A DNA stretch of 64,000 nucleotides, taken from contig NZ_CP032100.1 in the NCBI RefSeq assembly GCF_003544815.1, forward strand, positions 248,001-312,000. Direction: 5' to 3'. Shown piece after piece: positions 1 to 64,000 of the stretch. Source of the stretch: Arcobacter suis CECT 7833. Its GTDB lineage: Bacteria > Campylobacterota > Campylobacteria > Campylobacterales > Arcobacteraceae. Position numbers and translations under genes: made by a program. The notes beneath the pieces are model-generated. The model saw nothing but the letters and a program-made list of their open reading frames with translations, was not told the origin of the DNA and ran no database searches. Within the stretch, counting starts at the first letter, position 1, and the number at the start of each line of letters is the position of its first letter.

Positions 1-3000
1 GTAGTAAGTGATAAAGGAATAATTGAAAACCCAGTTGTAAATGCTGGAACATTAACTGTTCAAGATTCAACAGATACAACAACAGTAACAGTAGGTACTG
101 CAACTGTTAATGAAGATGCAACTACAGCAATAGTAAAAGTTACATTAGCAGGACATATCTTTAAAACAGGAGAGACTGTAACAGTAACATTAGCAGATGG
201 AACAGAAGTTGAGTTTACTCAAAATGGTTCAAAAGATGCAACATTCACATTTACAGCAGATTCAGATTCAATAATAGAAGCAGATGCCACAAAAGATATT
301 ACAGCAACTGTAGTAAGTGATAAAGGAATAATTGAAAACCCAGTTGTAAATGCTGGAACATTAACTGTTCAAGATTCAACAGATACAACAACAGTAACAG
401 TAGGTACTGCAACTGTTAATGAAGATGCAACTACAGCAATAGTAAAAGTTACATTAGCAGGACATATCTTTAAAACAGGAGAGACTGTAACAGTAACATT
501 AGCAGATGGAACAGAAGTTGAGTTTACTCAAAATGGTTCAAAAGATGCAACATTCACATTTACAGCAGATTCAGATTCAATAATAGAAGCAGATGCCACA
601 AAAGATATTACAGCAACTGTAGTAAGTGATAAAGGAATAATTGAAAACCCAGTTGTAAATGCTGGAACATTAACTGTTCAAGATTCAACAGATACAACAA
701 CAGTAACAGTAGGTACTGCAACTGTTAATGAAGATGCAACTACAGCAATAGTAAAAGTTACATTAGCAGGACATATCTTTAAAACAGGAGAGACTGTAAC
801 AGTAACATTAGCAGATGGAACAGAAGTTGAGTTTACTCAAAATGGTTCAAAAGATGCAACATTCACATTTACAGCAGATTCAGATTCAATAATAGAAGCA
901 GATGCCACAAAAGATATTACAGCAACTGTAGTAAGTGATAAAGGAATAATTGAAAACCCAGTTGTAAATGCTGGAACATTAACTGTTCAAGATTCAACAG
1001 ATACAACAACAGTAACAGTAGGTACTGCAACTGTTAATGAAGATGCAACTACAGCAATAGTAAAAGTTACATTAGCAGGACATATCTTTAAAACAGGAGA
1101 GACTGTAACAGTAACATTAGCAGATGGAACAGAAGTTGAGTTTACTCAAAATGGTTCAAAAGATGCAACATTCACATTTACAGCAGATTCAGATTCAATA
1201 ATAGAAGCAGATGCCACAAAAGATATTACAGCAACTGTAGTAAGTGATAAAGGAATAATTGAAAACCCAGTTGTAAATGCTGGAACATTAACTGTTCAAG
1301 ATTCAACAGATACAACAACAGTAACAGTAGGTACTGCAACTGTTAATGAAGATGCAACTACAGCAATAGTAAAAGTTACATTAGCAGGACATATCTTTAA
1401 AACAGGAGAGACTGTAACAGTAACATTAGCAGATGGAACAGAAGTTGAGTTTACTCAAAATGGTTCAAAAGATGCAACATTCACATTTACAGCAGATTCA
1501 GATTCAATAATAGAAGCAGATGCCACAAAAGATATTACAGCAACTGTAGTAAGTGATAAAGGAATAATTGAAAACCCAGTTGTAAATGCTGGAACATTAA
1601 CTGTTCAAGATTCAACAGATACAACAACAGTAACAGTAGGTACTGCAACTGTTAATGAAGATGCAACTACAGCAATAGTAAAAGTTACATTAGCAGGACA
1701 TATCTTTAAAACAGGAGAGACTGTAACAGTAACATTAGCAGATGGAACAGAAGTTGAGTTTACTCAAAATGGTTCAAAAGATGCAACATTCACATTTACA
1801 GCAGATTCAGATTCAATAATAGAAGCAGATGCCACAAAAGATATTACAGCAACTGTAGTAAGTGATAAAGGAATAATTGAAAACCCAGTTGTAAATGCTG
1901 GAACATTAACTGTTCAAGATTCAACAGATACAACAACAGTAACAGTAGGTACTGCAACTGTTAATGAAGATGCAACTACAGCAATAGTAAAAGTTACATT
2001 AGCAGGACATATCTTTAAAACAGGAGAGACTGTAACAGTAACATTAGCAGATGGAACAGAAGTTGAGTTTACTCAAAATGGTTCAAAAGATGCAACATTC
2101 ACATTTACAGCAGATTCAGATTCAATAATAGAAGCAGATGCCACAAAAGATATTACAGCAACTGTAGTAAGTGATAAAGGAATAATTGAAAACCCAGTTG
2201 TAAATGCTGGAACATTAACTGTTCAAGATTCAACAGATACAACAACAGTAACAGTAGGTACTGCAACTGTTAATGAAGATGCAACTACAGCAATAGTAAA
2301 AGTTACATTAGCAGGACATATCTTTAAAACAGGAGAGACTGTAACAGTAACATTAGCAGATGGAACAGAAGTTGAGTTTACTCAAAATGGTTCAAAAGAT
2401 GCAACATTCACATTTACAGCAGATTCAGATTCAATAATAGAAGCAGATGCCACAAAAGATATTACAGCAACTGTAGTAAGTGATAAAGGAATAATTGAAA
2501 ACCCAGTTGTAAATGCTGGAACATTAACTGTTCAAGATTCAACAGATACAACAACAGTAACAGTAGGTACTGCAACTGTTAATGAAGATGCAACTACAGC
2601 AATAGTAAAAGTTACATTAGCAGGACATATCTTTAAAACAGGAGAGACTGTAACAGTAACATTAGCAGATGGAACAGAAGTTGAGTTTACTCAAAATGGT
2701 TCAAAAGATGCAACATTCACATTTACAGCAGATTCAGATTCAATAATAGAAGCAGATGCCACAAAAGATATTACAGCAACTGTAGTAAGTGATAAAGGAA
2801 TAATTGAAAACCCAGTTGTAAATGCTGGAACATTAACTGTTCAAGATTCAACAGATACAACAACAGTAACAGTAGGTACTGCAACTGTTAATGAAGATGC
2901 AACTACAGCAATAGTAAAAGTTACATTAGCAGGACATATCTTTAAAACAGGAGAGACTGTAACAGTAACATTAGCAGATGGAACAGAAGTTGAGTTTACT

Positions 3001-6000
3001 CAAAATGGTTCAAAAGATGCAACATTCACATTTACAGCAGATTCAGATTCAATAATAGAAGCAGATGCCACAAAAGATATTACAGCAACTGTAGTAAGTG
3101 ATAAAGGAATAATTGAAAACCCAGTTGTAAATGCTGGAACATTAACTGTTCAAGATTCAACAGATACAACAACAGTAACAGTAGGTACTGCAACTGTTAA
3201 TGAAGATGCAACTACAGCAATAGTAAAAGTTACATTAGCAGGACATATCTTTAAAACAGGAGAGACTGTAACAGTAACATTAGCAGATGGAACAGAAGTT
3301 GAGTTTACTCAAAATGGTTCAAAAGATGCAACATTCACATTTACAGCAGATTCAGATTCAATAATAGAAGCAGATGCCACAAAAGATATTACAGCAACTG
3401 TAGTAAGTGATAAAGGAATAATTGAAAACCCAGTTGTAAATGCTGGAACATTAACTGTTCAAGATTCAACAGATACAACAACAGTAACAGTAGGTACTGC
3501 AACTGTTAATGAAGATGCAACTACAGCAATAGTAAAAGTTACATTAGCAGGACATATCTTTAAAACAGGAGAGACTGTAACAGTAACATTAGCAGATGGA
3601 ACAGAAGTTGAGTTTACTCAAAATGGTTCAAAAGATGCAACATTCACATTTACAGCAGATTCAGATTCAATAATAGAAGCAGATGCCACAAAAGATATTA
3701 CAGCAACTGTAGTAAGTGATAAAGGAATAATTGAAAACCCAGTTGTAAATGCTGGAACATTAACTGTTCAAGATTCAACAGATACAACAACAGTAACAGT
3801 AGGTACTGCAACTGTTAATGAAGATGCAACTACAGCAATAGTAAAAGTTACATTAGCAGGACATATCTTTAAAACAGGAGAGACTGTAACAGTAACATTA
3901 GCAGATGGAACAGAAGTTGAGTTTACTCAAAATGGTTCAAAAGATGCAACATTCACATTTACAGCAGATTCAGATTCAATAATAGAAGCAGATGCCACAA
4001 AAGATATTACAGCAACTGTAGTAAGTGATAAAGGAATAATTGAAAACCCAGTTGTAAATGCTGGAACATTAACTGTTCAAGATTCAACAGATACAACAAC
4101 AGTAACAGTAGGTACTGCAACTGTTAATGAAGATGCAACTACAGCAATAGTAAAAGTTACATTAGCAGGACATATCTTTAAAACAGGAGAGACTGTAACA
4201 GTAACATTAGCAGATGGAACAGAAGTTGAGTTTACTCAAAATGGTTCAAAAGATGCAACATTCACATTTACAGCAGATTCAGATTCAATAATAGAAGCAG
4301 ATGCCACAAAAGATATTACAGCAACTGTAGTAAGTGATAAAGGAATAATTGAAAACCCAGTTGTAAATGCTGGAACATTAACTGTTCAAGATTCAACAGA
4401 TACAACAACAGTAACAGTAGGTACTGCAACTGTTAATGAAGATGCAACTACAGCAATAGTAAAAGTTACATTAGCAGGACATATCTTTAAAACAGGAGAG
4501 ACTGTAACAGTAACATTAGCAGATGGAACAGAAGTTGAGTTTACTCAAAATGGTTCAAAAGATGCAACATTCACATTTACAGCAGATTCAGATTCAATAA
4601 TAGAAGCAGATGCCACAAAAGATATTACAGCAACTGTAGTAAGTGATAAAGGAATAATTGAAAACCCAGTTGTAAATGCTGGAACATTAACTGTTCAAGA
4701 TTCAACAGATACAACAACAGTAACAGTAGGTACTGCAACTGTTAATGAAGATGCAACTACAGCAATAGTAAAAGTTACATTAGCAGGACATATCTTTAAA
4801 ACAGGAGAGACTGTAACAGTAACATTAGCAGATGGAACAGAAGTTGAGTTTACTCAAAATGGTTCAAAAGATGCAACATTCACATTTACAGCAGATTCAG
4901 ATTCAATAATAGAAGCAGATGCCACAAAAGATATTACAGCAACTGTAGTAAGTGATAAAGGAATAATTGAAAACCCAGTTGTAAATGCTGGAACATTAAC
5001 TGTTCAAGATTCAACAGATACAACAACAGTAACAGTAGGTACTGCAACTGTTAATGAAGATGCAACTACAGCAATAGTAAAAGTTACATTAGCAGGACAT
5101 ATCTTTAAAACAGGAGAGACTGTAACAGTAACATTAGCAGATGGAACAGAAGTTGAGTTTACTCAAAATGGTTCAAAAGATGCAACATTCACATTTACAG
5201 CAGATTCAGATTCAATAATAGAAGCAGATGCCACAAAAGATATTACAGCAACTGTAGTAAGTGATAAAGGAATAATTGAAAACCCAGTTGTAAATGCTGG
5301 AACATTAACTGTTCAAGATTCAACAGATACAACAACAGTAACAGTAGGTACTGCAACTGTTAATGAAGATGCAACTACAGCAATAGTAAAAGTTACATTA
5401 GCAGGACATATCTTTAAAACAGGAGAGACTGTAACAGTAACATTAGCAGATGGAACAGAAGTTGAGTTTACTCAAAATGGTTCAAAAGATGCAACATTCA
5501 CATTTACAGCAGATTCAGATTCAATAATAGAAGCAGATGCCACAAAAGATATTACAGCAACTGTAGTAAGTGATAAAGGAATAATTGAAAACCCAGTTGT
5601 AAATGCTGGAACATTAACTGTTCAAGATTCAACAGATACAACAACAGTAACAGTAGGTACTGCAACTGTTAATGAAGATGCAACTACAGCAATAGTAAAA
5701 GTTACATTAGCAGGACATATCTTTAAAACAGGAGAGACTGTAACAGTAACATTAGCAGATGGAACAGAAGTTGAGTTTACTCAAAATGGTTCAAAAGATG
5801 CAACATTCACATTTACAGCAGATTCAGATTCAATAATAGAAGCAGATGCCACAAAAGATATTACAGCAACTGTAGTAAGTGATAAAGGAATAATTGAAAA
5901 CCCAGTTGTAAATGCTGGAACATTAACTGTTCAAGATTCAACAGATACAACAACAGTAACAGTAGGTACTGCAACTGTTAATGAAGATGCAACTACAGCA

Positions 6001-6558
6001 ATAGTAAAAGTTACATTAGCAGGACATATCTTTAAAACAGGAGAGACTGTAACAGTAACATTAGCAGATGGAACAGAAGTTGAGTTTACTCAAAATGGTT
6101 CAAAAGATGCAACATTCACATTTACAGCAGATTCAGATTCAATAATAGAAGCAGATGCCACAAAAGATATTACAGCAACTGTAGTAAGTGATAAAGGAAT
6201 AATTGAAAACCCAGTTGTAAATGCTGGAACATTAACTGTTCAAGATTCAACAGATACAACAACAGTAACAGTAGGTACTGCAACTGTTAATGAAGATGCA
6301 ACTACAGCAATAGTAAAAGTTACATTAGCAGGACATATCTTTAAAACAGGAGAGACTGTAACAGTAACATTAGCAGATGGAACAGAAGTTGAGTTTACTC
6401 AAAATGGTTCAAAAGATGCAACATTCACATTTACAGCAGATTCAGATTCAATAATAGAAGCAGATGCCACAAAAGATATTACAGCAACTGTAGTAAGTGA
6501 TAAAGGAATAATTGAAAACCCAGTTGTAAATGCTGGAACATTAACTGTTCAAGATTCA
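1..6558 (+). repeat. 309-bp in-frame tandem repeat, 21 full copies plus 69 nt
   Basis: Copies begin at 1, 310, 619 and so on every 309 bases up to 6490; the last breaks off after 69 nt at 6558, where the sequence changes to unique. The unit is exactly 103 codons. Reading through the copies I noticed no base differences, including at silent third positions (for example the lone GCC codon in each unit). Each unit has one VTVGTATVNEDAT-type strand pattern and one GTLTVQD linker, as expected for one Ig-like domain per repeat. The array continues past the left edge of the window, so the true copy number is unknown. Confidence 0.97.
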
Positions 6559-9500
6559 ATACCACCAATAATTACTTTAACAGGAAGTACAGTAATAGAG
6601 GTTACTGATGGAACAGCAACTGGAAATAAAGTAAAAGCAACAGTTACTGCAAGTATCGATAAAGCACAAGTAGAAGATTTAATAATAACATTAGACAATA
6701 ATGAACAAATTATAATTAGAGCAGGTGAAATCTCAGGAAGTATTGAGGTTGAAACTACAAGAATAGATGATGCTTATCAACAAGGTACAACAACAGAAAC
6801 CGTATCTATAAAAAGTACATCAAATTCTAAAATAGATGTATCAGAAAAAATAGCAACTATTACAATAAAAGATGATATTGATCCAATTGATGTAACAATC
6901 ACAGCAATAGCGACAACACCTAAAATTATTGATGTAAATACAAAAACAGATGGAACTAATGGTATAAAAATTACAGCTATTGGTAATGATGGTAAAGTAA
7001 CAAATTTATCAGTTATTAAAGGAACAGATCATGATGGATTTGGAGTGGAAACTCTAGTAACAACAACTAGTGGTAAAGGAAAAAATCAAGTAACGACAAC
7101 TACTTCTGTAGAGAATTCAAATGGTGATACACAAGAACTTGGAATGGGTGAGAAAATTGTTGTTGAGTTTACAGATGCAGATGTTAATTCTCTTGACGTA
7201 TCATTTGCATGGAGAAATAACCATGAAACAGCGAGAATTACATTTATAAATGATGGTAAAGTTGTAGGTTATGCAGAAGTTAAAGGAGATGGACAAAGCA
7301 CAACGAAAGCTATTGTTACTTACTATAATGAAAATGGTGAAGTAATCAAAGTAGTAAATGCAAAAGGAAGTTCAGATAAAGTTGATGAACTATTTACTTT
7401 TGAATTACCAGATTCAAATGGTAATTTAATATCATTCGATAGAGTTGAGTTCTCTTCACCAACAAATATTGATGATTATTTAATCAATTCTATAGTTTAT
7501 AAAGAAGTAGTAAATACAAAAATTGTTGATGTAATAACTGAAGGTGGAAAAGTAACATTTAATATTCAAACAGATGAAAATTATCCTCCACAAGGAAAAA
7601 TAATAGCTGTAGTTGAAATAAATGGTAAAACATATGAAGTTGAACTAAATGCTACAGGTAGAGGAACTTTAACTATAGATCCTAAAGATTTAGGTGATTT
7701 ATCAAATGTAGTTGCAAGAATAGTAGAAATTAAAGGCGGAAACTATGAAGGTGTAAATACTTCAGGAACTGTATTTGATTTTGTTTCAGGAACTGTAACT
7801 CCAGGAACAGCAATTTCTTCTGATGATAGTATTGTAACAAATGAAGATACAGCTTATATTTTAAAAGTAACTGATTTTGGTGATGTTTCTCAAAATACTA
7901 TAGAGTTTAAAATTACTAAATTACCAGAAAATGGAAAACTTTATTTAATAGTTACAAAAGGTGAAACTATAATAGATAAAGATGGAAATACAATTATTGC
8001 AATTGAAGATACAAAAGTTGAGATTACAAAAGACCAAATTATTTCTTTAGCTGATATTGGTGCCAAAAAAGTAGTATTTGAACCAACTACAAATAGCGAT
8101 AAAGATGGAAGTTTTAAATTCTCTGTAGGTGATGGAAGTGGAAACTTTAGTAATGAATATACAACAACTATTAATGTTATTGCTGTTGCTGATGCACCAG
8201 AATTAACTGTAAATATTACGAAAACAGGAACGAGCGAAGTTACAGTTGGAAGTGGGAGTAATGGAAATAGCGGAAGTGGCTCTGATATTAAAGAGCTAAA
8301 AGTATTAACTTCTGAAAAAGCAGTAGCTGATTGGGGAAATAATTCTCAAGATATTAATTGTAATTTGAAATTTAGTGGAACAGTTGATAAAACATTCCAA
8401 AACTTTAATAGTGGAAGTGTAACAACAGGTTCTGGCAATGATATATTAAGATTTGCAAGTGTAAATAATAATAAAGTTATAAATACGGGTTCAGGAGATG
8501 ATAAAGTTATTTTCAATCAAACTGCAAGTGTAGCTTTAAATCTAGGAAATGGAAATAATGAAGCCGATTTTGTTGGTGGATTTAAAGGAAGTCTTGCTTC
8601 TGCTGAAGGTAATGATAAAGTTATAGTAAACCAAAGTGCAGAAGGTTCAATTAATTTAGGAGAAGGAAATAATTCTATTAGTATCGCTGGCGTATTATCA
8701 GGGAGTGTTGCAACGGGAAGTGGTAATGACACCCTTATTGTGGGACAAAACATACAAAATAAATCAAGTATTGATTTAGGAGATGGAGATAATACAATTA
8801 GTGTTGGTGGAACTTTTGAAGGAAATATTACCACAGGAGTAGGAGTTGATAAGATAATTATTAATGGAAATATCAATGGTAATGGCAATAGTATCTCAAC
8901 AGGTGCAGGAAATGATTTTGTTCAAATTAATGGACAAGTTAATAATGTAAATGTAAATCTTGGTTTAGGTAATGATGGAATTAGATTTAATCCAGGTAAT
9001 TTCAATGATTTTAGAAATAGTACATTTGATGGTGGAAAAGGATTTGATACTTTATACCTTGAAGGTTCAATAAGTAATTATGGTGTTATAGATAAAGCAA
9101 CAGGTAAAATAATTACATGGACAGAATATGTATCGTTAAACAAAAATGATGAGGGATATGCAAATAAAGAATTCTATATTTATAAACAAAATACAAATCA
9201 AGCGATTACTGTAAAAAATATCGAACAAATTGTATTTAGCGATGAAACAGTAGGTGAAAAAGAAGATACAGTAACTGTTTACAACTATGATATTTCAGTA
9301 AATGCAAAACTTACTGATATAGATGGCAGTGAAAAATTATCAAATGCAACTTTACAAAATGTGCCAGAAGGTTCAAAAGTATATGGAAGTGATGGGATAG
9401 AAATTATTGCTGATGAAAATGGAGTTTATTCTATAAAACTTGATGAGAATGGTGAATCAAAACTTACTTTAACAAATGAAAAAGAGCTTTCAGATACAGA

Positions 9501-9888
9501 ATTAAATAGCATTAAAACAAGTGTTACTTCAACAGATACCCCAACTGATGGAAAAGAAGAAAGTTCACAAGCTACTACTTTTGATGGAGAAGGTGATATT
9601 GACCTGACGAGTATAATTGGACAATATAAAGTTAATTATGTGGATCTTGAAAATGGTAAGGCTAATGATATAAAATTAAATTTTGATGAAATATTAGCTG
9701 ATGATAAAGAGATTTATATAAAAGGTGATGATAAAGATAGTATCAGTTTAAATTCCGATTTATGGAAAGAAGCTGAAGCAACTAATGTTGATGGTGTAAA
9801 ATATAATGTTTATACTGGAACAAATGGTGCTAATTCAACAATTAAATTATTAATTGATGATGATATACAAGTAAATCACGATATTTAG
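1..9888 (+). CDS. Giant RTX-type repetitive adhesin, 5' end outside window
   Basis: The frame is open from base 1 to TAG at 9886-9888 (3295 codons) with no credible start, so this is the 3' part of a longer gene. Order: 21 identical 103-residue Thr/Asp-rich beta-domains plus a 23-residue piece (to 6558); a divergent Ig-like domain (about 6559-6890); a further beta-rich domain (about 6890-7510); Ig/cadherin-like domains (to about 8215); about ten degenerate RTX motifs such as TGSGNDILRF, LGDGDNTISV and TGAGNDFVQI (8425-9060); and a C-terminal segment typical of type I secreted proteins, with Asp/Asn/Ser/Ile-rich ending. By family knowledge this is a LapA/Bap-like surface adhesin exported by a T1SS, its repeats stiffening in calcium. 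No T1SS genes lie in the window; they may be upstream. The GTG at 7045 is only an internal codon. Confidence 0.9.
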   Translation, partial: VVSDKGIIENPVVNAGTLTVQDSTDTTTVTVGTATVNEDATTAIVKVTLAGHIFKTGETVTVTLADGTEVEFTQNGSKDATFTFTADSDSIIEADATKDITATVVSDKGIIENPVVNAGTLTVQDSTDTTTVTVGTATVNEDATTAIVKVTLAGHIFKTGETVTVTLADGTEVEFTQNGSKDATFTFTADSDSIIEADATKDITATVVSDKGIIENPVVNAGTLTVQDSTDTTTVTVGTATVNEDATTAIVKVTLAGHIFKTGETVTVTLADGTEVEFTQNGSKDATFTFTADSDSIIEADATKDITATVVSDKGIIENPVVNAGTLTVQDSTDTTTVTVGTATVNEDATTAIVKVTLAGHIFKTGETVTVTLADGTEVEFTQNGSKDATFTFTADSDSIIEADATKDITATVVSDKGIIENPVVNAGTLTVQDSTDTTTVTVGTATVNEDATTAIVKVTLAGHIFKTGETVTVTLADGTEVEFTQNGSKDATFTFTADSDSIIEADATKDITATVVSDKGIIENPVVNAGTLTVQDSTDTTTVTVGTATVNEDATTAIVKVTLAGHIFKTGETVTVTLADGTEVEFTQNGSKDATFTFTADSDSIIEADATKDITATVVSDKGIIENPVVNAGTLTVQDSTDTTTVTVGTATVNEDATTAIVKVTLAGHIFKTGETVTVTLADGTEVEFTQNGSKDATFTFTADSDSIIEADATKDITATVVSDKGIIENPVVNAGTLTVQDSTDTTTVTVGTATVNEDATTAIVKVTLAGHIFKTGETVTVTLADGTEVEFTQNGSKDATFTFTADSDSIIEADATKDITATVVSDKGIIENPVVNAGTLTVQDSTDTTTVTVGTATVNEDATTAIVKVTLAGHIFKTGETVTVTLADGTEVEFTQNGSKDATFTFTADSDSIIEADATKDITATVVSDKGIIENPVVNAGTLTVQDSTDTTTVTVGTATVNEDATTAIVKVTLAGHIFKTGETVTVTLADGTEVEFTQNGSKDATFTFTADSDSIIEADATKDITATVVSDKGIIENPVVNAGTLTVQDSTDTTTVTVGTATVNEDATTAIVKVTLAGHIFKTGETVTVTLADGTEVEFTQNGSKDATFTFTADSDSIIEADATKDITATVVSDKGIIENPVVNAGTLTVQDSTDTTTVTVGTATVNEDATTAIVKVTLAGHIFKTGETVTVTLADGTEVEFTQNGSKDATFTFTADSDSIIEADATKDITATVVSDKGIIENPVVNAGTLTVQDSTDTTTVTVGTATVNEDATTAIVKVTLAGHIFKTGETVTVTLADGTEVEFTQNGSKDATFTFTADSDSIIEADATKDITATVVSDKGIIENPVVNAGTLTVQDSTDTTTVTVGTATVNEDATTAIVKVTLAGHIFKTGETVTVTLADGTEVEFTQNGSKDATFTFTADSDSIIEADATKDITATVVSDKGIIENPVVNAGTLTVQDSTDTTTVTVGTATVNEDATTAIVKVTLAGHIFKTGETVTVTLADGTEVEFTQNGSKDATFTFTADSDSIIEADATKDITATVVSDKGIIENPVVNAGTLTVQDSTDTTTVTVGTATVNEDATTAIVKVTLAGHIFKTGETVTVTLADGTEVEFTQNGSKDATFTFTADSDSIIEADATKDITATVVSDKGIIENPVVNAGTLTVQDSTDTTTVTVGTATVNEDATTAIVKVTLAGHIFKTGETVTVTLADGTEVEFTQNGSKDATFTFTADSDSIIEADATKDITATVVSDKGIIENPVVNAGTLTVQDSTDTTTVTVGTATVNEDATTAIVKVTLAGHIFKTGETVTVTLADGTEVEFTQNGSKDATFTFTADSDSIIEADATKDITATVVSDKGIIENPVVNAGTLTVQDSTDTTTVTVGTATVNEDATTAIVKVTLAGHIFKTGETVTVTLADGTEVEFTQNGSKDATFTFTADSDSIIEADATKDITATVVSDKGIIENPVVNAGTLTVQDSTDTTTVTVGTATVNEDATTAIVKVTLAGHIFKTGETVTVTLADGTEVEFTQNGSKDATFTFTADSDSIIEADATKDITATVVSDKGIIENPVVNAGTLTVQDSTDTTTVTVGTATVNEDATTAIVKVTLAGHIFKTGETVTVTLADGTEVEFTQNGSKDATFTFTADSDSIIEADATKDITATVVSDKGIIENPVVNAGTLTVQDSIPPIITLTGSTVIEVTDGTATGNKVKATVTASIDKAQVEDLIITLDNNEQIIIRAGEISGSIEVETTRIDDAYQQGTTTETVSIKSTSNSKIDVSEKIATITIKDDIDPIDVTITAIATTPKIIDVNTKTDGTNGIKITAIGNDGKVTNLSVIKGTDHDGFGVETLVTTTSGKGKNQVTTTTSVENSNGDTQELGMGEKIVVEFTDADVNSLDVSFAWRNNHETARITFINDGKVVGYAEVKGDGQSTTKAIVTYYNENGEVIKVVNAKGSSDKVDELFTFELPDSNGNLISFDRVEFSSPTNIDDYLINSIVYKEVVNTKIVDVITEGGKVTFNIQTDENYPPQGKIIAVVEINGKTYEVELNATGRGTLTIDPKDLGDLSNVVARIVEIKGGNYEGVNTSGTVFDFVSGTVTPGTAISSDDSIVTNEDTAYILKVTDFGDVSQNTIEFKITKLPENGKLYLIVTKGETIIDKDGNTIIAIEDTKVEITKDQIISLADIGAKKVVFEPTTNSDKDGSFKFSVGDGSGNFSNEYTTTINVIAVADAPELTVNITKTGTSEVTVGSGSNGNSGSGSDIKELKVLTSEKAVADWGNNSQDINCNLKFSGTVDKTFQNFNSGSVTTGSGNDILRFASVNNNKVINTGSGDDKVIFNQTASVALNLGNGNNEADFVGGFKGSLASAEGNDKVIVNQSAEGSINLGEGNNSISIAGVLSGSVATGSGNDTLIVGQNIQNKSSIDLGDGDNTISVGGTFEGNITTGVGVDKIIINGNINGNGNSISTGAGNDFVQINGQVNNVNVNLGLGNDGIRFNPGNFNDFRNSTFDGGKGFDTLYLEGSISNYGVIDKATGKIITWTEYVSLNKNDEGYANKEFYIYKQNTNQAITVKNIEQIVFSDETVGEKEDTVTVYNYDISVNAKLTDIDGSEKLSNATLQNVPEGSKVYGSDGIEIIADENGVYSIKLDENGESKLTLTNEKELSDTELNSIKTSVTSTDTPTDGKEESSQATTFDGEGDIDLTSIIGQYKVNYVDLENGKANDIKLNFDEILADDKEIYIKGDDKDSISLNSDLWKEAEATNVDGVKYNVYTGTNGANSTIKLLIDDDIQVNHDI

Positions 9889-9891
9889 ATA

Positions 9892-9925
9892 AATAAGAGA
9901 AGAAATTCTCTTATTTTATTTTTTA
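9892..9925 (+). terminator. Rho-independent terminator after the adhesin
   Basis: A 10-bp stem, AATAAGAGAA at 9892-9901 with TTCTCTTATT at 9906-9915, closes a GAAA loop and is followed by a T-rich run (TTATTTTTTA). It lies 3 nt after the adhesin stop and ends just before the weak ribosome-binding site of the kinase gene at 9938. The kinase therefore has no room for its own promoter in the gap. Confidence 0.75.
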
Positions 9926-9937
9926 GGGTATTTAGAT

Positions 9938-10738
9938 ATGAGACAAACAAAAATAGATGAGTTCTTAGAATTAGAACATAATAACAAAGAACTTGAAAAA
10001 AGAGTTAAAGAAGAAGTTGCAAAAAATAGAGAAAAAGATAAGTTAATGTTTCAACAAGCAAAGTTAGCGTCTTTGGGTGAAATGTTAGGAAATATAGCTC
10101 ACCAATGGAGACAACCACTTATGGAAATAAACTCTTTATTTTTACCGATTGAGGGTAAAATCTTTCTTGATATGCCATTAGATAAAGAAGAGATACTTGA
10201 AACTATAAATAAGTTAAATCATATTACAAAATATATGTCAAATACTATTGATGATTTTAGAGATTTTTTTGCTACAGATAAAGAAAAAATAAGATTTCAA
10301 CTTTTAGAGCAGATTAATTCAACTATAAATATTATTAGTGGAGGATTAAAAACTCACAATATAAAACTTGATATTATTATTCAGAAAAATCCTGAAATGA
10401 TAGGATATAAAAATGATTATTCTCAAGTATTAATAAATATAATAAGTAATGCTAAAGATGTTTTAATTCAAAGAAAAATAAAAAATCCATATATAAAAAT
10501 ATCAATATTTGAAGAAAATGAAAATATTGTTACTACTGTTGAAGATAATGCTGGGGGAATAAAAGTAAACCCAATAGAAAAAATATTTGATCCTTTTTTT
10601 ACTTATGAAAAAGTAGGGGGTTCAGGAATTGGACTTTTTATGTCAAAACTAATAATTGAAAAAAATATGAGTGGAAAGTTATCAGTTAAAAACTCTTCAG
10701 AAGGTGCTTTTTTTAAAATTATTATTCCAAAAATTTAA
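9938..10738 (+). CDS. Soluble histidine kinase, no sensor domain
   Basis: 266 residues with no membrane segment. An N-terminal charged coiled coil (about 5-35) leads into the H-box GEMLGNIAHQWRQPL (phospho-acceptor His near residue 56). The dimerisation helix and a HATPase domain follow, with N-box LINIISNAKDVL, G1 VEDNAGGI and G2 GSGIGLFMSK. It corresponds to the bare transmitter module of the larger kinases at 28277 and 34996. No response regulator is adjacent. Only 49 nt separate it from the adhesin stop and most of that is a terminator, so expression probably depends on readthrough or on a promoter inside the adhesin 3' end (inference). A role in controlling the adhesin is possible but unproven. 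Confidence 0.88.
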   Translation: MRQTKIDEFLELEHNNKELEKRVKEEVAKNREKDKLMFQQAKLASLGEMLGNIAHQWRQPLMEINSLFLPIEGKIFLDMPLDKEEILETINKLNHITKYMSNTIDDFRDFFATDKEKIRFQLLEQINSTINIISGGLKTHNIKLDIIIQKNPEMIGYKNDYSQVLINIISNAKDVLIQRKIKNPYIKISIFEENENIVTTVEDNAGGIKVNPIEKIFDPFFTYEKVGGSGIGLFMSKLIIEKNMSGKLSVKNSSEGAFFKIIIPKI

Positions 10739-10753
10739 CTCTATTTACTTCAT

Positions 10754-10781
10754 ATTGTATTTAATTTAATTTAGATATAAT
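10754..10781 (+). promoter_or_regulatory. Probable sigma-70 promoter of transketolase
   Basis: TATAAT at 10776-10781, with a weak ATTGTA at 10754-10759 16 nt upstream and AT-rich spacer DNA, lies about 43 nt before the start codon. Epsilonproteobacterial promoters typically have a good -10 and a poorly conserved -35, which fits. Confidence 0.5.
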
Positions 10782-10823
10782 CGCACAAAATTAGAAAAAC
10801 TTCACTCAATAAATAGGATAATC

Positions 10824-12740
10824 ATGTCGAAACAATTATTACAAAAACAAGCAGATACAATCAGATTTTTAGCAGCTGATATGGTACAACAAGCAAATTC
10901 AGGACATCCTGGAGCTCCAATGGGATTAGCTGATATTGCAACAGTATTAAGTAAACATTTAAATGTAAATCCAGCTGATGAAAAATGGCTAAATAGAGAT
11001 AGATTAGTATTTTCAGGTGGTCATGCAACTGGATTAGTTTACTCTTTATTACATCTTTGGGGATTTGATGTATCTGTAAATGATATGAAAAACTTTAGAC
11101 AAACTCACTCGAAAACTCCAGGACATCCAGAATATGGTCATACTCATGGTATTGAAATTACAACTGGACCTTTAGGGCAAGGTATTGCAAATGCTGTTGG
11201 TTTTGCCTCGGCTGCAAAATATGCTCAAAATATTTTAGGGAAAGAAGTTATTAATCATAAAGTTTATTGTTTATGTGGAGATGGAGATTTACAAGAGGGA
11301 ATTTCTTATGAAGCAACTTCAACAGCAGGTCACCTAAAACTTGATAATCTTGTAATTATTTATGATTCAAATAATATTACTATTGAAGGTGAAGCTACAA
11401 TTGCATGGAGTGAAAATGTTAAAAAAAGATTCCAAGCTATTGATTTTGAAGTTATTGAAATAGATGGACATAATTTTGAGCAAATTGATAAAGCTCTAGT
11501 TGCTGCAAAAACATCAACTATGCCTGTTTTAATTATTGCAAAAACAGCAATCGCTAAAGGTGCAGTAACAATGGAAGGAAGTCATCATTCTCATGGAGCT
11601 CCATTAGGTGAAGATGAAATTGCAAAATCAAAAGAAAAAGCTGGATTTAATCCTGAAGAAAAATTCTTTGTACCAGCTGATGTAAAAGGTGCTTTTGATA
11701 AATTAATAGTGGGTTCTATTGCTCAAAACAACTGGAATGATTCTTTGAGTAGTGAAGCAAAAGCAAAAATTGCTGAACTACAAAATCCAAATTTTGATGC
11801 AGTTGAATATCCAACTTTTGAAGCTGATTCAAGTGTTGCGACAAGAGATTCAAACCACAAAATTTTAAATGCAATTGCAAAAGCAATACCAGGATTTTTA
11901 GGTGGAAGTGCTGACTTAGCTCCATCAAATAAAACAGAATTAATGGGAATGGGTGATTTCCCAAATGGAAGAAATATTCACTTTGGAATTAAAGAACACG
12001 CAATGGCAGCAATGGCAAATGCTATGAACTTATATGGTTTATTTAGAGTTTATTCTGCTACATTTTTTGTTTTCTCTGATTATTTAAAACCAAGTGCAAG
12101 AATAGCTGCACTGGCTTCTATTCCTCAACACTTTGTTTGGACACACGATTCTATTGGAGTTGGAGAAGATGGACCAACTCACCAACCAATTGAGCATTTA
12201 ACACAATTTAGAGCATTACCAAATTTCTATACATTCAGACCAGCAGATGCAAGTGAAAATGTAGAGTCTTGGAAAGTTGCTTTAAAAATGAAAGCACCAA
12301 CTGCATTTGTTTGCTCAAGACAAGGTTTAAAAGTATTAAAAGATGAAAGAGCATTTGGAACAGTTGCAAATGGAGCTTATTTACTTAAAAAAAGAGATAA
12401 TGCAAACATTACTATTATGGCATCTGGTTCTGAGTTAATGTTAGCTTTACAAACGTCTTGTGAGTTAGAAAAAGAAGGAATTATTGCAAATGTAGTTTCA
12501 GTTCCTTGTTATGATTTATTTGTTGAACAAGAACAATCTTACATTGACCAAGTAATTGATAAAAACACAAGAGTTTATGCAGTTGAAGCAGCAAGAGGTT
12601 TAGAATATTATAAATTTGCTGATGTTGTATTTGGAATGGATACATTTGGAGCTTCAGGACCTGCAAATGATTTATTCGAAGAGTTTGGATTTACAATTCC
12701 AAAACTAAAAGCTAAAATCGTAGCTGACTTCAAAAAATAA
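10824..12740 (+). CDS. tkt: Transketolase
   Basis: 638 residues, close to the usual 630-680. It transfers two-carbon ketol units between sugar phosphates in the non-oxidative pentose phosphate pathway, using thiamine diphosphate and Mg2+. Visible signs are the N-terminal block SGHPGAPMGLA, the ThDP/Mg2+ motif GDGDLQEGIS leading to IYDSNN, and the C-terminal pyrimidine-binding stretch with HFGIKEHAMAA and EDGPTHQPIEHL. An ATG start follows a GGAT ribosome-binding site. It is monocistronic between its own promoter and a terminator at 12749. With the transaldolase at 61977 it supplies erythrose-4-phosphate and ribose-5-phosphate. Confidence 0.97.
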   Translation: MSKQLLQKQADTIRFLAADMVQQANSGHPGAPMGLADIATVLSKHLNVNPADEKWLNRDRLVFSGGHATGLVYSLLHLWGFDVSVNDMKNFRQTHSKTPGHPEYGHTHGIEITTGPLGQGIANAVGFASAAKYAQNILGKEVINHKVYCLCGDGDLQEGISYEATSTAGHLKLDNLVIIYDSNNITIEGEATIAWSENVKKRFQAIDFEVIEIDGHNFEQIDKALVAAKTSTMPVLIIAKTAIAKGAVTMEGSHHSHGAPLGEDEIAKSKEKAGFNPEEKFFVPADVKGAFDKLIVGSIAQNNWNDSLSSEAKAKIAELQNPNFDAVEYPTFEADSSVATRDSNHKILNAIAKAIPGFLGGSADLAPSNKTELMGMGDFPNGRNIHFGIKEHAMAAMANAMNLYGLFRVYSATFFVFSDYLKPSARIAALASIPQHFVWTHDSIGVGEDGPTHQPIEHLTQFRALPNFYTFRPADASENVESWKVALKMKAPTAFVCSRQGLKVLKDERAFGTVANGAYLLKKRDNANITIMASGSELMLALQTSCELEKEGIIANVVSVPCYDLFVEQEQSYIDQVIDKNTRVYAVEAARGLEYYKFADVVFGMDTFGASGPANDLFEEFGFTIPKLKAKIVADFKK

Positions 12741-12748
12741 CACTTTTT

Positions 12749-12777
12749 TTAATAGATGAGATTTTCTCATCTATTAA
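12749..12777 (+). terminator. Terminator after tkt
   Basis: A 13-bp perfect stem (TTAATAGATGAGA and its complement) around a TTT loop starts 8 nt after the tkt stop. The downstream tract CTTCTTAATTA is only moderately T-rich, so efficiency is uncertain. Confidence 0.6.
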
Positions 12778-12835
12778 CTTCTTAATTATCATAAAACTAA
12801 TTTCAAAATATCATCTTTTTTTTATTTTAACTCTC

Positions 12836-12863
12836 TATAATATAAATAATAAATATCTAAGGA
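12836..12863 (+). promoter_or_regulatory. -10 element and strong RBS of the dehydrogenase operon
   Basis: TATAAT at 12836-12841 lies 30 nt before the start codon, in very AT-rich DNA. AAGGAG at 12858-12863 is a near-perfect Shine-Dalgarno 8 nt before ATG 12872. No convincing -35 is visible. Confidence 0.45.
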
Positions 12864-12871
12864 GCAAATTT

Positions 12872-13726
12872 ATGGCAATTGGATTTATAGGATTAGGAAA
12901 TTTAGGAACTGCAATAACAATAAGACTTTCACAACTTGGTGAAACATTAGTAGTTTATAATAGAAATATAGAAAAAATAAAAGATTTAGGTTATGAAATA
13001 GTTTCATCTCCAAAAGAGATTCTTCAAAAATGTGATGTAATTTTTTTATGTTTATTTGATAGCGAAGCTGTAAAACAAATTTTAACAGCTAATAATGGAC
13101 TTTTATGTGAAGAGTTAAAAGGAAAAACAATTATTGATTTAACTACAAATCATTATGAAGAGGTTTTAGAATTTCACAAATTAGTTAATGATATAGGTGG
13201 AAATTATCTTGAAAATCCAGTTTTTGGTTCAGTTGCACCAGCACTTAAAGGTGAATTAACGGTTGTAAGTTCTGGAAAAACAGAAGTTTTTGAAGCTATG
13301 AAACCAATTTTAGAAAAAATTGCAAAAGAGATTTTTCATCTTCCCGTTCCTTCAAGTGCTACAAAAATGAAACTTATTAATAATCTTTGTTTAGGTTCAT
13401 TTATGGCAACACTTGCAGAGTGTACGGCATTGGCTGAGAGTTGTGAAATTCCTAAAGCAAAAGCTTTGGAAATTTTAGGAGTTGGTGGTGGTCAATCACT
13501 TGTTTTAAAAGCAAAAACTCAAAAACTAATAGATGAAGATTTTTCTGCACATTTTTCAAATAATGCAATAAATAAAGATTTGCATCTTTTACAAGATTTA
13601 GCATATAATCTAAAATTACCACTTTATAGTGCGTGTCTCCCAAAAGAGCTGTTTTCTAAAATGAAGATGATGGGAAAAGGTGAAGAGGATTTCTCTTCGA
13701 TTTATCAATTATTCAAAAATAATTAA
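12872..13726 (+). CDS. NAD(P)-dependent beta-hydroxyacid dehydrogenase family protein
   Basis: 284 residues, the size of 3-hydroxyisobutyrate dehydrogenase, tartronate semialdehyde reductase and glyoxylate/succinic-semialdehyde reductases. The N-terminal Rossmann motif GFIGLGNLG (residues 4-12) is intact. A substrate-binding block is seen at PVFGSVAPALKGELTVVSSG, and the helix TKMKLINN carries the expected catalytic lysine. It oxidises or reduces short-chain 2- or 3-hydroxyacids; the substrate cannot be fixed from sequence. It heads a tight cluster with the tautomerase 10 nt downstream and the GNAT gene, so a shared transcript is likely. Confidence 0.85.
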   Translation: MAIGFIGLGNLGTAITIRLSQLGETLVVYNRNIEKIKDLGYEIVSSPKEILQKCDVIFLCLFDSEAVKQILTANNGLLCEELKGKTIIDLTTNHYEEVLEFHKLVNDIGGNYLENPVFGSVAPALKGELTVVSSGKTEVFEAMKPILEKIAKEIFHLPVPSSATKMKLINNLCLGSFMATLAECTALAESCEIPKAKALEILGVGGGQSLVLKAKTQKLIDEDFSAHFSNNAINKDLHLLQDLAYNLKLPLYSACLPKELFSKMKMMGKGEEDFSSIYQLFKNN

Positions 13727-13736
13727 AGGATAAAAA

Positions 13737-14129
13737 ATGCCACATTTACAGTTTGAAATAAATAAAAAAGTATCAAATGAATCTAAAGAAATTTTTGTAA
13801 ATGAGATAAGAGAAACTTTTAGTGAAGTTATGGATACAGGAACTGACCATATTGCTGTTAGTTTAAGAGAGTATGATAAATATAACCTTACTATTGGAAG
13901 AGCTGATATTAATGATGATATTTGTTTGATGAATCTTGATATTAGAGAAGGGAGAACAATTGAAAAAAGAAGAGAGTTGGCTTTAAAATATATGGAGATT
14001 GTAAAACACAATTTTGGAATAGAGACTAAAAATCAATATATAACTTTTACAGAACATAAGGGTGAAGATTTTCATTTGGTTGAAAAATATTTAGCTACTT
14101 GGACAAGTGGAGAAGATCCACTTGCATAA
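13737..14129 (+). CDS. Tautomerase/MIF superfamily protein
   Basis: 130 residues beginning Met-Pro-His, so Pro-2 becomes the N-terminal catalytic base after Met removal, as in the 4-oxalocrotonate tautomerase/MIF superfamily. The length fits the two beta-alpha-beta units of long-form members. The second unit shows the usual pattern of a strand, GRTIEKRRELA, and a long amphipathic helix. Substrate is unknown. It lies 10 nt after the dehydrogenase with RBS AAAGGA, and its 3' end overlaps the GNAT start. Pairing of a tautomerase with a hydroxyacid dehydrogenase suggests small keto-acid metabolism (inference). Confidence 0.7.
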   Translation: MPHLQFEINKKVSNESKEIFVNEIRETFSEVMDTGTDHIAVSLREYDKYNLTIGRADINDDICLMNLDIREGRTIEKRRELALKYMEIVKHNFGIETKNQYITFTEHKGEDFHLVEKYLATWTSGEDPLA

Positions 14130-14583
14130 AATAGAAGAATTCGATTTTAGAGTTGCAAAAACTGAAGATATACCAGTTTTATGTGAACTTCTTTGGGAAC
14201 TTTTTTCCCAAGAAGTTGAGTTTACTCCAAACAAAAAAAGCCAAGAAAAAGCTTTAAAAAAAATCATAGAAGATGAAAATATCGGCGATATTTTTGTAGC
14301 AGTTAAAAAAAATAAAGTTATTGCAATGGTAAATATTTTATATACTATTTCAACAGCTTTAGGTGAAAAAGTTGCAATTTTAGAAGATATGGTTGTTTTT
14401 AAAGAGTTTAAAAACCAAAAAATTGGTTCAAATTTGATAGAATTCACTTTAGATTATTTGAAAAAAAACTCGTTTAAAAGAGTTACATTATTAACCGATA
14501 GTGATAATTTTAATGCTCACAATTTTTACAAAAAACATAAATTTACAAAATCAAATATGATTGTTTTTCGAAAATCTTTATAA
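14122..14583 (+). CDS. GNAT family N-acetyltransferase
   Basis: 153 residues from the TTG at 14122. I prefer this start because GGAGAAG at 14109-14115 gives a well-spaced Shine-Dalgarno; an in-frame GTG at 14107 lacks one. The GNAT fold is recognisable: FRVAKTEDIPVL at the start, central strand ending in ILEDMVVFKEF, then the acetyl-CoA pyrophosphate loop KNQKIGSNLIEF matching the R/Q-x-x-G-x-G/S pattern, and a C-terminal DNFNAHNFYKKHKF block. It overlaps the tautomerase stop by 8 nt, so translation is probably coupled. Substrate unknown. Confidence 0.82.
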   Translation: MHKIEEFDFRVAKTEDIPVLCELLWELFSQEVEFTPNKKSQEKALKKIIEDENIGDIFVAVKKNKVIAMVNILYTISTALGEKVAILEDMVVFKEFKNQKIGSNLIEFTLDYLKKNSFKRVTLLTDSDNFNAHNFYKKHKFTKSNMIVFRKSL

Positions 14584-14616
14584 TTTTTATTCAATCATTT
14601 TAAAAGGAAAAAGCCC

Positions 14617-14970
14617 ATGTTAAAAGGGATTATTATTTTATTGTTATTTCAATTTATAGGAGAATGTATAGCCAAATTTTTTGTGCTTTTAGTTCCAGGA
14701 CCTGTAATTGGAATGCTTTTACTCTTAGCTTTTTTATTAATAAGAAAAGGAAGTTTTATAAGTCTTGATAATGCAGTTTCTTTGCATTTAAGATATTTAC
14801 CACTTTTATTTATTCCAGCGGCAATGGGAATAATTACTCAAATTGATATTATTACAAAAGAATTTTGGGCAATAGCAATTGCATTATTTGTTGGAACTTT
14901 AGTTGCTTTAATATTTGCTGCTAAATTTATGGATTTTCTTACAACAAAGGCAGAAAAAAATGAATTATGA
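14617..14970 (+). CDS. lrgA: CidA/LrgA family membrane protein
   Basis: 117 residues, nearly all hydrophobic, with about four membrane helices. The family signature around the second helix, VLLVPGPVIGMLLLL, is clear. LrgA/CidA proteins are holin-like in Staphylococcus; in Gram-negatives the LrgAB (YohJK) pair is more often linked to pyruvate or organic acid export or import. RBS AAAAGGAAA lies 7 nt before ATG. It overlaps lrgB by 11 nt. Confidence 0.88.
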   Translation: MLKGIIILLLFQFIGECIAKFFVLLVPGPVIGMLLLLAFLLIRKGSFISLDNAVSLHLRYLPLLFIPAAMGIITQIDIITKEFWAIAIALFVGTLVALIFAAKFMDFLTTKAEKNEL

Positions 14971-15673
14971 GGCATTAATATCTTATATACATTCAACTCC
15001 ACTTACTTGGCTGATTGCTACATTGGCAGCTTTTAAATTAGGAATAATTATTTATGAAAGATGTAATAAACACACTTTATTACAACCAATAATCATAGCT
15101 TATGTGATTCTTTTAAGTTTAATAATTTTCACAAATACCTCTTTTGAAGAGTATTTTAAAAGTGTAGAAATTATTCATTTCTTTTTAGGTCCTGCAACTG
15201 TTGCCTTGGCATTGCCTTTATATAAAAATCTAAAATATATAAAATCACTTTTTCTGCCAATAGTTCTTACTTTGTTTATTGCAGGTGTTTTCTCAATAGC
15301 AATTGCTGTTACATTACTTTGGATTTTTGGAGCTGATTTACCAACGATTTTATCAATGACAACAAAATCAATTACAGCACCAATTGCAATTATAACTTCA
15401 CAACAAATCGGTGGAATTCCATCTTTAGCTGTTGGTTTTGTATTAATAACAGGAATAATCGGAGCTTTATTTGGAACCATTGTTTTTAAACTTGTAAATA
15501 TAAAACACGACACTTCAAAAGGTTTTGCACTTGGACTTGTTTCTCATGGAATTGGAACTGCCAGAGCTATTGAAATAAGTGAAAAAGCAGCAGCTTTTGG
15601 TGCACTTGCTATGGGACTTAGTGGAATATTCACAGCTATTTTTCTTCCTATGATAATCACTTTTTTTAAGTGA
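14960..15673 (+). CDS. lrgB: LrgB family membrane protein
   Basis: 237 residues from ATG 14960, chosen over an in-frame upstream codon at 14915 because it follows an AAGG element and begins the usual LrgB sequence, MNYEALISYIHSTPLTW. It is highly hydrophobic, with the conserved block LPKSITAPIA-like TKSITAPIAIITSQQIGG and HGIGTARAIE near the C-terminus. It partners LrgA, with which it overlaps, in a putative bipartite carrier. The ORF ends 24 nt before the arsR operator, and no strong terminator lies between. Confidence 0.9.
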   Translation: MNYEALISYIHSTPLTWLIATLAAFKLGIIIYERCNKHTLLQPIIIAYVILLSLIIFTNTSFEEYFKSVEIIHFFLGPATVALALPLYKNLKYIKSLFLPIVLTLFIAGVFSIAIAVTLLWIFGADLPTILSMTTKSITAPIAIITSQQIGGIPSLAVGFVLITGIIGALFGTIVFKLVNIKHDTSKGFALGLVSHGIGTARAIEISEKAAAFGALAMGLSGIFTAIFLPMIITFFK

Positions 15674-15696
15674 TTATCAAAAAATCTCTTATTTTT

Positions 15697-15746
15697 AATT
15701 TAATATATCAACATATCTTGATATATTAAATTTATTCTGTTATACT
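15697..15746 (+). promoter_or_regulatory. ArsR operator overlapping the ars promoter
   Basis: A perfect 15-bp inverted repeat (15697-15711 and 15718-15732) with a 6-nt centre contains ATATCAA-N6-TTGATAT, the type of site bound by ArsR/SmtB repressors. The right arm supplies a -35 box TTGATA (15718-15723), then a 17-nt spacer and an extended -10 TGtTATACT (-10 at 15741-15746). Binding would occlude RNA polymerase, giving autorepression relieved by arsenite. Confidence 0.85.
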
Positions 15747-15768
15747 TCAAAAAAATTTAGGAAAGCAA

Positions 15769-16089
15769 ATGGATATCTTTTTAAAAACAGTTAGTGCTTT
15801 AAATGATGAAACAAGAATAAAAATACTTAAATTTATAAATATTTATGGAAAATGTTGTGTTTGCGATTTGGAAAATTCATTTGAAATGATTCAATCAAGA
15901 CTTTCACGACACCTAAAAATTTTAAAAGAAGCTGGTTTTTTAAAACTTGAAAGAGAAGGAAGATGGGCTTATTATAGCATTCGTTCACCCTTAGATGAGT
16001 TTAGACTTTCTTGTATAAAAGAGATAGAAACTCTTCAAATAGAATTACCAAATCTAAAAAAAGCTTGTGAAACAAAGGAAAATGATTGA
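15769..16089 (+). CDS. arsR: ArsR family arsenite-responsive repressor
   Basis: 106 residues with a winged helix-turn-helix of the ArsR/SmtB family (about 10-85). The recognition-helix region reads MIQSRLSRHLKILKEAG and the wing LEREGRWAYYSI. The metalloid site at the start of the DNA-binding helices is GKCCVCDL, with Cys29, Cys30 and Cys32; the C-V-C-D-L core matches As(III)/Sb(III)-sensing ArsR of the E. coli type. RBS TTAGGA lies before ATG. It sits directly downstream of its own predicted operator and heads the operon, overlapping the next gene by 4 nt. Confidence 0.93.
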   Translation: MDIFLKTVSALNDETRIKILKFINIYGKCCVCDLENSFEMIQSRLSRHLKILKEAGFLKLEREGRWAYYSIRSPLDEFRLSCIKEIETLQIELPNLKKACETKEND

Positions 16090-16445
16090 AAGAGACACTT
16101 TTTGTATATGGAACTTTGATGCCAAATTGTCCAAATGGACATGTTTTAGAAAACATTGTAGGAAAATTTGTACCAGCAACAGTAAAAGGAAATCTAATAG
16201 ATGCAGGTTGGAGTGCTAGTATGGGTTATCCTGGAATTAAACTAAATGAAAATGGAGATACTGTTCATGGATTTTTATTTTATTCAGACAATCTTATAAA
16301 TCATTGGGAGTTTTTAGATGAGTTTGAAGGAGCAGAATTTGAAAGATTTCCTGTTACGGTTGAAAGATTTGATGAGTTTGAAGTGGATACTTTTGTTTAT
16401 GTTTTAAAAGCAAGTGTTGAAGAGTTAAAAGAGGACATTTTATGA
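16086..16445 (+). CDS. Gamma-glutamylcyclotransferase-like (YtfP/AIG2) protein
   Basis: 119 residues from a TTG start that overlaps the arsR stop (ATTGA) after AAAGGAAAA. It has the family hallmark VYGTLMPN near the N-terminus, a DAGWSASMGYPGIKL segment, and the acidic block FLDEFEGAEFER that carries the presumed catalytic glutamate. Family members cleave gamma-glutamyl bonds to 5-oxoproline or act on gamma-glutamyl amines. Its stop overlaps the arsB start by 4 nt, so it is translationally locked between repressor and arsenite pump. Such a gene is not a standard ars component. A thiol-turnover role is only inference, and the true substrate is unknown. Confidence 0.78.
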   Translation: MKETLFVYGTLMPNCPNGHVLENIVGKFVPATVKGNLIDAGWSASMGYPGIKLNENGDTVHGFLFYSDNLINHWEFLDEFEGAEFERFPVTVERFDEFEVDTFVYVLKASVEELKEDIL

Positions 16446-17692
16446 TAGTTGCAAGTTTAATTTTTATTGTTACTTTAATCTTTGTAATATGGCAACCTCG
16501 TGGTTTACAAATAGGAACAACAGCTGTTATTGGAGCTATTGTTGCTTTACTTGTTGGGGTTGTAAGTTTTTCTGATGTGATGATAGTGACAAATATAGTT
16601 TGGGATGCAACTTTAGCATTTATTGGAATTATTATTTTATCTATGGTTTTAGATGAAATTGGATTTTTTGAATGGGCTGCTTTAAAAATGGCAAAGTTTT
16701 CAAATGGAAATGGAATGTTAATGTTTATTTATTCTATTTTGCTAGGTGCTTTTGTTTCGGCACTTTTTGCAAATGATGGAGCAGCACTTATTTTAACTCC
16801 AATTTTACTTGCAAAAATGAGAATCTTACAATTAAATATGAAAACAATAGTTGCTTTTTTACTTGCAGGTGGATTTATAAGTGATAGTGCATCGCTTCCT
16901 TTTGTATTTTCAAACCTTACAAATATCGTAACAGCAAATTATTTTAGTATTGGATTTATGGAATATTTTTTAAATATGATTGTTCCATTTATTGTAAGTG
17001 TTCTTGTTTCAGTAGGATTTTTATGGTTACTTTTACGAAAAGATATTCCTAAAGTTGTTGATATAACTTTGTTAAAAGAGCCAAAAAGTGTTATTAAAAA
17101 TATGAATTTATTTTATTTCTCTTGGTTCTTTTTAGGCTTCTTATTATGTGCATATTTTTTAGGTGATGCTTATGATTTACCTATTTCAATTTTTGCTTTA
17201 GGTGGAGCAATTGTTTTTTTAATAATTGCCTCACTTTCAAAAACAGTAAAAGCAAGACACATTATAAAAGATGCTCCTTGGCAAGTTGTTTGGTTTAGTA
17301 TTGGACTTTATATTGTGGTTTATGGACTTAAAAATGCTGGTTTGACGGATTATTTAACGATTGTTTTAAAAGATTTAGCTTTAAGAGGTGACACAATTGC
17401 AATTATTGGAACAGGATTTATTGCAGCATTTTTAAGTGCTATTATGAACAATATGCCAACGGTTATGATTATGGATATTGCCCTTCATGATATACCAAAT
17501 CAAGCTTTAGCTTATGCAAATATTATAGGGTGTAACCTTGGACCAAAAATGACACCATTTGGTAGTTTAGCTACTTTATTATGGCTTCATGTTTTAGCAA
17601 AAAAAGGTGTGAAAATAGGCTTTTGGGAATACAGCAAATTTGGGCTTATTATTACGCCACCGGTTTTACTATTAGTGCTTTTAGCGGTTTAG
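16442..17692 (+). CDS. arsB: Arsenite efflux permease ArsB
   Basis: 416 residues, close to E. coli ArsB (429), with about 12 membrane helices. Recognisable ArsB blocks are VIWQPRGLQIG, LDEIGFFEWAALKMAKF, FANDGAALILTPILLA, FLLAGGFISDSASLPFVFSNL, GLYIVVYGLKNAGLTDYL, and AIMNNMPTVMIMDIA followed by IIGCNLGPKMTPFGSLATL. It extrudes As(OH)3 or antimonite across the inner membrane using proton motive force. It begins with an ATGA overlap with the preceding gene. No ArsA ATPase is present in the window. Confidence 0.96.
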   Translation: MIVASLIFIVTLIFVIWQPRGLQIGTTAVIGAIVALLVGVVSFSDVMIVTNIVWDATLAFIGIIILSMVLDEIGFFEWAALKMAKFSNGNGMLMFIYSILLGAFVSALFANDGAALILTPILLAKMRILQLNMKTIVAFLLAGGFISDSASLPFVFSNLTNIVTANYFSIGFMEYFLNMIVPFIVSVLVSVGFLWLLLRKDIPKVVDITLLKEPKSVIKNMNLFYFSWFFLGFLLCAYFLGDAYDLPISIFALGGAIVFLIIASLSKTVKARHIIKDAPWQVVWFSIGLYIVVYGLKNAGLTDYLTIVLKDLALRGDTIAIIGTGFIAAFLSAIMNNMPTVMIMDIALHDIPNQALAYANIIGCNLGPKMTPFGSLATLLWLHVLAKKGVKIGFWEYSKFGLIITPPVLLLVLLAV

Positions 17693-17695
17693 AAA

Positions 17696-17760
17696 TGACA
17701 AAAATAAATTTGTCAAAAATATTGACAAAATATTTTTTGTCAGAATTAAAGTGTTACAAT
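17696..17760 (+). promoter_or_regulatory. Two identical palindromes and an extended -10 before the TPR gene
   Basis: TGACAAA-N6-TTTGTCA occurs perfectly twice, at 17696-17715 and 17723-17742, offset by 27 bp. An extended -10, TGtTACAAT (-10 at 17755-17760), follows, so the second palindrome covers the -35 region. This looks like a dimer-binding operator pair. The inner arms (TTTGTCAA 17709-17716, TTGACAAA 17722-17729) can also pair as a hairpin followed by six Ts, so a terminator for arsB is an alternative reading. The motif differs from the ArsR site at 15697. Confidence 0.65.
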
Positions 17761-17794
17761 AGAGTATTAAATTATTTTCAGATTTGAGGTTATC

Positions 17795-18874
17795 ATGAAG
17801 CATTTTGTTTTATTTTTTATGTTTAGTTTTTTTATAGTTTTTAATATGGATGTCAATGCAAAAGTTGAGCTATCAGTAAATGAATACAAAATAGAGCAAC
17901 AGCAAAAAAGTATTGATGAACTCAAAGCTGAGATAAAAGAGCTAAAAAAAGAAATTGACGATACAAAAGAAAAGAAAATTGAAAATAAAAAAGATAATGA
18001 GAGTTTAGATAAAAGGATTGGGGATATTAGTGGTAATGTTGATAGGTTTGGGATTATTGCAGGGATATTAGGTTTACTTATTACTATTGTATCAGCAATC
18101 TCTGGTTGGTTAGGTTATACAAAGGCAAAAACTGAGTCGAAAGAAGTTGCAAAAGAAGAAGCTTATAAAGTAACAGAAAATTGGATAAAAAATGAAGCGA
18201 ATAAACAACTTCAAGACAAAATTAAAGAACTTGAAATAGATGCACAAGAAAAAATAGCGGAAGCTGTAAAAACTGCCAAAGATGAAATAAAACAGCAATC
18301 AGAAGCAGAAGATTTATTTTTACAAGGTAGAAGTTATCATTTAAATAAAGAATATGAAATTGCGAAAGAGTATTACAATAAAGCATTAGAAGCTGGACAT
18401 ATTAGTGCTTTAAATAATTTAGGTGCTTTATATTGTAAGCAAGGCAATTATGAAAAAGCAGAAAAATATTACAATAAAGCATTAGAAAGTGGTGATAATA
18501 GGGCTTTAATTAATTTTGGAAACTTATATAAAGATCAAAAAGAGTATGAAAAAGCAGAAGAGTTTTATAAAAAAGCAATAGATGCTGGATATACAGGTGC
18601 TTTAAATAATCTTGGAGTTTTATATAATGAGCAAAAAGAATATGAAAAAGCGGAAGAGTATTTTAAAAAAGCAATAGATGCTGGAATTAATGATGCTTTA
18701 AATAATCTTGGAAATTTATATTATGGGCAAAAAGAATATGAAAAAGCAGAAGATTATTATAAAAAAGCAATAGATGCTGGAAATAATAGTGCTTTAAATA
18801 ATCTTAGAATTTTATATACCGAGCAAAATGAGCATACAAAACTAGAAGAACTAAATCAAAAATATAAAATTTAA
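17795..18874 (+). CDS. Membrane-anchored TPR-like repeat protein within the ars cluster
   Basis: 359 residues. A signal peptide or anchor (MKHFVLFFMFSFFIVF, cut near residue 22) is followed by a charged coiled coil (about 30-75), a membrane helix (about 85-108, GIIAGILGLLITIVSAISGWLGY), a second Lys/Glu-rich coiled coil (to about 168) and TPR-like helical repeats to the C-terminus. Four to five units of exactly 32 residues start with ALNNLGxLY and end KKAIDAG; 32 is shorter than the canonical 34-residue TPR. It is probably a scaffold or protein-interaction protein. It has its own promoter region and separates arsB from the arsC genes. It has no recognised arsenic function and may be an insertion. 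Confidence 0.75.
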   Translation: MKHFVLFFMFSFFIVFNMDVNAKVELSVNEYKIEQQQKSIDELKAEIKELKKEIDDTKEKKIENKKDNESLDKRIGDISGNVDRFGIIAGILGLLITIVSAISGWLGYTKAKTESKEVAKEEAYKVTENWIKNEANKQLQDKIKELEIDAQEKIAEAVKTAKDEIKQQSEAEDLFLQGRSYHLNKEYEIAKEYYNKALEAGHISALNNLGALYCKQGNYEKAEKYYNKALESGDNRALINFGNLYKDQKEYEKAEEFYKKAIDAGYTGALNNLGVLYNEQKEYEKAEEYFKKAIDAGINDALNNLGNLYYGQKEYEKAEDYYKKAIDAGNNSALNNLRILYTEQNEHTKLEELNQKYKI

Positions 18875-18891
18875 TTAGGAGAAAAAAAGAA

Positions 18892-19386
18892 TTGAAAACA
18901 AAAGTTTTATTTATATGTAGTCACAATACAACAAGAAGCCAAATGGCACAAGCTTTATTATCAAAATATGGTGGAGATGATTTTGAGGTTTTAAGTGCAG
19001 GAATAAATGCAGGCGAGTTAAATCCTATGGCAGTTGAAGTTATAAGTGAAGATGAAAATATGGATATTTCATCTTACACAACAAACAATATTTTAGACTA
19101 TTTCAAAGAGGGTAAACATTTTCATTATGTAATAACTGTTTGTGATGAAGCTAAAAAAGAGCCTTGTCCAATTTTCCCAAGTCTTGATGGGGTTTTACAC
19201 TGGAATATTTCAAGTCCTGCTTGTAATGGAACTTATGAAGAGAAAAAAGCTAAGGTTATACAATCAAAAGATAAGTTAAAAGTAAATATTTTAAAGTTTA
19301 TAGAGTTAGTGAAAAATCAACACATAAAAGCAGGATTCCCTGAATCTTGGCATGTAAATCATAATCAAAGGATAAAAAATGAGTAA
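18892..19386 (+). CDS. arsC: Thioredoxin-coupled arsenate reductase
   Basis: 164 residues from a TTG start preceded by AGGAG. The low-molecular-weight phosphatase fold begins VLFICSHNTTRSQMA, with nucleophile Cys9 in a CX5-R-type loop. The VCDEAKKEPCP segment carries Cys84 and Cys92, completing the three-cysteine relay of thioredoxin-type ArsC (S. aureus Cys10/82/89). It reduces As(V) to As(III), resolving the disulfide via thioredoxin. It has a C-terminal extension of about 25 residues beyond usual family length, ending Lys/Arg-rich. It overlaps the second reductase by 8 nt. Confidence 0.88.
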   Translation: MKTKVLFICSHNTTRSQMAQALLSKYGGDDFEVLSAGINAGELNPMAVEVISEDENMDISSYTTNNILDYFKEGKHFHYVITVCDEAKKEPCPIFPSLDGVLHWNISSPACNGTYEEKKAKVIQSKDKLKVNILKFIELVKNQHIKAGFPESWHVNHNQRIKNE

Positions 19387-19789
19387 TTCAACAAAAAAAG
19401 TTTTAATTTTATGTACAGGAAATTCTTGTAGAAGTATTATTGCAGAAGCTTTAATTAATGCTAAATTAGAAGGAATTAGTGCAGATTCAAGTGGTGTAAA
19501 AGCAAGTGGAAGAGTAAATCCAAATGCTAAAAAGTTACTTGAAGAAAAAGGAATTTGGAAAGAAGAATACCACTCAAAAACACTTGATACTGTAATAAAT
19601 AATGATTATGATTTAATTGTAACTGTTTGTGATCATGCAAATGAGACTTGTCCTATGTTTCCAAAACCAGTAGCAAAAATTCATGTTGGATTTGAAGATC
19701 CAGATGGAAAAGGTTTTGAAGCATTTGAAGCTACATATAAAGAGATAGAAGAAGTTTTACTTCCAAAAGTTGTTGAGGCTTTAAAATAG
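19379..19789 (+). CDS. arsC: Second ArsC-type reductase / LMW phosphatase
   Basis: 136 residues, typical of thioredoxin-type ArsC (about 131-139). The P-loop LCTGNSCRS contains nucleophile Cys12 and Arg18, plus Cys17. VTVCDHANETCPMFP carries Cys84 and Cys91 for the disulfide relay, and the DPDGKGFEAFEATYKEI block is characteristic. It is more compact and more canonical than the preceding paralogue, so it is likely the main arsenate reductase, with the first having a different substrate preference (inference). It abuts the permease gene with no gap. Confidence 0.9.
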   Translation: MSNSTKKVLILCTGNSCRSIIAEALINAKLEGISADSSGVKASGRVNPNAKKLLEEKGIWKEEYHSKTLDTVINNDYDLIVTVCDHANETCPMFPKPVAKIHVGFEDPDGKGFEAFEATYKEIEEVLLPKVVEALK

Positions 19790-20749
19790 ATGTTTGAGTG
19801 GTGGAATAATCTAAGTGCTATCTTAGTATTTGATATATTAGGACTTGTAAAAGGTACTAAACTTGGTGATGCAGTTCATTTTTTTGTTTTTGATACAATT
19901 AAAATATTTATTCTTTTAATAGTTATTGTATATTTAATTACATTTTTAAGAAGTTATTTTCCTCTTGAAAAAGTAAGAGTGTATTTAAGTGGGAAAAATA
20001 AAATTGTGGGACATATCTTAGCTTCAATTTTTGGAATTATAACTCCTTTTTGTTCTTGTAGTGCAATACCACTTTTTTTAGGATTTTTACAAGCAAGAAT
20101 TCCTTTGGGAGTTGCATTTAGTTATTTAGTTTCAGCACCACTTAGTGACCCTGTGGTATTTGCTCTTTTAATCTCAATGTTTAGTTGGAAAATAGCTGTG
20201 CTTTATGTTGCTTTTGGAGTAATAATCTCTATTGTTGTAGGACTTGTAATTGGGGCTATGAATATGGAAAAAGAAGTTTTAATTGAAGTAAAACCCCTTG
20301 ATAATATAAGTTACACAGAAGATGGAACTCTGTTTAAACATAGAATAAAAGAATCGTGGGATTATTCAGTAGATATTTTTAAAAAAATATATCTTTATAT
20401 AATCATTGGAGTGGGAGTTGGTGCATTTATTCATGGATTTATTCCAGAAGATTTTATTAGTAAATATGCAGGTGGCGATGTTTGGTATGCGCCAATAGTT
20501 GCAGTAATAGCAGGAATTCCTATGTATTCAAATGAATTAGGAATTTTACCAATTATAGAAGTTTTAACACAAAAAGGTGTTTTAATAGGAACTGCACTTT
20601 CATTTATGATGGCGATAGTTGCTCTTAGTTTACCAGAAGCTATGATTTTAAAAAGAGTAATATCAATAAAATTAATTGGAATATTTTTTGGTGTAGTGGG
20701 TATTGCTATACTTTTAACTGGATATACTTTAAATTATTTAGTAGGATAA
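19790..20749 (+). CDS. ArsP-like permease (DUF318/SO_0444 family)
   Basis: 319 residues, matching the family of ArsP, the methylarsenite efflux permease described in Campylobacter jejuni. About eight membrane helices in two halves are split by a polar loop near 165-190. The signature is ITPFCSCSAIPLFLGFLQARIPLG followed by FSYLVSAPLSDPVV in the first half and GIPMYSNELGILPIIE in the second; the first block carries two cysteines. In this operon it most likely exports arsenicals. Other family members are linked to copper or have unknown substrates. ATG follows directly after the arsC stop. Confidence 0.8.
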   Translation: MFEWWNNLSAILVFDILGLVKGTKLGDAVHFFVFDTIKIFILLIVIVYLITFLRSYFPLEKVRVYLSGKNKIVGHILASIFGIITPFCSCSAIPLFLGFLQARIPLGVAFSYLVSAPLSDPVVFALLISMFSWKIAVLYVAFGVIISIVVGLVIGAMNMEKEVLIEVKPLDNISYTEDGTLFKHRIKESWDYSVDIFKKIYLYIIIGVGVGAFIHGFIPEDFISKYAGGDVWYAPIVAVIAGIPMYSNELGILPIIEVLTQKGVLIGTALSFMMAIVALSLPEAMILKRVISIKLIGIFFGVVGIAILLTGYTLNYLVG

Positions 20750-20752
20750 AAA

Positions 20753-21079
20753 ATGATAGGAAATATTGGAATCTTTTTTATTGCAGCTTTTTTTGAAATA
20801 TTTGGATGTTTTGCTTTTTGGTTATATTTTAGACTTGAAAAAACTCCTTGGTGGATAGCTTTAGGAGTTATTTCTTTGATTCTTTTTGCTTATGTTTTAA
20901 CAAAAATTGATGTGGAACACGCAGGAAGAGTTTATGCAATTTATGGTGGAATTTATATAGTAGCTTCGTTATTGTGGTTAGTTTTAGTTGAAAAAGAGAG
21001 CTTTAATAAATGGGATTTAATAGGTGCTGGCATTTGTATTTTAGGTGCAAGTATTATATTAATTGGAAATCAAAAATAA
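20753..21079 (+). CDS. YnfA family small membrane transporter
   Basis: 108 residues with four membrane helices, the size and pattern of YnfA (UPF0060), a relative of small multidrug resistance transporters. Conserved features are FEIFGCFAFWLY in helix 1, HAGRVYAIYGGIYI in helix 3, and the terminal helix after DLIGAGICILG. YnfA homologues are sometimes found in ars operons and may assist metalloid or cation efflux, but their substrate is unsettled. It starts 3 nt after the permease stop. Confidence 0.88.
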   Translation: MIGNIGIFFIAAFFEIFGCFAFWLYFRLEKTPWWIALGVISLILFAYVLTKIDVEHAGRVYAIYGGIYIVASLLWLVLVEKESFNKWDLIGAGICILGASIILIGNQK

Positions 21080-21088
21080 GGTAAAAAG

Positions 21089-21322
21089 ATGAAAATAGAG
21101 ATTTTAGGAACAGGTTGTTCAAAGTGTAAAACACTTGAGGAAGTTACAAAACAAGCTGTAGCGAGAATTGGTGGTTTTCACGAAATAAAAAAAGTTGAAG
21201 ATATAGTTGAAATCATGAATTATGGTGTTATGAGTACACCAGCACTTGTTGTTGATGGAACAGTAAAAAGTAGTGGAAAAGTTCTTAGTGTTGATGAGGT
21301 TATAAAATTAATACAAGGGTAA
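21089..21322 (+). CDS. Small thioredoxin-fold redox protein
   Basis: 77 residues of the minimal thioredoxin family (MTH895/redox-active disulfide protein 2 type). The active site is GTGCSKC (Cys10, Cys13) after the first strand, and the cis-proline motif MSTPALVVDG is present. As last gene of the ars cluster it is a candidate electron donor for the two thioredoxin-type arsenate reductases (inference), or a helper of the ArsP-like permease, since such proteins often neighbour DUF318 permeases. RBS AAGGTAAAAAG. Confidence 0.87.
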   Translation: MKIEILGTGCSKCKTLEEVTKQAVARIGGFHEIKKVEDIVEIMNYGVMSTPALVVDGTVKSSGKVLSVDEVIKLIQG

Positions 21323-21342
21323 TTTATTGTTCATAAAGAATT

Positions 21343-21364
21343 AATGAGTTATTAATAACTCATT
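21343..21364. repeat. 22-bp perfect palindrome at the end of the ars operon
   Basis: AATGAGTTATT immediately followed by AATAACTCATT lies between the convergent thioredoxin and DUF350 genes and covers the stop codon of the latter. It has no T-run on either side, so intrinsic termination is doubtful; a protein site is possible. Confidence 0.45.
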
Positions 21365-21756
21365 GACCCTGCATTTAAAAGACCTATACAAATAGATAAA
21401 AATGCCATTAAAATTCCAACTGGAACAACACCTTGAGAGATTTTTGATTCAAGGGAATATTTACCACTAATTCTTGTAACAACAAGAGCAAAAATTAGTT
21501 GAATAAGTATTGCAATAACTCCCCAAATAACAAAATCAGTATAAGAAACAGAGTTTACTAATGCACTATATAGTGGAATTGAAACTCCAATAATTGCTCC
21601 ACCAAATCCTAAAGCAGCAGCTATATTATTATCTTCAAAAATAAGTTTATAATCATCATAAGGTGTAACAAGAGCATATAAGTAAAGAAAAACAACTACT
21701 AAAGCTAAAGCTGTTAAAAAGAAGCTTATGAATCCTATATATAATTCTATTTCCAT
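21352..21756 (-). CDS. DUF350 family membrane protein
   Basis: 134 residues with four membrane helices in two tandem pairs, the DUF350 (YjfL) arrangement; each pair has a polar helix-turn, DNNIAAALGFGGAIIGVSIPL in the first half and a similar EISQGVVPVGILMAF-type second half. It is inner-membrane and of unknown function. It has its own RBS (AAGGAC) and is transcribed opposite to the ars operon, its stop overlapping a palindrome. The methyltransferase gene starts divergently 86 nt away. Confidence 0.82.
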   Translation of the reverse strand: MEIELYIGFISFFLTALALVVVFLYLYALVTPYDDYKLIFEDNNIAAALGFGGAIIGVSIPLYSALVNSVSYTDFVIWGVIAILIQLIFALVVTRISGKYSLESKISQGVVPVGILMAFLSICIGLLNAGSMSY

Positions 21757-21842
21757 TTTTGTCCTTTTTTCTTTTTATAATAGCCAAAAGTAGCTATATG
21801 ACTTATTATGCTAAAATATTTTATAAAAAAATAGGAGTTTTG

Positions 21843-22460
21843 ATGCCAAAGTGTCCCCTTTGTCAAAATAGTTCAACACCATTTTATAAAGATGAATTTT
21901 ATGAATGTATTTGTTGTAAAGGTATATTTAGACCAAAAGAAAAACTACTTGATAATGAAAAAGAAAAACAAAGATATGAAAGCCATACAAATAATTCAGA
22001 TGATTTAGGTTATCGAAATTTTGTAGCTCCGATTACCAATTCTATTTTAAATGAATATAAAAAGAGTGATTTAGGTTTGGATTTTGGTTGTGGGAAAGAC
22101 TCTCCCATAATCAAAGTTTTAAGACAAAATGAATATAAAATATTTGAATATGACCCATATTTTTTTGATGATAAAAAACTATTAGAACAGAAATATGATT
22201 ATATCGCTTGTTGTGAAGTAATCGAGCATTTTTATAATCCTAAAAAAGAGTTTGAACTTCTGAAATCTTTATTAAAAGATGACTCAACTTTGTATTTGAT
22301 GACGGGAATTTATAAAGATAATATTGATTTCTCAAAGTGGTGGTATAAAAATGATTTAACCCATGTTTTTATTTTTAGAGAAAAAACTTTTGAATGGATA
22401 AAAAAAGAGTTTGGATTTAAAAATATGTTTATTGAAAAGAATTTTATAAAGTTTAGTTAG
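21843..22460 (+). CDS. Zinc-ribbon class I SAM-dependent methyltransferase
   Basis: 205 residues from ATG 21843, chosen because AGGAG lies 6 nt upstream and because the protein then begins with a zinc ribbon, MPKCPLCQNS with a second CICC pair near residue 22. An upstream in-frame start at 21759 would only add a hydrophobic tail without RBS. The SAM-binding motif I is LDFGCGKDS, the acidic motif FEYDPYF, and the post-motif block CCEVIEHFYNP. Substrate unknown; the combination resembles methyltransferases acting on small molecules or nucleic acid. Confidence 0.82.
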   Translation: MPKCPLCQNSSTPFYKDEFYECICCKGIFRPKEKLLDNEKEKQRYESHTNNSDDLGYRNFVAPITNSILNEYKKSDLGLDFGCGKDSPIIKVLRQNEYKIFEYDPYFFDDKKLLEQKYDYIACCEVIEHFYNPKKEFELLKSLLKDDSTLYLMTGIYKDNIDFSKWWYKNDLTHVFIFREKTFEWIKKEFGFKNMFIEKNFIKFS

Positions 22461-22469
22461 AAGTTAGAA

Positions 22470-22500
22470 AAAATTAAAGAGGAAATGCCTCTTTAATTTT
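22470..22500. terminator. Bidirectional terminator between convergent genes
   Basis: A 13-bp stem (AAAATTAAAGAGG with CCTCTTTAATTTT) closes on an AAATG loop, between the methyltransferase stop and the transporter stop. Both outer flanks give T-rich 3' tails in the respective direction. Confidence 0.8.
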
Positions 22501-22508
22501 AAAAGAAA

Positions 22509-23825
22509 TTACCCTAAAATCTCATCTTTAACAGTTTCTGGGTGATCAAGTGAATATTTGAATTTTTCCATATCAATTTGTTTATCCCAAGCACCAACAA
22601 CAACAGCTGCAACTGCATTTCCACACAGATTTCCAACAGCTCTCATTTCACTCATAAATTTATCAACACCTAATAAAACAGCAACTGTAACAACAGGAAT
22701 AATTCCACCCATTGCTGAAAGTGTTCCAGCTAGAACTATAAATCCAGAACCTGTAACTCCAACTGCACCTTTTGATGTAATCATTAAAATAATAATGATA
22801 CTTAATTGTTCACCAAGAGTTAATGGAAGATTAAACGCTTGTGATAAAAAGATAATTGAAAGAGATAAATATATATTTGTACAATCTAGATTAAATGAAT
22901 ATCCTGTTGGAATAACTAATCCAGTTGTTCCTCTACTTACACCCGCTGATTCAAGTCTTTTCATTAATGGAGCAAGAGCAGATTCACTTGAAGATGTAGC
23001 AAATACAATTAATACTTCTTTATAAATAAATCTCATAAATTTGAATACATTAATTTTAAAGATAGCTAAAATAATACCAAGTACAATAAAAATAAATGCA
23101 ACAACAGAAATAAACATAACACCAAGTAAACTAGCCATATTAACTAAAGATGCAATACCAAATTTACCAATTAAAAATGACATAGCACTAAAACTTGCAA
23201 TTGGACTTAACCACATTAAAACAGTTAAAATCTTGAAGAAAAAGTTTTGAGCAGTTTCAATAGGATTTAAGATTTTTTCTTTGTAAGGCCCACCAAATGC
23301 AGAAATTAAAACAGCTAAAGTTAAAGCCATTACTAAAACTTGAAGAGTTTGACCATTTAAAAATGGAGTGATTGGATCACTTGGAATTGCACCTTTTAAA
23401 ATAGACCAAACAGAACCAACATCTTGATTAGCATTTGTATATTTTGCAACACTTGCTGGATCTAATGAATCAACTGAAAGGTTCATTCCACTTCCTGGTG
23501 CAAACCAATTACCAAATAAAACACCGATTGCTAAAGCAAATGTACTTACGATTTCAAAGTAAATAAATGCTTTAAATCCAATTGTTCCAACTTCTTTAAG
23601 ACTTTTTAATCCAACAATACCTGAAATAATTGTTAAAAATATAATAGGTCCAACAAGCCATTTAAGTCCTTGAATAAACCAATCAATACCAGGTTTTGCT
23701 TGAACTGCTAATTTGGGATCAACCATACCAAAAATAATACCCGCGATAATTGCAATAATAACCCAAAAAGCTAAACTTTTAACAGTATAATTTTTCCAAT
23801 TTTTTTTATTTTCTATTTCTTCCAA
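22509..23825 (-). CDS. Dicarboxylate/amino acid:cation symporter (DAACS)
   Basis: 438 residues, typical of the GltP/DctA/GltT family. Signature blocks include GLVIPTGYSFNLDCTNIYLS (family NMDG-like hairpin region is replaced by NLDCTNIY), the serine-rich loop VFATSSSESALAPLM and ITSKGAVGVTGSGFIVLAGTL. It imports glutamate/aspartate or C4-dicarboxylates with Na+ or H+. The start codon is TTG at 23825 with RBS AAGGAT; it is convergent with the methyltransferase. Which substrate it prefers cannot be read from sequence. Confidence 0.9.
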   Translation of the reverse strand: MEEIENKKNWKNYTVKSLAFWVIIAIIAGIIFGMVDPKLAVQAKPGIDWFIQGLKWLVGPIIFLTIISGIVGLKSLKEVGTIGFKAFIYFEIVSTFALAIGVLFGNWFAPGSGMNLSVDSLDPASVAKYTNANQDVGSVWSILKGAIPSDPITPFLNGQTLQVLVMALTLAVLISAFGGPYKEKILNPIETAQNFFFKILTVLMWLSPIASFSAMSFLIGKFGIASLVNMASLLGVMFISVVAFIFIVLGIILAIFKINVFKFMRFIYKEVLIVFATSSSESALAPLMKRLESAGVSRGTTGLVIPTGYSFNLDCTNIYLSLSIIFLSQAFNLPLTLGEQLSIIIILMITSKGAVGVTGSGFIVLAGTLSAMGGIIPVVTVAVLLGVDKFMSEMRAVGNLCGNAVAAVVVGAWDKQIDMEKFKYSLDHPETVKDEILG

Positions 23826-24171
23826 GAAATATCCTTTTATTTTATATAAATGGACTATATCTAGAATTTATGTCGAATTTATGTAAGTTTATTTTTAACT
23901 AATTGCCTAAACTTATTTACTCTAAAGATGTTACAAAAAGAAATACAAACTTCTAGTATTGACCATAATTTGGGGTTTTAGTGGATTCCAAATCTATCAA
24001 TTATAATTTTAGAAGCTTTATCATATTCGAATACTTAAATATTCTTGTCTTTTATTTTCTTAAGACCTTTTTTAAATTATAAAAGTAAAGAGTTGTACTC
24101 TTGACTTTTATAATTTTTTATTTTATACTTCTAAAAATAAAGAGTATAACTCTTTACTTATTGGAGTAAAA
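23826..24171. other. 346-bp divergent intergenic region
   Basis: AT-rich DNA between the divergent transporter and merR genes. The right third holds the two palindromes and the merR promoter described separately. The left two thirds (23826-24073) hold the leader of the transporter and nothing I can identify: no ORF with a credible RBS and no tRNA or riboswitch-like fold. Confidence 0.6.
24074..24156 (+). promoter_or_regulatory. merR promoter flanked by two AAGAGT-N3-ACTCTT operators
   Basis: Site 1, AAGAGT-TGT-ACTCTT at 24088-24102, lies inside a larger 13-bp inverted repeat (24074-24086 with 24104-24116). Site 2, TAAAGAGT-ATA-ACTCTTTA, is at 24138-24156. Centres are 52 bp apart, about five helical turns. 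Between them is a strong promoter: -35 TTGACT 24101-24106, 17-nt spacer, -10 TATACT 24124-24129. Site 1 abuts the -35 and site 2 sits at the likely transcription start, so looping autorepression is plausible. The large hairpin plus T6 also resembles a terminator. Confidence 0.75.
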
Positions 24172-24810
24172 ATGAAACTTATAAAAGATGAAAAGTATTA
24201 TAAAATGTCTGAATTAGTAGAACTTACAAATTTAAGTAATTTCACAATTTCATTTTATGATAAAAAAGCTCTATTGCCAAATACCATAAGTACATCAAAA
24301 AATATGAAATATTATCCAGAAATTACAATCACAGTTTTAAATTTGATTAAATATTTTAAAGAAAATCTAAATTTTTCAATTGATTATATAAAAGAACTTT
24401 TTGATTTTTATAATATAAATTTTCAAGACAGAGCTGATTTAATATTACAATCAATTGAAATGATAAGTAGTGAAATAAAAAATCCAATTTCAAAAAAAGA
24501 TTTAGAAATATATTGTGTAAATGAAGCAATAGAACTTGATTTATTAGATGATAAAGAGATTTATTTTAAAACAGAAATAGAAGTTTTAAAAACCTTTAAT
24601 GAGTTAAAAAAATATGATATTTCAACTCAACTTATAAGTGAATATGTAAAAACAAGTAAAAAATTAGCTTCAATGGAAAAGGAGTTGTCAGATAAAGTTA
24701 TGGAAAAGATTGGGATTTTACCTGAGATATTAGTTCTTGATATTTTAAACTCTTTTAAACCATATATTTTTAATCGTCATACAATTCTTGAATTTAAAAA
24801 GGAAAATTAA
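24172..24810 (+). CDS. MerR family transcriptional regulator
   Basis: 212 residues. The N-terminal winged HTH (about 8-80) reads YYKMSELVELTNLSNFTISFYDKKALLPN, matching the MerR pattern of helix-turn-helix followed by an R/F-x-Y-D/E turn and a wing with YYPE. Here the usual R-Y-Y-E is changed to F-Y-D-K. The C-terminal 130 residues are an unrecognised, mostly helical effector domain without a cysteine metal site. The next gene starts 1 nt after its stop, so this is probably the dedicated regulator of the acyltransferase fusion, using the palindromes upstream. Confidence 0.85.
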   Translation: MKLIKDEKYYKMSELVELTNLSNFTISFYDKKALLPNTISTSKNMKYYPEITITVLNLIKYFKENLNFSIDYIKELFDFYNINFQDRADLILQSIEMISSEIKNPISKKDLEIYCVNEAIELDLLDDKEIYFKTEIEVLKTFNELKKYDISTQLISEYVKTSKKLASMEKELSDKVMEKIGILPEILVLDILNSFKPYIFNRHTILEFKKEN

Positions 24811-24811
24811 A

Positions 24812-27800
24812 ATGAACAAAATAAATAACTTATTAAATATAAAAATCGCATTTTTATTTGTGGTTTTTTGTAATGTAATAGTAGATGTTGCACACAAAGT
24901 GTTTTTACAAAATATAGCTTTTAAAGTCTTTGATGGAAGTACTCAGGTTATTTGGATTTCAATAATTAATGCTTTGATTATTATTCCTTTTTTACTTTTA
25001 TTTACAGTTAGTGGGTATTTATCAGATAAATACAATAAAAAGAATATCTTAATTTATGGAGCTGTTTCATCTTTTTTATTATCAATTTTAATGGTGATTT
25101 CATATCTTAGTGGGAACTTTTATTTTGCGATGTTCTCTTTAGTTTTATTAGCTGTTCAAAGTGCCATTTATTCTCCTGCAAAATTTGGACTTATAATAGA
25201 TATTTATGGTAAAAAAAATCTTTCAAGTGGAAATGCTGTATTACAAGCTACCTCAATTATTGCTATTTTATTTTCAATTGCCTCTGCATCTTTTGTATTT
25301 GAAAATTTTTATAATACAAATAATTTAGCAACACTTGCAACAAAAGAAGAACTTTTAGATGCAATTTTGCCTTTGACATATTATATTTTGCCAGTTGCCT
25401 TTTTAGAAATGATGGTTTCATTTTTATTTTTAAGAAGAATAAATACAACATATACTAAAAATGAAACATTAACTTTAGATAGAAATGAGCTATTTAAAGG
25501 AAAGTTATTATCTAAGAATATTCAAACAATATTTGAAAATAACATCATATCTTTATCTGTAATTGGATTATCAGTATTTTGGGGTGTTTCGCAAGCATTG
25601 ATGGCAGTATTTCCTTCTTATGTAAAAGAGTATTTAGGAATAACTGATGTCTTTATGATAAATGGAGTTATTGGAGCTTCTGGAGTTGGAATTGCCATTG
25701 GTTCAATTTTATATTCAAAAATCTCAAAACACTATATAGAAATAGGAACAATTCCCCTTGCAGCTTTGGGAATGGCTTTGATGATTTATGTTTCAACGAT
25801 TGTTCAAACGCCTTTTTTATTGGGAATGAGTTTTTTAGTATTTGGAATATTTGGAGGATTATTTGTTGTTCCTTTAAATGCATTGATTCAATTTAATGCT
25901 AAAAAAAAGGTTTTAGGAACTATCCTTGCTGGAAATAATTGGTTTAATTCTTTAGCTATGTTTTTAATGTTGGCTCTTACTACAACAGTTTCATATTATG
26001 AGTTAGATCCATTAAATACACTTTATTTGATTTTATTAATTACTGTTATTGGAACATTTTATACAATTTATAAACTACCACAATCTTTGATTTTATTATT
26101 CTTAAAAAGAATTGTTGGATTAAAATACAAACTTGAAGTAAATGGTGTAAAAAATATTCCATCAAATGGAGGAGTTTTACTTTTAGGGAATCATATTTCA
26201 TGGATAGATTGGGCTGTTGTTTTAATGGCAACTCCTAGAGAAGTACGATTTGTAATGCATAAACCAATTTATGAAAAATGGTATTTAAATTGGCTTTTAA
26301 AAATTTTCAAATGTATTCCTATTTCAAATGGTTCAAGCAAAAATACAATTCAAACAATAGCAAAAGAGTTAGATGCTGGAAATGTTGTTGTGGTTTTTCC
26401 AGAAGGTGCAATCACTAGAAATGGACATTTAGGAGAGTTCAAAAGAGGTTTTGAAAAAATCTTGGAACTTACAACCACAGATGTAAAAGTTGTTCCTTTT
26501 TATATTAGAGGACTTTGGGAATCTATGTTTTCACGAGCTAGTAAAAAGTTTAAAAAATCAAATAAAACAAATAGTGTAACTGTATCTTTTTCAAGAATGA
26601 TGAGAAAAGAAAAAGCAAATATAATAAGTGTAAAACAAGAGCTTATAAAACTTTCTACTAAATCATGGCAAGAGCATATACGTGATTTAAAACCTTTAAA
26701 TGAAACTATCTTTGATAGGTTGAAAGAAGTAGGTTCTAATATGATTTTTGCTGATTCAACAGGTCTTGAATTAAGTGGAGAGAGATTTTTGACAGTTTCT
26801 ATTTTGTTTAAAAATCTACTAGAAAAAGAAGTAAAAAATCAAAATATTGGTTTATTACTTCCTTCAACTGTTGCAGGAGCTTTTATAAATTATTCAGTTT
26901 TAATGATGGGAAAAACACTGGTAAATTTAAATTATACAAGTGAAATTAACTCTTTAAAAACAGCAGTACAATCAGCTCAGATAAAAACCATAATAGCTTC
27001 AAAAAAGTTTATTGAAAAACTAGAAAACAAAGGCATAAACATAAAAGAAATCCTTGAAATGGCTGAGGTTATTTATGTGGAAGATTTAAAAGAAAAGATT
27101 TCAAGACCAAAAGGAATTTTTACATATTTTAGTGTGAAATTAATGCCTAGTTTTTTATTGAAATTTATTCATTTAACAAAGACTTCAAAAGAAAGTACTG
27201 TTTTAATCCTATTTTCATCAGGAAGTGAAGGAACTCCAAAAGGTGTTGAATTAAGTAGTGATAATATTTTGGGAAATTCGCAACAAATAGCAAATATTAT
27301 AAATGCAACTGATGATGATATTATGGTTGGTTCTTTGCCATTATTCCATGCTTTTGGAATAGTTGTTACTACATTTTTACCTTTGATTGAAGGAATAAAA
27401 TGTGTTTGTCATCCAGACCCAACTGATGGTTTAGGATTAGGGAAATTAATTTCTCAATATAAAGCCACAATTATGACTGGAACTTCAACATTCTTTAGAC
27501 TTTATACAAAAAACTCAAAAGTTCATCCTTTGATGTTTGAAAGTCTGCGACTTTGTGTAGCAGGAGCTGAGAAACTGCGAGAAGATGTAAGATATGATTT
27601 TAAAAAGAAATTTGGAAAAGATATTTTAGAAGGTTATGGAACAAGTGAAACTTCACCAGTTGCTGCTTGTAATTTACCAGATGTTTTAGCTCCTGATTTT
27701 AGCGTTCAAGTTGGAAATAAAATAGGAACAGTTGGTATGGCAATTCCTGGAACTACAATAAAAATTGTGAACCCTCAAACTTTTGAAGAGTTAGCTACAA

Positions 27801-28291
27801 ATGAAGAGGGAATGATTTTGATTTCAGGTATTCAAGTAATGCGTGGTTATTTAAATGATGAAGTAAAAACAGCTCAAGTACTAAAAAAAATAAAAGGAAA
27901 AACTTATTATATTACAGGGGATAAAGGACGATTGGATGAAGATGGCTTTTTAACTATTGTTGATAGATATTCAAGATTTGCAAAACTTGCAGGTGAGATG
28001 ATAAGCCTTGGAGCAGTTGAGGAAAAAATCTCAAAAATCATAGCTTTAGATGAAGATTCTTTGGTTGATTTTATAGTAACTTCTGTTGAAGATGAAAAAA
28101 AAGGCGAAAAAATTGTTCTTTTAATTTCAAAGGTAGATGAAGAATTTATAACAAGTCTAAAAGAAAAAATGATAATAAATTTTGATAATAAACTAATGAT
28201 TCCATCAACTATAAAAATAGTAGATGAAATTCCAAAACTAGGAACAGGTAAAAAAGATTTTAAAGCGGCTAAAGAATTAGCTTTGAGCTGA
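24812..28291 (+). CDS. aas: LplT-PlsC-Aas fusion: lysophospholipid flippase/acyltransferase/acyl-ACP synthetase
   Basis: 1159 residues from ATG 24812 (RBS AAGGAAAA; an in-frame TTG at 24788 lies inside merR). Three modules: an MFS transporter of about 12 helices (1-420) resembling LplT; a PlsC-type acyltransferase (about 430-620) with the NHISWIDW HX4D motif (His461) and FPEGAITRNG; and an AMP-binding acyl-ACP synthetase (about 640-1159) with the P-loop SSGSEGTPKG near residue 800 and YGTSETSP. By homology it flips lysophospholipid inward and re-acylates it with ACP-activated fatty acid. In E. coli these are two genes, lplT and aas. Its 3' end overlaps the convergent kinase gene by 15 nt. Confidence 0.92.
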   Translation: MNKINNLLNIKIAFLFVVFCNVIVDVAHKVFLQNIAFKVFDGSTQVIWISIINALIIIPFLLLFTVSGYLSDKYNKKNILIYGAVSSFLLSILMVISYLSGNFYFAMFSLVLLAVQSAIYSPAKFGLIIDIYGKKNLSSGNAVLQATSIIAILFSIASASFVFENFYNTNNLATLATKEELLDAILPLTYYILPVAFLEMMVSFLFLRRINTTYTKNETLTLDRNELFKGKLLSKNIQTIFENNIISLSVIGLSVFWGVSQALMAVFPSYVKEYLGITDVFMINGVIGASGVGIAIGSILYSKISKHYIEIGTIPLAALGMALMIYVSTIVQTPFLLGMSFLVFGIFGGLFVVPLNALIQFNAKKKVLGTILAGNNWFNSLAMFLMLALTTTVSYYELDPLNTLYLILLITVIGTFYTIYKLPQSLILLFLKRIVGLKYKLEVNGVKNIPSNGGVLLLGNHISWIDWAVVLMATPREVRFVMHKPIYEKWYLNWLLKIFKCIPISNGSSKNTIQTIAKELDAGNVVVVFPEGAITRNGHLGEFKRGFEKILELTTTDVKVVPFYIRGLWESMFSRASKKFKKSNKTNSVTVSFSRMMRKEKANIISVKQELIKLSTKSWQEHIRDLKPLNETIFDRLKEVGSNMIFADSTGLELSGERFLTVSILFKNLLEKEVKNQNIGLLLPSTVAGAFINYSVLMMGKTLVNLNYTSEINSLKTAVQSAQIKTIIASKKFIEKLENKGINIKEILEMAEVIYVEDLKEKISRPKGIFTYFSVKLMPSFLLKFIHLTKTSKESTVLILFSSGSEGTPKGVELSSDNILGNSQQIANIINATDDDIMVGSLPLFHAFGIVVTTFLPLIEGIKCVCHPDPTDGLGLGKLISQYKATIMTGTSTFFRLYTKNSKVHPLMFESLRLCVAGAEKLREDVRYDFKKKFGKDILEGYGTSETSPVAACNLPDVLAPDFSVQVGNKIGTVGMAIPGTTIKIVNPQTFEELATNEEGMILISGIQVMRGYLNDEVKTAQVLKKIKGKTYYITGDKGRLDEDGFLTIVDRYSRFAKLAGEMISLGAVEEKISKIIALDEDSLVDFIVTSVEDEKKGEKIVLLISKVDEEFITSLKEKMIINFDNKLMIPSTIKIVDEIPKLGTGKKDFKAAKELALS

Positions 28292-30466
28292 TTCTATGTA
28301 ATTAAAAATTATTGTAAAACATGCGCCAGTGTAAGTTTTATGATTGTATTCATAAGTATCATTTGAAGCAAAAATATGTGCATCGTGATGTTTTGTAATA
28401 ATTTGATAAGCAATAGATAATCCAATTCCTGTACCAATACTTTTATGTTTAGTTGTAAAATATGGTTCAAATATTTTATTTATTATATTTTCAGGAATTC
28501 CTCCTGCATTATCTTTGATTTTTAAAATCAAACTATTGTTTATATTTTTTGTTTCAATAAAAATAAGTTTTTCTTCATTATTTTGAAGATTTTCTTTTAA
28601 AGCATCTTTTGAATTATTAAGAATATTTATTAAAGCTTGAATAAGTTGATTCTCATAACCATCTATTCTAATATCATCATTTGTATTTAGTATCATTGTA
28701 ATATTATGATTAACTATTGATGGATTTAAAATAGATAAAGTTTTTTTGATAATATCTGAAACTTGAATTTCTCCTTTTTCATTTGAGTTTTTTATAAAGT
28801 TTCTAAAGTCATCAATTGTATTTGATAAATAAGTTGTTTGTTTTATAATATTATCCATATCCGGAATAAGTTCTTTTTCATCGAATTGTTTAAATTCCAT
28901 TTGTACTTTTATCCCACTTGCAATTGTTGAAATAAGACTTAATGGCTGTCTCCATTGGTGAGCGATATTTCCTATCATTTCTCCCATAGAAGCTAGTTTT
29001 GATTGGGATTCCATAAGTTTATGTTGAGTTACGTCTTTTATACTTAATAAAATTCTTTTTTTATCAGGAAGCAAAACCATAGACATATCTACTGTAATAC
29101 TTCTATTATCTTTTACTATACAAGTTTTTTCAAAATCTGTAACAAAACCTTTTTCAACTATTGCCTCTAGTGCAATTTGAGCTTTTTCTAAATCTTCAGG
29201 AGCTGTAAGTTTAATACAAGAAGTTTTTAACAACTCTTTTCTCGAAAAACCAGTCATTTTTATATAAGCATCATTAAACTCTAAAAAATTACTTTCTAAA
29301 TCTACTATTGCTAAACCATCAATAGAATAGTTAAAAATAGTTTCAAATTCATTTTTTTGTTCTTCTATTTGTTTTTGAATTTTGATTTTATCCGTAACAT
29401 CATAGAACCAACCAATAACAGCATTCTCATCATCATAAATTATATTCATATATGAAGCAATTACCCAAACTTCAGAGTCGTTTATATTTAAAGAAATCAG
29501 TTTATTCTCAATTCTTTCATTTTTATCTAAAGAATTTAATATATCTTTATATATTGACTCTTTTATATAATAAACTTTTGGATTTTGCTTTAATAACTCT
29601 TTTTCATCAATTTGTAGTAATTTTAGATAAGAGTTATTAGCAAAAACTATTCTTTCTCCATTGTTTGTTGCAATCCTAACAGCAATAGGACTCATTTGTA
29701 AAAGTGATTTTAATCTATTTTCATTGTCTCTTAAAGTTTTTCTTGAGCTTTTTATCGTTTCAATCATATTATTCATGGTATTTGAAAGCAAAAATATTTC
29801 TTTTGAACCCTTCAAAGAAAAATTCTTATGAGGTATTCCATCTTTATCAGTATCATTTATTATTTTAATAATATTAGAAAGAGGTTTTAATATAAAGTGT
29901 CTAATTGTTAAAAATAGGGATAAAATGAGCATTAAAGAAATAGTTATAGCTTCGATTACATTATTAAAAATAATTTTATCTAATTCTTTATTTAATGTTT
30001 TATCAGAAATATATATGTGAATAGTTGCAATTTTTTTTGACTCATTATTTGTTATATCAAAAACTTTTTCATAATATGCTTGCGATACTAATTTTTGATG
30101 TAATCCATCGTCATAGTCAATAATATTCCAATTTTCATCTCTAATTTTTCCATTAATTTCATATTCTTTACCTAAAAGTTTTCCCAAATTATAATCTTTT
30201 AGGACAATTGCAAATAAAATATCTTTTGATTCCATTTCGTTGAGTAAAATTTTTTCATATTCATTTATAGAATATGAAGCAATCAAATTTTGGATATTGT
30301 TTTTTAGTTCAATAACCATATTATTTGATTCATTTTTCATACTATTAATAATATTATTTTTAATACTTAAATAGCTATATGTTAAGTTTACAGAAATTAT
30401 TATAGTTACTGTTAAAATAATAATTGTAAAAAGAATTAGGTATAAAGATTTTTTTGGATTATACAT
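28277..30466 (-). CDS. Membrane histidine kinase with two PAS domains
   Basis: 729 residues. TM1 (about 8-30), a periplasmic sensor of about 135 residues, TM2 (about 168-188), a HAMP-like linker (to about 245), PAS1 (about 255-360), PAS2 (about 375-485), then the H-box ASMGEMIGNIAHQWRQPL, and a HATPase domain with N-box LINILNNSKDAL, G1 KDNAGGIP and G2 GTGIGLSIAYQI. It follows the periplasmic binding protein gene by 2 nt and lacks its own Shine-Dalgarno, so translation is coupled. The pair resembles LuxP-LuxQ/TorT-TorS type sensing, where a ligand-loaded binding protein engages the kinase. No response regulator is adjacent. Confidence 0.88.
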   Translation of the reverse strand: MYNPKKSLYLILFTIIILTVTIIISVNLTYSYLSIKNNIINSMKNESNNMVIELKNNIQNLIASYSINEYEKILLNEMESKDILFAIVLKDYNLGKLLGKEYEINGKIRDENWNIIDYDDGLHQKLVSQAYYEKVFDITNNESKKIATIHIYISDKTLNKELDKIIFNNVIEAITISLMLILSLFLTIRHFILKPLSNIIKIINDTDKDGIPHKNFSLKGSKEIFLLSNTMNNMIETIKSSRKTLRDNENRLKSLLQMSPIAVRIATNNGERIVFANNSYLKLLQIDEKELLKQNPKVYYIKESIYKDILNSLDKNERIENKLISLNINDSEVWVIASYMNIIYDDENAVIGWFYDVTDKIKIQKQIEEQKNEFETIFNYSIDGLAIVDLESNFLEFNDAYIKMTGFSRKELLKTSCIKLTAPEDLEKAQIALEAIVEKGFVTDFEKTCIVKDNRSITVDMSMVLLPDKKRILLSIKDVTQHKLMESQSKLASMGEMIGNIAHQWRQPLSLISTIASGIKVQMEFKQFDEKELIPDMDNIIKQTTYLSNTIDDFRNFIKNSNEKGEIQVSDIIKKTLSILNPSIVNHNITMILNTNDDIRIDGYENQLIQALINILNNSKDALKENLQNNEEKLIFIETKNINNSLILKIKDNAGGIPENIINKIFEPYFTTKHKSIGTGIGLSIAYQIITKHHDAHIFASNDTYEYNHKTYTGACFTIIFNYIESAQS

Positions 30467-30468
30467 TT

Positions 30469-31464
30469 TTAATATTCATTTGTTTTGATTTTTTTATTAG
30501 TTTTATAATCTAGTCCAAATACATTTCTTTTGATTATTATTAGATTATCTTCAATATTTTCTTTAGAAATTGCAAGAACTGGAAGTTTATAATCTTTTTC
30601 AATTTCTTCATTATTAAAATACTTATGTAAAGAAATAATTGCTTTTTCTCCCATTAAAAAAGGTTGTTGCATTGCTGAAGCAACTAAAGTATTATTTGTA
30701 ATAAGATTTAGAAATTCAGGTTCAGCATCAAAAGTAAGAAGTAAAATTTTGTCTTTTTTCCCACTTTCATAAATTGCATCTAAAGCCCCTTGATATTTAT
30801 CAGAACCTTGAAGCCAAATGGCATTTAATTCTGGATTCTTATTTATTAATTCTTTTGTAAAATTATAAGTTTCTTCTTTTGAAAAAGTTACTTGTTGTTT
30901 TAAATCTATATTTTTTATAGAGTATTCATTTATTGCTTTTATAAAACCAGCAGTTCTTTCTTGTCCATTTAATCTTTTTTGTGGGATGGCAATAATTGCA
31001 ACTTTAGGATTTGGAATTCCTAAAATAGACATTTGTTCAGCTAAAATTTTTCCAATATCATAAGCACCTTTTTCATTATTTGAAGAGATATATGAAATAT
31101 ATTCACCAGAATCTGTTCCAATATCTGAAATTACTACAGGAATATTTGCTTTTTTGGCAAGTTTTAAAACAGTTACACAAGAAGATGAGTTATTTGGTGA
31201 GATAATTATTCCAGAGACATTATCATTTATTGCTTTTATAGTATTTTCTAATTCAATTTTTATACTATTTTGTGAATTATAAATTTCAACTTCATAACCT
31301 AAAACATCAGCACTATTTTTTACTCCTCGAGACATAATATTCCAAAAAGGAATAGATGTATCTGAAACAATGTAAGCTATTTTTTTAATATTTGAATTTG
31401 CATTTAAAATAGAAAAGCTCAATAAAAAGAGTAGAGTTAAAAGATAATTTTTTGAAATTCTCAT
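30469..31464 (-). CDS. Periplasmic sugar-binding-type protein (Peripla_BP_4)
   Basis: 331 residues with a clear signal peptide (MRISKNYLLTLLFLLSFSILNA, cut after about residue 22). The mature protein has the RbsB/LuxP type I fold: first strand KKIAYIVSDTSIPFWNIMSRGV, GIIISPNNSS, ANIPVVISDIGTDSG, AGFIKAINEY and LLLTFDAEPEFLNLI. Ligand is unknown; the family binds sugars, autoinducer-2 or related small molecules. No ABC transporter genes accompany it. Instead it is co-transcribed with the kinase, which argues for a sensing rather than an uptake role. Confidence 0.87.
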   Translation of the reverse strand: MRISKNYLLTLLFLLSFSILNANSNIKKIAYIVSDTSIPFWNIMSRGVKNSADVLGYEVEIYNSQNSIKIELENTIKAINDNVSGIIISPNNSSSCVTVLKLAKKANIPVVISDIGTDSGEYISYISSNNEKGAYDIGKILAEQMSILGIPNPKVAIIAIPQKRLNGQERTAGFIKAINEYSIKNIDLKQQVTFSKEETYNFTKELINKNPELNAIWLQGSDKYQGALDAIYESGKKDKILLLTFDAEPEFLNLITNNTLVASAMQQPFLMGEKAIISLHKYFNNEEIEKDYKLPVLAISKENIEDNLIIIKRNVFGLDYKTNKKIKTNEY

Positions 31465-31529
31465 TATGGACCTTAAAAAAGATATTAAGTCCCCTATTCT
31501 AGCATAATAAAAGCAGTTCTAAAGAAAAA

Positions 31530-34070
31530 TCAATTTTCTTTATCATTAATACAAATAAGATTTATAATTTCTTCTTGTTTTGAACAAAAGTTTCCATTTT
31601 TTTCTATTAGTATTAAATCTCTTGCATAACCATTTAAAGTATGCAGTTTTGCACTCTCTATTTCTACTTTAAAATCATCAAATATTTTTGCAATATATGC
31701 AAAAAGACCTTTTTGATCTTTTGCAATAATGTGCATTGAAGCTAAATAAGCTGTGTGATTACAGTCAATTCTAATATCATCTTTTTTAATTGTAGGAGTT
31801 TTTGTAATAACAGTTTTACTCATGTCAAAAGAGTCTTTTATAATCTCTTCTATAAAAAATAGATCTTCATTATCAACTTTTTCAGAAAATGAAATATCAA
31901 AGGCTTTTTTATTGTCATAAAGTTTGAAAATATTCATTGATGCAATATTTAAGAATTCCAATTTTCCTAATAAATATCCTAAATTTAAAGGAGATTTTCT
32001 AATAATTCTAATTGTAAGTTGAGAATCATTTGATATTTTATAAATGTAACTTTCAACATCTTTTGCTTTTATTGCAATATCCAAAATATCTTCAGCTTTT
32101 AGTCTTAAAAAAATTTGATTTGAAGCAATATACATAATTTTTTTCTGTAAAGTTACTGGAATTTCTTTGTATTTATCAAGATTTTTGATTGCATTTTGTT
32201 TTGCAATTCTTCTTTTACTTTCATTTAAAAAGTCTTCATTTTCAAAAGCAGGAAGAGATTGTAAATAAAGTTGTTTTAATAAAGAAGCTGTTGAGCTATT
32301 AAAAATATTTTTTCCAACAGCTGAAATATCACAATATGTAACTACATATAATAGTTTTAAAGCCTCTTTTGTTTTTATAAGACCTGTAAAATTTAAAATT
32401 GTTTTTTCCGAATATATATCTTCGTGAGTTGCCATATAAGACATCATATTGTGGTATCTTACAAGTCTTGCACCTAACTTTATAAACTCTTCATTAAAAT
32501 CAAAAGATTTCATCATACTTTTAAATAGTTTTTCGCCAACAATATGATGATCTTCTGTTCTTCCTTTTCCAATATCATGGAAAAAAGAAACTAATCTAAC
32601 TATTATTTTTTGTTCATTTGTTAAATCATTAAATATTGATTTTATATAAGGATCTTCTATATTTTGAGAAAATTTCAAAGTTTTTATAGAATGAATATCA
32701 ACAGGATGAGTGTGGTAACCATCAAATTGAGGTTGATCAATCATCTTTTTTGTACTTGGAAGTACAGCTTGAAATAGTCCTGCATTATAAATTAGTTTCA
32801 TTAAAGGATATAAATTTGGTTTTGATAAAATAGTTTTTATACTTTTTTTTAGCTCTTTTGTTTGAACTTTTGGTAATTTTGCACGACTCGCATAATAAAT
32901 ATATGATCTATCAAATCTTTCCACATCAACAGGAAGTTCAATTAACTCTTTTAATAAAGTATTTAAAGTTTGTTCTTTTCTATGAAAAGAACAAACTAAA
33001 GTATTATCGATAATATAAAGATTCTTTTTAAATCTTAATTTTCTTAATTTTGGGATATTTGATGCTTCAAATAAAGTTTGTCTTGTAAATTTTTTCACCA
33101 TAGTTGCTGTGAAACTATGAATAATATGTAAACAAGATAAGATTTTTGTCATACAAAGTCTATCTTTTGTATATCTTGGTTTATTTTTAAATCCTAATTT
33201 AGAACTTAATTCTGGCAAAATATCAAAAGTAACTTGGTCTTGTTTTTTTCTTGCTATATTATGTAAAGCATTTCTAACTTGAAAGATAAACTCTAAAGCT
33301 TGTCTATACTTTTTGTATTCATCTTCTGTAAATTGTGTTCCAATTAAATCTTTTGTATTGGTTGCTCCATATAAAATATTTGCCATCCAATACATCATAT
33401 TTGATTCTCTTATTCCACCATAACCATCTTTTATATTTGGTTCCATTTTTAATGGATATTTTAATAATCTTTGTTTATGTTCTTCAAGTTTGTCTAAAAC
33501 AAACTCTTTTTGATTTGTTTTTCTAATTTTTGATAAAACATTTTCATATCCAAACCAAAGATTTTTTGAACCATAAATTAATCTTGATTCCAAAATAGAA
33601 CTTTTTATTGTTATATCTTCTTTTACAGCATCTGAAATTTCTCTTAATTCATGAACTCTCGAGCCTAATTTTAAACCACAATCCCAAGCTAAAGTTATAA
33701 ACTCTTCCATGATATTTTTTAGATTATAACCTTTAACATTTTCGTATAAAAGCATAATATCAATGTCAGAATAGATACAAAGCTGTTCTCTTCCATATGA
33801 ACCTAAAGCAACTAAACTAATGGGAATAGAAGAACTCATAGGTTGATGTGAACCAAAATTTTTTCGTAAAATATACTTATAAAGTAAAATTAAAAACTTG
33901 TCAGTGTGTTTTGTATGTTTTATGAAAAAATCTTTTCCACCAGTTGTTTCAACTGTGGTATCAATAGAGTCTAAATAGTTTTTATAATAAGTTTTAAAAA
34001 CTTTTGAGATTTGAAAATCGGTAGCGTTATTTGATATAAGCTCTTCGATTTGTATACTTAATTCAATCAT
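31530..34070 (-). CDS. glnD: PII uridylyltransferase/uridylyl-removing enzyme
   Basis: 846 residues, normal for GlnD. The nucleotidyltransferase motif GSYGREQLCIYSDIDIMLLY (about 90-110), the GlnD PII-UTase linker region, an HD hydrolase domain with SFFHDIGKGRTEDHH (about 495-510), and C-terminal ACT-type repeats (about 690 to the end) are all present. It uridylylates GlnK when glutamine is low and removes UMP when glutamine is high. Its target Tyr51 is conserved in the GlnK encoded at 42462. ATG overlaps the preceding gene's stop by 4 nt (ATGA). Confidence 0.93.
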   Translation of the reverse strand: MIELSIQIEELISNNATDFQISKVFKTYYKNYLDSIDTTVETTGGKDFFIKHTKHTDKFLILLYKYILRKNFGSHQPMSSSIPISLVALGSYGREQLCIYSDIDIMLLYENVKGYNLKNIMEEFITLAWDCGLKLGSRVHELREISDAVKEDITIKSSILESRLIYGSKNLWFGYENVLSKIRKTNQKEFVLDKLEEHKQRLLKYPLKMEPNIKDGYGGIRESNMMYWMANILYGATNTKDLIGTQFTEDEYKKYRQALEFIFQVRNALHNIARKKQDQVTFDILPELSSKLGFKNKPRYTKDRLCMTKILSCLHIIHSFTATMVKKFTRQTLFEASNIPKLRKLRFKKNLYIIDNTLVCSFHRKEQTLNTLLKELIELPVDVERFDRSYIYYASRAKLPKVQTKELKKSIKTILSKPNLYPLMKLIYNAGLFQAVLPSTKKMIDQPQFDGYHTHPVDIHSIKTLKFSQNIEDPYIKSIFNDLTNEQKIIVRLVSFFHDIGKGRTEDHHIVGEKLFKSMMKSFDFNEEFIKLGARLVRYHNMMSYMATHEDIYSEKTILNFTGLIKTKEALKLLYVVTYCDISAVGKNIFNSSTASLLKQLYLQSLPAFENEDFLNESKRRIAKQNAIKNLDKYKEIPVTLQKKIMYIASNQIFLRLKAEDILDIAIKAKDVESYIYKISNDSQLTIRIIRKSPLNLGYLLGKLEFLNIASMNIFKLYDNKKAFDISFSEKVDNEDLFFIEEIIKDSFDMSKTVITKTPTIKKDDIRIDCNHTAYLASMHIIAKDQKGLFAYIAKIFDDFKVEIESAKLHTLNGYARDLILIEKNGNFCSKQEEIINLICINDKEN

Positions 34071-34819
34071 AATAAGTCTTTATAAATCTCTAATTTCTTT
34101 CTTAATGTAATTCTATTTAATCCTAAATGTTTTGCAACTTGAACCTGTGATTTATATTTTTTTGTTGAGGCTTTAAGTAATGGAACTTCAAAAATATATG
34201 ATAAATCTTTATATGAATTTTCTCCATATAAATTTTCACTAATATATTTTTCTAAAAACATTAAAATTTCATGTTCTCCAATTGTTTCAAAAAGGTATGA
34301 AAAGTAGATAGATTTTCTTAAACTGTGAGTATTATTTGAGATGTTTACTATTAATTTTGAAGAGGGAATTTTTGGTAAATCTAGAATTGAACTAGCTTCT
34401 TGTGAGAATTTATTCACCAAGGCCTTTGTATCTTCTTCTCTTTTTGATAAATTAGGAATTTCAAGATTAATTGAAAAAATATCCCTTAATTTTTGATTTA
34501 AGTTTTCAGTATTAGAAATTGCAATAACTCGGATATTGTTATCTTCTAACCATTTTAAAAATAAATCAATATTTGTTATCTCATGTATTTTATCTATGAT
34601 GATAGCTTCATTTTGTAAAAGAATTACATCATCACTAATATCTTTTTGTAAGTTTTTAGCTTCGTAAATATCTGAATTTGGTAGTATATATTTTGCTAGA
34701 GATTTTTTACCAGTACCAGCATTACCTAAAATAAGTGCATTCACCTGAACAGCTTGTAAAAGCTTAGCTGAATTTAATATCTCTTTTGAAATCCCATCTT
34801 CTGCAATAAAGTCTTGCAT
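34067..34819 (-). CDS. Degenerate NtrC-like AAA protein with Fis-type HTH
   Basis: 250 residues. Walker A is intact (GNAGTGKKS, about 32-40). The Walker B equivalent is AIIIDKIHE, with Lys in place of the usual catalytic Glu. The sigma-54-contacting GAFTGA loop is absent, and the AAA region is shorter than in NtrC-type activators. The C-terminus is a Fis-family HTH, QVQVAKHLGLNRITLRKKLE (about 222-242). It overlaps glnD by 4 nt, so a nitrogen-related regulatory role is likely, but it is unlikely to drive sigma-54 open-complex formation in the standard way. It might act as a repressor or a nucleotide-responsive DNA binder. Confidence 0.75.
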   Translation of the reverse strand: MQDFIAEDGISKEILNSAKLLQAVQVNALILGNAGTGKKSLAKYILPNSDIYEAKNLQKDISDDVILLQNEAIIIDKIHEITNIDLFLKWLEDNNIRVIAISNTENLNQKLRDIFSINLEIPNLSKREEDTKALVNKFSQEASSILDLPKIPSSKLIVNISNNTHSLRKSIYFSYLFETIGEHEILMFLEKYISENLYGENSYKDLSYIFEVPLLKASTKKYKSQVQVAKHLGLNRITLRKKLEIYKDLL

Positions 34820-34995
34820 AATCTACCACCTCTTTTTTAATCTTTACTTTGCGAGATTAAAAAATATTATACTGTATAAAAATAAAAATCTTTTATTTTT
34901 TTGTATATAAATTATACAATAATTAAAATTAATAAAAAAACTTTTTTGTTATATAATGTTTAGTTAAAAAATTAATTATTTTAAGGTATCAAAAT

Positions 34996-36741
34996 ATGGA
35001 AAAAAATAGGTATATTCTTTCATTAGTAATATCACTAACTTTAATTGTTATTATTTCCATTTTTTTAGGAATGTATTTTATTTTAGGTAAAGAAAAAGAA
35101 TTACTTGAAAAGAAATATAGTGATTTGACAAATAATTTAGAAAATAAAGTAAATTCATTAATTCAAACAAAGCAAAATGCCACTTTAGCCATAGCTTTGA
35201 CATTAAGTGAAAATGACAAAATAAAAACTTCTTTTTTAAATCAAGAAATTTATGATTTAAATAATTTAGCAAATAAATTAAATGAACATACAGACTTTAA
35301 AAATGTTTGGTTTCAGTTGATAGATAAAAATGGAATTTCGATATATAGAAGTTGGACAGCTGATAGATTTGATAAGATCAAAAATTTAAGATTAGATTTA
35401 CAAGAATTATACAAAAATCCACAAATAAAAAGCACAATAAGTGTTGGAAAATATGATATTACTTTCAAATCAATAATCCCAATTTATCACAATAATCAGT
35501 TTTTAGGTGTCTTAGATATTGTTACACATTTTAATTCAATAACAAAAGAATTAAAAGATTCTGATAATTTAGAACCTTTTATCATTGTTGAAAAAGAGTT
35601 CACAAATCAGTTAAAAGAACATAGTTTTTCTAAGATATTTTTGAAGGATTATTATGTTGCAAATGTTTCTGCAAATAAAGAATTATTAGGGTATTTAGAA
35701 AAACAAGATTTGGGAACTATTTTAGATTTACAAGGTTATTTAATAAAAGATAATTATTTAATAATAAATGTTCCAATAATACAATCAGGAAAAAAATTAG
35801 CAAATTTTTTGATAATGAAAAATATAGAAACAATAGATGTTTTAGAAATAAAACAGTTTAAAATGCAATCCTTTTGGTATTTGGCATTTTTTGTAGCACT
35901 ATTATGTACTACTATTTTTTTTATTGTTTATTATATTTATTCAAAAAAATTAAAAGAATTAAATGTATCTTTAAAACAAACAGTTAATGATGAAATTTTT
36001 AGAAATAATGAACAAAATAAAATCTTATTCCAACATAATAAAATGGCAGCGATGGGTGAAATGATAGAAAATATAGCTCATCAATGGCGACAACCTTTAT
36101 CTGTTATTACAACTGTGGCTTCATCTTTAAAATTAAAAAAAGAGTATGGAGTTTTAAGTGATTTAGAATATGAAGAGGAACTTTCACACATAATTGAAAC
36201 AGCAAATTATCTATCAAATACTATTGATGATTTTAGATACTATTTTTCTCCTGATAAAGATAAAAATCTATTTAATACAAAAAGCTTAATAAATAGATGT
36301 ATAAAAATTGTTAGTATTGATTTTTCTAATAAACATATAAAAATTATTCAAAATGTTGAAGAGTTAACTGTATATAGTTATGAAAATGAGTTATTGCAAG
36401 TAATAATAAATATTTTAAATAATGCAAAAGATGAATTACTCAAAATCGAAAATCAGGAAAATAGAGTTATTTTTATGGATTTATATAAAAGTCAAAACTC
36501 TTTAATTATAAAAATAAAAGATAATGCAGGTGGAATAAAAAAAGATATTATTGATAGAATTTTTGAACCTTATTTTACTACAAAACACAAAAGTAACGGT
36601 ACAGGTATTGGTCTTTATATGTGTGAAGAGATTATTGTAAAACATCTTTTAGGAGAAATAAAAGTTTCAAATGAAGAAACTATTTATGAAAATCAAAAAT
36701 TTATTGGCGCTTTATTTGAAATAAGTATTCCAATAGAATAA
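34996..36741 (+). CDS. Membrane histidine kinase with periplasmic Cache-like sensor
   Basis: 581 residues: TM1 (about 9-31), a periplasmic Cache-like sensor (about 35-285; NVWFQLIDKNGISIYRSW resembles the conserved Cache strand-turn), TM2 (about 295-315), a coiled-coil linker, H-box GEMIENIAHQWRQPL, N-box INILNNAKDEL, G1 KDNAGGIK and G2 GTGIGLYMCEEI. It is transcribed divergently from the glnD pair; TATAAT at 34952-34957 is a possible -10. No response regulator is adjacent. Ligand unknown, though Cache domains often bind amino acids or carboxylates. A terminator follows directly. Confidence 0.87.
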   Translation: MEKNRYILSLVISLTLIVIISIFLGMYFILGKEKELLEKKYSDLTNNLENKVNSLIQTKQNATLAIALTLSENDKIKTSFLNQEIYDLNNLANKLNEHTDFKNVWFQLIDKNGISIYRSWTADRFDKIKNLRLDLQELYKNPQIKSTISVGKYDITFKSIIPIYHNNQFLGVLDIVTHFNSITKELKDSDNLEPFIIVEKEFTNQLKEHSFSKIFLKDYYVANVSANKELLGYLEKQDLGTILDLQGYLIKDNYLIINVPIIQSGKKLANFLIMKNIETIDVLEIKQFKMQSFWYLAFFVALLCTTIFFIVYYIYSKKLKELNVSLKQTVNDEIFRNNEQNKILFQHNKMAAMGEMIENIAHQWRQPLSVITTVASSLKLKKEYGVLSDLEYEEELSHIIETANYLSNTIDDFRYYFSPDKDKNLFNTKSLINRCIKIVSIDFSNKHIKIIQNVEELTVYSYENELLQVIINILNNAKDELLKIENQENRVIFMDLYKSQNSLIIKIKDNAGGIKKDIIDRIFEPYFTTKHKSNGTGIGLYMCEEIIVKHLLGEIKVSNEETIYENQKFIGALFEISIPIE

Positions 36742-36773
36742 GAAATATAGAGTTATATACTCTATATTTCTTA
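36739..36773. terminator. Bidirectional terminator between kinase and Cache protein
   Basis: A 15-bp perfect stem (TAAGAAATATAGAGT and complement) with a TATAT loop overlaps the kinase stop codon and ends 4 nt before the stop of the convergent Cache gene. The flanks are AT-rich on both sides. Confidence 0.75.
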
Positions 36774-36776
36774 AAA

Positions 36777-37652
36777 TTATTCAGCGGTATTTTTTGATCT
36801 TTTATTTGAATAGTGAATAAATATAGTTAAAGAAACTAATATTAATGCAATTCCAGCAATTAAATAAAAGGCATTTATCATTTGAACATAATCGTTAATT
36901 GCAATCTTAAACACAACAATTAAAGCCTCAATAGAAAGAGCAATAATAATAGTTGTTAAGAACTTTGTTAGAATTTTTGTTTCTACTTTTGAATTTTTTG
37001 CATAAGATTTAAAAAATACTTCTTGTTCTAAAATAGTTTTTGCCAAGTCAAATATTGCAATACTTAAAGTAAGTGCAATTATTGGTTTAAAAATCATCTC
37101 AAGAGATAAAGCATGATTCGAAAAAAGATAAGTCATAAAATCATAAATAGAAAATAAAATAGTAAATACTGATAAAACCATCATCGAAAGCCCAGCTAAA
37201 ATATAAAAACCTTTTGTAATACTATGAAAAGGTTTATTTAATTCAATAAGATTTAATTTTTGTAATAAAATATCTATTTGAAAATCTAAGAAAAAGATAT
37301 CATCACCTTCTTTTATTGTAACTGTTACACAATTACTTCGAGTTGCACTACTAATATAAGGCTTTGAAAAAGCGATATTTGACTCTTTAAAATGTAGTTT
37401 AGAAATTAAATGAGAACGATCTTTGTTTCTTGCATTTTCATCTATTTTATATCTATAAAAATTTTCTGAAGTTTGAATTTTAGTATCTTTGTTTACAATG
37501 TAAACAAGTTCTAAAGAAGGAAAAATTTCATATAGTTGTTTAAAATCGTTTTTTTTATGATTTGATAAAATTCCTGAATTTTTCAAGCTCTCTTGTAAAA
37601 AATATTCTATATCTTCTTGATGTTGTATATATGTTTCAAAAAACTCTTTCAT
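36777..37652 (-). CDS. Cache/PDC-domain protein with C-terminal four-helix membrane region
   Basis: 291 residues. The first about 140 form a PDC/Cache-like sensor domain (LYEIFPSLELVYIVNKDTKIQTS, RSHLISKLHFKESNIAFSKPYISS) with no preceding signal peptide or membrane helix. Four membrane helices follow (about 150-175, 190-210, 225-250 and 258-280). No kinase, GGDEF, EAL or chemoreceptor domain is present, so how any signal is passed on is unclear. Similar proteins occur in Campylobacterota but I know no assigned function. It is convergent with the Cache kinase, which makes a functional link possible. Confidence 0.7.
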   Translation of the reverse strand: MKEFFETYIQHQEDIEYFLQESLKNSGILSNHKKNDFKQLYEIFPSLELVYIVNKDTKIQTSENFYRYKIDENARNKDRSHLISKLHFKESNIAFSKPYISSATRSNCVTVTIKEGDDIFFLDFQIDILLQKLNLIELNKPFHSITKGFYILAGLSMMVLSVFTILFSIYDFMTYLFSNHALSLEMIFKPIIALTLSIAIFDLAKTILEQEVFFKSYAKNSKVETKILTKFLTTIIIALSIEALIVVFKIAINDYVQMINAFYLIAGIALILVSLTIFIHYSNKRSKNTAE

Positions 37653-37749
37653 GTGAATCCTGTATATTTTTTATCATATTATATGAAAATTATGAGAAAG
37701 AAATATAAAGTATCTGTTTATTTATCATACAAATGCGATATTATTCAAC

Positions 37750-39675
37750 TTAAACTATATTAAATTCTTTAATCATATTTTCAGCTAATGCGTTCAGTTT
37801 TTTTACATTACTTGAATCTTCAATACCTTTTGAAATAGTTTTAATATTTGAGTGAAATTTTTGAAGAAATTGTAATATTTTAGGATCTTTTTTTTCTAAA
37901 TTATTTACTAATGCCCCAACATCTAACATTTCTATAACTAAATCTTTTTTTCCCATAAATGCTGCATAATTTATAGGTCTTATTCCATAATTATCTGGTA
38001 AATTTATTATTTCTTTATTGTAGTGATGTAATAGTCTAAAATATTTTGTAGTATTTTTCCAAATACAAGTATGAATAATACTTCTTCCTTGTTTATCTGT
38101 AACAAAACAATCAGCTCTCATTTCAAGAAGAAGTCTTATTGTATATTCACATTTTTCACCAACTGCAATGTGAAGTGCCGTTAATCCTTCGTTGTTTTTC
38201 GCATTAATATCTACACCTGCATTTATAAGACTTTTAATTGTATTTAAGTACAGCTTTTTGTCTTTTATTAGATTTTTATCGTTGTAATCCATAAGTTTAA
38301 AAATAATATTATTTCCATCTTTATCTTTTTGATTTAAATTAATATTTTTAATTCTTAGTAACTTAAATAGTTTAAAATTAAAATGAACAATAGAATCAAA
38401 AAATAGAGGTTCATGTTTTGAATTTAGCATATTTATATCAACATTATGGCTTTTTAAAATTGTTTCTAATACATTTGCATATTCGGCATCTTCATTTAAT
38501 AATATTTCATATTCAAAATCTAAAGGTTTTCTATTTTCTGAATATAAAATTATATCAATAAGTATTTCCACAAGAGATTTACCACTGTTGTTTAGTAAAT
38601 CTGGATTCGCACCTTTTTTTAAATATAATTTTAATAAGTCAATATTTCTAATACCGTTTAGAGCTAGAATTAGTAATACAGTGTCTCCTTGATTATTTTG
38701 TTGATTTAAATCTATTTTATAATCATCTTCAAAAAATGTATTTATTAATTCTCTATCTTCACTTTTTGTAGCTAAAAAGAGTGCATTTTCATTGTTGTTA
38801 TCAACAGCATTTATACTTATTCCTAAACGAATTAATTCTTTTATCATTTCTAAATGGTCAGTTCTTGTTTCTATCTCTTCTTTGGGAGTTTTTAAAAAAT
38901 AGTTTATCGATTCCATTAGAAGAGTTTTATTTTTATTACTTCTACTATTTATATTACAACCCAATTCTAAAGCTTTTTCTATTAAGTCAATATTTTTTAT
39001 ACCTTTTGATATAGCATAAAATAGAAAATTCTTACCATCTTTATCAGTGATAGTTGGATTTGCACCTAGTTCCATAAGTAATAAAGCTAATTCATTATTT
39101 CCAGTAACTAAATCTTTATGTAAAATAGTATTTCCATCTCTATTAACTTGGTTTATATTTAATTCTTTGAGTGAACCAACTTTTTTGATGATTTCAATAT
39201 TTCCATTTGCAACTGCATCAAAGATAAGATTATTCCCATGAATATCACAATTATCTAAAGCTCTTGTAACTTGAATTAAATAATTTACAATTCTATTATT
39301 TGCACTAATTACAGCATCTTGTAAAGCTGTTCGTTTATGTATATTCAAATGATTAATATCTATTTTATTATTAATTAAAATTTGTAATATGGCACTATTT
39401 TTGGCATGTATTGCATAAAAAATTGCAGTTTCTTCTTGATCGTTTTCAATCTCTACATTTATTCCATTTGTGATAAGCCAAACAACAGCTTGAAATAAAT
39501 CTTTCTTACAACAATAATGTAAAATATGTTCATTATGAATGTATAAATCATTTAAATCTAAACCGAGTTCACTATGCATTTTATCTAGCTTTTCGTTGTT
39601 TATATTTTGATTTAATAATTCTTTAAAAAATTCTTCTTCTGTGCTTTTACTCTTATTTATGAGCTTTTTGAACAT
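37750..39675 (-). CDS. Ankyrin-repeat protein
   Basis: 641 residues from ATG 39675; an in-frame TTG 12 nt upstream has no better RBS. About a dozen ankyrin repeats spread from residue 50 to 610, with signatures such as GNTILHKDLVTGNNELALLLMELGA, EGLTALHIAVGEKCEYTIRLLLE and YGIRPINYAAFMGKKDLVIEMLD. No signal peptide or membrane helix, so it is probably cytoplasmic and protein-binding. The N-terminus (KKLINKSKSTEEEF) is charged. No partner is evident; it lies between the Cache protein and the divergent ammonium transporter. Function not assigned. Confidence 0.82.
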   Translation of the reverse strand: MFKKLINKSKSTEEEFFKELLNQNINNEKLDKMHSELGLDLNDLYIHNEHILHYCCKKDLFQAVVWLITNGINVEIENDQEETAIFYAIHAKNSAILQILINNKIDINHLNIHKRTALQDAVISANNRIVNYLIQVTRALDNCDIHGNNLIFDAVANGNIEIIKKVGSLKELNINQVNRDGNTILHKDLVTGNNELALLLMELGANPTITDKDGKNFLFYAISKGIKNIDLIEKALELGCNINSRSNKNKTLLMESINYFLKTPKEEIETRTDHLEMIKELIRLGISINAVDNNNENALFLATKSEDRELINTFFEDDYKIDLNQQNNQGDTVLLILALNGIRNIDLLKLYLKKGANPDLLNNSGKSLVEILIDIILYSENRKPLDFEYEILLNEDAEYANVLETILKSHNVDINMLNSKHEPLFFDSIVHFNFKLFKLLRIKNINLNQKDKDGNNIIFKLMDYNDKNLIKDKKLYLNTIKSLINAGVDINAKNNEGLTALHIAVGEKCEYTIRLLLEMRADCFVTDKQGRSIIHTCIWKNTTKYFRLLHHYNKEIINLPDNYGIRPINYAAFMGKKDLVIEMLDVGALVNNLEKKDPKILQFLQKFHSNIKTISKGIEDSSNVKKLNALAENMIKEFNIV

Positions 39676-39860
39676 CTTACCAACCAATATTTATATAATA
39701 TAATTTATTTGTGATTATATAATAAAAAATCAGCTTCTATGCTTTAACAATGAAAATAAATAAAAAATATTATCTATGAGTATAAAATATACAATAATAT
39801 ATTTACAAGGTTATATAAAATTTATATAATTGAAATAGATTATATAGACAAAGGAGTCTT

Positions 39861-41075
39861 ATGGAAAATTTTGCTGATGTAAAATATATTTTAGATGGTT
39901 TTCTATTTATATTCGCAGGAATACTTGTAATGTGGATGGCTGCTGGTTTTTCTATGCTTGAATCTGGATTAACAAGAAGTAAAAATTCTGCAACAGTTTT
40001 GACAAAAAACATCGCATTATTTGCTATATCTTGTATTATGTTTTATTTCGTAGGATACAATTTTATGTATGGTGATGGAAATGCCTTCATTGGAAGTGGA
40101 GCAATGTTATCTGGTAAAACAAATGCAGAGATGGGATATCCTGTAATGGCAGATTTCTTTTTTCAAGTTGTATTTGTTGCAACTTCTGCTTCTGTAATTT
40201 CTGGAGTTATTGCAGAAAGAATGAAAATATGGCCATTTTTAATTTTTACAATAATTTTAACAAGTATTATTTATCCAATTCAAGGACATTGGTCATGGGG
40301 TGGTTCAGAACTTGGGGGTTTAATGGCAGGATTTTCTGATTTTGCTGGTTCAACTATTGTTCATTCTGTTGGTGGATGGGCAGCACTCGCAGGAGTTTTA
40401 ATTCTAGGAGCTAGAAAAGGTAAATATGGGAAAGATGGACAAGTAAGACCAATTCCTGGCTCAAATCTTCCAATGGCTACTCTTGGGACATTTATTTTAT
40501 GGATGGGATGGTTTGGATTTAATGGTGGTTCTCAATTAGCCCTTGGTTCAAAAGAAGATATTGATGGAATAGCGTTAGTTGTTGCAAGTACAAATATGGC
40601 TGCTTGTGCAGGTGGATTAATGGCTGCTATTTTAACCCAACTTATTTATAAAAAAATTGATTTAACAATGGTTTTAAATGGAACATTAGCAGGACTTGTT
40701 TCTTGTACAGCAGGACCTGATTTAGGAATTAATGTTGCTTTAATTGAAGGTTTAATTGGTGGAGCATTAGTAGTTTTTGCTGTTCCATTTTTTGATAAAT
40801 TAAGAATTGATGATCCAGTTGGTGCTTTATCTGTTCATTTGGTTGCAGGTATTTGGGGAACATTAGCTGTTGGTATTTTTAATCCTGAAATTGCTCTTTT
40901 AACACAAATAAAAGGTATAGTTGTGGTTGGTGCATTTGTTTTTGTATCATCATTTATTGTATGGAAAATCATAGATATCTTAGTTGGATTAAGAGTTGAT
41001 GAGGAAACAGAAGTTAATGGTTTAGATATTCATGAAACAGGATTAGAAGCCTATCCTGAATTTAAAAGAGCATAG
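39861..41075 (+). CDS. amtB: Ammonium transporter (Amt1)
   Basis: 404 residues with 11 predicted helices and family blocks FSMLESGLTRSKN, FQVVFVATSASVISGVIAERM, HWSWGGSELGG and DFAGSTIVHSVGGWAAL. The twin conducting histidines are present (STIVHSVGG and LSVHLVAGIWG). It ends with the GlnK-contacting tail GLDIHETGLEAYPEF. It conducts ammonium across the inner membrane and is closed by GlnK. RBS AAAGGAG precedes ATG. Followed after 145 nt by a second Amt gene and then glnK. Confidence 0.95.
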   Translation: MENFADVKYILDGFLFIFAGILVMWMAAGFSMLESGLTRSKNSATVLTKNIALFAISCIMFYFVGYNFMYGDGNAFIGSGAMLSGKTNAEMGYPVMADFFFQVVFVATSASVISGVIAERMKIWPFLIFTIILTSIIYPIQGHWSWGGSELGGLMAGFSDFAGSTIVHSVGGWAALAGVLILGARKGKYGKDGQVRPIPGSNLPMATLGTFILWMGWFGFNGGSQLALGSKEDIDGIALVVASTNMAACAGGLMAAILTQLIYKKIDLTMVLNGTLAGLVSCTAGPDLGINVALIEGLIGGALVVFAVPFFDKLRIDDPVGALSVHLVAGIWGTLAVGIFNPEIALLTQIKGIVVVGAFVFVSSFIVWKIIDILVGLRVDEETEVNGLDIHETGLEAYPEFKRA

Positions 41076-41118
41076 TTAGTTGTAAAAATATGTTGATAAA
41101 GGAGCTGTTTAATTTTTT

Positions 41119-41198
41119 ATAAAAGGAATATTTTTCCTCTTTATGTATATAAATTATACAATATGTGATTTATATTATATTTTTTATACTGTTATAAT
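41119..41198 (+). promoter_or_regulatory. Imperfect hairpin and promoter between the two amt genes
   Basis: A 10-bp stem with one bulged base (41119-41128 with 41134-41144) could attenuate transcription after amt1, but lacks a good T-run. An extended -10, TGtTATAAT (TATAAT 41193-41198), lies 22 nt before the second amt start and would allow separate expression. No -24/-12 sigma-54 element is visible in front of either amt gene. Confidence 0.45.
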
Positions 41199-41220
41199 AT
41201 CTAAAAAATTAAGGAATATT

Positions 41221-42408
41221 ATGAGTATAGAATCTATCTCTTACATCATTAACACTTTGTACGCAATTTTTGCGATGACATTAATCATCTTTATGGTTCC
41301 AGGTTTTGCTATGTTGGAAGCTGGAATAGTAAGAACAAAAAATGTTACAGCAGTGTTAACGATAAATACTCTTATTTATGCAGTTGCATCACTATCTTTT
41401 TTATTGTTTGGTTATTCTTTAGCTTTTGGAGAATTTGGAAGTGATATTATGAGCAAATGGGCTGTATTTTTATTTCAAATGGCATTTGTTGGTAAAGTTG
41501 TAAATATTATGAGTGGTGGGGTTAGTGAAAGAGCAAAAATTATACCATTAGCATTATTTACAATTATCATGGCATCAGTTTTTTATCCATTAGTAGTAAA
41601 TATTACATGGGGAGCAAATTTTCTTGAAGGTACAATTTTAGAATTATCTATGTATGATTTAGCTGGTTCAACTGTAATTCACAGTACTGGTGGTTGGGCT
41701 TTATTAGCTGCAATTTTAATAATTGGTGCTAGAAAGGGAAGATATACAAAAGAAGGAGGAATTAGAGTAATTCCAGCTTCAAATATTCCTTTAGTAACAT
41801 TAGGTGCATTTTTATTATGGATTGGATGGTTTGGATTTAATGGTGGAAGTGTAGGTTCAATTGCAAGTAAAGAGAATGCTGATTTAGTTGCTTTGACGAT
41901 AATGAATACAAATACCGCAGGTTTAAGTGGAGCTATAATAGTTGCAATAATCATGCAATTAGTGTATAAAAAACTTGATTTAACTATGATTTTAAATGGT
42001 GCATTAGGTGGATTAGTATCAATTACAGCAGGTCCAGATTTATATGATATTTATACACCAATATTAATAGGTGCATTTGGTGGCTGTTTGGTAGTTATTG
42101 GAGTATCGTTTTTTGATAAGGTTAAAATTGATGATCCAGTTGGTGCTTTATCAGTACACCTTTTAAATGGTATTTGGGGAACATTAGCTGTAGGTATTTT
42201 TGCTTCAAATGCAGAAGAAATAACAATGTGGGGTCAAGTAAAAGGTATTTTAATTATTGGAGTATTTGCTTTTGTTAGCTCTTTTGTGACATTATATTTA
42301 ATAAATAAAATAATACCATTAAGAGCTGGAAATGATGAAGAAATGCAAGGATTAGATGTTGAAGAGTGTGGTCTTGAAGCTTATCCTGAATTTAAAAGAG
42401 CATTCTAA
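41221..42408 (+). CDS. Ammonium transporter paralogue (Amt2)
   Basis: 395 residues from ATG 41221, preceded by TTAAGGA; an in-frame ATG at 41143 would add 26 residues with no family match. It keeps the pore histidines (STVIHSTGG and LSVHLLNGIWG) and the C-terminal GlnK-binding tail GLDVEECGLEAYPEF. It differs from Amt1 in the helix after the phenylalanine gate: FQMAFVGKVVNIMSGGVSERAK, with a Lys where Amt1 has Thr (ATSASVISG). It may have different affinity or a sensing role (inference). It lies 53 nt before glnK. Confidence 0.93.
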   Translation: MSIESISYIINTLYAIFAMTLIIFMVPGFAMLEAGIVRTKNVTAVLTINTLIYAVASLSFLLFGYSLAFGEFGSDIMSKWAVFLFQMAFVGKVVNIMSGGVSERAKIIPLALFTIIMASVFYPLVVNITWGANFLEGTILELSMYDLAGSTVIHSTGGWALLAAILIIGARKGRYTKEGGIRVIPASNIPLVTLGAFLLWIGWFGFNGGSVGSIASKENADLVALTIMNTNTAGLSGAIIVAIIMQLVYKKLDLTMILNGALGGLVSITAGPDLYDIYTPILIGAFGGCLVVIGVSFFDKVKIDDPVGALSVHLLNGIWGTLAVGIFASNAEEITMWGQVKGILIIGVFAFVSSFVTLYLINKIIPLRAGNDEEMQGLDVEECGLEAYPEFKRAF

Positions 42409-42440
42409 TATTAATTTAAAAAAATTTTGTTAAAATATAA

Positions 42441-42799
<359 letters not shown>

Positions 42800-42800
<1 letters not shown>

Positions 42801-43831
42801 TGACTAATATTTCTACTTTTGAAATAAATGAACCTTTAGACATGCACCTCCATTTAAGGGATGGTGACATGTTAGGTTTGGTGGGTCCGTTAACTTCTGA
42901 GACTTTTAGTGGTGCTTTAGTTATGCCAAATTTGATACCACCAATTACAACAAAAGAAGATTTATTATCGTATAAACAAAGAATAAATACTGTTTGTAAA
43001 GAAGATAAATTTGAACCATATTTAACATTATTTTTTAAAAATGATTATTCTTATGAATTTTTAGAAGATATAAAAAAAGATATTATTGGTATCAAACTTT
43101 ATCCAGCAGGAATTACTACAAATTCTGAAACAGGTGTTTCTTCTATGGATGTCGAAGTTTTAAGACCAACATTGGAATCTATGAGTAAACTGGGAATTCC
43201 ATTATGTATTCATGGTGAAACAAATGGTTTTGTAATGGACAGAGAAAAAGAATTTATGCCAATTTATGAATCATTGGCAAAAGCTTTTCCTAATCTTAAA
43301 ATCATTATGGAACATATCACAACAAAAGAAGCTATTGAATTACTTGATAAATATGAAAATTTATATGCAACAGTTACTTTACATCATTTATTGATTACTC
43401 TTGATGATGTTGCTGGAGGTATGTTAAATCCACATTTGTTTTGTAAACCTATTGCAAAAAGACCTGAAGATAGAACAGCTTTATTAAATACAGCATTAGG
43501 AGCACATCCTAAATTAATGTTTGGAAGTGATTCTGCACCACATCCTAAACATAAAAAAGAGTCTTGTGGCTGTGCAGCTGGTGTATTTACTTCACCAATC
43601 GCTTTACAAGTTTTAACACAACTTTTTGAGAAACATGGATGCTTAGATAATCTAAATAAATTTGTATCTTTGAACGCACAAAAAATATATGGTTTAAAAC
43701 CTGTAAAAAAAACAATAACATTAGTAAAAAAAGATTTTATAGTTCCCTCAGCTTATGAGTATAATTATGAAAGTGTTATTCCAATGTATGCAGGAGAAAG
43801 AATCTCTTGGAGCATAAAAAGTATTGATTAA
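42800..43831 (+). CDS. pyrC: Dihydroorotase
   Basis: 343 residues, the class II (E. coli PyrC) length. Zinc-binding DMHLHLRDG is at residues 14-22, the carboxylated lysine motif IGIKLYPAG, further His ligands LCIHGET and IMEHITT, and the catalytic Asp in FGSDSAPHP. It closes carbamoyl-aspartate to dihydroorotate in pyrimidine synthesis. Its ATG overlaps the glnK stop, an unusual coupling of pyrimidine synthesis to PII; carbamoyl phosphate supply is a known PII-regulated step in other organisms. Confidence 0.95.
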
Positions 43832-43857
43832 AAAAGATAGTTTTTAACTATCTTTTT
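43831..43857. terminator. Bidirectional terminator between pyrC and fliM
   Basis: A 12-bp stem AAAAAGATAGTT/AACTATCTTTTT with a TTT loop overlaps the last bases of both convergent genes. The A5 and T5 outer arms give a T-tail in each direction. Confidence 0.85.
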
Positions 43858-44935
43858 GTTCTAATAACTTTTTAATATTTTCAGACATTTCTTTAGCTTT
43901 TACTTCTCTTTCTTCTCTCATAGCTCTTAAATTATCTAAAGTCTCTTGTTTTTCTCTATCAAGATTTGCTTTTATTTGGATAGCTTTTCTATTATTTGAA
44001 ATACCAGAAATTGCAGAAAATTTTTCTTTTTTATTTATATAAATTGTAGCAGATGAAGATGTTGCATTTTTATTAAATACAATAACATCATCAACTTTTA
44101 AATTAAGAATTTCATATGTAGTAAGTTCAGTTTCTGCCATAATTGATTCAATTTTCATTCTAGCACCAGAAATTAGTGTTTTAATATCTCTTTTTCTACT
44201 AGATTTTCTATTTTTCCCTTCACTAAATATTTTCTCAACTACTTTATTTAATAAAGGTTCATAATAAGAAATAGGATAACAAATAGATAAAAATCCAGAT
44301 TCTTCATCAATAGTTATTTCTAAAACAACAAGTAAAACTATTTCATGGTCAGATACGATTTGAATAGCATTTGCATTTGTATCTCTTGATTCGATTTTAT
44401 AATTTAACTTTGAAATATCACTCCAAGCTTTATAGAGATTTTTTATAAACATTTTATAAAAATGTTCAAGAATCTCAACTTCTATTTCTGTTAATTCTCT
44501 ATCAATGTTATCACTCGTGTTAACAGCACCTGAACCTAATAATTCAGCAATAATTTTATGTGAAATAGCAGGGTTACACTCAATTACAATCCTTCCATCA
44601 AGTGGTTTAATAGATAAAGTATTTAATGAAGTAATTTGAGGAATAGATAAAATAAATTCCCCATAAGTCATTTGTTCAATCGAATATAACTTAACATCAA
44701 CGATTTTTCTAAGCATTGAAGATAAATCATTGATAAAATCTCTAAGCATTTTGTCGTGCATTGCAGAAAAGGCTTTTAACTGCTCTGGTGATATTCTATT
44801 TGGTTTCTTAAAATCATAAATAGAGTAATTTTTTTCCTTTGAAACAATCCTTTCTATAGGTGTTTCAATATCTTCACCTTGTTCAGCAATATCTAAAAGA
44901 GCATCAATTTCATCTTGACTTAAGAATTCAGCCAT
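43844..44935 (-). CDS. fliM: Flagellar motor switch protein FliM
   Basis: 363 residues. The N-terminal CheY-P-binding peptide is LSQDEIDALLD (residues 4-14). The middle domain shows the usual blocks (SMLRKIVDVKLYSIEQMTYGEF, GSGAVNTSDNIDRELTEIEVEIL), and the C-terminal SpoA-type domain follows. It forms the C-ring with FliG and FliN and sets rotation direction. RBS AGAGGA. It starts 1 nt after the flgI stop on the same transcript. The C-terminus has a charged tail. Confidence 0.95.
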   Translation of the reverse strand: MAEFLSQDEIDALLDIAEQGEDIETPIERIVSKEKNYSIYDFKKPNRISPEQLKAFSAMHDKMLRDFINDLSSMLRKIVDVKLYSIEQMTYGEFILSIPQITSLNTLSIKPLDGRIVIECNPAISHKIIAELLGSGAVNTSDNIDRELTEIEVEILEHFYKMFIKNLYKAWSDISKLNYKIESRDTNANAIQIVSDHEIVLLVVLEITIDEESGFLSICYPISYYEPLLNKVVEKIFSEGKNRKSSRKRDIKTLISGARMKIESIMAETELTTYEILNLKVDDVIVFNKNATSSSATIYINKKEKFSAISGISNNRKAIQIKANLDREKQETLDNLRAMREEREVKAKEMSENIKKLLEQKDS

Positions 44936-44936
44936 T

Positions 44937-45989
44937 TTATCCTCTTACTTCGATGTCAACATCAATTGCACCCATTTCTTTAATCATTTTTAAAGTATCA
45001 ATAATTTCAGTCATAGGTAATTTCATAACTTTCATTGCTCTTACTAAATCAGAAATTGTTGGTGTTCCTTTTGTATTTATCATTGCATTATCAATATTTA
45101 TAATAGGCTTATCAGCAATTTTTACATTATCTCCAATATCAACACCAGGATTTTGAGAAGGATCTTTCCATCCAGCATCACTTAATCCAGATTTTGTAAT
45201 TCTAATAGAGAAAGAATCTCTAGCAATTGTAACAGGATCAATTGGAATATCTCCACCAGTTATAACAGATTCTCTACCCATATCAACAATAACTTTCTTT
45301 TTAAATATTTCTGCGTCTAATTCAATATTTTCAATTATAGAAATAAATTTAACAACTGAAATATTGTCAGGTTTTTCAATATCTACCGTTCTTGTATCAA
45401 TTGCACTTGCAAGTTTTTTTCCAAATTTGTCATTTATTTTTGTTTCAATTAAATCTGCATTTTTAGCAGAACTTTTAAAAAGACTTAATTGAATAGATTT
45501 TTCACCTTTTAAATCATACTGGATTTCATTCTCAACAGTTGCGCCTTCATAAATGAAACCCGTAGTTTTATTATTTTCATTTGCTACAATTGTTCCTTGT
45601 GCTAGGGCATAAACATTCCCATCAACACCTTTTAATTGAGTAATTAGAAGTTCTCCATGATCAACCGATTTGGCATCTCCAATAGTTGATACTTTTACTT
45701 TAATTTTGTCTCCTTGTCTTGAAAAAGCAGGTAATTCCGCTGTTACCATAACAGCAGCGATATTTTTTGAATTGATTGAACCAGCAGGAATTTTTATATA
45801 AGAATTTCGAAGAAGATTTTGTAAAGATTGCATTGTAAATTTAGATTTATCTCCTGTTCCAGCTAGTCCAACTATTAGTCCATAACCAATTAGTTGATTT
45901 TCTCTTATCCCAATTACATTGGAAATATCTTTGATAGTTTGTGAATACAAAGAAGATAATAAAAATGTTACTATTAAAAAATATCTCAA
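44937..45989 (-). CDS. flgI: Flagellar P-ring protein FlgI
   Basis: 350 residues from TTG 45989, chosen because AAGGA lies 5 nt upstream; an ATG two codons earlier at 45995 is immediately against the same AAGG. A Sec signal peptide (RYFLIVTFLLSSLYSQ) leads to the conserved N-terminus IKDISNVIGIRENQLIGYGLIVGLAGTGDKS, and the C-terminus SDLVRAMKVMKLPMTEIIDTLKMIKEMGAI is typical. It forms the periplasmic rod bushing with FlgH. It is divergent from the acidic gene at 46085. Confidence 0.95.
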   Translation of the reverse strand: MRYFLIVTFLLSSLYSQTIKDISNVIGIRENQLIGYGLIVGLAGTGDKSKFTMQSLQNLLRNSYIKIPAGSINSKNIAAVMVTAELPAFSRQGDKIKVKVSTIGDAKSVDHGELLITQLKGVDGNVYALAQGTIVANENNKTTGFIYEGATVENEIQYDLKGEKSIQLSLFKSSAKNADLIETKINDKFGKKLASAIDTRTVDIEKPDNISVVKFISIIENIELDAEIFKKKVIVDMGRESVITGGDIPIDPVTIARDSFSIRITKSGLSDAGWKDPSQNPGVDIGDNVKIADKPIINIDNAMINTKGTPTISDLVRAMKVMKLPMTEIIDTLKMIKEMGAIDVDIEVRG

Positions 45990-46044
45990 TATCATCCTTC
46001 ATTATTAATTGTTTATATTTTATCAAAAATTTAATAAAAAAAGG

Positions 46045-46050
46045 TATAAT
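46045..46050 (+). promoter_or_regulatory. -10 element of the rightward flagellar operon
   Basis: TATAAT in the 89-bp divergent gap between flgI and the acidic gene, 35 nt upstream of the latter's TTG start. No sigma-54 (GG-N10-GC) or clear sigma-28 element is visible, so the operon is probably sigma-70 driven. Confidence 0.45.
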
Positions 46051-46084
46051 CGAAGATATTAAAATTATTTTATAGGGTTATAGA

Positions 46085-47302
46085 TTGAAGATTTACATTT
46101 ATGGTAATCAAAGTTTTAAAAAAGAGATTCACGAAACATTAGATCATTCGAATATTAAATTTAAACTTGATAATAATACTGTAATTGAAGAAATTGAGAG
46201 TCTTGAAAAATTAAAAACAACAATAGAAAATAATCCTAAAGATATTTATCTTATTGATGATGAAAAAATTATTAAAAAAAATTCTTTAAATAAAAAACTT
46301 AAATTTTTAGCTCCAAAAGATGGAATAGAAGAAGAATATTTACTTGATAGTGGAATAGCTGATTTAGCAATTGATTCTTTAAAAGAATTGCCTAAATATA
46401 TAATCAAAAAATATGAAGAATTAAAATTACTTGAGCCTGAAATTGAAGAAGAAAATAAAATTGAAGAAATAAAAAGTTCTATTGAATTAGATGATGAATT
46501 ATCTATGTTATTAGCAAAAGAAAATAGTATAAAAAAGTCAAAATCTGAAGATTTAACGCCAGTTGATGATTTAGATGAAATATTTGATTTAGACAATAAT
46601 ATTGATAATCTTGATGATTTAATAGGTAGTATAGATCGTGATGAAGAAATAAAAGATAGTGATGATTTTGCACAAATAACAAATTTTAATGATGATTTTG
46701 GATTGAATAATATATCATTTGATTATGATGATGACAATGTTTTATATAAAGAAATAGATGAAAATGTTGTCTCAACAAAAAACACAAATATTATTGAAGA
46801 ATTAGATTTTTTAGGTGAAGAAGTAATTGAAGATGATGAAGATGATTTTTCAGATTTAGATAAAGTAAATAGTGAATTATTTGGCGGGTTTGATTTCTTG
46901 AATGAAGAAATACAAGAAGGTACAAAAAAAATTGAAAAAGAAGAAAATATTATAGATTCAGATAAAATAGATGAAGAATTAGTTGAAGAGTATGATTTTA
47001 TGAAAGAATATATCAAAACTGAAGAAATAATACCAACTGAAGAAATAGACCAATCTTTGCAAGGAGATAAAATGAATGATGAGTTTTTTGAATTAGATTC
47101 TTTAAATGAAAAAGATTTATTGGAAGCATTAAATTATAAAGTTGAAGATAATAGTTCTAAAAGTGAATACAAACCACAAGTTTCATCAACAAAAAGTGAA
47201 ACATTAAGTATAGATAGTTCAAATGTAAATGATTTATCTTTATTAATTTCTAAATTATTAAACAATAAAACTTTAGAGATAACTATAAAAATAAAAGATT
47301 AA
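46085..47302 (+). CDS. Acidic low-complexity protein, first gene of flagellar operon
   Basis: 405 residues from a TTG start with a GGG-containing weak RBS. The first about 115 residues look like a folded alpha/beta domain (KIYIYGNQSF, KDIYLIDDEKII, KLKFLAPKDG, ELPKYIIKKYEELK) faintly like a receiver fold but without a clear phosphorylation site. Residues about 115-370 are extremely Glu/Asp/Ile/Asn-rich and likely disordered. The last 30 (DLSLLISKLLNNKTLEITIKIKD) are again folded. It lies 2 nt before fliQ and leads eight or more flagellar genes, so a flagellar role is likely, but I do not recognise the family. Confidence 0.7.
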   Translation: MKIYIYGNQSFKKEIHETLDHSNIKFKLDNNTVIEEIESLEKLKTTIENNPKDIYLIDDEKIIKKNSLNKKLKFLAPKDGIEEEYLLDSGIADLAIDSLKELPKYIIKKYEELKLLEPEIEEENKIEEIKSSIELDDELSMLLAKENSIKKSKSEDLTPVDDLDEIFDLDNNIDNLDDLIGSIDRDEEIKDSDDFAQITNFNDDFGLNNISFDYDDDNVLYKEIDENVVSTKNTNIIEELDFLGEEVIEDDEDDFSDLDKVNSELFGGFDFLNEEIQEGTKKIEKEENIIDSDKIDEELVEEYDFMKEYIKTEEIIPTEEIDQSLQGDKMNDEFFELDSLNEKDLLEALNYKVEDNSSKSEYKPQVSSTKSETLSIDSSNVNDLSLLISKLLNNKTLEITIKIKD

Positions 47303-47304
47303 GT

Positions 47305-47571
47305 ATGGATTTAATAGCTATTGCTGAAAATACTGTAAAAATTATATTAATACTTGGTCTTCCTTCTTTGATTGTAAGCATGATTATTGGGCTTATAATA
47401 TCAATTTTTCAAGCTGTAACACAAATTAGTGATGCTTCTTTATCTTTTGTTCCTAAAATGATTTTTGTTTCAGCTTTTATATTAATTTCTCTTCCTTGGA
47501 TTGGTGATCATATAGAAACTTATACAAAAGATTTATGGAATTTAATACTTATTTTTGGTAATAACAATTGA
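47305..47571 (+). CDS. fliQ: Flagellar export apparatus protein FliQ
   Basis: 88 residues with two long membrane helices (about 15-40 and 50-75) separated by the conserved QAVTQISDASLSFVPK turn. FliQ forms part of the FliPQR export gate in the basal body membrane. It starts 2 nt after the acidic gene and overlaps the next ORF by 4 nt. Confidence 0.95.
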   Translation: MDLIAIAENTVKIILILGLPSLIVSMIIGLIISIFQAVTQISDASLSFVPKMIFVSAFILISLPWIGDHIETYTKDLWNLILIFGNNN

Positions 47572-47987
47572 TCAAAAAATTATATAAATTAAAAAAAAAT
47601 CAAACAGATCAAAAATTAATGCAAAAAGCTCAGCTTATGTCAAAAATCGAACAAATTAATATTGAAATTGTATTAACACAAAATAAAATTGATACTGCAA
47701 GTGTTGAAAAACATGGAGCAATTTCTGACTTTATGATTTTAACAATTCATAAAAATACAATGAAAATGCATATTCAAAAATTAAATAAAGAAAAAAATAT
47801 TTTAAATATGGAAATAGAAAATTTGTTAAAAGATATAATTGAACTTCAAAAAGAAGCGGAACAATTTTCTTATATTTTGGAAGAAGAGAAAAAAGAGTTA
47901 ATGAAAAGAATTTTACAAGCAGAAGAAGAAGCTTCAACGGAATATATACAAAGTAAATATATTAGTAGAAATAAGGATTTAAATTGA
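47568..47987 (+). CDS. FliJ-like coiled-coil protein
   Basis: 139 residues from a TTG start overlapping the fliQ stop. Nearly all helical and charged, with two heptad-rich helices and a hydrophobic kink (HGAISDFMILTIHKNTMKMHI) between them, the size and shape of FliJ, the central stalk of the flagellar export ATPase. Sequence conservation in FliJ is very weak, so the assignment rests on length, coiled coil and location between fliQ and motE-like genes. Confidence 0.55.
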   Translation: MIKKLYKLKKNQTDQKLMQKAQLMSKIEQINIEIVLTQNKIDTASVEKHGAISDFMILTIHKNTMKMHIQKLNKEKNILNMEIENLLKDIIELQKEAEQFSYILEEEKKELMKRILQAEEEASTEYIQSKYISRNKDLN

Positions 47988-48475
47988 TTAGAAATTTTTT
48001 ATTTTTTATTTTATTAGGAACATTATTATTTGCGGTGGAAGAAACAAGTAGTTCTTTAACAAAACAAAGAATAGAGGTAATGGACTTAAAAAAAGAGCTA
48101 AACAACTTTTATAATGAAAAAGAAACAGAATATCAACAGAGAAAAAAAGAACTAGAGGGTATACTTGTTCAAATAGAAAAAGAGAAAACAGCAATACAAA
48201 AGTTGCATGATAAAAATTTAGAAATTTTAAAAGATATAAAGCTAGAAGTTGAAAGTAAAACATCAAAAATATATAATACAATGAAGCCAAAAAATGCCGC
48301 TGACATTTTTAATCAGATGATAGGTGAAGGTAAAATTGAAGATGTTTTTGATATAATGGTAAAATTAAAAGAAAATAATGTAACTCAAATTATGAAATTT
48401 CTAAGTATAGAAAATGCATCTATGATAACCCAAAAATTAGAAAATTATAGTGTAGAAAACGAGAAGAAGGAATAA
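47984..48475 (+). CDS. MotE-like periplasmic flagellar motor protein
   Basis: 163 residues from a TTG start overlapping the previous stop. Signal peptide or anchor (RNFLFFILLGTLLFA), a long coiled coil (about 25-90), then an MgtE N-terminal-like helical domain: MKPKNAADIFNQMIGEGKIEDVFDIMVKLKE. This architecture matches MotE/PDP proteins of Campylobacterota, periplasmic factors needed for stator (MotB) assembly around the motor. Assignment is by architecture and location. Confidence 0.75.
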   Translation: MIRNFLFFILLGTLLFAVEETSSSLTKQRIEVMDLKKELNNFYNEKETEYQQRKKELEGILVQIEKEKTAIQKLHDKNLEILKDIKLEVESKTSKIYNTMKPKNAADIFNQMIGEGKIEDVFDIMVKLKENNVTQIMKFLSIENASMITQKLENYSVENEKKE

Positions 48476-48477
48476 AT

Positions 48478-49011
48478 ATGGCAGATGATCAAGAATCAAG
48501 AGGTTCAGGTAGTGGAAAAGGTTTAATGATTGTATTAATAGCCTTAGTAGTAATTCTAATTTTTGCTGTTATTGGGGGCGGTTATTTTCTCTATTCTCAA
48601 GGTGCAGTAGGAAATAATAATAATTCATCAGCTTCACATGAAGAAGTTAAAAAAGAAGAATCTTCAGATAAAGGTGAATCTTTTAAAGCAGATATTACTG
48701 ATTTAGTTTTAAACTTAACAGATTCACGAGGAAAAGAAAAATTAATGAAATTATCTTTTTCTATTAAAAGTAATGAACCAACAATTGCTGCAATTGTAGA
48801 ATCGTATAAAGCAGAAATTGTGGATGTAGTAATCTCTCAAATAAGTTCAAGAAGTTCAGAGGAATTATTAACTGTTGGAGGTAAAAATTTATTAAAAGAT
48901 GAATTATTACAAGATATTAATAATGTAATAAATGAAGTTACTAAATCAAAACCTGAAATAGCAAAAAATAGTGTTAAACAAATATTGTTTACAACTTTTG
49001 TAATTAAATAA
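48478..49011 (+). CDS. fliL: Flagellar basal body-associated protein FliL
   Basis: 177 residues: a short cytoplasmic Gly/Ser-rich start, one membrane helix (about 17-40), a disordered Ser/Lys/Glu linker, then the FliL periplasmic domain (DITDLVLNLTDSRGKEKLMKLSFSI, with a C-terminal VKQILFTTFVIK). FliL associates with the stator and supports torque. It begins 2 nt after the motE-like stop and its own stop overlaps the next start by 1 nt. Confidence 0.92.
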   Translation: MADDQESRGSGSGKGLMIVLIALVVILIFAVIGGGYFLYSQGAVGNNNNSSASHEEVKKEESSDKGESFKADITDLVLNLTDSRGKEKLMKLSFSIKSNEPTIAAIVESYKAEIVDVVISQISSRSSEELLTVGGKNLLKDELLQDINNVINEVTKSKPEIAKNSVKQILFTTFVIK

Positions 49012-49439
49012 TGATACTTGCAGTTAAAAGAAATAAAAAAAGAAATCTATTAAAGATTTTTATTTTATTATCTTTAGTTGGTATGTTTGGAGCTTATTAT
49101 TTTTATGTAAATAAAAATTTTCAAGAACAACAACAAAAAGAGTTAGAAACAAAACAAGCTTTAAAACTGCAAGAAGAAAAAAAAGAAAAAGAAAAAAAAG
49201 ATATTGAAAAAGCTATTTTAACGGAAATAGAAAAAGCAATAGATTTAGTTGGACAAGAAAATATTAAACACGTTAAAATCATTGAAGATAAAGTTATAAT
49301 TATTTGTGAACCAACAACTAATCTTGATGCATTAATGGTAAGATACGGAGCTATGGCGCTCATTAAAAAAACGCTAAATGAAATAATAATAGCAGTTGAC
49401 ATAAATTTTATATTAAAAAGTAGATTAAATGCAAAATAG
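49011..49439 (+). CDS. Unrecognised membrane-anchored protein between fliL and flgH
   Basis: 142 residues: basic N-terminus (KRNKKRNLLK), one membrane helix (about 15-33), a Glu/Lys/Gln coiled coil (about 36-70), then a small alpha/beta domain of about 70 residues (AIDLVGQENIKHVKIIEDKVIIIC, MVRYGAMALIKKTLNEIIIAVDINFI). The topology is N-in with a periplasmic domain. It overlaps fliL by 1 nt and flgH by 11 nt, which strongly suggests a flagellar role. I recognise no family. Confidence 0.7.
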   Translation: MILAVKRNKKRNLLKIFILLSLVGMFGAYYFYVNKNFQEQQQKELETKQALKLQEEKKEKEKKDIEKAILTEIEKAIDLVGQENIKHVKIIEDKVIIICEPTTNLDALMVRYGAMALIKKTLNEIIIAVDINFILKSRLNAK

Positions 49440-50133
49440 TTTTATGATTATATTTATTTTAGTGTTTTTTAGTGCTTGCACTGCTTCAAAAGAAGAGTTA
49501 GTTTTTGAAAAACCAGAAATCCAAATACCTAGAAAAAGTCCTGAACCATTAAAAAATAAAGGTTCTTTATATTCTATGCAAGGAACTTCTTTATTTGCAG
49601 ATAAAAAAGATTTACAAGTTGGTGATATTATTCAAATAGTAATAAGTGAAGATTTAACATCAAAAAGTAATAATAAAAGAGAACTAACAAGTACAAGAGA
49701 TAATAGTTTAGGTGGAGGATTACTAGCCGCAACTGGAACTAATACTTTAGGTGGAGCTGTTGGAAGTGCAGCGAATGATTTTAATTCAAATCTTGGTGTG
49801 AATTTTAAATCAAATAGTTCTGCTTCTGATAAAGGAAAAGTTAAAACTGAGTTGGATGAAACTTTTGCCACAACAATTTCTGCAATTATTGAAGAGACTT
49901 ACCAAAATGGTAACTATTATATAAAAGGTAGAAAAGAGATGTTAATCGAAGGACAAAGACAAGAAATAATTGTAAGTGGAGTAATAAGACCTTATGATAT
50001 TACTTCTGATAATTCTATAAATTCTTCTCAAATAGCAGATTTAAAATTACTATATGATAAAGATGGTACTGAATCAGATATTTTAGAAACACCTTGGGGA
50101 TTGAAATTAATAAGATCAATATGGCCATTTTAA
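49429..50133 (+). CDS. flgH: Flagellar L-ring lipoprotein FlgH
   Basis: 234 residues. Lipoprotein signal peptide with lipobox FFSAC (Cys17 or so), then family blocks GSLYSMQGTSLFADKKDLQVGDIIQIVISEDL, a Gly/Ser/Ala-rich segment, and GNYYIKGRKEMLIEGQRQEIIVSGVIRPYDI. It forms the outer-membrane ring around the rod with FlgI. Starts inside the preceding gene (11-nt overlap). The RBS-independent tight packing suggests coupled translation. Confidence 0.95.
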   Translation: MQNSFMIIFILVFFSACTASKEELVFEKPEIQIPRKSPEPLKNKGSLYSMQGTSLFADKKDLQVGDIIQIVISEDLTSKSNNKRELTSTRDNSLGGGLLAATGTNTLGGAVGSAANDFNSNLGVNFKSNSSASDKGKVKTELDETFATTISAIIEETYQNGNYYIKGRKEMLIEGQRQEIIVSGVIRPYDITSDNSINSSQIADLKLLYDKDGTESDILETPWGLKLIRSIWPF

Positions 50134-50190
50134 TCTAATTTTAAGAAATGTAATGTAATAATTTGTAAAATTATACCTAAAGGAGGTTCT

Positions 50191-52071
50191 ATGCTAAGTA
50201 CATTGAGTGTTTCACAAACGGGACTGAATGCTGCTAAAATTGCAGTTGAAAATGTGTCTAACAATATAGCTAATGAGAATACTGCTGGGTATAAAAAAAG
50301 AGTTATTCAACTTAGTGAATTAGAACAAATGGATGCACAATTCGCAGGTCGAGGTGTTAGTGTTGATGGTACATTTAGGATTACGTCTCAATATATGTAT
50401 GACAAACTTGTGTCAGAAAATAGTAAGTTAAACTATTATGATAAATTGTCAAGTATGCTAGGAAGTGTTGAATCAACATTTAAAGAGACATTAGATAGCG
50501 GTTTAACAGCAGATTTAAATAGATATTATCAATCTGTTGAAAATTTAAGATCTAATCCAAGTTCACAAATATATAAAACAGCTTTACAAAATCAGGGTAA
50601 AATTCTAGTTGAATCTCTACAAAATTTATATACAAGTGTAGAACAACAACAAGTGGGTGAAAAAAAAGAGTTATATAAAAATGTAGAAAATGTAAATAGT
50701 ATCTTAAAAGAAATAGGTCAGTTAAATGAAAAAATACAAAAATATGGACAAAGTAATGACTTACTTGATAAAAGAGATCAACTAGAATTAGAGCTATCAG
50801 GTTACGTAGATATAAATGTAAATAGAGATACTGATTATTATGAACTAAAAATAGGTGGTGAAACAGCCATTAGCAGTAATACAAATGTTAGAACTATTGA
50901 AGTTAAAGAAGAAGATACTTTACAAAAAGATAAATATACTTTAATAGATTCAAGTGTAATACCTAATGTTGTACATGATGCACTAAAATATAATGAAGAT
51001 TTTACACCAAAAGCAATTGATGCAAATGATGTAGTTACTTATAAATTGAATAATGAATTTGAAGTATCTGTTACTATGGGTGAATTAATATCAATGGACT
51101 GGGATGGCGATGGCACTGTTACAACAGAAGCGGTAACTACTTCAAATTTAACAAGAGCTTTAGTTCATAAAATAAATTCAAGTTCAGATATGAAAAATTC
51201 AATAACAGCATACAATGGAGATTATTCTATTGATGCTAATGGAAATAAAGTTACTAAGAATTTTCAAGATAATTTTTTAAGAATTGAATCAAAAGATGCT
51301 GGAATTGGAAATCAGTTTGATGGAAGAATTAGCATTGAAAAAAGAGATAATACAAATCCAGCAATAGTTGATAGTAGAGAATCTATTTATAGAAATGAAT
51401 CTCAAAGTACAGATCCTGAATCAAGAGTTTATATATCAATATATGACAAAGAAATATCAGTTAAGAATGGTATTATAAAAGCCCAAACTGAAAATTTATC
51501 ATCAGATTCACCTAATAATAAATTTCAAGGATATTTAGATAGATTAGATGCTTTTGCACAAACTTTAGGTGATATTTCAGATAAATATATTAAAACAGGA
51601 ACAGACAAGTATATTTATGGAGAAGCGGCAAGTGATGAATCATTAGGAGTAATTAATTCTTTAGGTTTATTTAGTGGTTCAGGTGTAAAAACTCTAAAAT
51701 TTAATGATAGTTTAGTAAATGAGTTAACACAAGATAAATTAGATTATTTAGCAACTATACAATGGAAAAGTGACTTGTCTTATGATGGAAAAGGACAAAA
51801 TGTTGTTACAACAAAAAAAGCTTCTTTATCTGAGTTTTTTAGAGATTTAAGAGTAACTGTTTCAGCAGATAAAGAGAGTGTTAATTTTCTAAAAGAAACA
51901 CAATCTGGTGTAAAGATGTCAATTCAATCTTCGTATGATCAATTAACAAAAGTTGATAAAGATGAAGAAATGTTAGATTTAATGAAGTTTCAAGCAGCTT
52001 ATACTGCAAATGCTAAGATAATTACAGCAATAGATGAAATGTTGCAAACTTTACTTGGCTTAAAAAGATAA
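50191..52071 (+). CDS. flgK: Flagellar hook-associated protein FlgK (HAP1)
   Basis: 626 residues. The N-terminal rod/hook motif is TLSVSQTGLNAAKIAVENVSNNIANENTAGYKKR-like, and the C-terminus DLMKFQAAYTANAKIITAIDEMLQTLL is typical. The central region (about 230-520) is variable. It joins hook and filament. RBS AAAGGAGG is perfect. TTATACCT upstream at about 50171 may be a -10. It is separated from flgH by 57 nt but is probably on the same transcript. Confidence 0.93.
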   Translation: MLSTLSVSQTGLNAAKIAVENVSNNIANENTAGYKKRVIQLSELEQMDAQFAGRGVSVDGTFRITSQYMYDKLVSENSKLNYYDKLSSMLGSVESTFKETLDSGLTADLNRYYQSVENLRSNPSSQIYKTALQNQGKILVESLQNLYTSVEQQQVGEKKELYKNVENVNSILKEIGQLNEKIQKYGQSNDLLDKRDQLELELSGYVDINVNRDTDYYELKIGGETAISSNTNVRTIEVKEEDTLQKDKYTLIDSSVIPNVVHDALKYNEDFTPKAIDANDVVTYKLNNEFEVSVTMGELISMDWDGDGTVTTEAVTTSNLTRALVHKINSSSDMKNSITAYNGDYSIDANGNKVTKNFQDNFLRIESKDAGIGNQFDGRISIEKRDNTNPAIVDSRESIYRNESQSTDPESRVYISIYDKEISVKNGIIKAQTENLSSDSPNNKFQGYLDRLDAFAQTLGDISDKYIKTGTDKYIYGEAASDESLGVINSLGLFSGSGVKTLKFNDSLVNELTQDKLDYLATIQWKSDLSYDGKGQNVVTTKKASLSEFFRDLRVTVSADKESVNFLKETQSGVKMSIQSSYDQLTKVDKDEEMLDLMKFQAAYTANAKIITAIDEMLQTLLGLKR

Positions 52072-52082
52072 AAGGATAAATC

Positions 52083-53429
52083 ATGGCTAATGGAGTTTTA
52101 GGATTAGGTTCAGGTCAAGCAGCATCTTTAAATAGTGAATTAATTGAAAAATTAAAAACGGCAGAAAGAAAATCAACAGTAGAACCAATTGAAACAAAAA
52201 TAGGTAAAATGACTACTGAAAAAACAACTTTTTCAACAATTGAAGCAAAAGTAGCAGAATTTTTAGAAACTGTTAAACCTTTTGACTTATTTATTTCAGG
52301 TGGACTTAATGCATTTGAACAAAAAGGCGCAACAACTTCTGGAGATTCAGTTACTTTTGATGCTGCTGATGCAAAATCTTTAAGTAAAGGGTTTACAAGT
52401 GTTGATATAACTCAGCTGGCACAAAAAGATGTATATCAATCAAATAATGTAGATGAAACAACAAAAAATGCAAAAATAAATCAAGGTTCATTAGTTATTA
52501 ATGGTCAAACTTTTGATACAACAAATAAAAGTTATCAAGAACTGGCTACTGAAATATCTAAAGAATCAGGAATGTCAGCATCTGTAGAACAAGTAGGAAC
52601 AAATTCTTATCGACTGATTGTAAAAAGTCAAGAAACAGGACTTGATAATAAGTTGAATATTAGTGGAGCAGCAAGTCAAGCTTTAGGTTTTACTACTGAT
52701 GGAACAACTACAAATGCAACTAATCATATATTAGAAGCTAAAAATATGATTGCAAAAGTTGATGGTGTAGAATATAACGTAGCAACTAATAATATAACAG
52801 TTGATGGACTTAAAATTATAGCAAATAAAGTTGGAGTATCTACTATAACAGTTACTGATGATACTTCAAAGCTTGAAACTCAGATGAAGAATTTTGTAGC
52901 AAAATATAATGAACTTTTAACACTTGTTGATACTGAAGTATACAAGTCAGATTCGTCTTTAGATGATAAATCATCTATTAAAAGTATAATGAGTCAAGTA
53001 AAAGATAAATTATTTAGCTCATATGGTCCAGATAGTGATAAATCATTATTTAATTTTGGTGTAGAACTTGATAAAAATGGTGGTTTATCGTTGAATACTA
53101 CTAAATTTAATAAAGCAGTTCAAGATGATTTACCTGGCTTGAAAGATTTATTTATAGGTAGTGCAGAAAAAAAAGGTTTAGGAACAATATTAAAAGAAAC
53201 AATAGATGAAATGAGATATGTTGGTGGAACACTAAATTCTTATGAATCTGCAATGACAAAAAGAGAAACTAAACTAAACGAAGAAAAAGATAAAGCAGAA
53301 AAATCATTAAATGCAAAATATGAACAATTAGCATTACAATTTAGTTCTTATGGTGCTCTTATAAATCAAATGGAATCATCATTTTCAGGATTAAAAATGA
53401 TGATTAGCCAATCAACTTCAGGTAATTAA
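52083..53429 (+). CDS. fliD: Flagellar filament cap protein FliD (HAP2)
   Basis: 448 residues with FliD N-terminal domain (NSELIEKLKTAERKSTVEPIE, about 18-38), the central domains, and the C-terminal coiled coil (YESAMTKRETKLNEEKDKAEKSL with YGALINQMESSFSGLKMMI). It caps the growing filament and is a filament-assembly scaffold. RBS AAAGGA; 11 nt after flgK. A terminator follows, and fliS has its own promoter. Confidence 0.93.
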   Translation: MANGVLGLGSGQAASLNSELIEKLKTAERKSTVEPIETKIGKMTTEKTTFSTIEAKVAEFLETVKPFDLFISGGLNAFEQKGATTSGDSVTFDAADAKSLSKGFTSVDITQLAQKDVYQSNNVDETTKNAKINQGSLVINGQTFDTTNKSYQELATEISKESGMSASVEQVGTNSYRLIVKSQETGLDNKLNISGAASQALGFTTDGTTTNATNHILEAKNMIAKVDGVEYNVATNNITVDGLKIIANKVGVSTITVTDDTSKLETQMKNFVAKYNELLTLVDTEVYKSDSSLDDKSSIKSIMSQVKDKLFSSYGPDSDKSLFNFGVELDKNGGLSLNTTKFNKAVQDDLPGLKDLFIGSAEKKGLGTILKETIDEMRYVGGTLNSYESAMTKRETKLNEEKDKAEKSLNAKYEQLALQFSSYGALINQMESSFSGLKMMISQSTSGN

Positions 53430-53436
53430 TTTTTAT

Positions 53437-53470
53437 AAAGAAAAAGGATTTTTCCCTTTTTCTTTTCTTC
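53437..53470 (+). terminator. Terminator after fliD
   Basis: An 11-bp stem, AAAGAAAAAGG (53437-53447) with CCTTTTTCTTT (53455-53465), and a 7-nt loop, followed by T/C-rich sequence. It separates fliD from fliS, whose likely -10 (TATACT 53494-53499 or TATAAT 53489-53494) is just downstream. Confidence 0.7.
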
Positions 53471-53534
53471 TTCATAATTAAGCAAATATATAATATACTG
53501 ACAAACAAAAATGATTATTATGAGGAATAAAAGT

Positions 53535-53891
53535 ATGGGAATAGAAGTATATAATCAACAAAATGCGATCTCGGATGATCCTTATGTTTTAGTATTAAAA
53601 CTTTATGAGGGTGTAATAAAATACCTTTCATTTGTAAAAAGTGCTATGGAAGAAAAAAATGTTGAAGTAAAATTTACTTACATAAATAAATCAATAGCAA
53701 TTTTTGACGAATTGAGAAATGTATTAGATTTTGATGGTGGAGAAGTTGCATATTATTTAGATGGTTTATACTTATACCAAATTGAAACTTTATTTAGTGC
53801 TGGAATTGATGATAATATCAATGCAGTTAATCAAGTTATGAAAGTTACTCAAGGATTAATTGACGCATGGAAAGAAGAAACAGGTCTTTAA
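53535..53891 (+). CDS. fliS: Flagellin chaperone FliS
   Basis: 118 residues from ATG 53535, preferred over ATGs at 53511 and 53520 because GAGGA lies 8 nt upstream and because the protein then begins GIEVYNQQNAISDDPYVLVLKLYEGVIKYL, the standard FliS start. It is a four-helix bundle that binds the C-terminus of flagellin and prevents early polymerisation. It overlaps the next small gene by 25 nt. Confidence 0.9.
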   Translation: MGIEVYNQQNAISDDPYVLVLKLYEGVIKYLSFVKSAMEEKNVEVKFTYINKSIAIFDELRNVLDFDGGEVAYYLDGLYLYQIETLFSAGIDDNINAVNQVMKVTQGLIDAWKEETGL

Positions 53892-54136
53892 AAGCATTGA
53901 GTGAATTGGTTTATATCGATTCACTTGATTCATTTGAAAAAGCAGATAGCTTAGTAAAATGGTATGATAATTATTTGGCTAATGATTCAATTTCAGATTT
54001 TGATTTAGAGTTAGAAGACTTAAAAAAACTTCAAGAACTTTTTTTTAAGAATATAAATTTCTTGAAAGCTCACAAAGAAGAGACAAGATTAGAACTTGTT
54101 AAAATGCAAAAAATGAAAAGGTTTTTAAAGAATTAA
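53867..54136 (+). CDS. Small helical protein after fliS, FliT-like candidate
   Basis: 89 residues, all helical, Leu/Lys/Glu-rich, with two amphipathic helices (about 8-33 and 44-85). A small helical gene directly after fliS is normally fliT, the FliD chaperone, and the size fits. The sequence is not diagnostic. The ATG at 53867 lies within fliS; a TTG at 53897 is an alternative start. The 3' end overlaps tilS convergently by 12 nt. Confidence 0.55.
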   Translation: MERRNRSLKALSELVYIDSLDSFEKADSLVKWYDNYLANDSISDFDLELEDLKKLQELFFKNINFLKAHKEETRLELVKMQKMKRFLKN

Positions 54137-55105
54137 TTCTTTTAAATCTATATTTTTCCAAAAAATATAAGCTCTTATATTTTTTGGTATTTTATTTGTT
54201 CTATAACTCTCTTTAGATTTTTTATCCATAATTTCATTACAGTTTGGAGCAATCCAAATATAATCTTCCAAAATTGAGATATTTATTTTATGTGAAATGG
54301 TAATCTCTTTTTGTTTTAAAATCTCATTTCTTTGGGCATTTGAGAGTAAAATTCCTCTTTTTTTTAAACTTAAATCAATAGTTCGAATATTTAAATTATC
54401 ATCTTTTTGATTTAAAAATATTTCTAAGTCTTCTATTTTTTTTATTGGATTATTTTGAATACTCAAAGAGTTTAAATCATTTTGTAGATATTCAAAAGAT
54501 TTTTTTACTCCACTATTAAATTCTTCTAAAAATTTATTTGAGAAATTATGTCTAAAATAGTTTCTTTTATATTTTTCATCAAAATTTGATTCATCAACAA
54601 AATATTTGTGATTATATTCTTTTAAATACATTTCTAATTCATCTTTTGTGATATTTAAAAGTGGTTTATAAATTTTGTAGTTTTCTTTTTGTTCAAACTC
54701 ATTAAACCCAATGAGTTCAACTAAACCTGCACCTTTTGATAGTTGCATCATAAACCACTCTAATTTATCGTTTAATTGGTGTGCTGTGATTAGATTTTCA
54801 TAAGAGTTTTCTAAAATAGTTTCTTCAAAAAATTTATATCTTATATCCCTTGCAGTTTTCTCAAAGTTTGAATTATTTTCAAGGGTAATATCTTTTATAA
54901 AAATAGATTTGTTATATTTTGAAGCAAGTTCTTTTGCATAAGAGATTTCATCTTTGCTTTGAATTCTTAAATTATAATCAACAATAGCAATATCAAAGGG
55001 AATATTTTGTTTTAAAAGTAAAAAAAATAGTGCAGTAGAATCAACTCCTGCTGAAAAAGCTAGCAGGTTTTTTTGATTTTTAACTACACTAAAATCTAAA
55101 TTCAT
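54125..55105 (-). CDS. tilS: tRNA(Ile)-lysidine synthase
   Basis: 326 residues, the shorter TilS form found in Campylobacterota. The ATP-pyrophosphatase P-loop reads FSAGVDSTALFFLL, with Ala in place of the second Gly of SGGxDS. Other signatures are NYNLR after the second strand, AHQLNDKLEW and RNYFRHNF. It lysidinylates the wobble C34 of tRNA-Ile(CAU) so it reads AUA; AUA codons are abundant in this window. It is 1 nt from rimO. Confidence 0.93.
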   Translation of the reverse strand: MNLDFSVVKNQKNLLAFSAGVDSTALFFLLLKQNIPFDIAIVDYNLRIQSKDEISYAKELASKYNKSIFIKDITLENNSNFEKTARDIRYKFFEETILENSYENLITAHQLNDKLEWFMMQLSKGAGLVELIGFNEFEQKENYKIYKPLLNITKDELEMYLKEYNHKYFVDESNFDEKYKRNYFRHNFSNKFLEEFNSGVKKSFEYLQNDLNSLSIQNNPIKKIEDLEIFLNQKDDNLNIRTIDLSLKKRGILLSNAQRNEILKQKEITISHKINISILEDYIWIAPNCNEIMDKKSKESYRTNKIPKNIRAYIFWKNIDLKELIL

Positions 55106-55106
55106 A

Positions 55107-56447
55107 TTATTTAATTACAGTTGCTAGTAATTTATCTCCCGCAAGTTCTGTAACTCTTACTGTATATATTTGTCCAAATTTAATTTGTTCACCATCAGGT
55201 AATTCATTATCATTGATGTAAATTTCACCATCAATATCAGGTGCCCAAAGAGTTTTTCTAGCACTTAAAAGATATTCATGTTCTTCACTTTCCCCATCAA
55301 CATAAACTTCAAAAGTTTTTCCAATTTCAGCTTCTAAAGATTCTTGAGTTGTTTGGGCAATAATTTCACCAATTTCTTCAGCTCTAGCATCAATTATTTC
55401 TTGCTCTACCATATCTTTTGAAAGTGCAGCAGTTGTTCCCTCTTCAGTTGAGTATGAAAATACATTTGCTCTATCAAATTTGAATTCTTCAATATATCTA
55501 CAAAGTGCTTCGTGGTCTTCTAAAGTTTCACCAGGATGCCCTGCAATAAATGTAGTTCTTACAAAAGAGTTTGGTTTACTTCTCATGTGGTTCATAAGTT
55601 CATTTAGTTTTTCAACGCCTTTTCCTCTTTTCATGATTTTAAGCATTGATGGAGTTATATGTTGAAGTGGCATATCAAAATAGTTTACAAAAACTTTTGA
55701 GTCAGCAATTTTGTCTATTAAACTTAAAGTTGTAGTTGATGGATAAAGGTATAAAATTCTTGCTGTTTTAATTCCCTCAATTTTTTTAACTTCATCTATT
55801 AAAAGTTCAAGACCATTTTTTATATCTTGGTCTCGTAAAAAAGATGATGAATCTTGTGATACAAATGAAAAATCTACATAACCTTTTGAAACAAGTGATT
55901 TAACTTCTTTTACAAGTGACTCCAAAGTTCTTGAGTGAAGTTTCCCTTTAAAAGATGGAATTGCACAGAATGAACAAGTTTGATTACATCCTTCGCTTAG
56001 TTTTACGTAAGCATGATATGAAGAACCTGTGATTACTCTTTCATTTTCATCGCTAGCTAAAAATACTTCATTTGAAAATGCACTTCTTTTTTCATGTACA
56101 AGTAAATCAATTTTGTCATAATCTCCAACACCAGTGAAAACATCGATTTCTGGTAACTCTTTTTGAAGTTCACCTTGGTATCTTTCACTTAAACATCCAG
56201 CCATTACTAAAACTGACTCTTTTTTTCTTTCGTCATGAAGATTAAAAATTGTATTTAAACTCTCTTGTTTCGCACTATCTATAAATCCACATGTATTTAC
56301 GATGATAACATCGGCATTTGCTGCATCATCTGTAATTGTATAATCTTTTAATTTACCTAACATAATCTCTGAATCTACAAGATTTTTAGTACAACCAAGG
56401 CTTACTAAATGTAGAGTTTTTTTAGGATTTTTTACTGAAAATTTCAT
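55107..56447 (-). CDS. rimO: Ribosomal protein S12 methylthiotransferase RimO
   Basis: 446 residues, typical of RimO. UPF0004 domain with cysteines in LVSLGCTKNLVDSEIM, VNTCGFID and AGCLSERY for one [4Fe-4S] cluster; radical SAM motif GCNQTCSFCAIPSFKG for the other; TRAM domain at the C-terminus (residues about 385-446). The K-N-L-V-D-S-E motif separates it from MiaB. It methylthiolates an aspartate of ribosomal protein S12. Confidence 0.95.
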   Translation of the reverse strand: MKFSVKNPKKTLHLVSLGCTKNLVDSEIMLGKLKDYTITDDAANADVIIVNTCGFIDSAKQESLNTIFNLHDERKKESVLVMAGCLSERYQGELQKELPEIDVFTGVGDYDKIDLLVHEKRSAFSNEVFLASDENERVITGSSYHAYVKLSEGCNQTCSFCAIPSFKGKLHSRTLESLVKEVKSLVSKGYVDFSFVSQDSSSFLRDQDIKNGLELLIDEVKKIEGIKTARILYLYPSTTTLSLIDKIADSKVFVNYFDMPLQHITPSMLKIMKRGKGVEKLNELMNHMRSKPNSFVRTTFIAGHPGETLEDHEALCRYIEEFKFDRANVFSYSTEEGTTAALSKDMVEQEIIDARAEEIGEIIAQTTQESLEAEIGKTFEVYVDGESEEHEYLLSARKTLWAPDIDGEIYINDNELPDGEQIKFGQIYTVRVTELAGDKLLATVIK

Positions 56448-56498
56448 ATATTTATTCTTTTTATCTTAATTTTTTTGCAATTTTATCATAAACTATTG

Positions 56499-57317
56499 TT
56501 AAAGCCAAATATTATCTAAAAGCCTAGTATTCCCAAATCTAGCAACAACAAGAATGATTGTATTTTTAGGCTCAATAGTTTTTAATTCATTAAATTCTCT
56601 ATCAACAATTGCCACATATTCCACATCTAAAGTTTTCATAATTTCATAAACTTTATTTTTTACAGCTTCAACGCTTCTTTCTCCACTTGCAATTAAAGAA
56701 CCAGCCATATATAAAGATTTTGAGATTAATAAAGCATCAACTCTTTGTGTTGGGTCTAAATATACATTTCTTGAGCTAAGTGCTAAACCATCATCTTCTC
56801 TTATAATTTCACAAGGAACAATATTTATAGGCAAAAATAGATCTTTTACCATTTGAGTTATAAGTGAAAGTTGTTGAGCATCTTTTTTTCCAAAATATGC
56901 ATTTGTTGGTTGTGTTAAATTAAATAGTTTTAACACAACTCTTAAAACCCCATCAAAATGTCCCGGTCTTGTTTTACCTTCTAAAATATAACTCTTATTT
57001 GGAGCTTTTATTAAAACTTCTTCTTTCCCATACATAGTTGAAATTTCAGGCATAAAAACATAATCAACTTTACACATTTCACAAATTCTTTTATCCGCTT
57101 CATCTTTTCTTGGATAAGCATCTAAATCTTCACCTGGTAAAAACTGAGTTGGATTTACAAATATTGAAACAATTACAACTTCATTTTCATTTCTTGCTTG
57201 TTTAATTAATGAAATGTGACCATTATGTAAAGCGCCCATTGTTGGTACAAATCCAACAGTTCCAGTTATATTTTTTCTAACTTCTTGCAACTCTTCTATT
57301 GTTTTTAAAACTTGCAA
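56499..57317 (-). CDS. panC: Pantothenate synthetase
   Basis: 272 residues. The HIGH-class nucleotidyl motif is PTMGALHNGHISLIKQA (about 25-41) and the second signature is RPGHFDGVLRVVLKLFNL. It condenses pantoate and beta-alanine with ATP to pantothenate for coenzyme A. It ends with FGNTRLLDNI. It lies 36 nt downstream of the ABC permease gene on the same strand, and 51 nt upstream of rimO. Confidence 0.96.
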   Translation of the reverse strand: MQVLKTIEELQEVRKNITGTVGFVPTMGALHNGHISLIKQARNENEVVIVSIFVNPTQFLPGEDLDAYPRKDEADKRICEMCKVDYVFMPEISTMYGKEEVLIKAPNKSYILEGKTRPGHFDGVLRVVLKLFNLTQPTNAYFGKKDAQQLSLITQMVKDLFLPINIVPCEIIREDDGLALSSRNVYLDPTQRVDALLISKSLYMAGSLIASGERSVEAVKNKVYEIMKTLDVEYVAIVDREFNELKTIEPKNTIILVVARFGNTRLLDNIWL

Positions 57318-57353
57318 CTCTTTTCCTTAATGATAAAATTTATATGTTAAAAT

Positions 57354-58313
57354 CTATTTTTCTTCGTAATTTGGATTTAGTTTTAATAAAACTAAATCTG
57401 CAATCATATTACCAATTAGTGTCAAAAAGGCACCAATTATCAAAATTCCCATGATTACTGGATAATCATGTGATAAAGCACTTTGATAAAACAATAATCC
57501 CATTCCATCTATTGAAAAAATTGTTTCTAAAATTACAGAACCTCCTATGATTCCAGGAAGTGAAAGTCCAAGAAGTGTAATAACTGGTGGATATAAATTT
57601 GGCAAAATGTAGTATCTTAAAATCTGTTTTTGAGTTAATCCTCTTGCACGCGCGAAAAAGATGTAATCAGATTTTAAAATCTCAAGAGTTAAACTCCTAA
57701 TATATAAAATTAAACTTCCAATTCCACCAAAAACAATAATAAAAATAGGAAGTATTAAATGCCAAGCATAATCTAAATAATAAGTTAAACTTCCATCATT
57801 TGGAACACTATGAAGTCCTGCAATTGGTAATATTTCAAAATTTATAGCAAAAATTAGAACAAATAAAAGTGCTAGATAAAAAGAAGGCATTGAAAAACTT
57901 AGAAGTGATAATTGACCTGTAAATTTATCAAAAAATGAGTTTTTATTAAGTGCTGATTTAATTCCAAAATACAAAGAGATTATAAATATCAAAACCATAG
58001 AGACAATATTTAAAATCAAAGTAATAGGCATTCTGCTTAAAATTTCATCTTTTACCATCTCTCCACTTGCAAATGAAATCCCAAAATCAAGTTGAATAAT
58101 AGAATAAATCCAAGAAAAAAATTGAATATATAAAGGTTTATCTAATCCATAAATAGCTTTTAATTGCGCAATTGATTCAGGAGTAATATTTGGATTTAAT
58201 TCACCACTTGCAAAAAAAGAGTTTGGAGCAGCGTTTATTGCTATAAAAGATATAAGGCTAATTATAAAAAGCATGGTGATAAGGTATAATAATTTTTTAA
58301 AAAATAGTTTCAT
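57354..58313 (-). CDS. Oligopeptide/dipeptide-type ABC transporter permease
   Basis: 319 residues from ATG 58313; a TTG five codons upstream (58328) is the alternative. The DppB/OppB/YejB-type permease has an N-terminal helix, a periplasmic loop with NPNITPESIAQLKAIYGLDKPLYIQF, five further helices, and the EAA motif ARARGLTQKQILRYYILPN. No partner permease, ATPase or binding protein is adjacent, so the rest of the transporter must be elsewhere. It is divergent from acpS with a 28-nt gap. Confidence 0.88.
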   Translation of the reverse strand: MKLFFKKLLYLITMLFIISLISFIAINAAPNSFFASGELNPNITPESIAQLKAIYGLDKPLYIQFFSWIYSIIQLDFGISFASGEMVKDEILSRMPITLILNIVSMVLIFIISLYFGIKSALNKNSFFDKFTGQLSLLSFSMPSFYLALLFVLIFAINFEILPIAGLHSVPNDGSLTYYLDYAWHLILPIFIIVFGGIGSLILYIRSLTLEILKSDYIFFARARGLTQKQILRYYILPNLYPPVITLLGLSLPGIIGGSVILETIFSIDGMGLLFYQSALSHDYPVIMGILIIGAFLTLIGNMIADLVLLKLNPNYEEK

Positions 58314-58320
58314 GTTCGGA

Positions 58321-58328
58321 TTATACAA
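58321..58328 (-). promoter_or_regulatory. Extended -10 of the permease gene in a 28-nt divergent gap
   Basis: On the minus strand TGTATAAT runs from 58328 to 58321, 8 nt before ATG 58313. If transcription starts about 7 nt after TATAAT, the mRNA would begin at or next to the start codon, i.e. leaderless. No Shine-Dalgarno precedes this ATG. Confidence 0.4.
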
Positions 58329-58341
58329 AAGATAGGTTTAA

Positions 58342-58698
58342 ATGATAGGTATAGATATAACTTCAATAGATAGAATAAAAAAAATGTATGAAAAGTTTGG
58401 AATAAAGGCTTATGAAAAGTTCTTAAATCCAAAAGAAATTGAGCTTATAAAAAAGCCCGAAACTGCTGCTGGATTTTGGGCTGCAAAAGAGGCTGCTTCA
58501 AAAGCTATTGGAACTGGAATTGGTGCATCTTGTGGTTTTCATGATATTAAAATATCAAAGGGAAAATTAGGAAATCCAAAAATTAAATATAAGAAAAAAG
58601 TTAGAAAGGCTTTTGGGATAAAAGATTCTCATCTTTCAATAACACATGATTCTGGTTTTGCTATGGCAGTTGTTATAAATGTTTTGAAAAAAAAGTAA
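58342..58698 (+). CDS. acpS: Holo-[acyl-carrier-protein] synthase
   Basis: 118 residues, standard for AcpS. Conserved motifs are GIDITSIDRI at the N-terminus (Mg2+-binding Asp) and FWAAKEAASKAIGTG in the middle. It transfers 4'-phosphopantetheine from CoA to ACP. The nearby panC makes the CoA precursor pantothenate, a functional but not operonic link as acpS is on the other strand. RBS is a weak ATAGGT. Confidence 0.95.
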   Translation: MIGIDITSIDRIKKMYEKFGIKAYEKFLNPKEIELIKKPETAAGFWAAKEAASKAIGTGIGASCGFHDIKISKGKLGNPKIKYKKKVRKAFGIKDSHLSITHDSGFAMAVVINVLKKK

Positions 58699-58700
58699 AG

Positions 58701-58728
58701 ATGCTATAAGAATTATTTCTTATAGCAT
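58701..58728. terminator. Terminator between acpS and gltS
   Basis: A 12-bp perfect stem, ATGCTATAAGAA/TTCTTATAGCAT, around a TTAT loop lies between the convergent genes. On the minus strand it is followed by a T-rich tract (CTTTACTTTTTTTT), so it terminates gltS best. Confidence 0.7.
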
Positions 58729-58730
58729 TA

Positions 58731-59957
58731 TTAAAAGAATTTTAAAATAACTTGAATTATTGTAGCATTTATTAAATCAACAAAAAATGCGCCACAAAGA
58801 GGAACAATTAAGAAAGCTTTATGAGAAACTCCATATACATTTGTTATTGCTTGCATATTTGCAACTGCTGTTGGAGTAGCACCTAATCCAAAACCACAAT
58901 GACCAGCAGCTAAAACACTAGCATCATAATTTTTACCCATAACTCTAAATGTTACAAAATAAGCATATAAAATCATAACGACAACTTGAGTAACTAAAAT
59001 TACAGACAATGCGCCAGCTAAATTTGATAATTGCCAAAGTTTAAGTGAAAGTAGTGCCATCGCAAGAAATAAAGATAAAGAAGCATTTCCAAATACGTCT
59101 ATTGCTCTATCAAAAATTTCTACTTTTAGTATATTTTCTAAAACATTCCTTAAAATTACACCACCTGCTAATGCCCAAACAAAAGTAGGTAATTCAAACG
59201 ATGTTCCTTTTGAAAAACCTGTCATAAAATCAGCAAAAGCCAAACATGCTGCAAAAAGTCCTAAAGTTGTAATTGCACTATTTGTAGTGATTAATCTTAC
59301 TGCTTTTGGATACTCAAAAGGTACAAACTCATCAATTACTTTTTTATTCCCAGTGTCATTCTCATCTTTTTGTAGATGACCATTTTTAATTTTATATCTA
59401 TTTATTAGAAGTTTCGCAAGCGGTCCACCAATAATTCCACCCATTACAAGACCAAAAGTAGCACCTGCCATACCAAGAGCAGTAGCATTTTCTATACCAT
59501 ATTTGGTTTCTAATATAGTTCCCCATGCACCAGCAGTTCCATGTCCTCCTGTGAGAGTTATTGAACCAGCGATTAATCCAATAAGCGGATCAATACCTAA
59601 AATTGTAGCAAGTGAAACACCAACAAAATTTTGAACTACAATAAAAAAAGCTATAACAAAAAGAAAGATTACAAGACTTTTCCCACCTTCTTTTAGTTTG
59701 TAAAAGTTTGCACTAAGTCCAATTGATGCAAAGAAAATGAGCATAAAACTTGTTTGAAGTTCTGTACTTGTTGTTATGCTATAACCAAAAAAGTAGTGTA
59801 TAATCGTTGTACATAGTGCTGCAACAAGACCCCCTGCAACTGGTTCTGGAATATTATATCTTTTTAGAAAATCTATTTTATTTACTAAGAATTTTCCAAT
59901 AAGTAAAACTATAACGGCTACAATTAGTGTGTAATATGAATTAAATGTAAAATTCAT
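58731..59957 (-). CDS. gltS: Sodium/glutamate symporter GltS
   Basis: 408 residues, near E. coli GltS (401), with about ten helices in two inverted halves. Family blocks are NIPEPVAGGLVAAL in the first half, GSITLTGGHGTAGAWG and AGHCGFGLGATPTAVANMQA in the second, each with the Gly-rich reentrant loop. It imports glutamate with Na+. It lies 13 nt after ruvX on the same strand. Confidence 0.93.
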   Translation of the reverse strand: MNFTFNSYYTLIVAVIVLLIGKFLVNKIDFLKRYNIPEPVAGGLVAALCTTIIHYFFGYSITTSTELQTSFMLIFFASIGLSANFYKLKEGGKSLVIFLFVIAFFIVVQNFVGVSLATILGIDPLIGLIAGSITLTGGHGTAGAWGTILETKYGIENATALGMAGATFGLVMGGIIGGPLAKLLINRYKIKNGHLQKDENDTGNKKVIDEFVPFEYPKAVRLITTNSAITTLGLFAACLAFADFMTGFSKGTSFELPTFVWALAGGVILRNVLENILKVEIFDRAIDVFGNASLSLFLAMALLSLKLWQLSNLAGALSVILVTQVVVMILYAYFVTFRVMGKNYDASVLAAGHCGFGLGATPTAVANMQAITNVYGVSHKAFLIVPLCGAFFVDLINATIIQVILKFF

Positions 59958-59970
59958 AAGTTTTTTTCCT

Positions 59971-60360
59971 TTATTTTAAATTATTATTTTTTAAATATCT
60001 TTCAAGTATTATTTTAGCAGCCAAAGAATCAACTCTTCCGTCTCTTTTGTATTTAATTTCACCTTTCATCATCTCTTCTGCTTCAATTGAACTCATATTT
60101 TCTTCTTGAAATTCAAAAGGAATTTCAAGTTTTAGTAAACCAACAAAATGTTTTATTCTATTTTGTGTATCTTCAGAAGAACTAGGAAATCCAACGATTA
60201 GTTTTTCGATTTCCCACTCTTTTAAAAAAGTATTTACATCACGAGCTGCTTGATCTCTATTTTTTCTTAAAATGGCATTTTGTGGAGTTACGATATTTGA
60301 AGCCAGACAAATAGCAACTCCGATTCTTTTAAGTCCCACATCAATAGAGGCTAATTTCAA
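59971..60360 (-). CDS. ruvX: Holliday junction resolvase-like protein YqgF/RuvX
   Basis: 129 residues with an RNase H-like fold: IDVGLKRIGVAI at the N-terminus, VGFPSSSEDTQNRIKHFV in the middle, and C-terminal D-S-L-AAKIILERYL with the last catalytic Asp. The family is involved in 16S rRNA 5' processing or Holliday-junction resolution. Its start overlaps the metF-like stop by 4 nt. Confidence 0.93.
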   Translation of the reverse strand: MKLASIDVGLKRIGVAICLASNIVTPQNAILRKNRDQAARDVNTFLKEWEIEKLIVGFPSSSEDTQNRIKHFVGLLKLEIPFEFQEENMSSIEAEEMMKGEIKYKRDGRVDSLAAKIILERYLKNNNLK

Positions 60361-61268
60361 GAGATAATCTCATCTGCAACATCAAATCTATTTGCTGTCA
60401 TTAAATGGATTTTTGGATGAAGTTTATTTAACTCTTTGAATAAATCTTGACTTAGTTTCATTCCCACTTTATACTCTTCTTCTTCTGAAATACTATGAGC
60501 AGATTCAAGGGCATCTATCCAAAATTGAGGAACATGAATACCTGGAACTTGAGCCGATAAAAATAGGGCGGTTCTTAGTTTCGTAACTGGAAATAAACCA
60601 AAAATTAGTTGAGCTTTTTTCTTATCTCCCTCAACACCTTCTTTCGCAATGTTGAAAGATTCTAATAGTTTTTTTGCATTTTCAATATCAAAAACAGGTT
60701 GAGATATTATTCCTAATGCTCCATTTTGGATTTTATTATGCATCTTTTTTTCTAAACTTGAAAAGTTTTTTGCATAAGAATTTGTAACTGCAAATGGAAA
60801 AATCTCTTTTGGTTCAATTTTAAAAGGTCGACCTGCGAAATCCATTCCACAATTAAATGATTTTATGATTTTTAAAAGCATAATTGAGTTTGCCTCAAAT
60901 ACACCTTTTGAGTGTGGTTGGTCACTCATTTTTGCTGGGTCTCCGGTAAGAGCCAAAATAGCTCTAACATCAAAATCATTTGCTCCCATTAAATCAGATT
61001 GCAATGCAATTTTATTTCTATCTCTCATAGTCATTGTTGCAATTACTGGTTTTTTAAACTCCATTTGAAGTTTAAGTGATGCAAAAAGTGCATTGTATTT
61101 TAATTTTGCAAGTGGATTATCTGTGCATGAAAAACCATCAACTCTATCTTGTAGTTTAAATTTTTTAATTTTTTCAATAATATTGTGCATTGATGGTTCA
61201 TGTTGAGGTGTTGTTTCAAGTGTTAAGAATTTATCTTCTTGAAGTTTTTGAATAAGTGTTTCAAACAT
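60357..61268 (-). CDS. Methylenetetrahydrofolate reductase family protein
   Basis: 303 residues, a TIM-barrel flavoprotein of the MetF family. Signatures are TLETTPQ near the N-terminus, GFSCTDNPLAKLKYN, ILALTGDPAKMSDQPHSKGVFEAN (with the FAD-binding T-G-D-P block) and GIISQPVFDIENAKKLLE. It lacks the usual N-terminal sequence of canonical MetF and may be a second, divergent form. It probably reduces methylene-THF or acts on a related folate. It is transcribed divergently from serB. Confidence 0.8.
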   Translation of the reverse strand: MFETLIQKLQEDKFLTLETTPQHEPSMHNIIEKIKKFKLQDRVDGFSCTDNPLAKLKYNALFASLKLQMEFKKPVIATMTMRDRNKIALQSDLMGANDFDVRAILALTGDPAKMSDQPHSKGVFEANSIMLLKIIKSFNCGMDFAGRPFKIEPKEIFPFAVTNSYAKNFSSLEKKMHNKIQNGALGIISQPVFDIENAKKLLESFNIAKEGVEGDKKKAQLIFGLFPVTKLRTALFLSAQVPGIHVPQFWIDALESAHSISEEEEYKVGMKLSQDLFKELNKLHPKIHLMTANRFDVADEIIS

Positions 61269-61313
61269 TGGATAAACAATCCTTTAGTATATTTAGTTTT
61301 ATTTGGCTAAAAT

Positions 61314-61319
61314 TATACC
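61314..61319 (+). promoter_or_regulatory. -10 element of serB
   Basis: TATACC at 61314-61319, preceded by AAAAT and 28 nt before ATG, is a likely -10 in the 79-bp metF-serB divergent gap. No clear -35. Confidence 0.35.
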
Positions 61320-61347
61320 CTTTAAAGAATAAAACTAGGGAAAATTA

Positions 61348-61974
61348 ATGAAATTAGCTGTTTTTGATTTTGATTCAACACTTATGGATGGAGAGACAAT
61401 TGACTTTCTAGCAGAAGAGTTGGGTATTGGTGAACAAGTTACAAAAATTACAGAAGAAGCGATGAGTGGAAGATTAGATTTTTTTGAATCTTTAACTACA
61501 AGAGTTGCTCTTTTAAAAGGAATGGATTACCAAAGAGTTGTAGATATTTGCGCAAATCTTCCTTTAATGCCAGGTGCTATGGAATTAGTTCCAGCACTTC
61601 AAAAAATGGGTTATAAAGTAGTTTGTTTTTCAGGTGGTTTTAGAATTGGTACAACTCCAGCCAAAGAAAAATTAGGTTTAGATGCTGATTTTTCAAATGT
61701 TTTACATGAAAAAGATGGAAAATTAACAGGTCTTATTGGTGGAGATATGATGTTTGGATATTCAAAAGGTGATATGCTTCAAAGAATTCAAGGTTTAATG
61801 GGAATTACAAGAGCTGATACTTTAGTTTGTGGAGATGGAGCAAATGATTTATCTATGTTCGCTCACGCTGATACAAGAGTTGCTTTTTGTGCAAGAGAAG
61901 TTTTGAAAAAAGAAGCAAATATTGTTATTGATACAAAAGATTTAACAAAAATTTTAGATTATATAAAGGCTTAA
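61348..61974 (+). CDS. serB: Phosphoserine phosphatase
   Basis: 208 residues, the short single-domain SerB. HAD motif I DFDSTLMDGE (Asp7 nucleophile, Asp9), motif II CFSGGFR, and motif III/IV GDGANDLSMFAHA are intact. It hydrolyses phosphoserine to serine. It lacks the N-terminal ACT domain of E. coli SerB, which is normal for Campylobacterota. 2 nt before the transaldolase. Confidence 0.94.
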   Translation: MKLAVFDFDSTLMDGETIDFLAEELGIGEQVTKITEEAMSGRLDFFESLTTRVALLKGMDYQRVVDICANLPLMPGAMELVPALQKMGYKVVCFSGGFRIGTTPAKEKLGLDADFSNVLHEKDGKLTGLIGGDMMFGYSKGDMLQRIQGLMGITRADTLVCGDGANDLSMFAHADTRVAFCAREVLKKEANIVIDTKDLTKILDYIKA

Positions 61975-61976
61975 TT

Positions 61977-62969
61977 ATGAGTTTAAAAGAAGATATTAAT
62001 TTCTCTTTATGGTGTGATTTTATTGAAAGAGATTTTTTAGAAACAAGATTTAAAGAGATTATCAAAAAAAATATTATTCAAGGTGCTACTTCAAATCCAG
62101 CGATTTTTGAATCATCAATTACAAATTCTCTTGCTTATAAACAACAACTTGATATGTTGCAAGCAAATAATGCTAAAACTATTTATGAAGAGTTAGCATT
62201 AACAGATATTAAAAGAGCAGCAGCTTTACTTTCTGATTTACATAAAAATGATGCTGATGACGGATTTATTTCTATTGAAGTTGACCCACTTTTATGTGAT
62301 GATGCAGCAGGAACTATAGAAGAGGGAGTTAGACTTTATTCTATGATAAGTGCTGATAATGTAATGATTAAAATTCCTGCAACTGAAGCTGGATATATTG
62401 CAATGAGAGAATTAACATCAAAAGGAATAAATGTAAATGCTACACTTATTTTCTCTCCCCAACAAGCAATAAAATGTACACAAGCTTTAGATGAGGGAAT
62501 CAAAGATTCAAATAAAGATATTAAAGCTGTTGTTTCTATTTTTGTTTCAAGATTTGATAGATTAGCTGATAATGAGTTAAAATTAAAAGGTTTAGAAACT
62601 TCTAAATTAGGGATTGTTAATGCAACAAAGTGTTATCATGAAATTAATAAATTTGGAAATTCAAACATTAGAACACTATTCGCAAGTACAGGCGTAAAAG
62701 GTGATGAATTAGCTCCAAGTTATTATGTGGACAATTTAATTTATCCAAATTCAATAAATACAGCACCTCTTGCTACAATCGAAGATTGGGTTAAAGATGG
62801 TTCAAAAGTGCAAACTTCTATTATGAGTGAAAATGAGTGTGATAAATATTTTGAAACTTTAAAAACAAAAGGTATCAAAATGGAAACTATTTATGAAAAA
62901 CTTTTAAAAGATGGAGTTGAAGCTTTTAAAATTTCGTTCAAAGATTTACTTTCAAAATTAATTCACTAA
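61977..62969 (+). CDS. tal: Transaldolase
   Basis: 330 residues. Motifs include GATSNPAIFESSI at the N-terminus and DNVMIKIPAT with the Schiff-base lysine, then GINVNATLIFS and SIFVSRFDR. It transfers dihydroxyacetone units between sugar phosphates in the pentose phosphate pathway, working with the transketolase at 10824. Coupled tightly to serB (2-nt gap). A hairpin follows the stop codon. Confidence 0.92.
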   Translation: MSLKEDINFSLWCDFIERDFLETRFKEIIKKNIIQGATSNPAIFESSITNSLAYKQQLDMLQANNAKTIYEELALTDIKRAAALLSDLHKNDADDGFISIEVDPLLCDDAAGTIEEGVRLYSMISADNVMIKIPATEAGYIAMRELTSKGINVNATLIFSPQQAIKCTQALDEGIKDSNKDIKAVVSIFVSRFDRLADNELKLKGLETSKLGIVNATKCYHEINKFGNSNIRTLFASTGVKGDELAPSYYVDNLIYPNSINTAPLATIEDWVKDGSKVQTSIMSENECDKYFETLKTKGIKMETIYEKLLKDGVEAFKISFKDLLSKLIH

Positions 62970-62976
62970 TTTTTTA

Positions 62977-63018
62977 AAATTTATAATGTGGCAAAACTTA
63001 CTGCTACATTGTAAATTT
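62977..63018 (+). terminator. Long hairpin after tal, candidate terminator
   Basis: A 17-bp RNA stem (62977-62993 with 63002-63018) has two G-U wobbles and an 8-nt loop. It begins 7 nt after the tal stop. The 3' side is ATCTTCCTGTTTTATT, less T-rich than a typical terminator, so it could also be an attenuator or stabilising structure. Confidence 0.5.
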
Positions 63019-63125
63019 ATCTTCCTGTTTTATTACAAATCAATAACTTTTTAGCCTTAACTCCTTAAGAAACATTTAGCTAGAATTTGTATTAGTTAAA
63101 TAAAATATGTAAAGGCAGATTAAAA

Positions 63126-64000
63126 ATGAACAATTGGAATCCTAGTAGCTGGAGAGATTTTCCTATAAAGCAACAACCTACTTATAATGATTTAGAAAAA
63201 CTAAAAAAAGTAGAAAGCGAACTAGCTTCTTATCCTCCTTTAATTTTTGCAGGGGAAGCCCTAAATTTAAAAAAACAATTAGCTGATGTAGTAAATGGAA
63301 AAGCATTTTTACTTCAAGGTGGAGATTGTGCTGAATCTTTTGCTTCATTCAATGCAACAAATATTAAAGATTTATTTAAAGTAATGATGCAAATGGCCGT
63401 AGTATTGACATTTTCTGGTGGTTGTCCTGTTGTAAAAGTTGGACGAGTTGCTGGTCAATTTGCGAAACCTAGAAGTACAGACTTTGAAGAAATAGATGGA
63501 ATATCATTACCTTCATATAGAGGAGATATTATAAATGATATTGAATTTACAGAAAAAGCAAGAAACCCAAGAGCTAAGAAATTATTAAAAGCATACAATC
63601 AAAGTGCTGCAACTATGAATCTTTTAAGAGCATTTTCAAGGGGTGGAATGGCTGATTTAAATCAAGTTCATTTATGGAATTTAGACTTTGTAAAAGATAA
63701 TTATTTAGGTGCAAAATATGAAGAACTTGCAAATAAAATCTCTGAGAGTTTAACATTTATGAAAGCTTGTGGAATTACAAGTGAAAATACTCCACAACTA
63801 AATCAAACAACGTTATTTACTTCACATGAAGCATTGTTATTAAACTACGAACAAGCACTAACAAGAAAAGATTCAATAACTGGTGATTGGTTCAACTGTG
63901 CTGCTCATATGTTGTGGATTGGAGATAGAACAAGAGATTTAAGAGATGCTCATATTGAGTATTTTAGAGGAATAAATAATCCAATTGGATGTAAAGTTGG
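63126..64000 (+). CDS. Class II DAHP synthase, 3' end outside window
   Basis: 291 residues visible of about 450. Plant-like (class II) 3-deoxy-D-arabino-heptulosonate-7-phosphate synthase, the first step of the shikimate pathway from phosphoenolpyruvate and erythrose-4-phosphate. Signatures are [28 protein letters not shown] (metal-binding Cys), [23 protein letters not shown] and [19 protein letters not shown] precedes ATG. Erythrose-4-phosphate comes from the adjacent transaldolase and the transketolase. The reading frame is open at the right edge. Confidence 0.94.

Follow-up and report, generated by a model that had tools for sequence, protein, structure and literature searches.

Candidate tandem operators over the promoter of an inserted TPR gene in the ars cluster of Arcobacter suis and their recurrence before probable conflict genes

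Two or three palindromic operators set at a fixed spacing over a promoter are known from phages lambda and 434. Palindromic operators over the promoters of immune genes are likewise a known kind, represented by BrxR, CapW, CapS and RptR. BrxR and CapW are reported as dimeric winged-helix WYL repressors with inverted repeats over or beside defence promoters (BREX, CBASS and others); the BrxR box is a single 11-bp inverted repeat with a 5-bp spacer, and the regulators are encoded beside their operons (PMC9122601). For RptR, tandem repeats are reported over a defence-island promoter in Gammaproteobacteria, with a 6-bp palindrome TAGCTA in 9-bp repeats, the regulator as the first gene of the island, and regulator and motif conserved in many genomes (PMC12255303). 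For CapK/CapS, a repressor is reported whose palindromic sites, built of TTAA half-sites, overlie immune promoters; among them is a wide palindrome with 10-bp spacing and cooperative binding. The genes for the kinase and the repressor lie upstream of the operon (PMC13373217).

The doubled palindrome described here lies in the ars cluster of Arcobacter suis CECT 7833, within a stretch of 64,000 nucleotides (the window) of its complete 2.64 Mb genome (G000). It shares with these systems palindromes placed over a promoter, but it has another sequence than the BrxR/CapW sites and is arranged in tandem at 27 bp, and no WYL gene was found among the nine ars-region proteins scanned. In these proteins no regulator besides ArsR was recognised, the only such domain being an ArsR-type HTH. 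TAGCTA repeats of the RptR kind are absent from 17690-17800, and, in contrast to the phage-type operators, no Cro/CI-type repressor lies beside the site. The literature searched, with subscription papers largely outside it, contained no description of this operator before defence genes; as far as found there, the sequence, the fixed 27-bp tandem geometry, the breadth of phyla and the lack of an adjacent regulator are new. The arrangement bears on how immune genes are silenced after jumps between hosts. A self-contained operator of fixed geometry before the same kind of gene in several phyla provides a DNA bait for the missing regulator and a sequence signature by which more conflict genes could be located.

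Both copies of the doubled perfect palindrome noticed in the first-pass annotation between arsB and the TPR gene were found again (Table 1). They had been called identical 20-bp inverted repeats 27 bp apart; the 7-bp arms are the same, whereas the N6 centres differ, and 27 bp is the start-to-start distance, the gap being 7 bp. A lone repeat with 7-bp arms and N6 is ordinary in this AT-rich window, because 17 perfect ones occur in it where 60 first-order Markov sequences average 14.8. Two repeats sharing their arms and spaced 20-60 bp were seen once in the window and in none of the 60 Markov sequences. The genome search that had been suggested for TGACAAA-N6-TTTGTCA returned two perfect sites, both at this locus, and three more places at one mismatch, one in a stretch judged by eye to be coding and one overlapping the end of the upstream gene; the reversed pattern at ≤1 mismatch gave one match in the same genome.

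Table 1 Features of the locus, in positions of the window
Feature	Position	Strand	Remark
Palindrome upstream of arsR, taken as ArsR operator	15697..15732	.	Different palindrome, 15-bp arms AATTTAATATATCAA...; role inferred from position
Insert (operators, promoter and TPR gene), approximate extent	17693..18875	+	By comparison with 28 same-genus arsB loci
P1, weak promoter-like pair ATGACA, 17 nt, AATATT	17695..17723	+	9 of 12 matches; in the place of the strong ATPase-module promoter
Operator 1, perfect palindrome TGACAAAAATAAATTTGTCA (centre AATAAA)	17696..17715	.	Identical 20-mer in G036
Operator 2, perfect palindrome TGACAAAATATTTTTTGTCA (centre ATATTT), 27 bp downstream of operator 1	17723..17742	.	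Identical 20-mer in G036
P2, extended -10 element TGTTACAAT, -35 region covered by operator 2	17752..17760	+	From sequence; same 9 bases in G036
TPR gene, 359 aa: hydrophobic N-terminus, coiled coil, membrane helix at about 85-104, TPR repeats	17795..18874	+	

The gene order of the cluster is arsR, a GGACT gene, arsB, the TPR gene, two LMW-phosphatase-type arsC genes and an ArsP-type permease. As the first-pass annotation had said, the doubled site is unlike the ArsR motif: the palindrome upstream of arsR has another sequence and longer arms, and the doubled site is therefore not an ArsR operator of that type. Judged from the arsB loci of the same genus, the site, the promoter and the TPR gene are an insertion of ~1.2 kb between arsB and arsC, bounded by the arsB stop (17692) and the ribosome-binding region of arsC. 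Neither the TPR head nor a site with ≤2 mismatches occurs at any of the 28 loci with readable downstream DNA (a 29th stops 2 bases past arsB); sites with exactly 3 mismatches lie within 1.5 kb at five of the 28, and none is better. No terminal repeats or target duplication were noticed by eye at the insert. The site may affect the downstream arsC genes through read-through.

A scan of the family found a perfect site in 5 of 104 genomes and the doubled form in three (G000, G025 and G036), while in G069 a perfect site and a copy deviating at one position stand at the 27-bp distance. In G036, which belongs to another genus, the doubled site immediately precedes a homologue of the TPR gene, the heads being 55% identical, and the pair is flanked by genes which we take to be mfd and eptA. 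The two sites are identical to those of the window at 40/40 positions, compared with 25/32 in the flanking promoter (Fisher p 0.0023) and 316/429 over the head of the gene (p 9e-6), rough values as positions are non-independent. The first-pass annotation had counted absence of the site from related strains with the same genes against its own reading; such absence holds for the ars genes and not for the TPR gene, with which G036 keeps the site. The doubled site is real, apparently under selection, and not mainly a feature of ars.

A profile of the TPR head gave strong matches in G000 and G036 only and weak ones in G105 and G081 (4/397 Campylobacterota overall). The last 192 residues of the G036 TPR protein are 40% identical to those of a second protein of the two-gene ATPase module described below. 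The window protein matches another such second protein, with 35% over 160 aa in the repeat region, though matches between repeats count for little. By this comparison the TPR gene resembles a module tail on a membrane-anchored head, under the operator of the module. The predicted model of the window protein has pLDDT 80.5, with the membrane part under 50, and its structure comparison gave generic TPR matches alone. PADLOC found for it weak matches to a generic TPR model (4.6e-8) and to JetC (0.0017), and no match for the G036 protein.

In a collection of 84,980 species genomes, an exact scan for two sites at 27 bp returned 11 loci, eight of which stand ahead of gene 1 of a two-gene ATPase module; among these eight, L075 is a decayed remnant and L069 shows the gene start alone before the contig ends. 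The other three are the TPR gene of G036 and two loci where no gene was recognised, L072 and L070, the latter being the G025 locus. The hosts are labelled Bacteroidetes, Acidobacteriota, Aminicenantes, Desulfobulbaceae, Catenovulum, Cryomorphaceae, Epsilonproteobacteria, Aliarcobacter and Arcobacter, mostly metagenome bins for which single labels may be wrong. Allowing ≤3 mismatches, the tandem site was found in 7/397 Campylobacterota, in 1/369 Gammaproteobacteria (the centre genome itself) and, with a 24-base core pattern, in 10/200 genomes of family f16; the reversed-pattern control gave 0 in each of the three. The f16 matches are 11 loci: seven modules, one KAP ATPase and three others. Overall, the operator with 27-bp period and two to three copies stands before the ATPase module in Campylobacterota, Bacteroidota, Acidobacteriota/Aminicenantes, Desulfobulbaceae and Catenovulum. 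When the search started from the protein, the second module protein was found in 4/397 Campylobacterota, and all four carry the tandem site at the 27-bp period (in G428 the two module genes are on different contigs). The link between operator and module is therefore no product of motif searching. Of the 16 tabulated module promoters, 12 were reached via the motif, and only the four protein-first ones are free of that bias.

At several copies (G025, G336 and L072) no gene could be recognised downstream, and two are ambiguous (G438 and G908). The G336 site (L080:1191-1237, 2 mismatches) has no recognised gene within about 450 bp behind it. The doubled site of G025 (L084:4032-4323) lies 16 bp outside an apparent Tn3-family end, and the contig ends 137 bp beyond. 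Decaying tandem sites were seen beside HigA-type genes at G463:C86 and in G908 (L175:5425-5471, L173:3436-3482), in a place where G904, a related genome, has a whole module; they look like the footprint of a lost module. The G463 locus has HigB and HTH_3 domains near the site. A HigA antitoxin was considered as the reader of the operator and set aside: these sites are mismatched, their loci lie where G904 carries the module, and the loci also hold an AACGTT palindrome of the kind known for HigA. We judged the sites relics.

All 16 tabulated module promoters have sites at 27 bp over the promoter, and nine have the exact TTGACA-N17-TATAAT (G331, G428, G032, G424, G851, G974, G923, L068 and L076). 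The -35 TTGACA overlaps the left arm of a site, the -10 lies in or at the 7-bp linker and, where there is a further site, it covers the predicted start; three tandem sites are present in several, among them G032, G851, G904, G937, L071, L073 and L076. The layout is the geometry expected for repression. With two perfect copies of TGACAA-N8-TTGTCA starting at 17696 and 17723, the window locus has the sites and the period of this class; it has the TPR gene only, with no gene 1 and gene 2 of the module downstream. Its promoter geometry is unlike that of the modules, the likelier -10 being downstream of both sites. When a sigma-70 promoter was sought with the -35 in a site arm and the -10 in the 7-bp linker, the weak promoter-like pair P1 was seen, with the conserved extended -10 of P2 further downstream. 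The G036 counterpart of P1 is in poor shape (AGTATT), and P2, with its predicted start, appears the likelier promoter of the TPR gene. The earlier description of sites overlapping the -35 region of an extended -10 promoter fits operator 2 and P2, and the -10 element is kept in G036.

Gene 1 of the module encodes an AAA/ATPase_2 protein and gene 2 an ATPase with C-terminal TPR/Sel1 repeats; the gene-2 protein at L077 matches winged-helix families including ArsR and MarR types. No solved structure matching the second protein by sequence was found. The model of its head (pLDDT 69) has a winged helix at about 300-359, and its best fold matches are archaeal Orc1/Cdc6 and STAND ATPases (2qby, 2v1u; Apaf-1, NLRC4), 2qby with E 2.2e-6. 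Orc1/Cdc6 proteins bind repeated DNA elements via a winged helix. The likeness has its limits, as the TM-scores are 0.26-0.31 from a moderate model, no origin function is implied and gene-2 proteins were not found in G000. The four modules with TGACAAC sites (G032, G424, G923 and G974) group together as a clade when gene 2 is used for the tree (support 0.925), a clade that the gene-1 tree does not support (0.331); G032 is from another family than the rest of the clade, and G937, of the same genus as the other three, is placed elsewhere. As this operator subtype coincides with a gene-2 clade across host families, promoter and gene have been inherited together, which does not in itself prove self-repression.

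Relatives of the module are carried by plasmids, and no TGACAA operator was seen in the upstream regions of seven of them (Moraxella, Agrobacterium, Sphingobium, Methylomonas, Malaciobacter, Marinomonas and Segatella). The Moraxella osloensis plasmid has three sites of TAACTAT-N6-ATAGTTA type, one imperfect, at the same 27-bp period (L097:5900-5986). A WYL gene adjoins the distant relative on the Segatella plasmid, and in an eighth record, L119, gene 1 is interrupted by an IS5 element. Since the architecture is kept while the letters change, and since the operator subtype is co-inherited with the gene-2 clade, a repressor borne by the module is favoured. The likeliest candidate is the co-inherited ATPase pair itself, because its second protein has a winged helix.

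We consider it fairly probable, with appreciable doubt, that the two palindromes act as tandem operators for a candidate repressor, probably dimeric, which controls the promoter of the inserted stand-alone TPR gene, and that they belong to a portable promoter class. The computed features behind this reading are the site, the insertion, the conservation of the site in two genera, its recurrence before the modules and the homology of the TPR tail. Such a repressor would sit on the tandem operators, neighbouring dimers would cooperate, and we infer repression because the sites cover the -35, the -10 or the start. The class would consist of two to three copies of TGACAA-N8-TTGTCA at 27-bp period over a sigma-70 promoter and would travel with probable conflict genes, chiefly the two-gene ATPase module. 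The module ATPases were tried as the regulator in G000 and rejected: the profiles of gene 1 and gene 2 gave no match there. The second module protein is absent from both G000 and G036, G036 having one weak gene-1 relative, and weak single ATPases occur in G036, G069 and G438. As no module ATPase is detected in G000 though the sites are conserved, the reader at the window locus would be some other trans-acting host factor, or else the site has become an orphan.

The latter, an operator that left an ATPase module together with the TPR gene, has no cognate repressor and leaves the gene simply on, is unlikely. The failure to find module proteins in G000 agrees with it, and mismatched copies at loci without modules (G463:C86, G908 and G438) indicate that relics exist. 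An unread site should decay, however, and so it counts against an orphan that both sites are perfect and are identical in another genus, also without the second module protein, while only 25/32 flanking positions agree. That a new regulator uses the sites to control the arsenic cluster itself is improbable. The first-pass annotation had suggested that a second regulator enters the cluster here, and the insert is indeed within the operon, ahead of both arsC genes; an operator-like doubled promoter site does imply a regulator other than ArsR, and this much of the suggestion stands. Control of the ars genes does not, as the element is part of an insert missing from 28/28 readable same-genus arsB loci, and elsewhere the site lies away from ars genes, among other genes in G036 and before ATPase-module genes in other phyla.

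It is very improbable that the palindromes are recombination or attachment sites, targets of a recombinase moving these cassettes. Insertions between genes of host operons (ars here, the cobalamin cluster in G974) would suit such a role, as would the position of the G025 site 16 bp from the end of a Tn3-family element, judged by eye, on a contig with a Tn3 transposase domain (2e-131) and a tyrosine recombinase. Yet the site is found on the promoter side of the genes only, the window has no other perfect site and so none at the far end of the insert, and in the modules the copies go with promoter elements. We give the least credence to a hairpin that would end or attenuate transcription behind arsB. 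The RNA over the site folds better than its shuffles, into a single long AT-rich hairpin (-15.7 kcal/mol, z -4.1), but no intrinsic terminator with a G-C-paired stem and T-run was found at the window site, and the element sits over a strong promoter in the module loci. The switch between termination and a new start, earlier ascribed to the inner arms, is not supported, as there is no terminator-like site and no U-run behind the hairpin. The own RNA of the ATPase modules would not carry the hairpin, since the predicted start is inside or adjoining the last site.

Returning to the tandem operators for a repressor, label and neighbourhood suggest an immune role for the genes behind them, and by these the modules and the TPR gene are probable conflict genes. 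The KAP ATPase behind the site of G463 is the PADLOC candidate PDC-S20 (1.7e-96), and the DinD-type gene beside, not behind, the site of G438 matches PDC-S13 (7.6e-113); the module proteins themselves gave weak matches in PADLOC. The Moraxella plasmid relative has a qatD gene in its vicinity. The G974 module is in a cobalamin gene cluster, beside a pair of retron I-B type RT and ATPase. It is possible, though we regard it as doubtful, that the cross-phylum operator defines a horizontally moving set of conflict genes, in which the Orc1-like STAND ATPase pair would be both the immune machine and its own repressor, engagement of an invader would lift the repression, and stand-alone genes such as that of the membrane TPR protein, bearing this operator too, would be switched on likewise or via a host relative of the repressor.

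Several further observations were made. In G974 (L177:1912-8574) cobalamin genes flank the retron I-B type RT and ATPase, and directly after these come a cobT-like gene and the module, preceded by its tandem operator. In G069 another ATPase follows cobT, and it seems that defence genes tend to settle in the cob cluster. Phage mimicry or a phage regulon was considered and rejected: exact tandem sites were absent from the viral contigs, and a partial tandem pattern occurred at two loci, one inside a reading frame. In the viral contigs (L124-L151) TTGACAA-N8-TTGTCA-NN-TATAAT was seen at 28 loci (about 16 groups by eye), versus six with a scrambled half-site. These are strong sigma-70 promoters with a -35 made palindromic by the spacer; they are single copies, several of them before tRNA-like sequences. 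With ≤1 mismatch in the half-site, three of the 28 loci (L135, L138 and L139) have a second promoter made by the same palindrome on the other strand. Elsewhere in the window, at 7045-9888, a reading frame of 947 aa with glycine/aspartate-rich repeats resembles, by eye, a secreted calcium-binding repeat protein.
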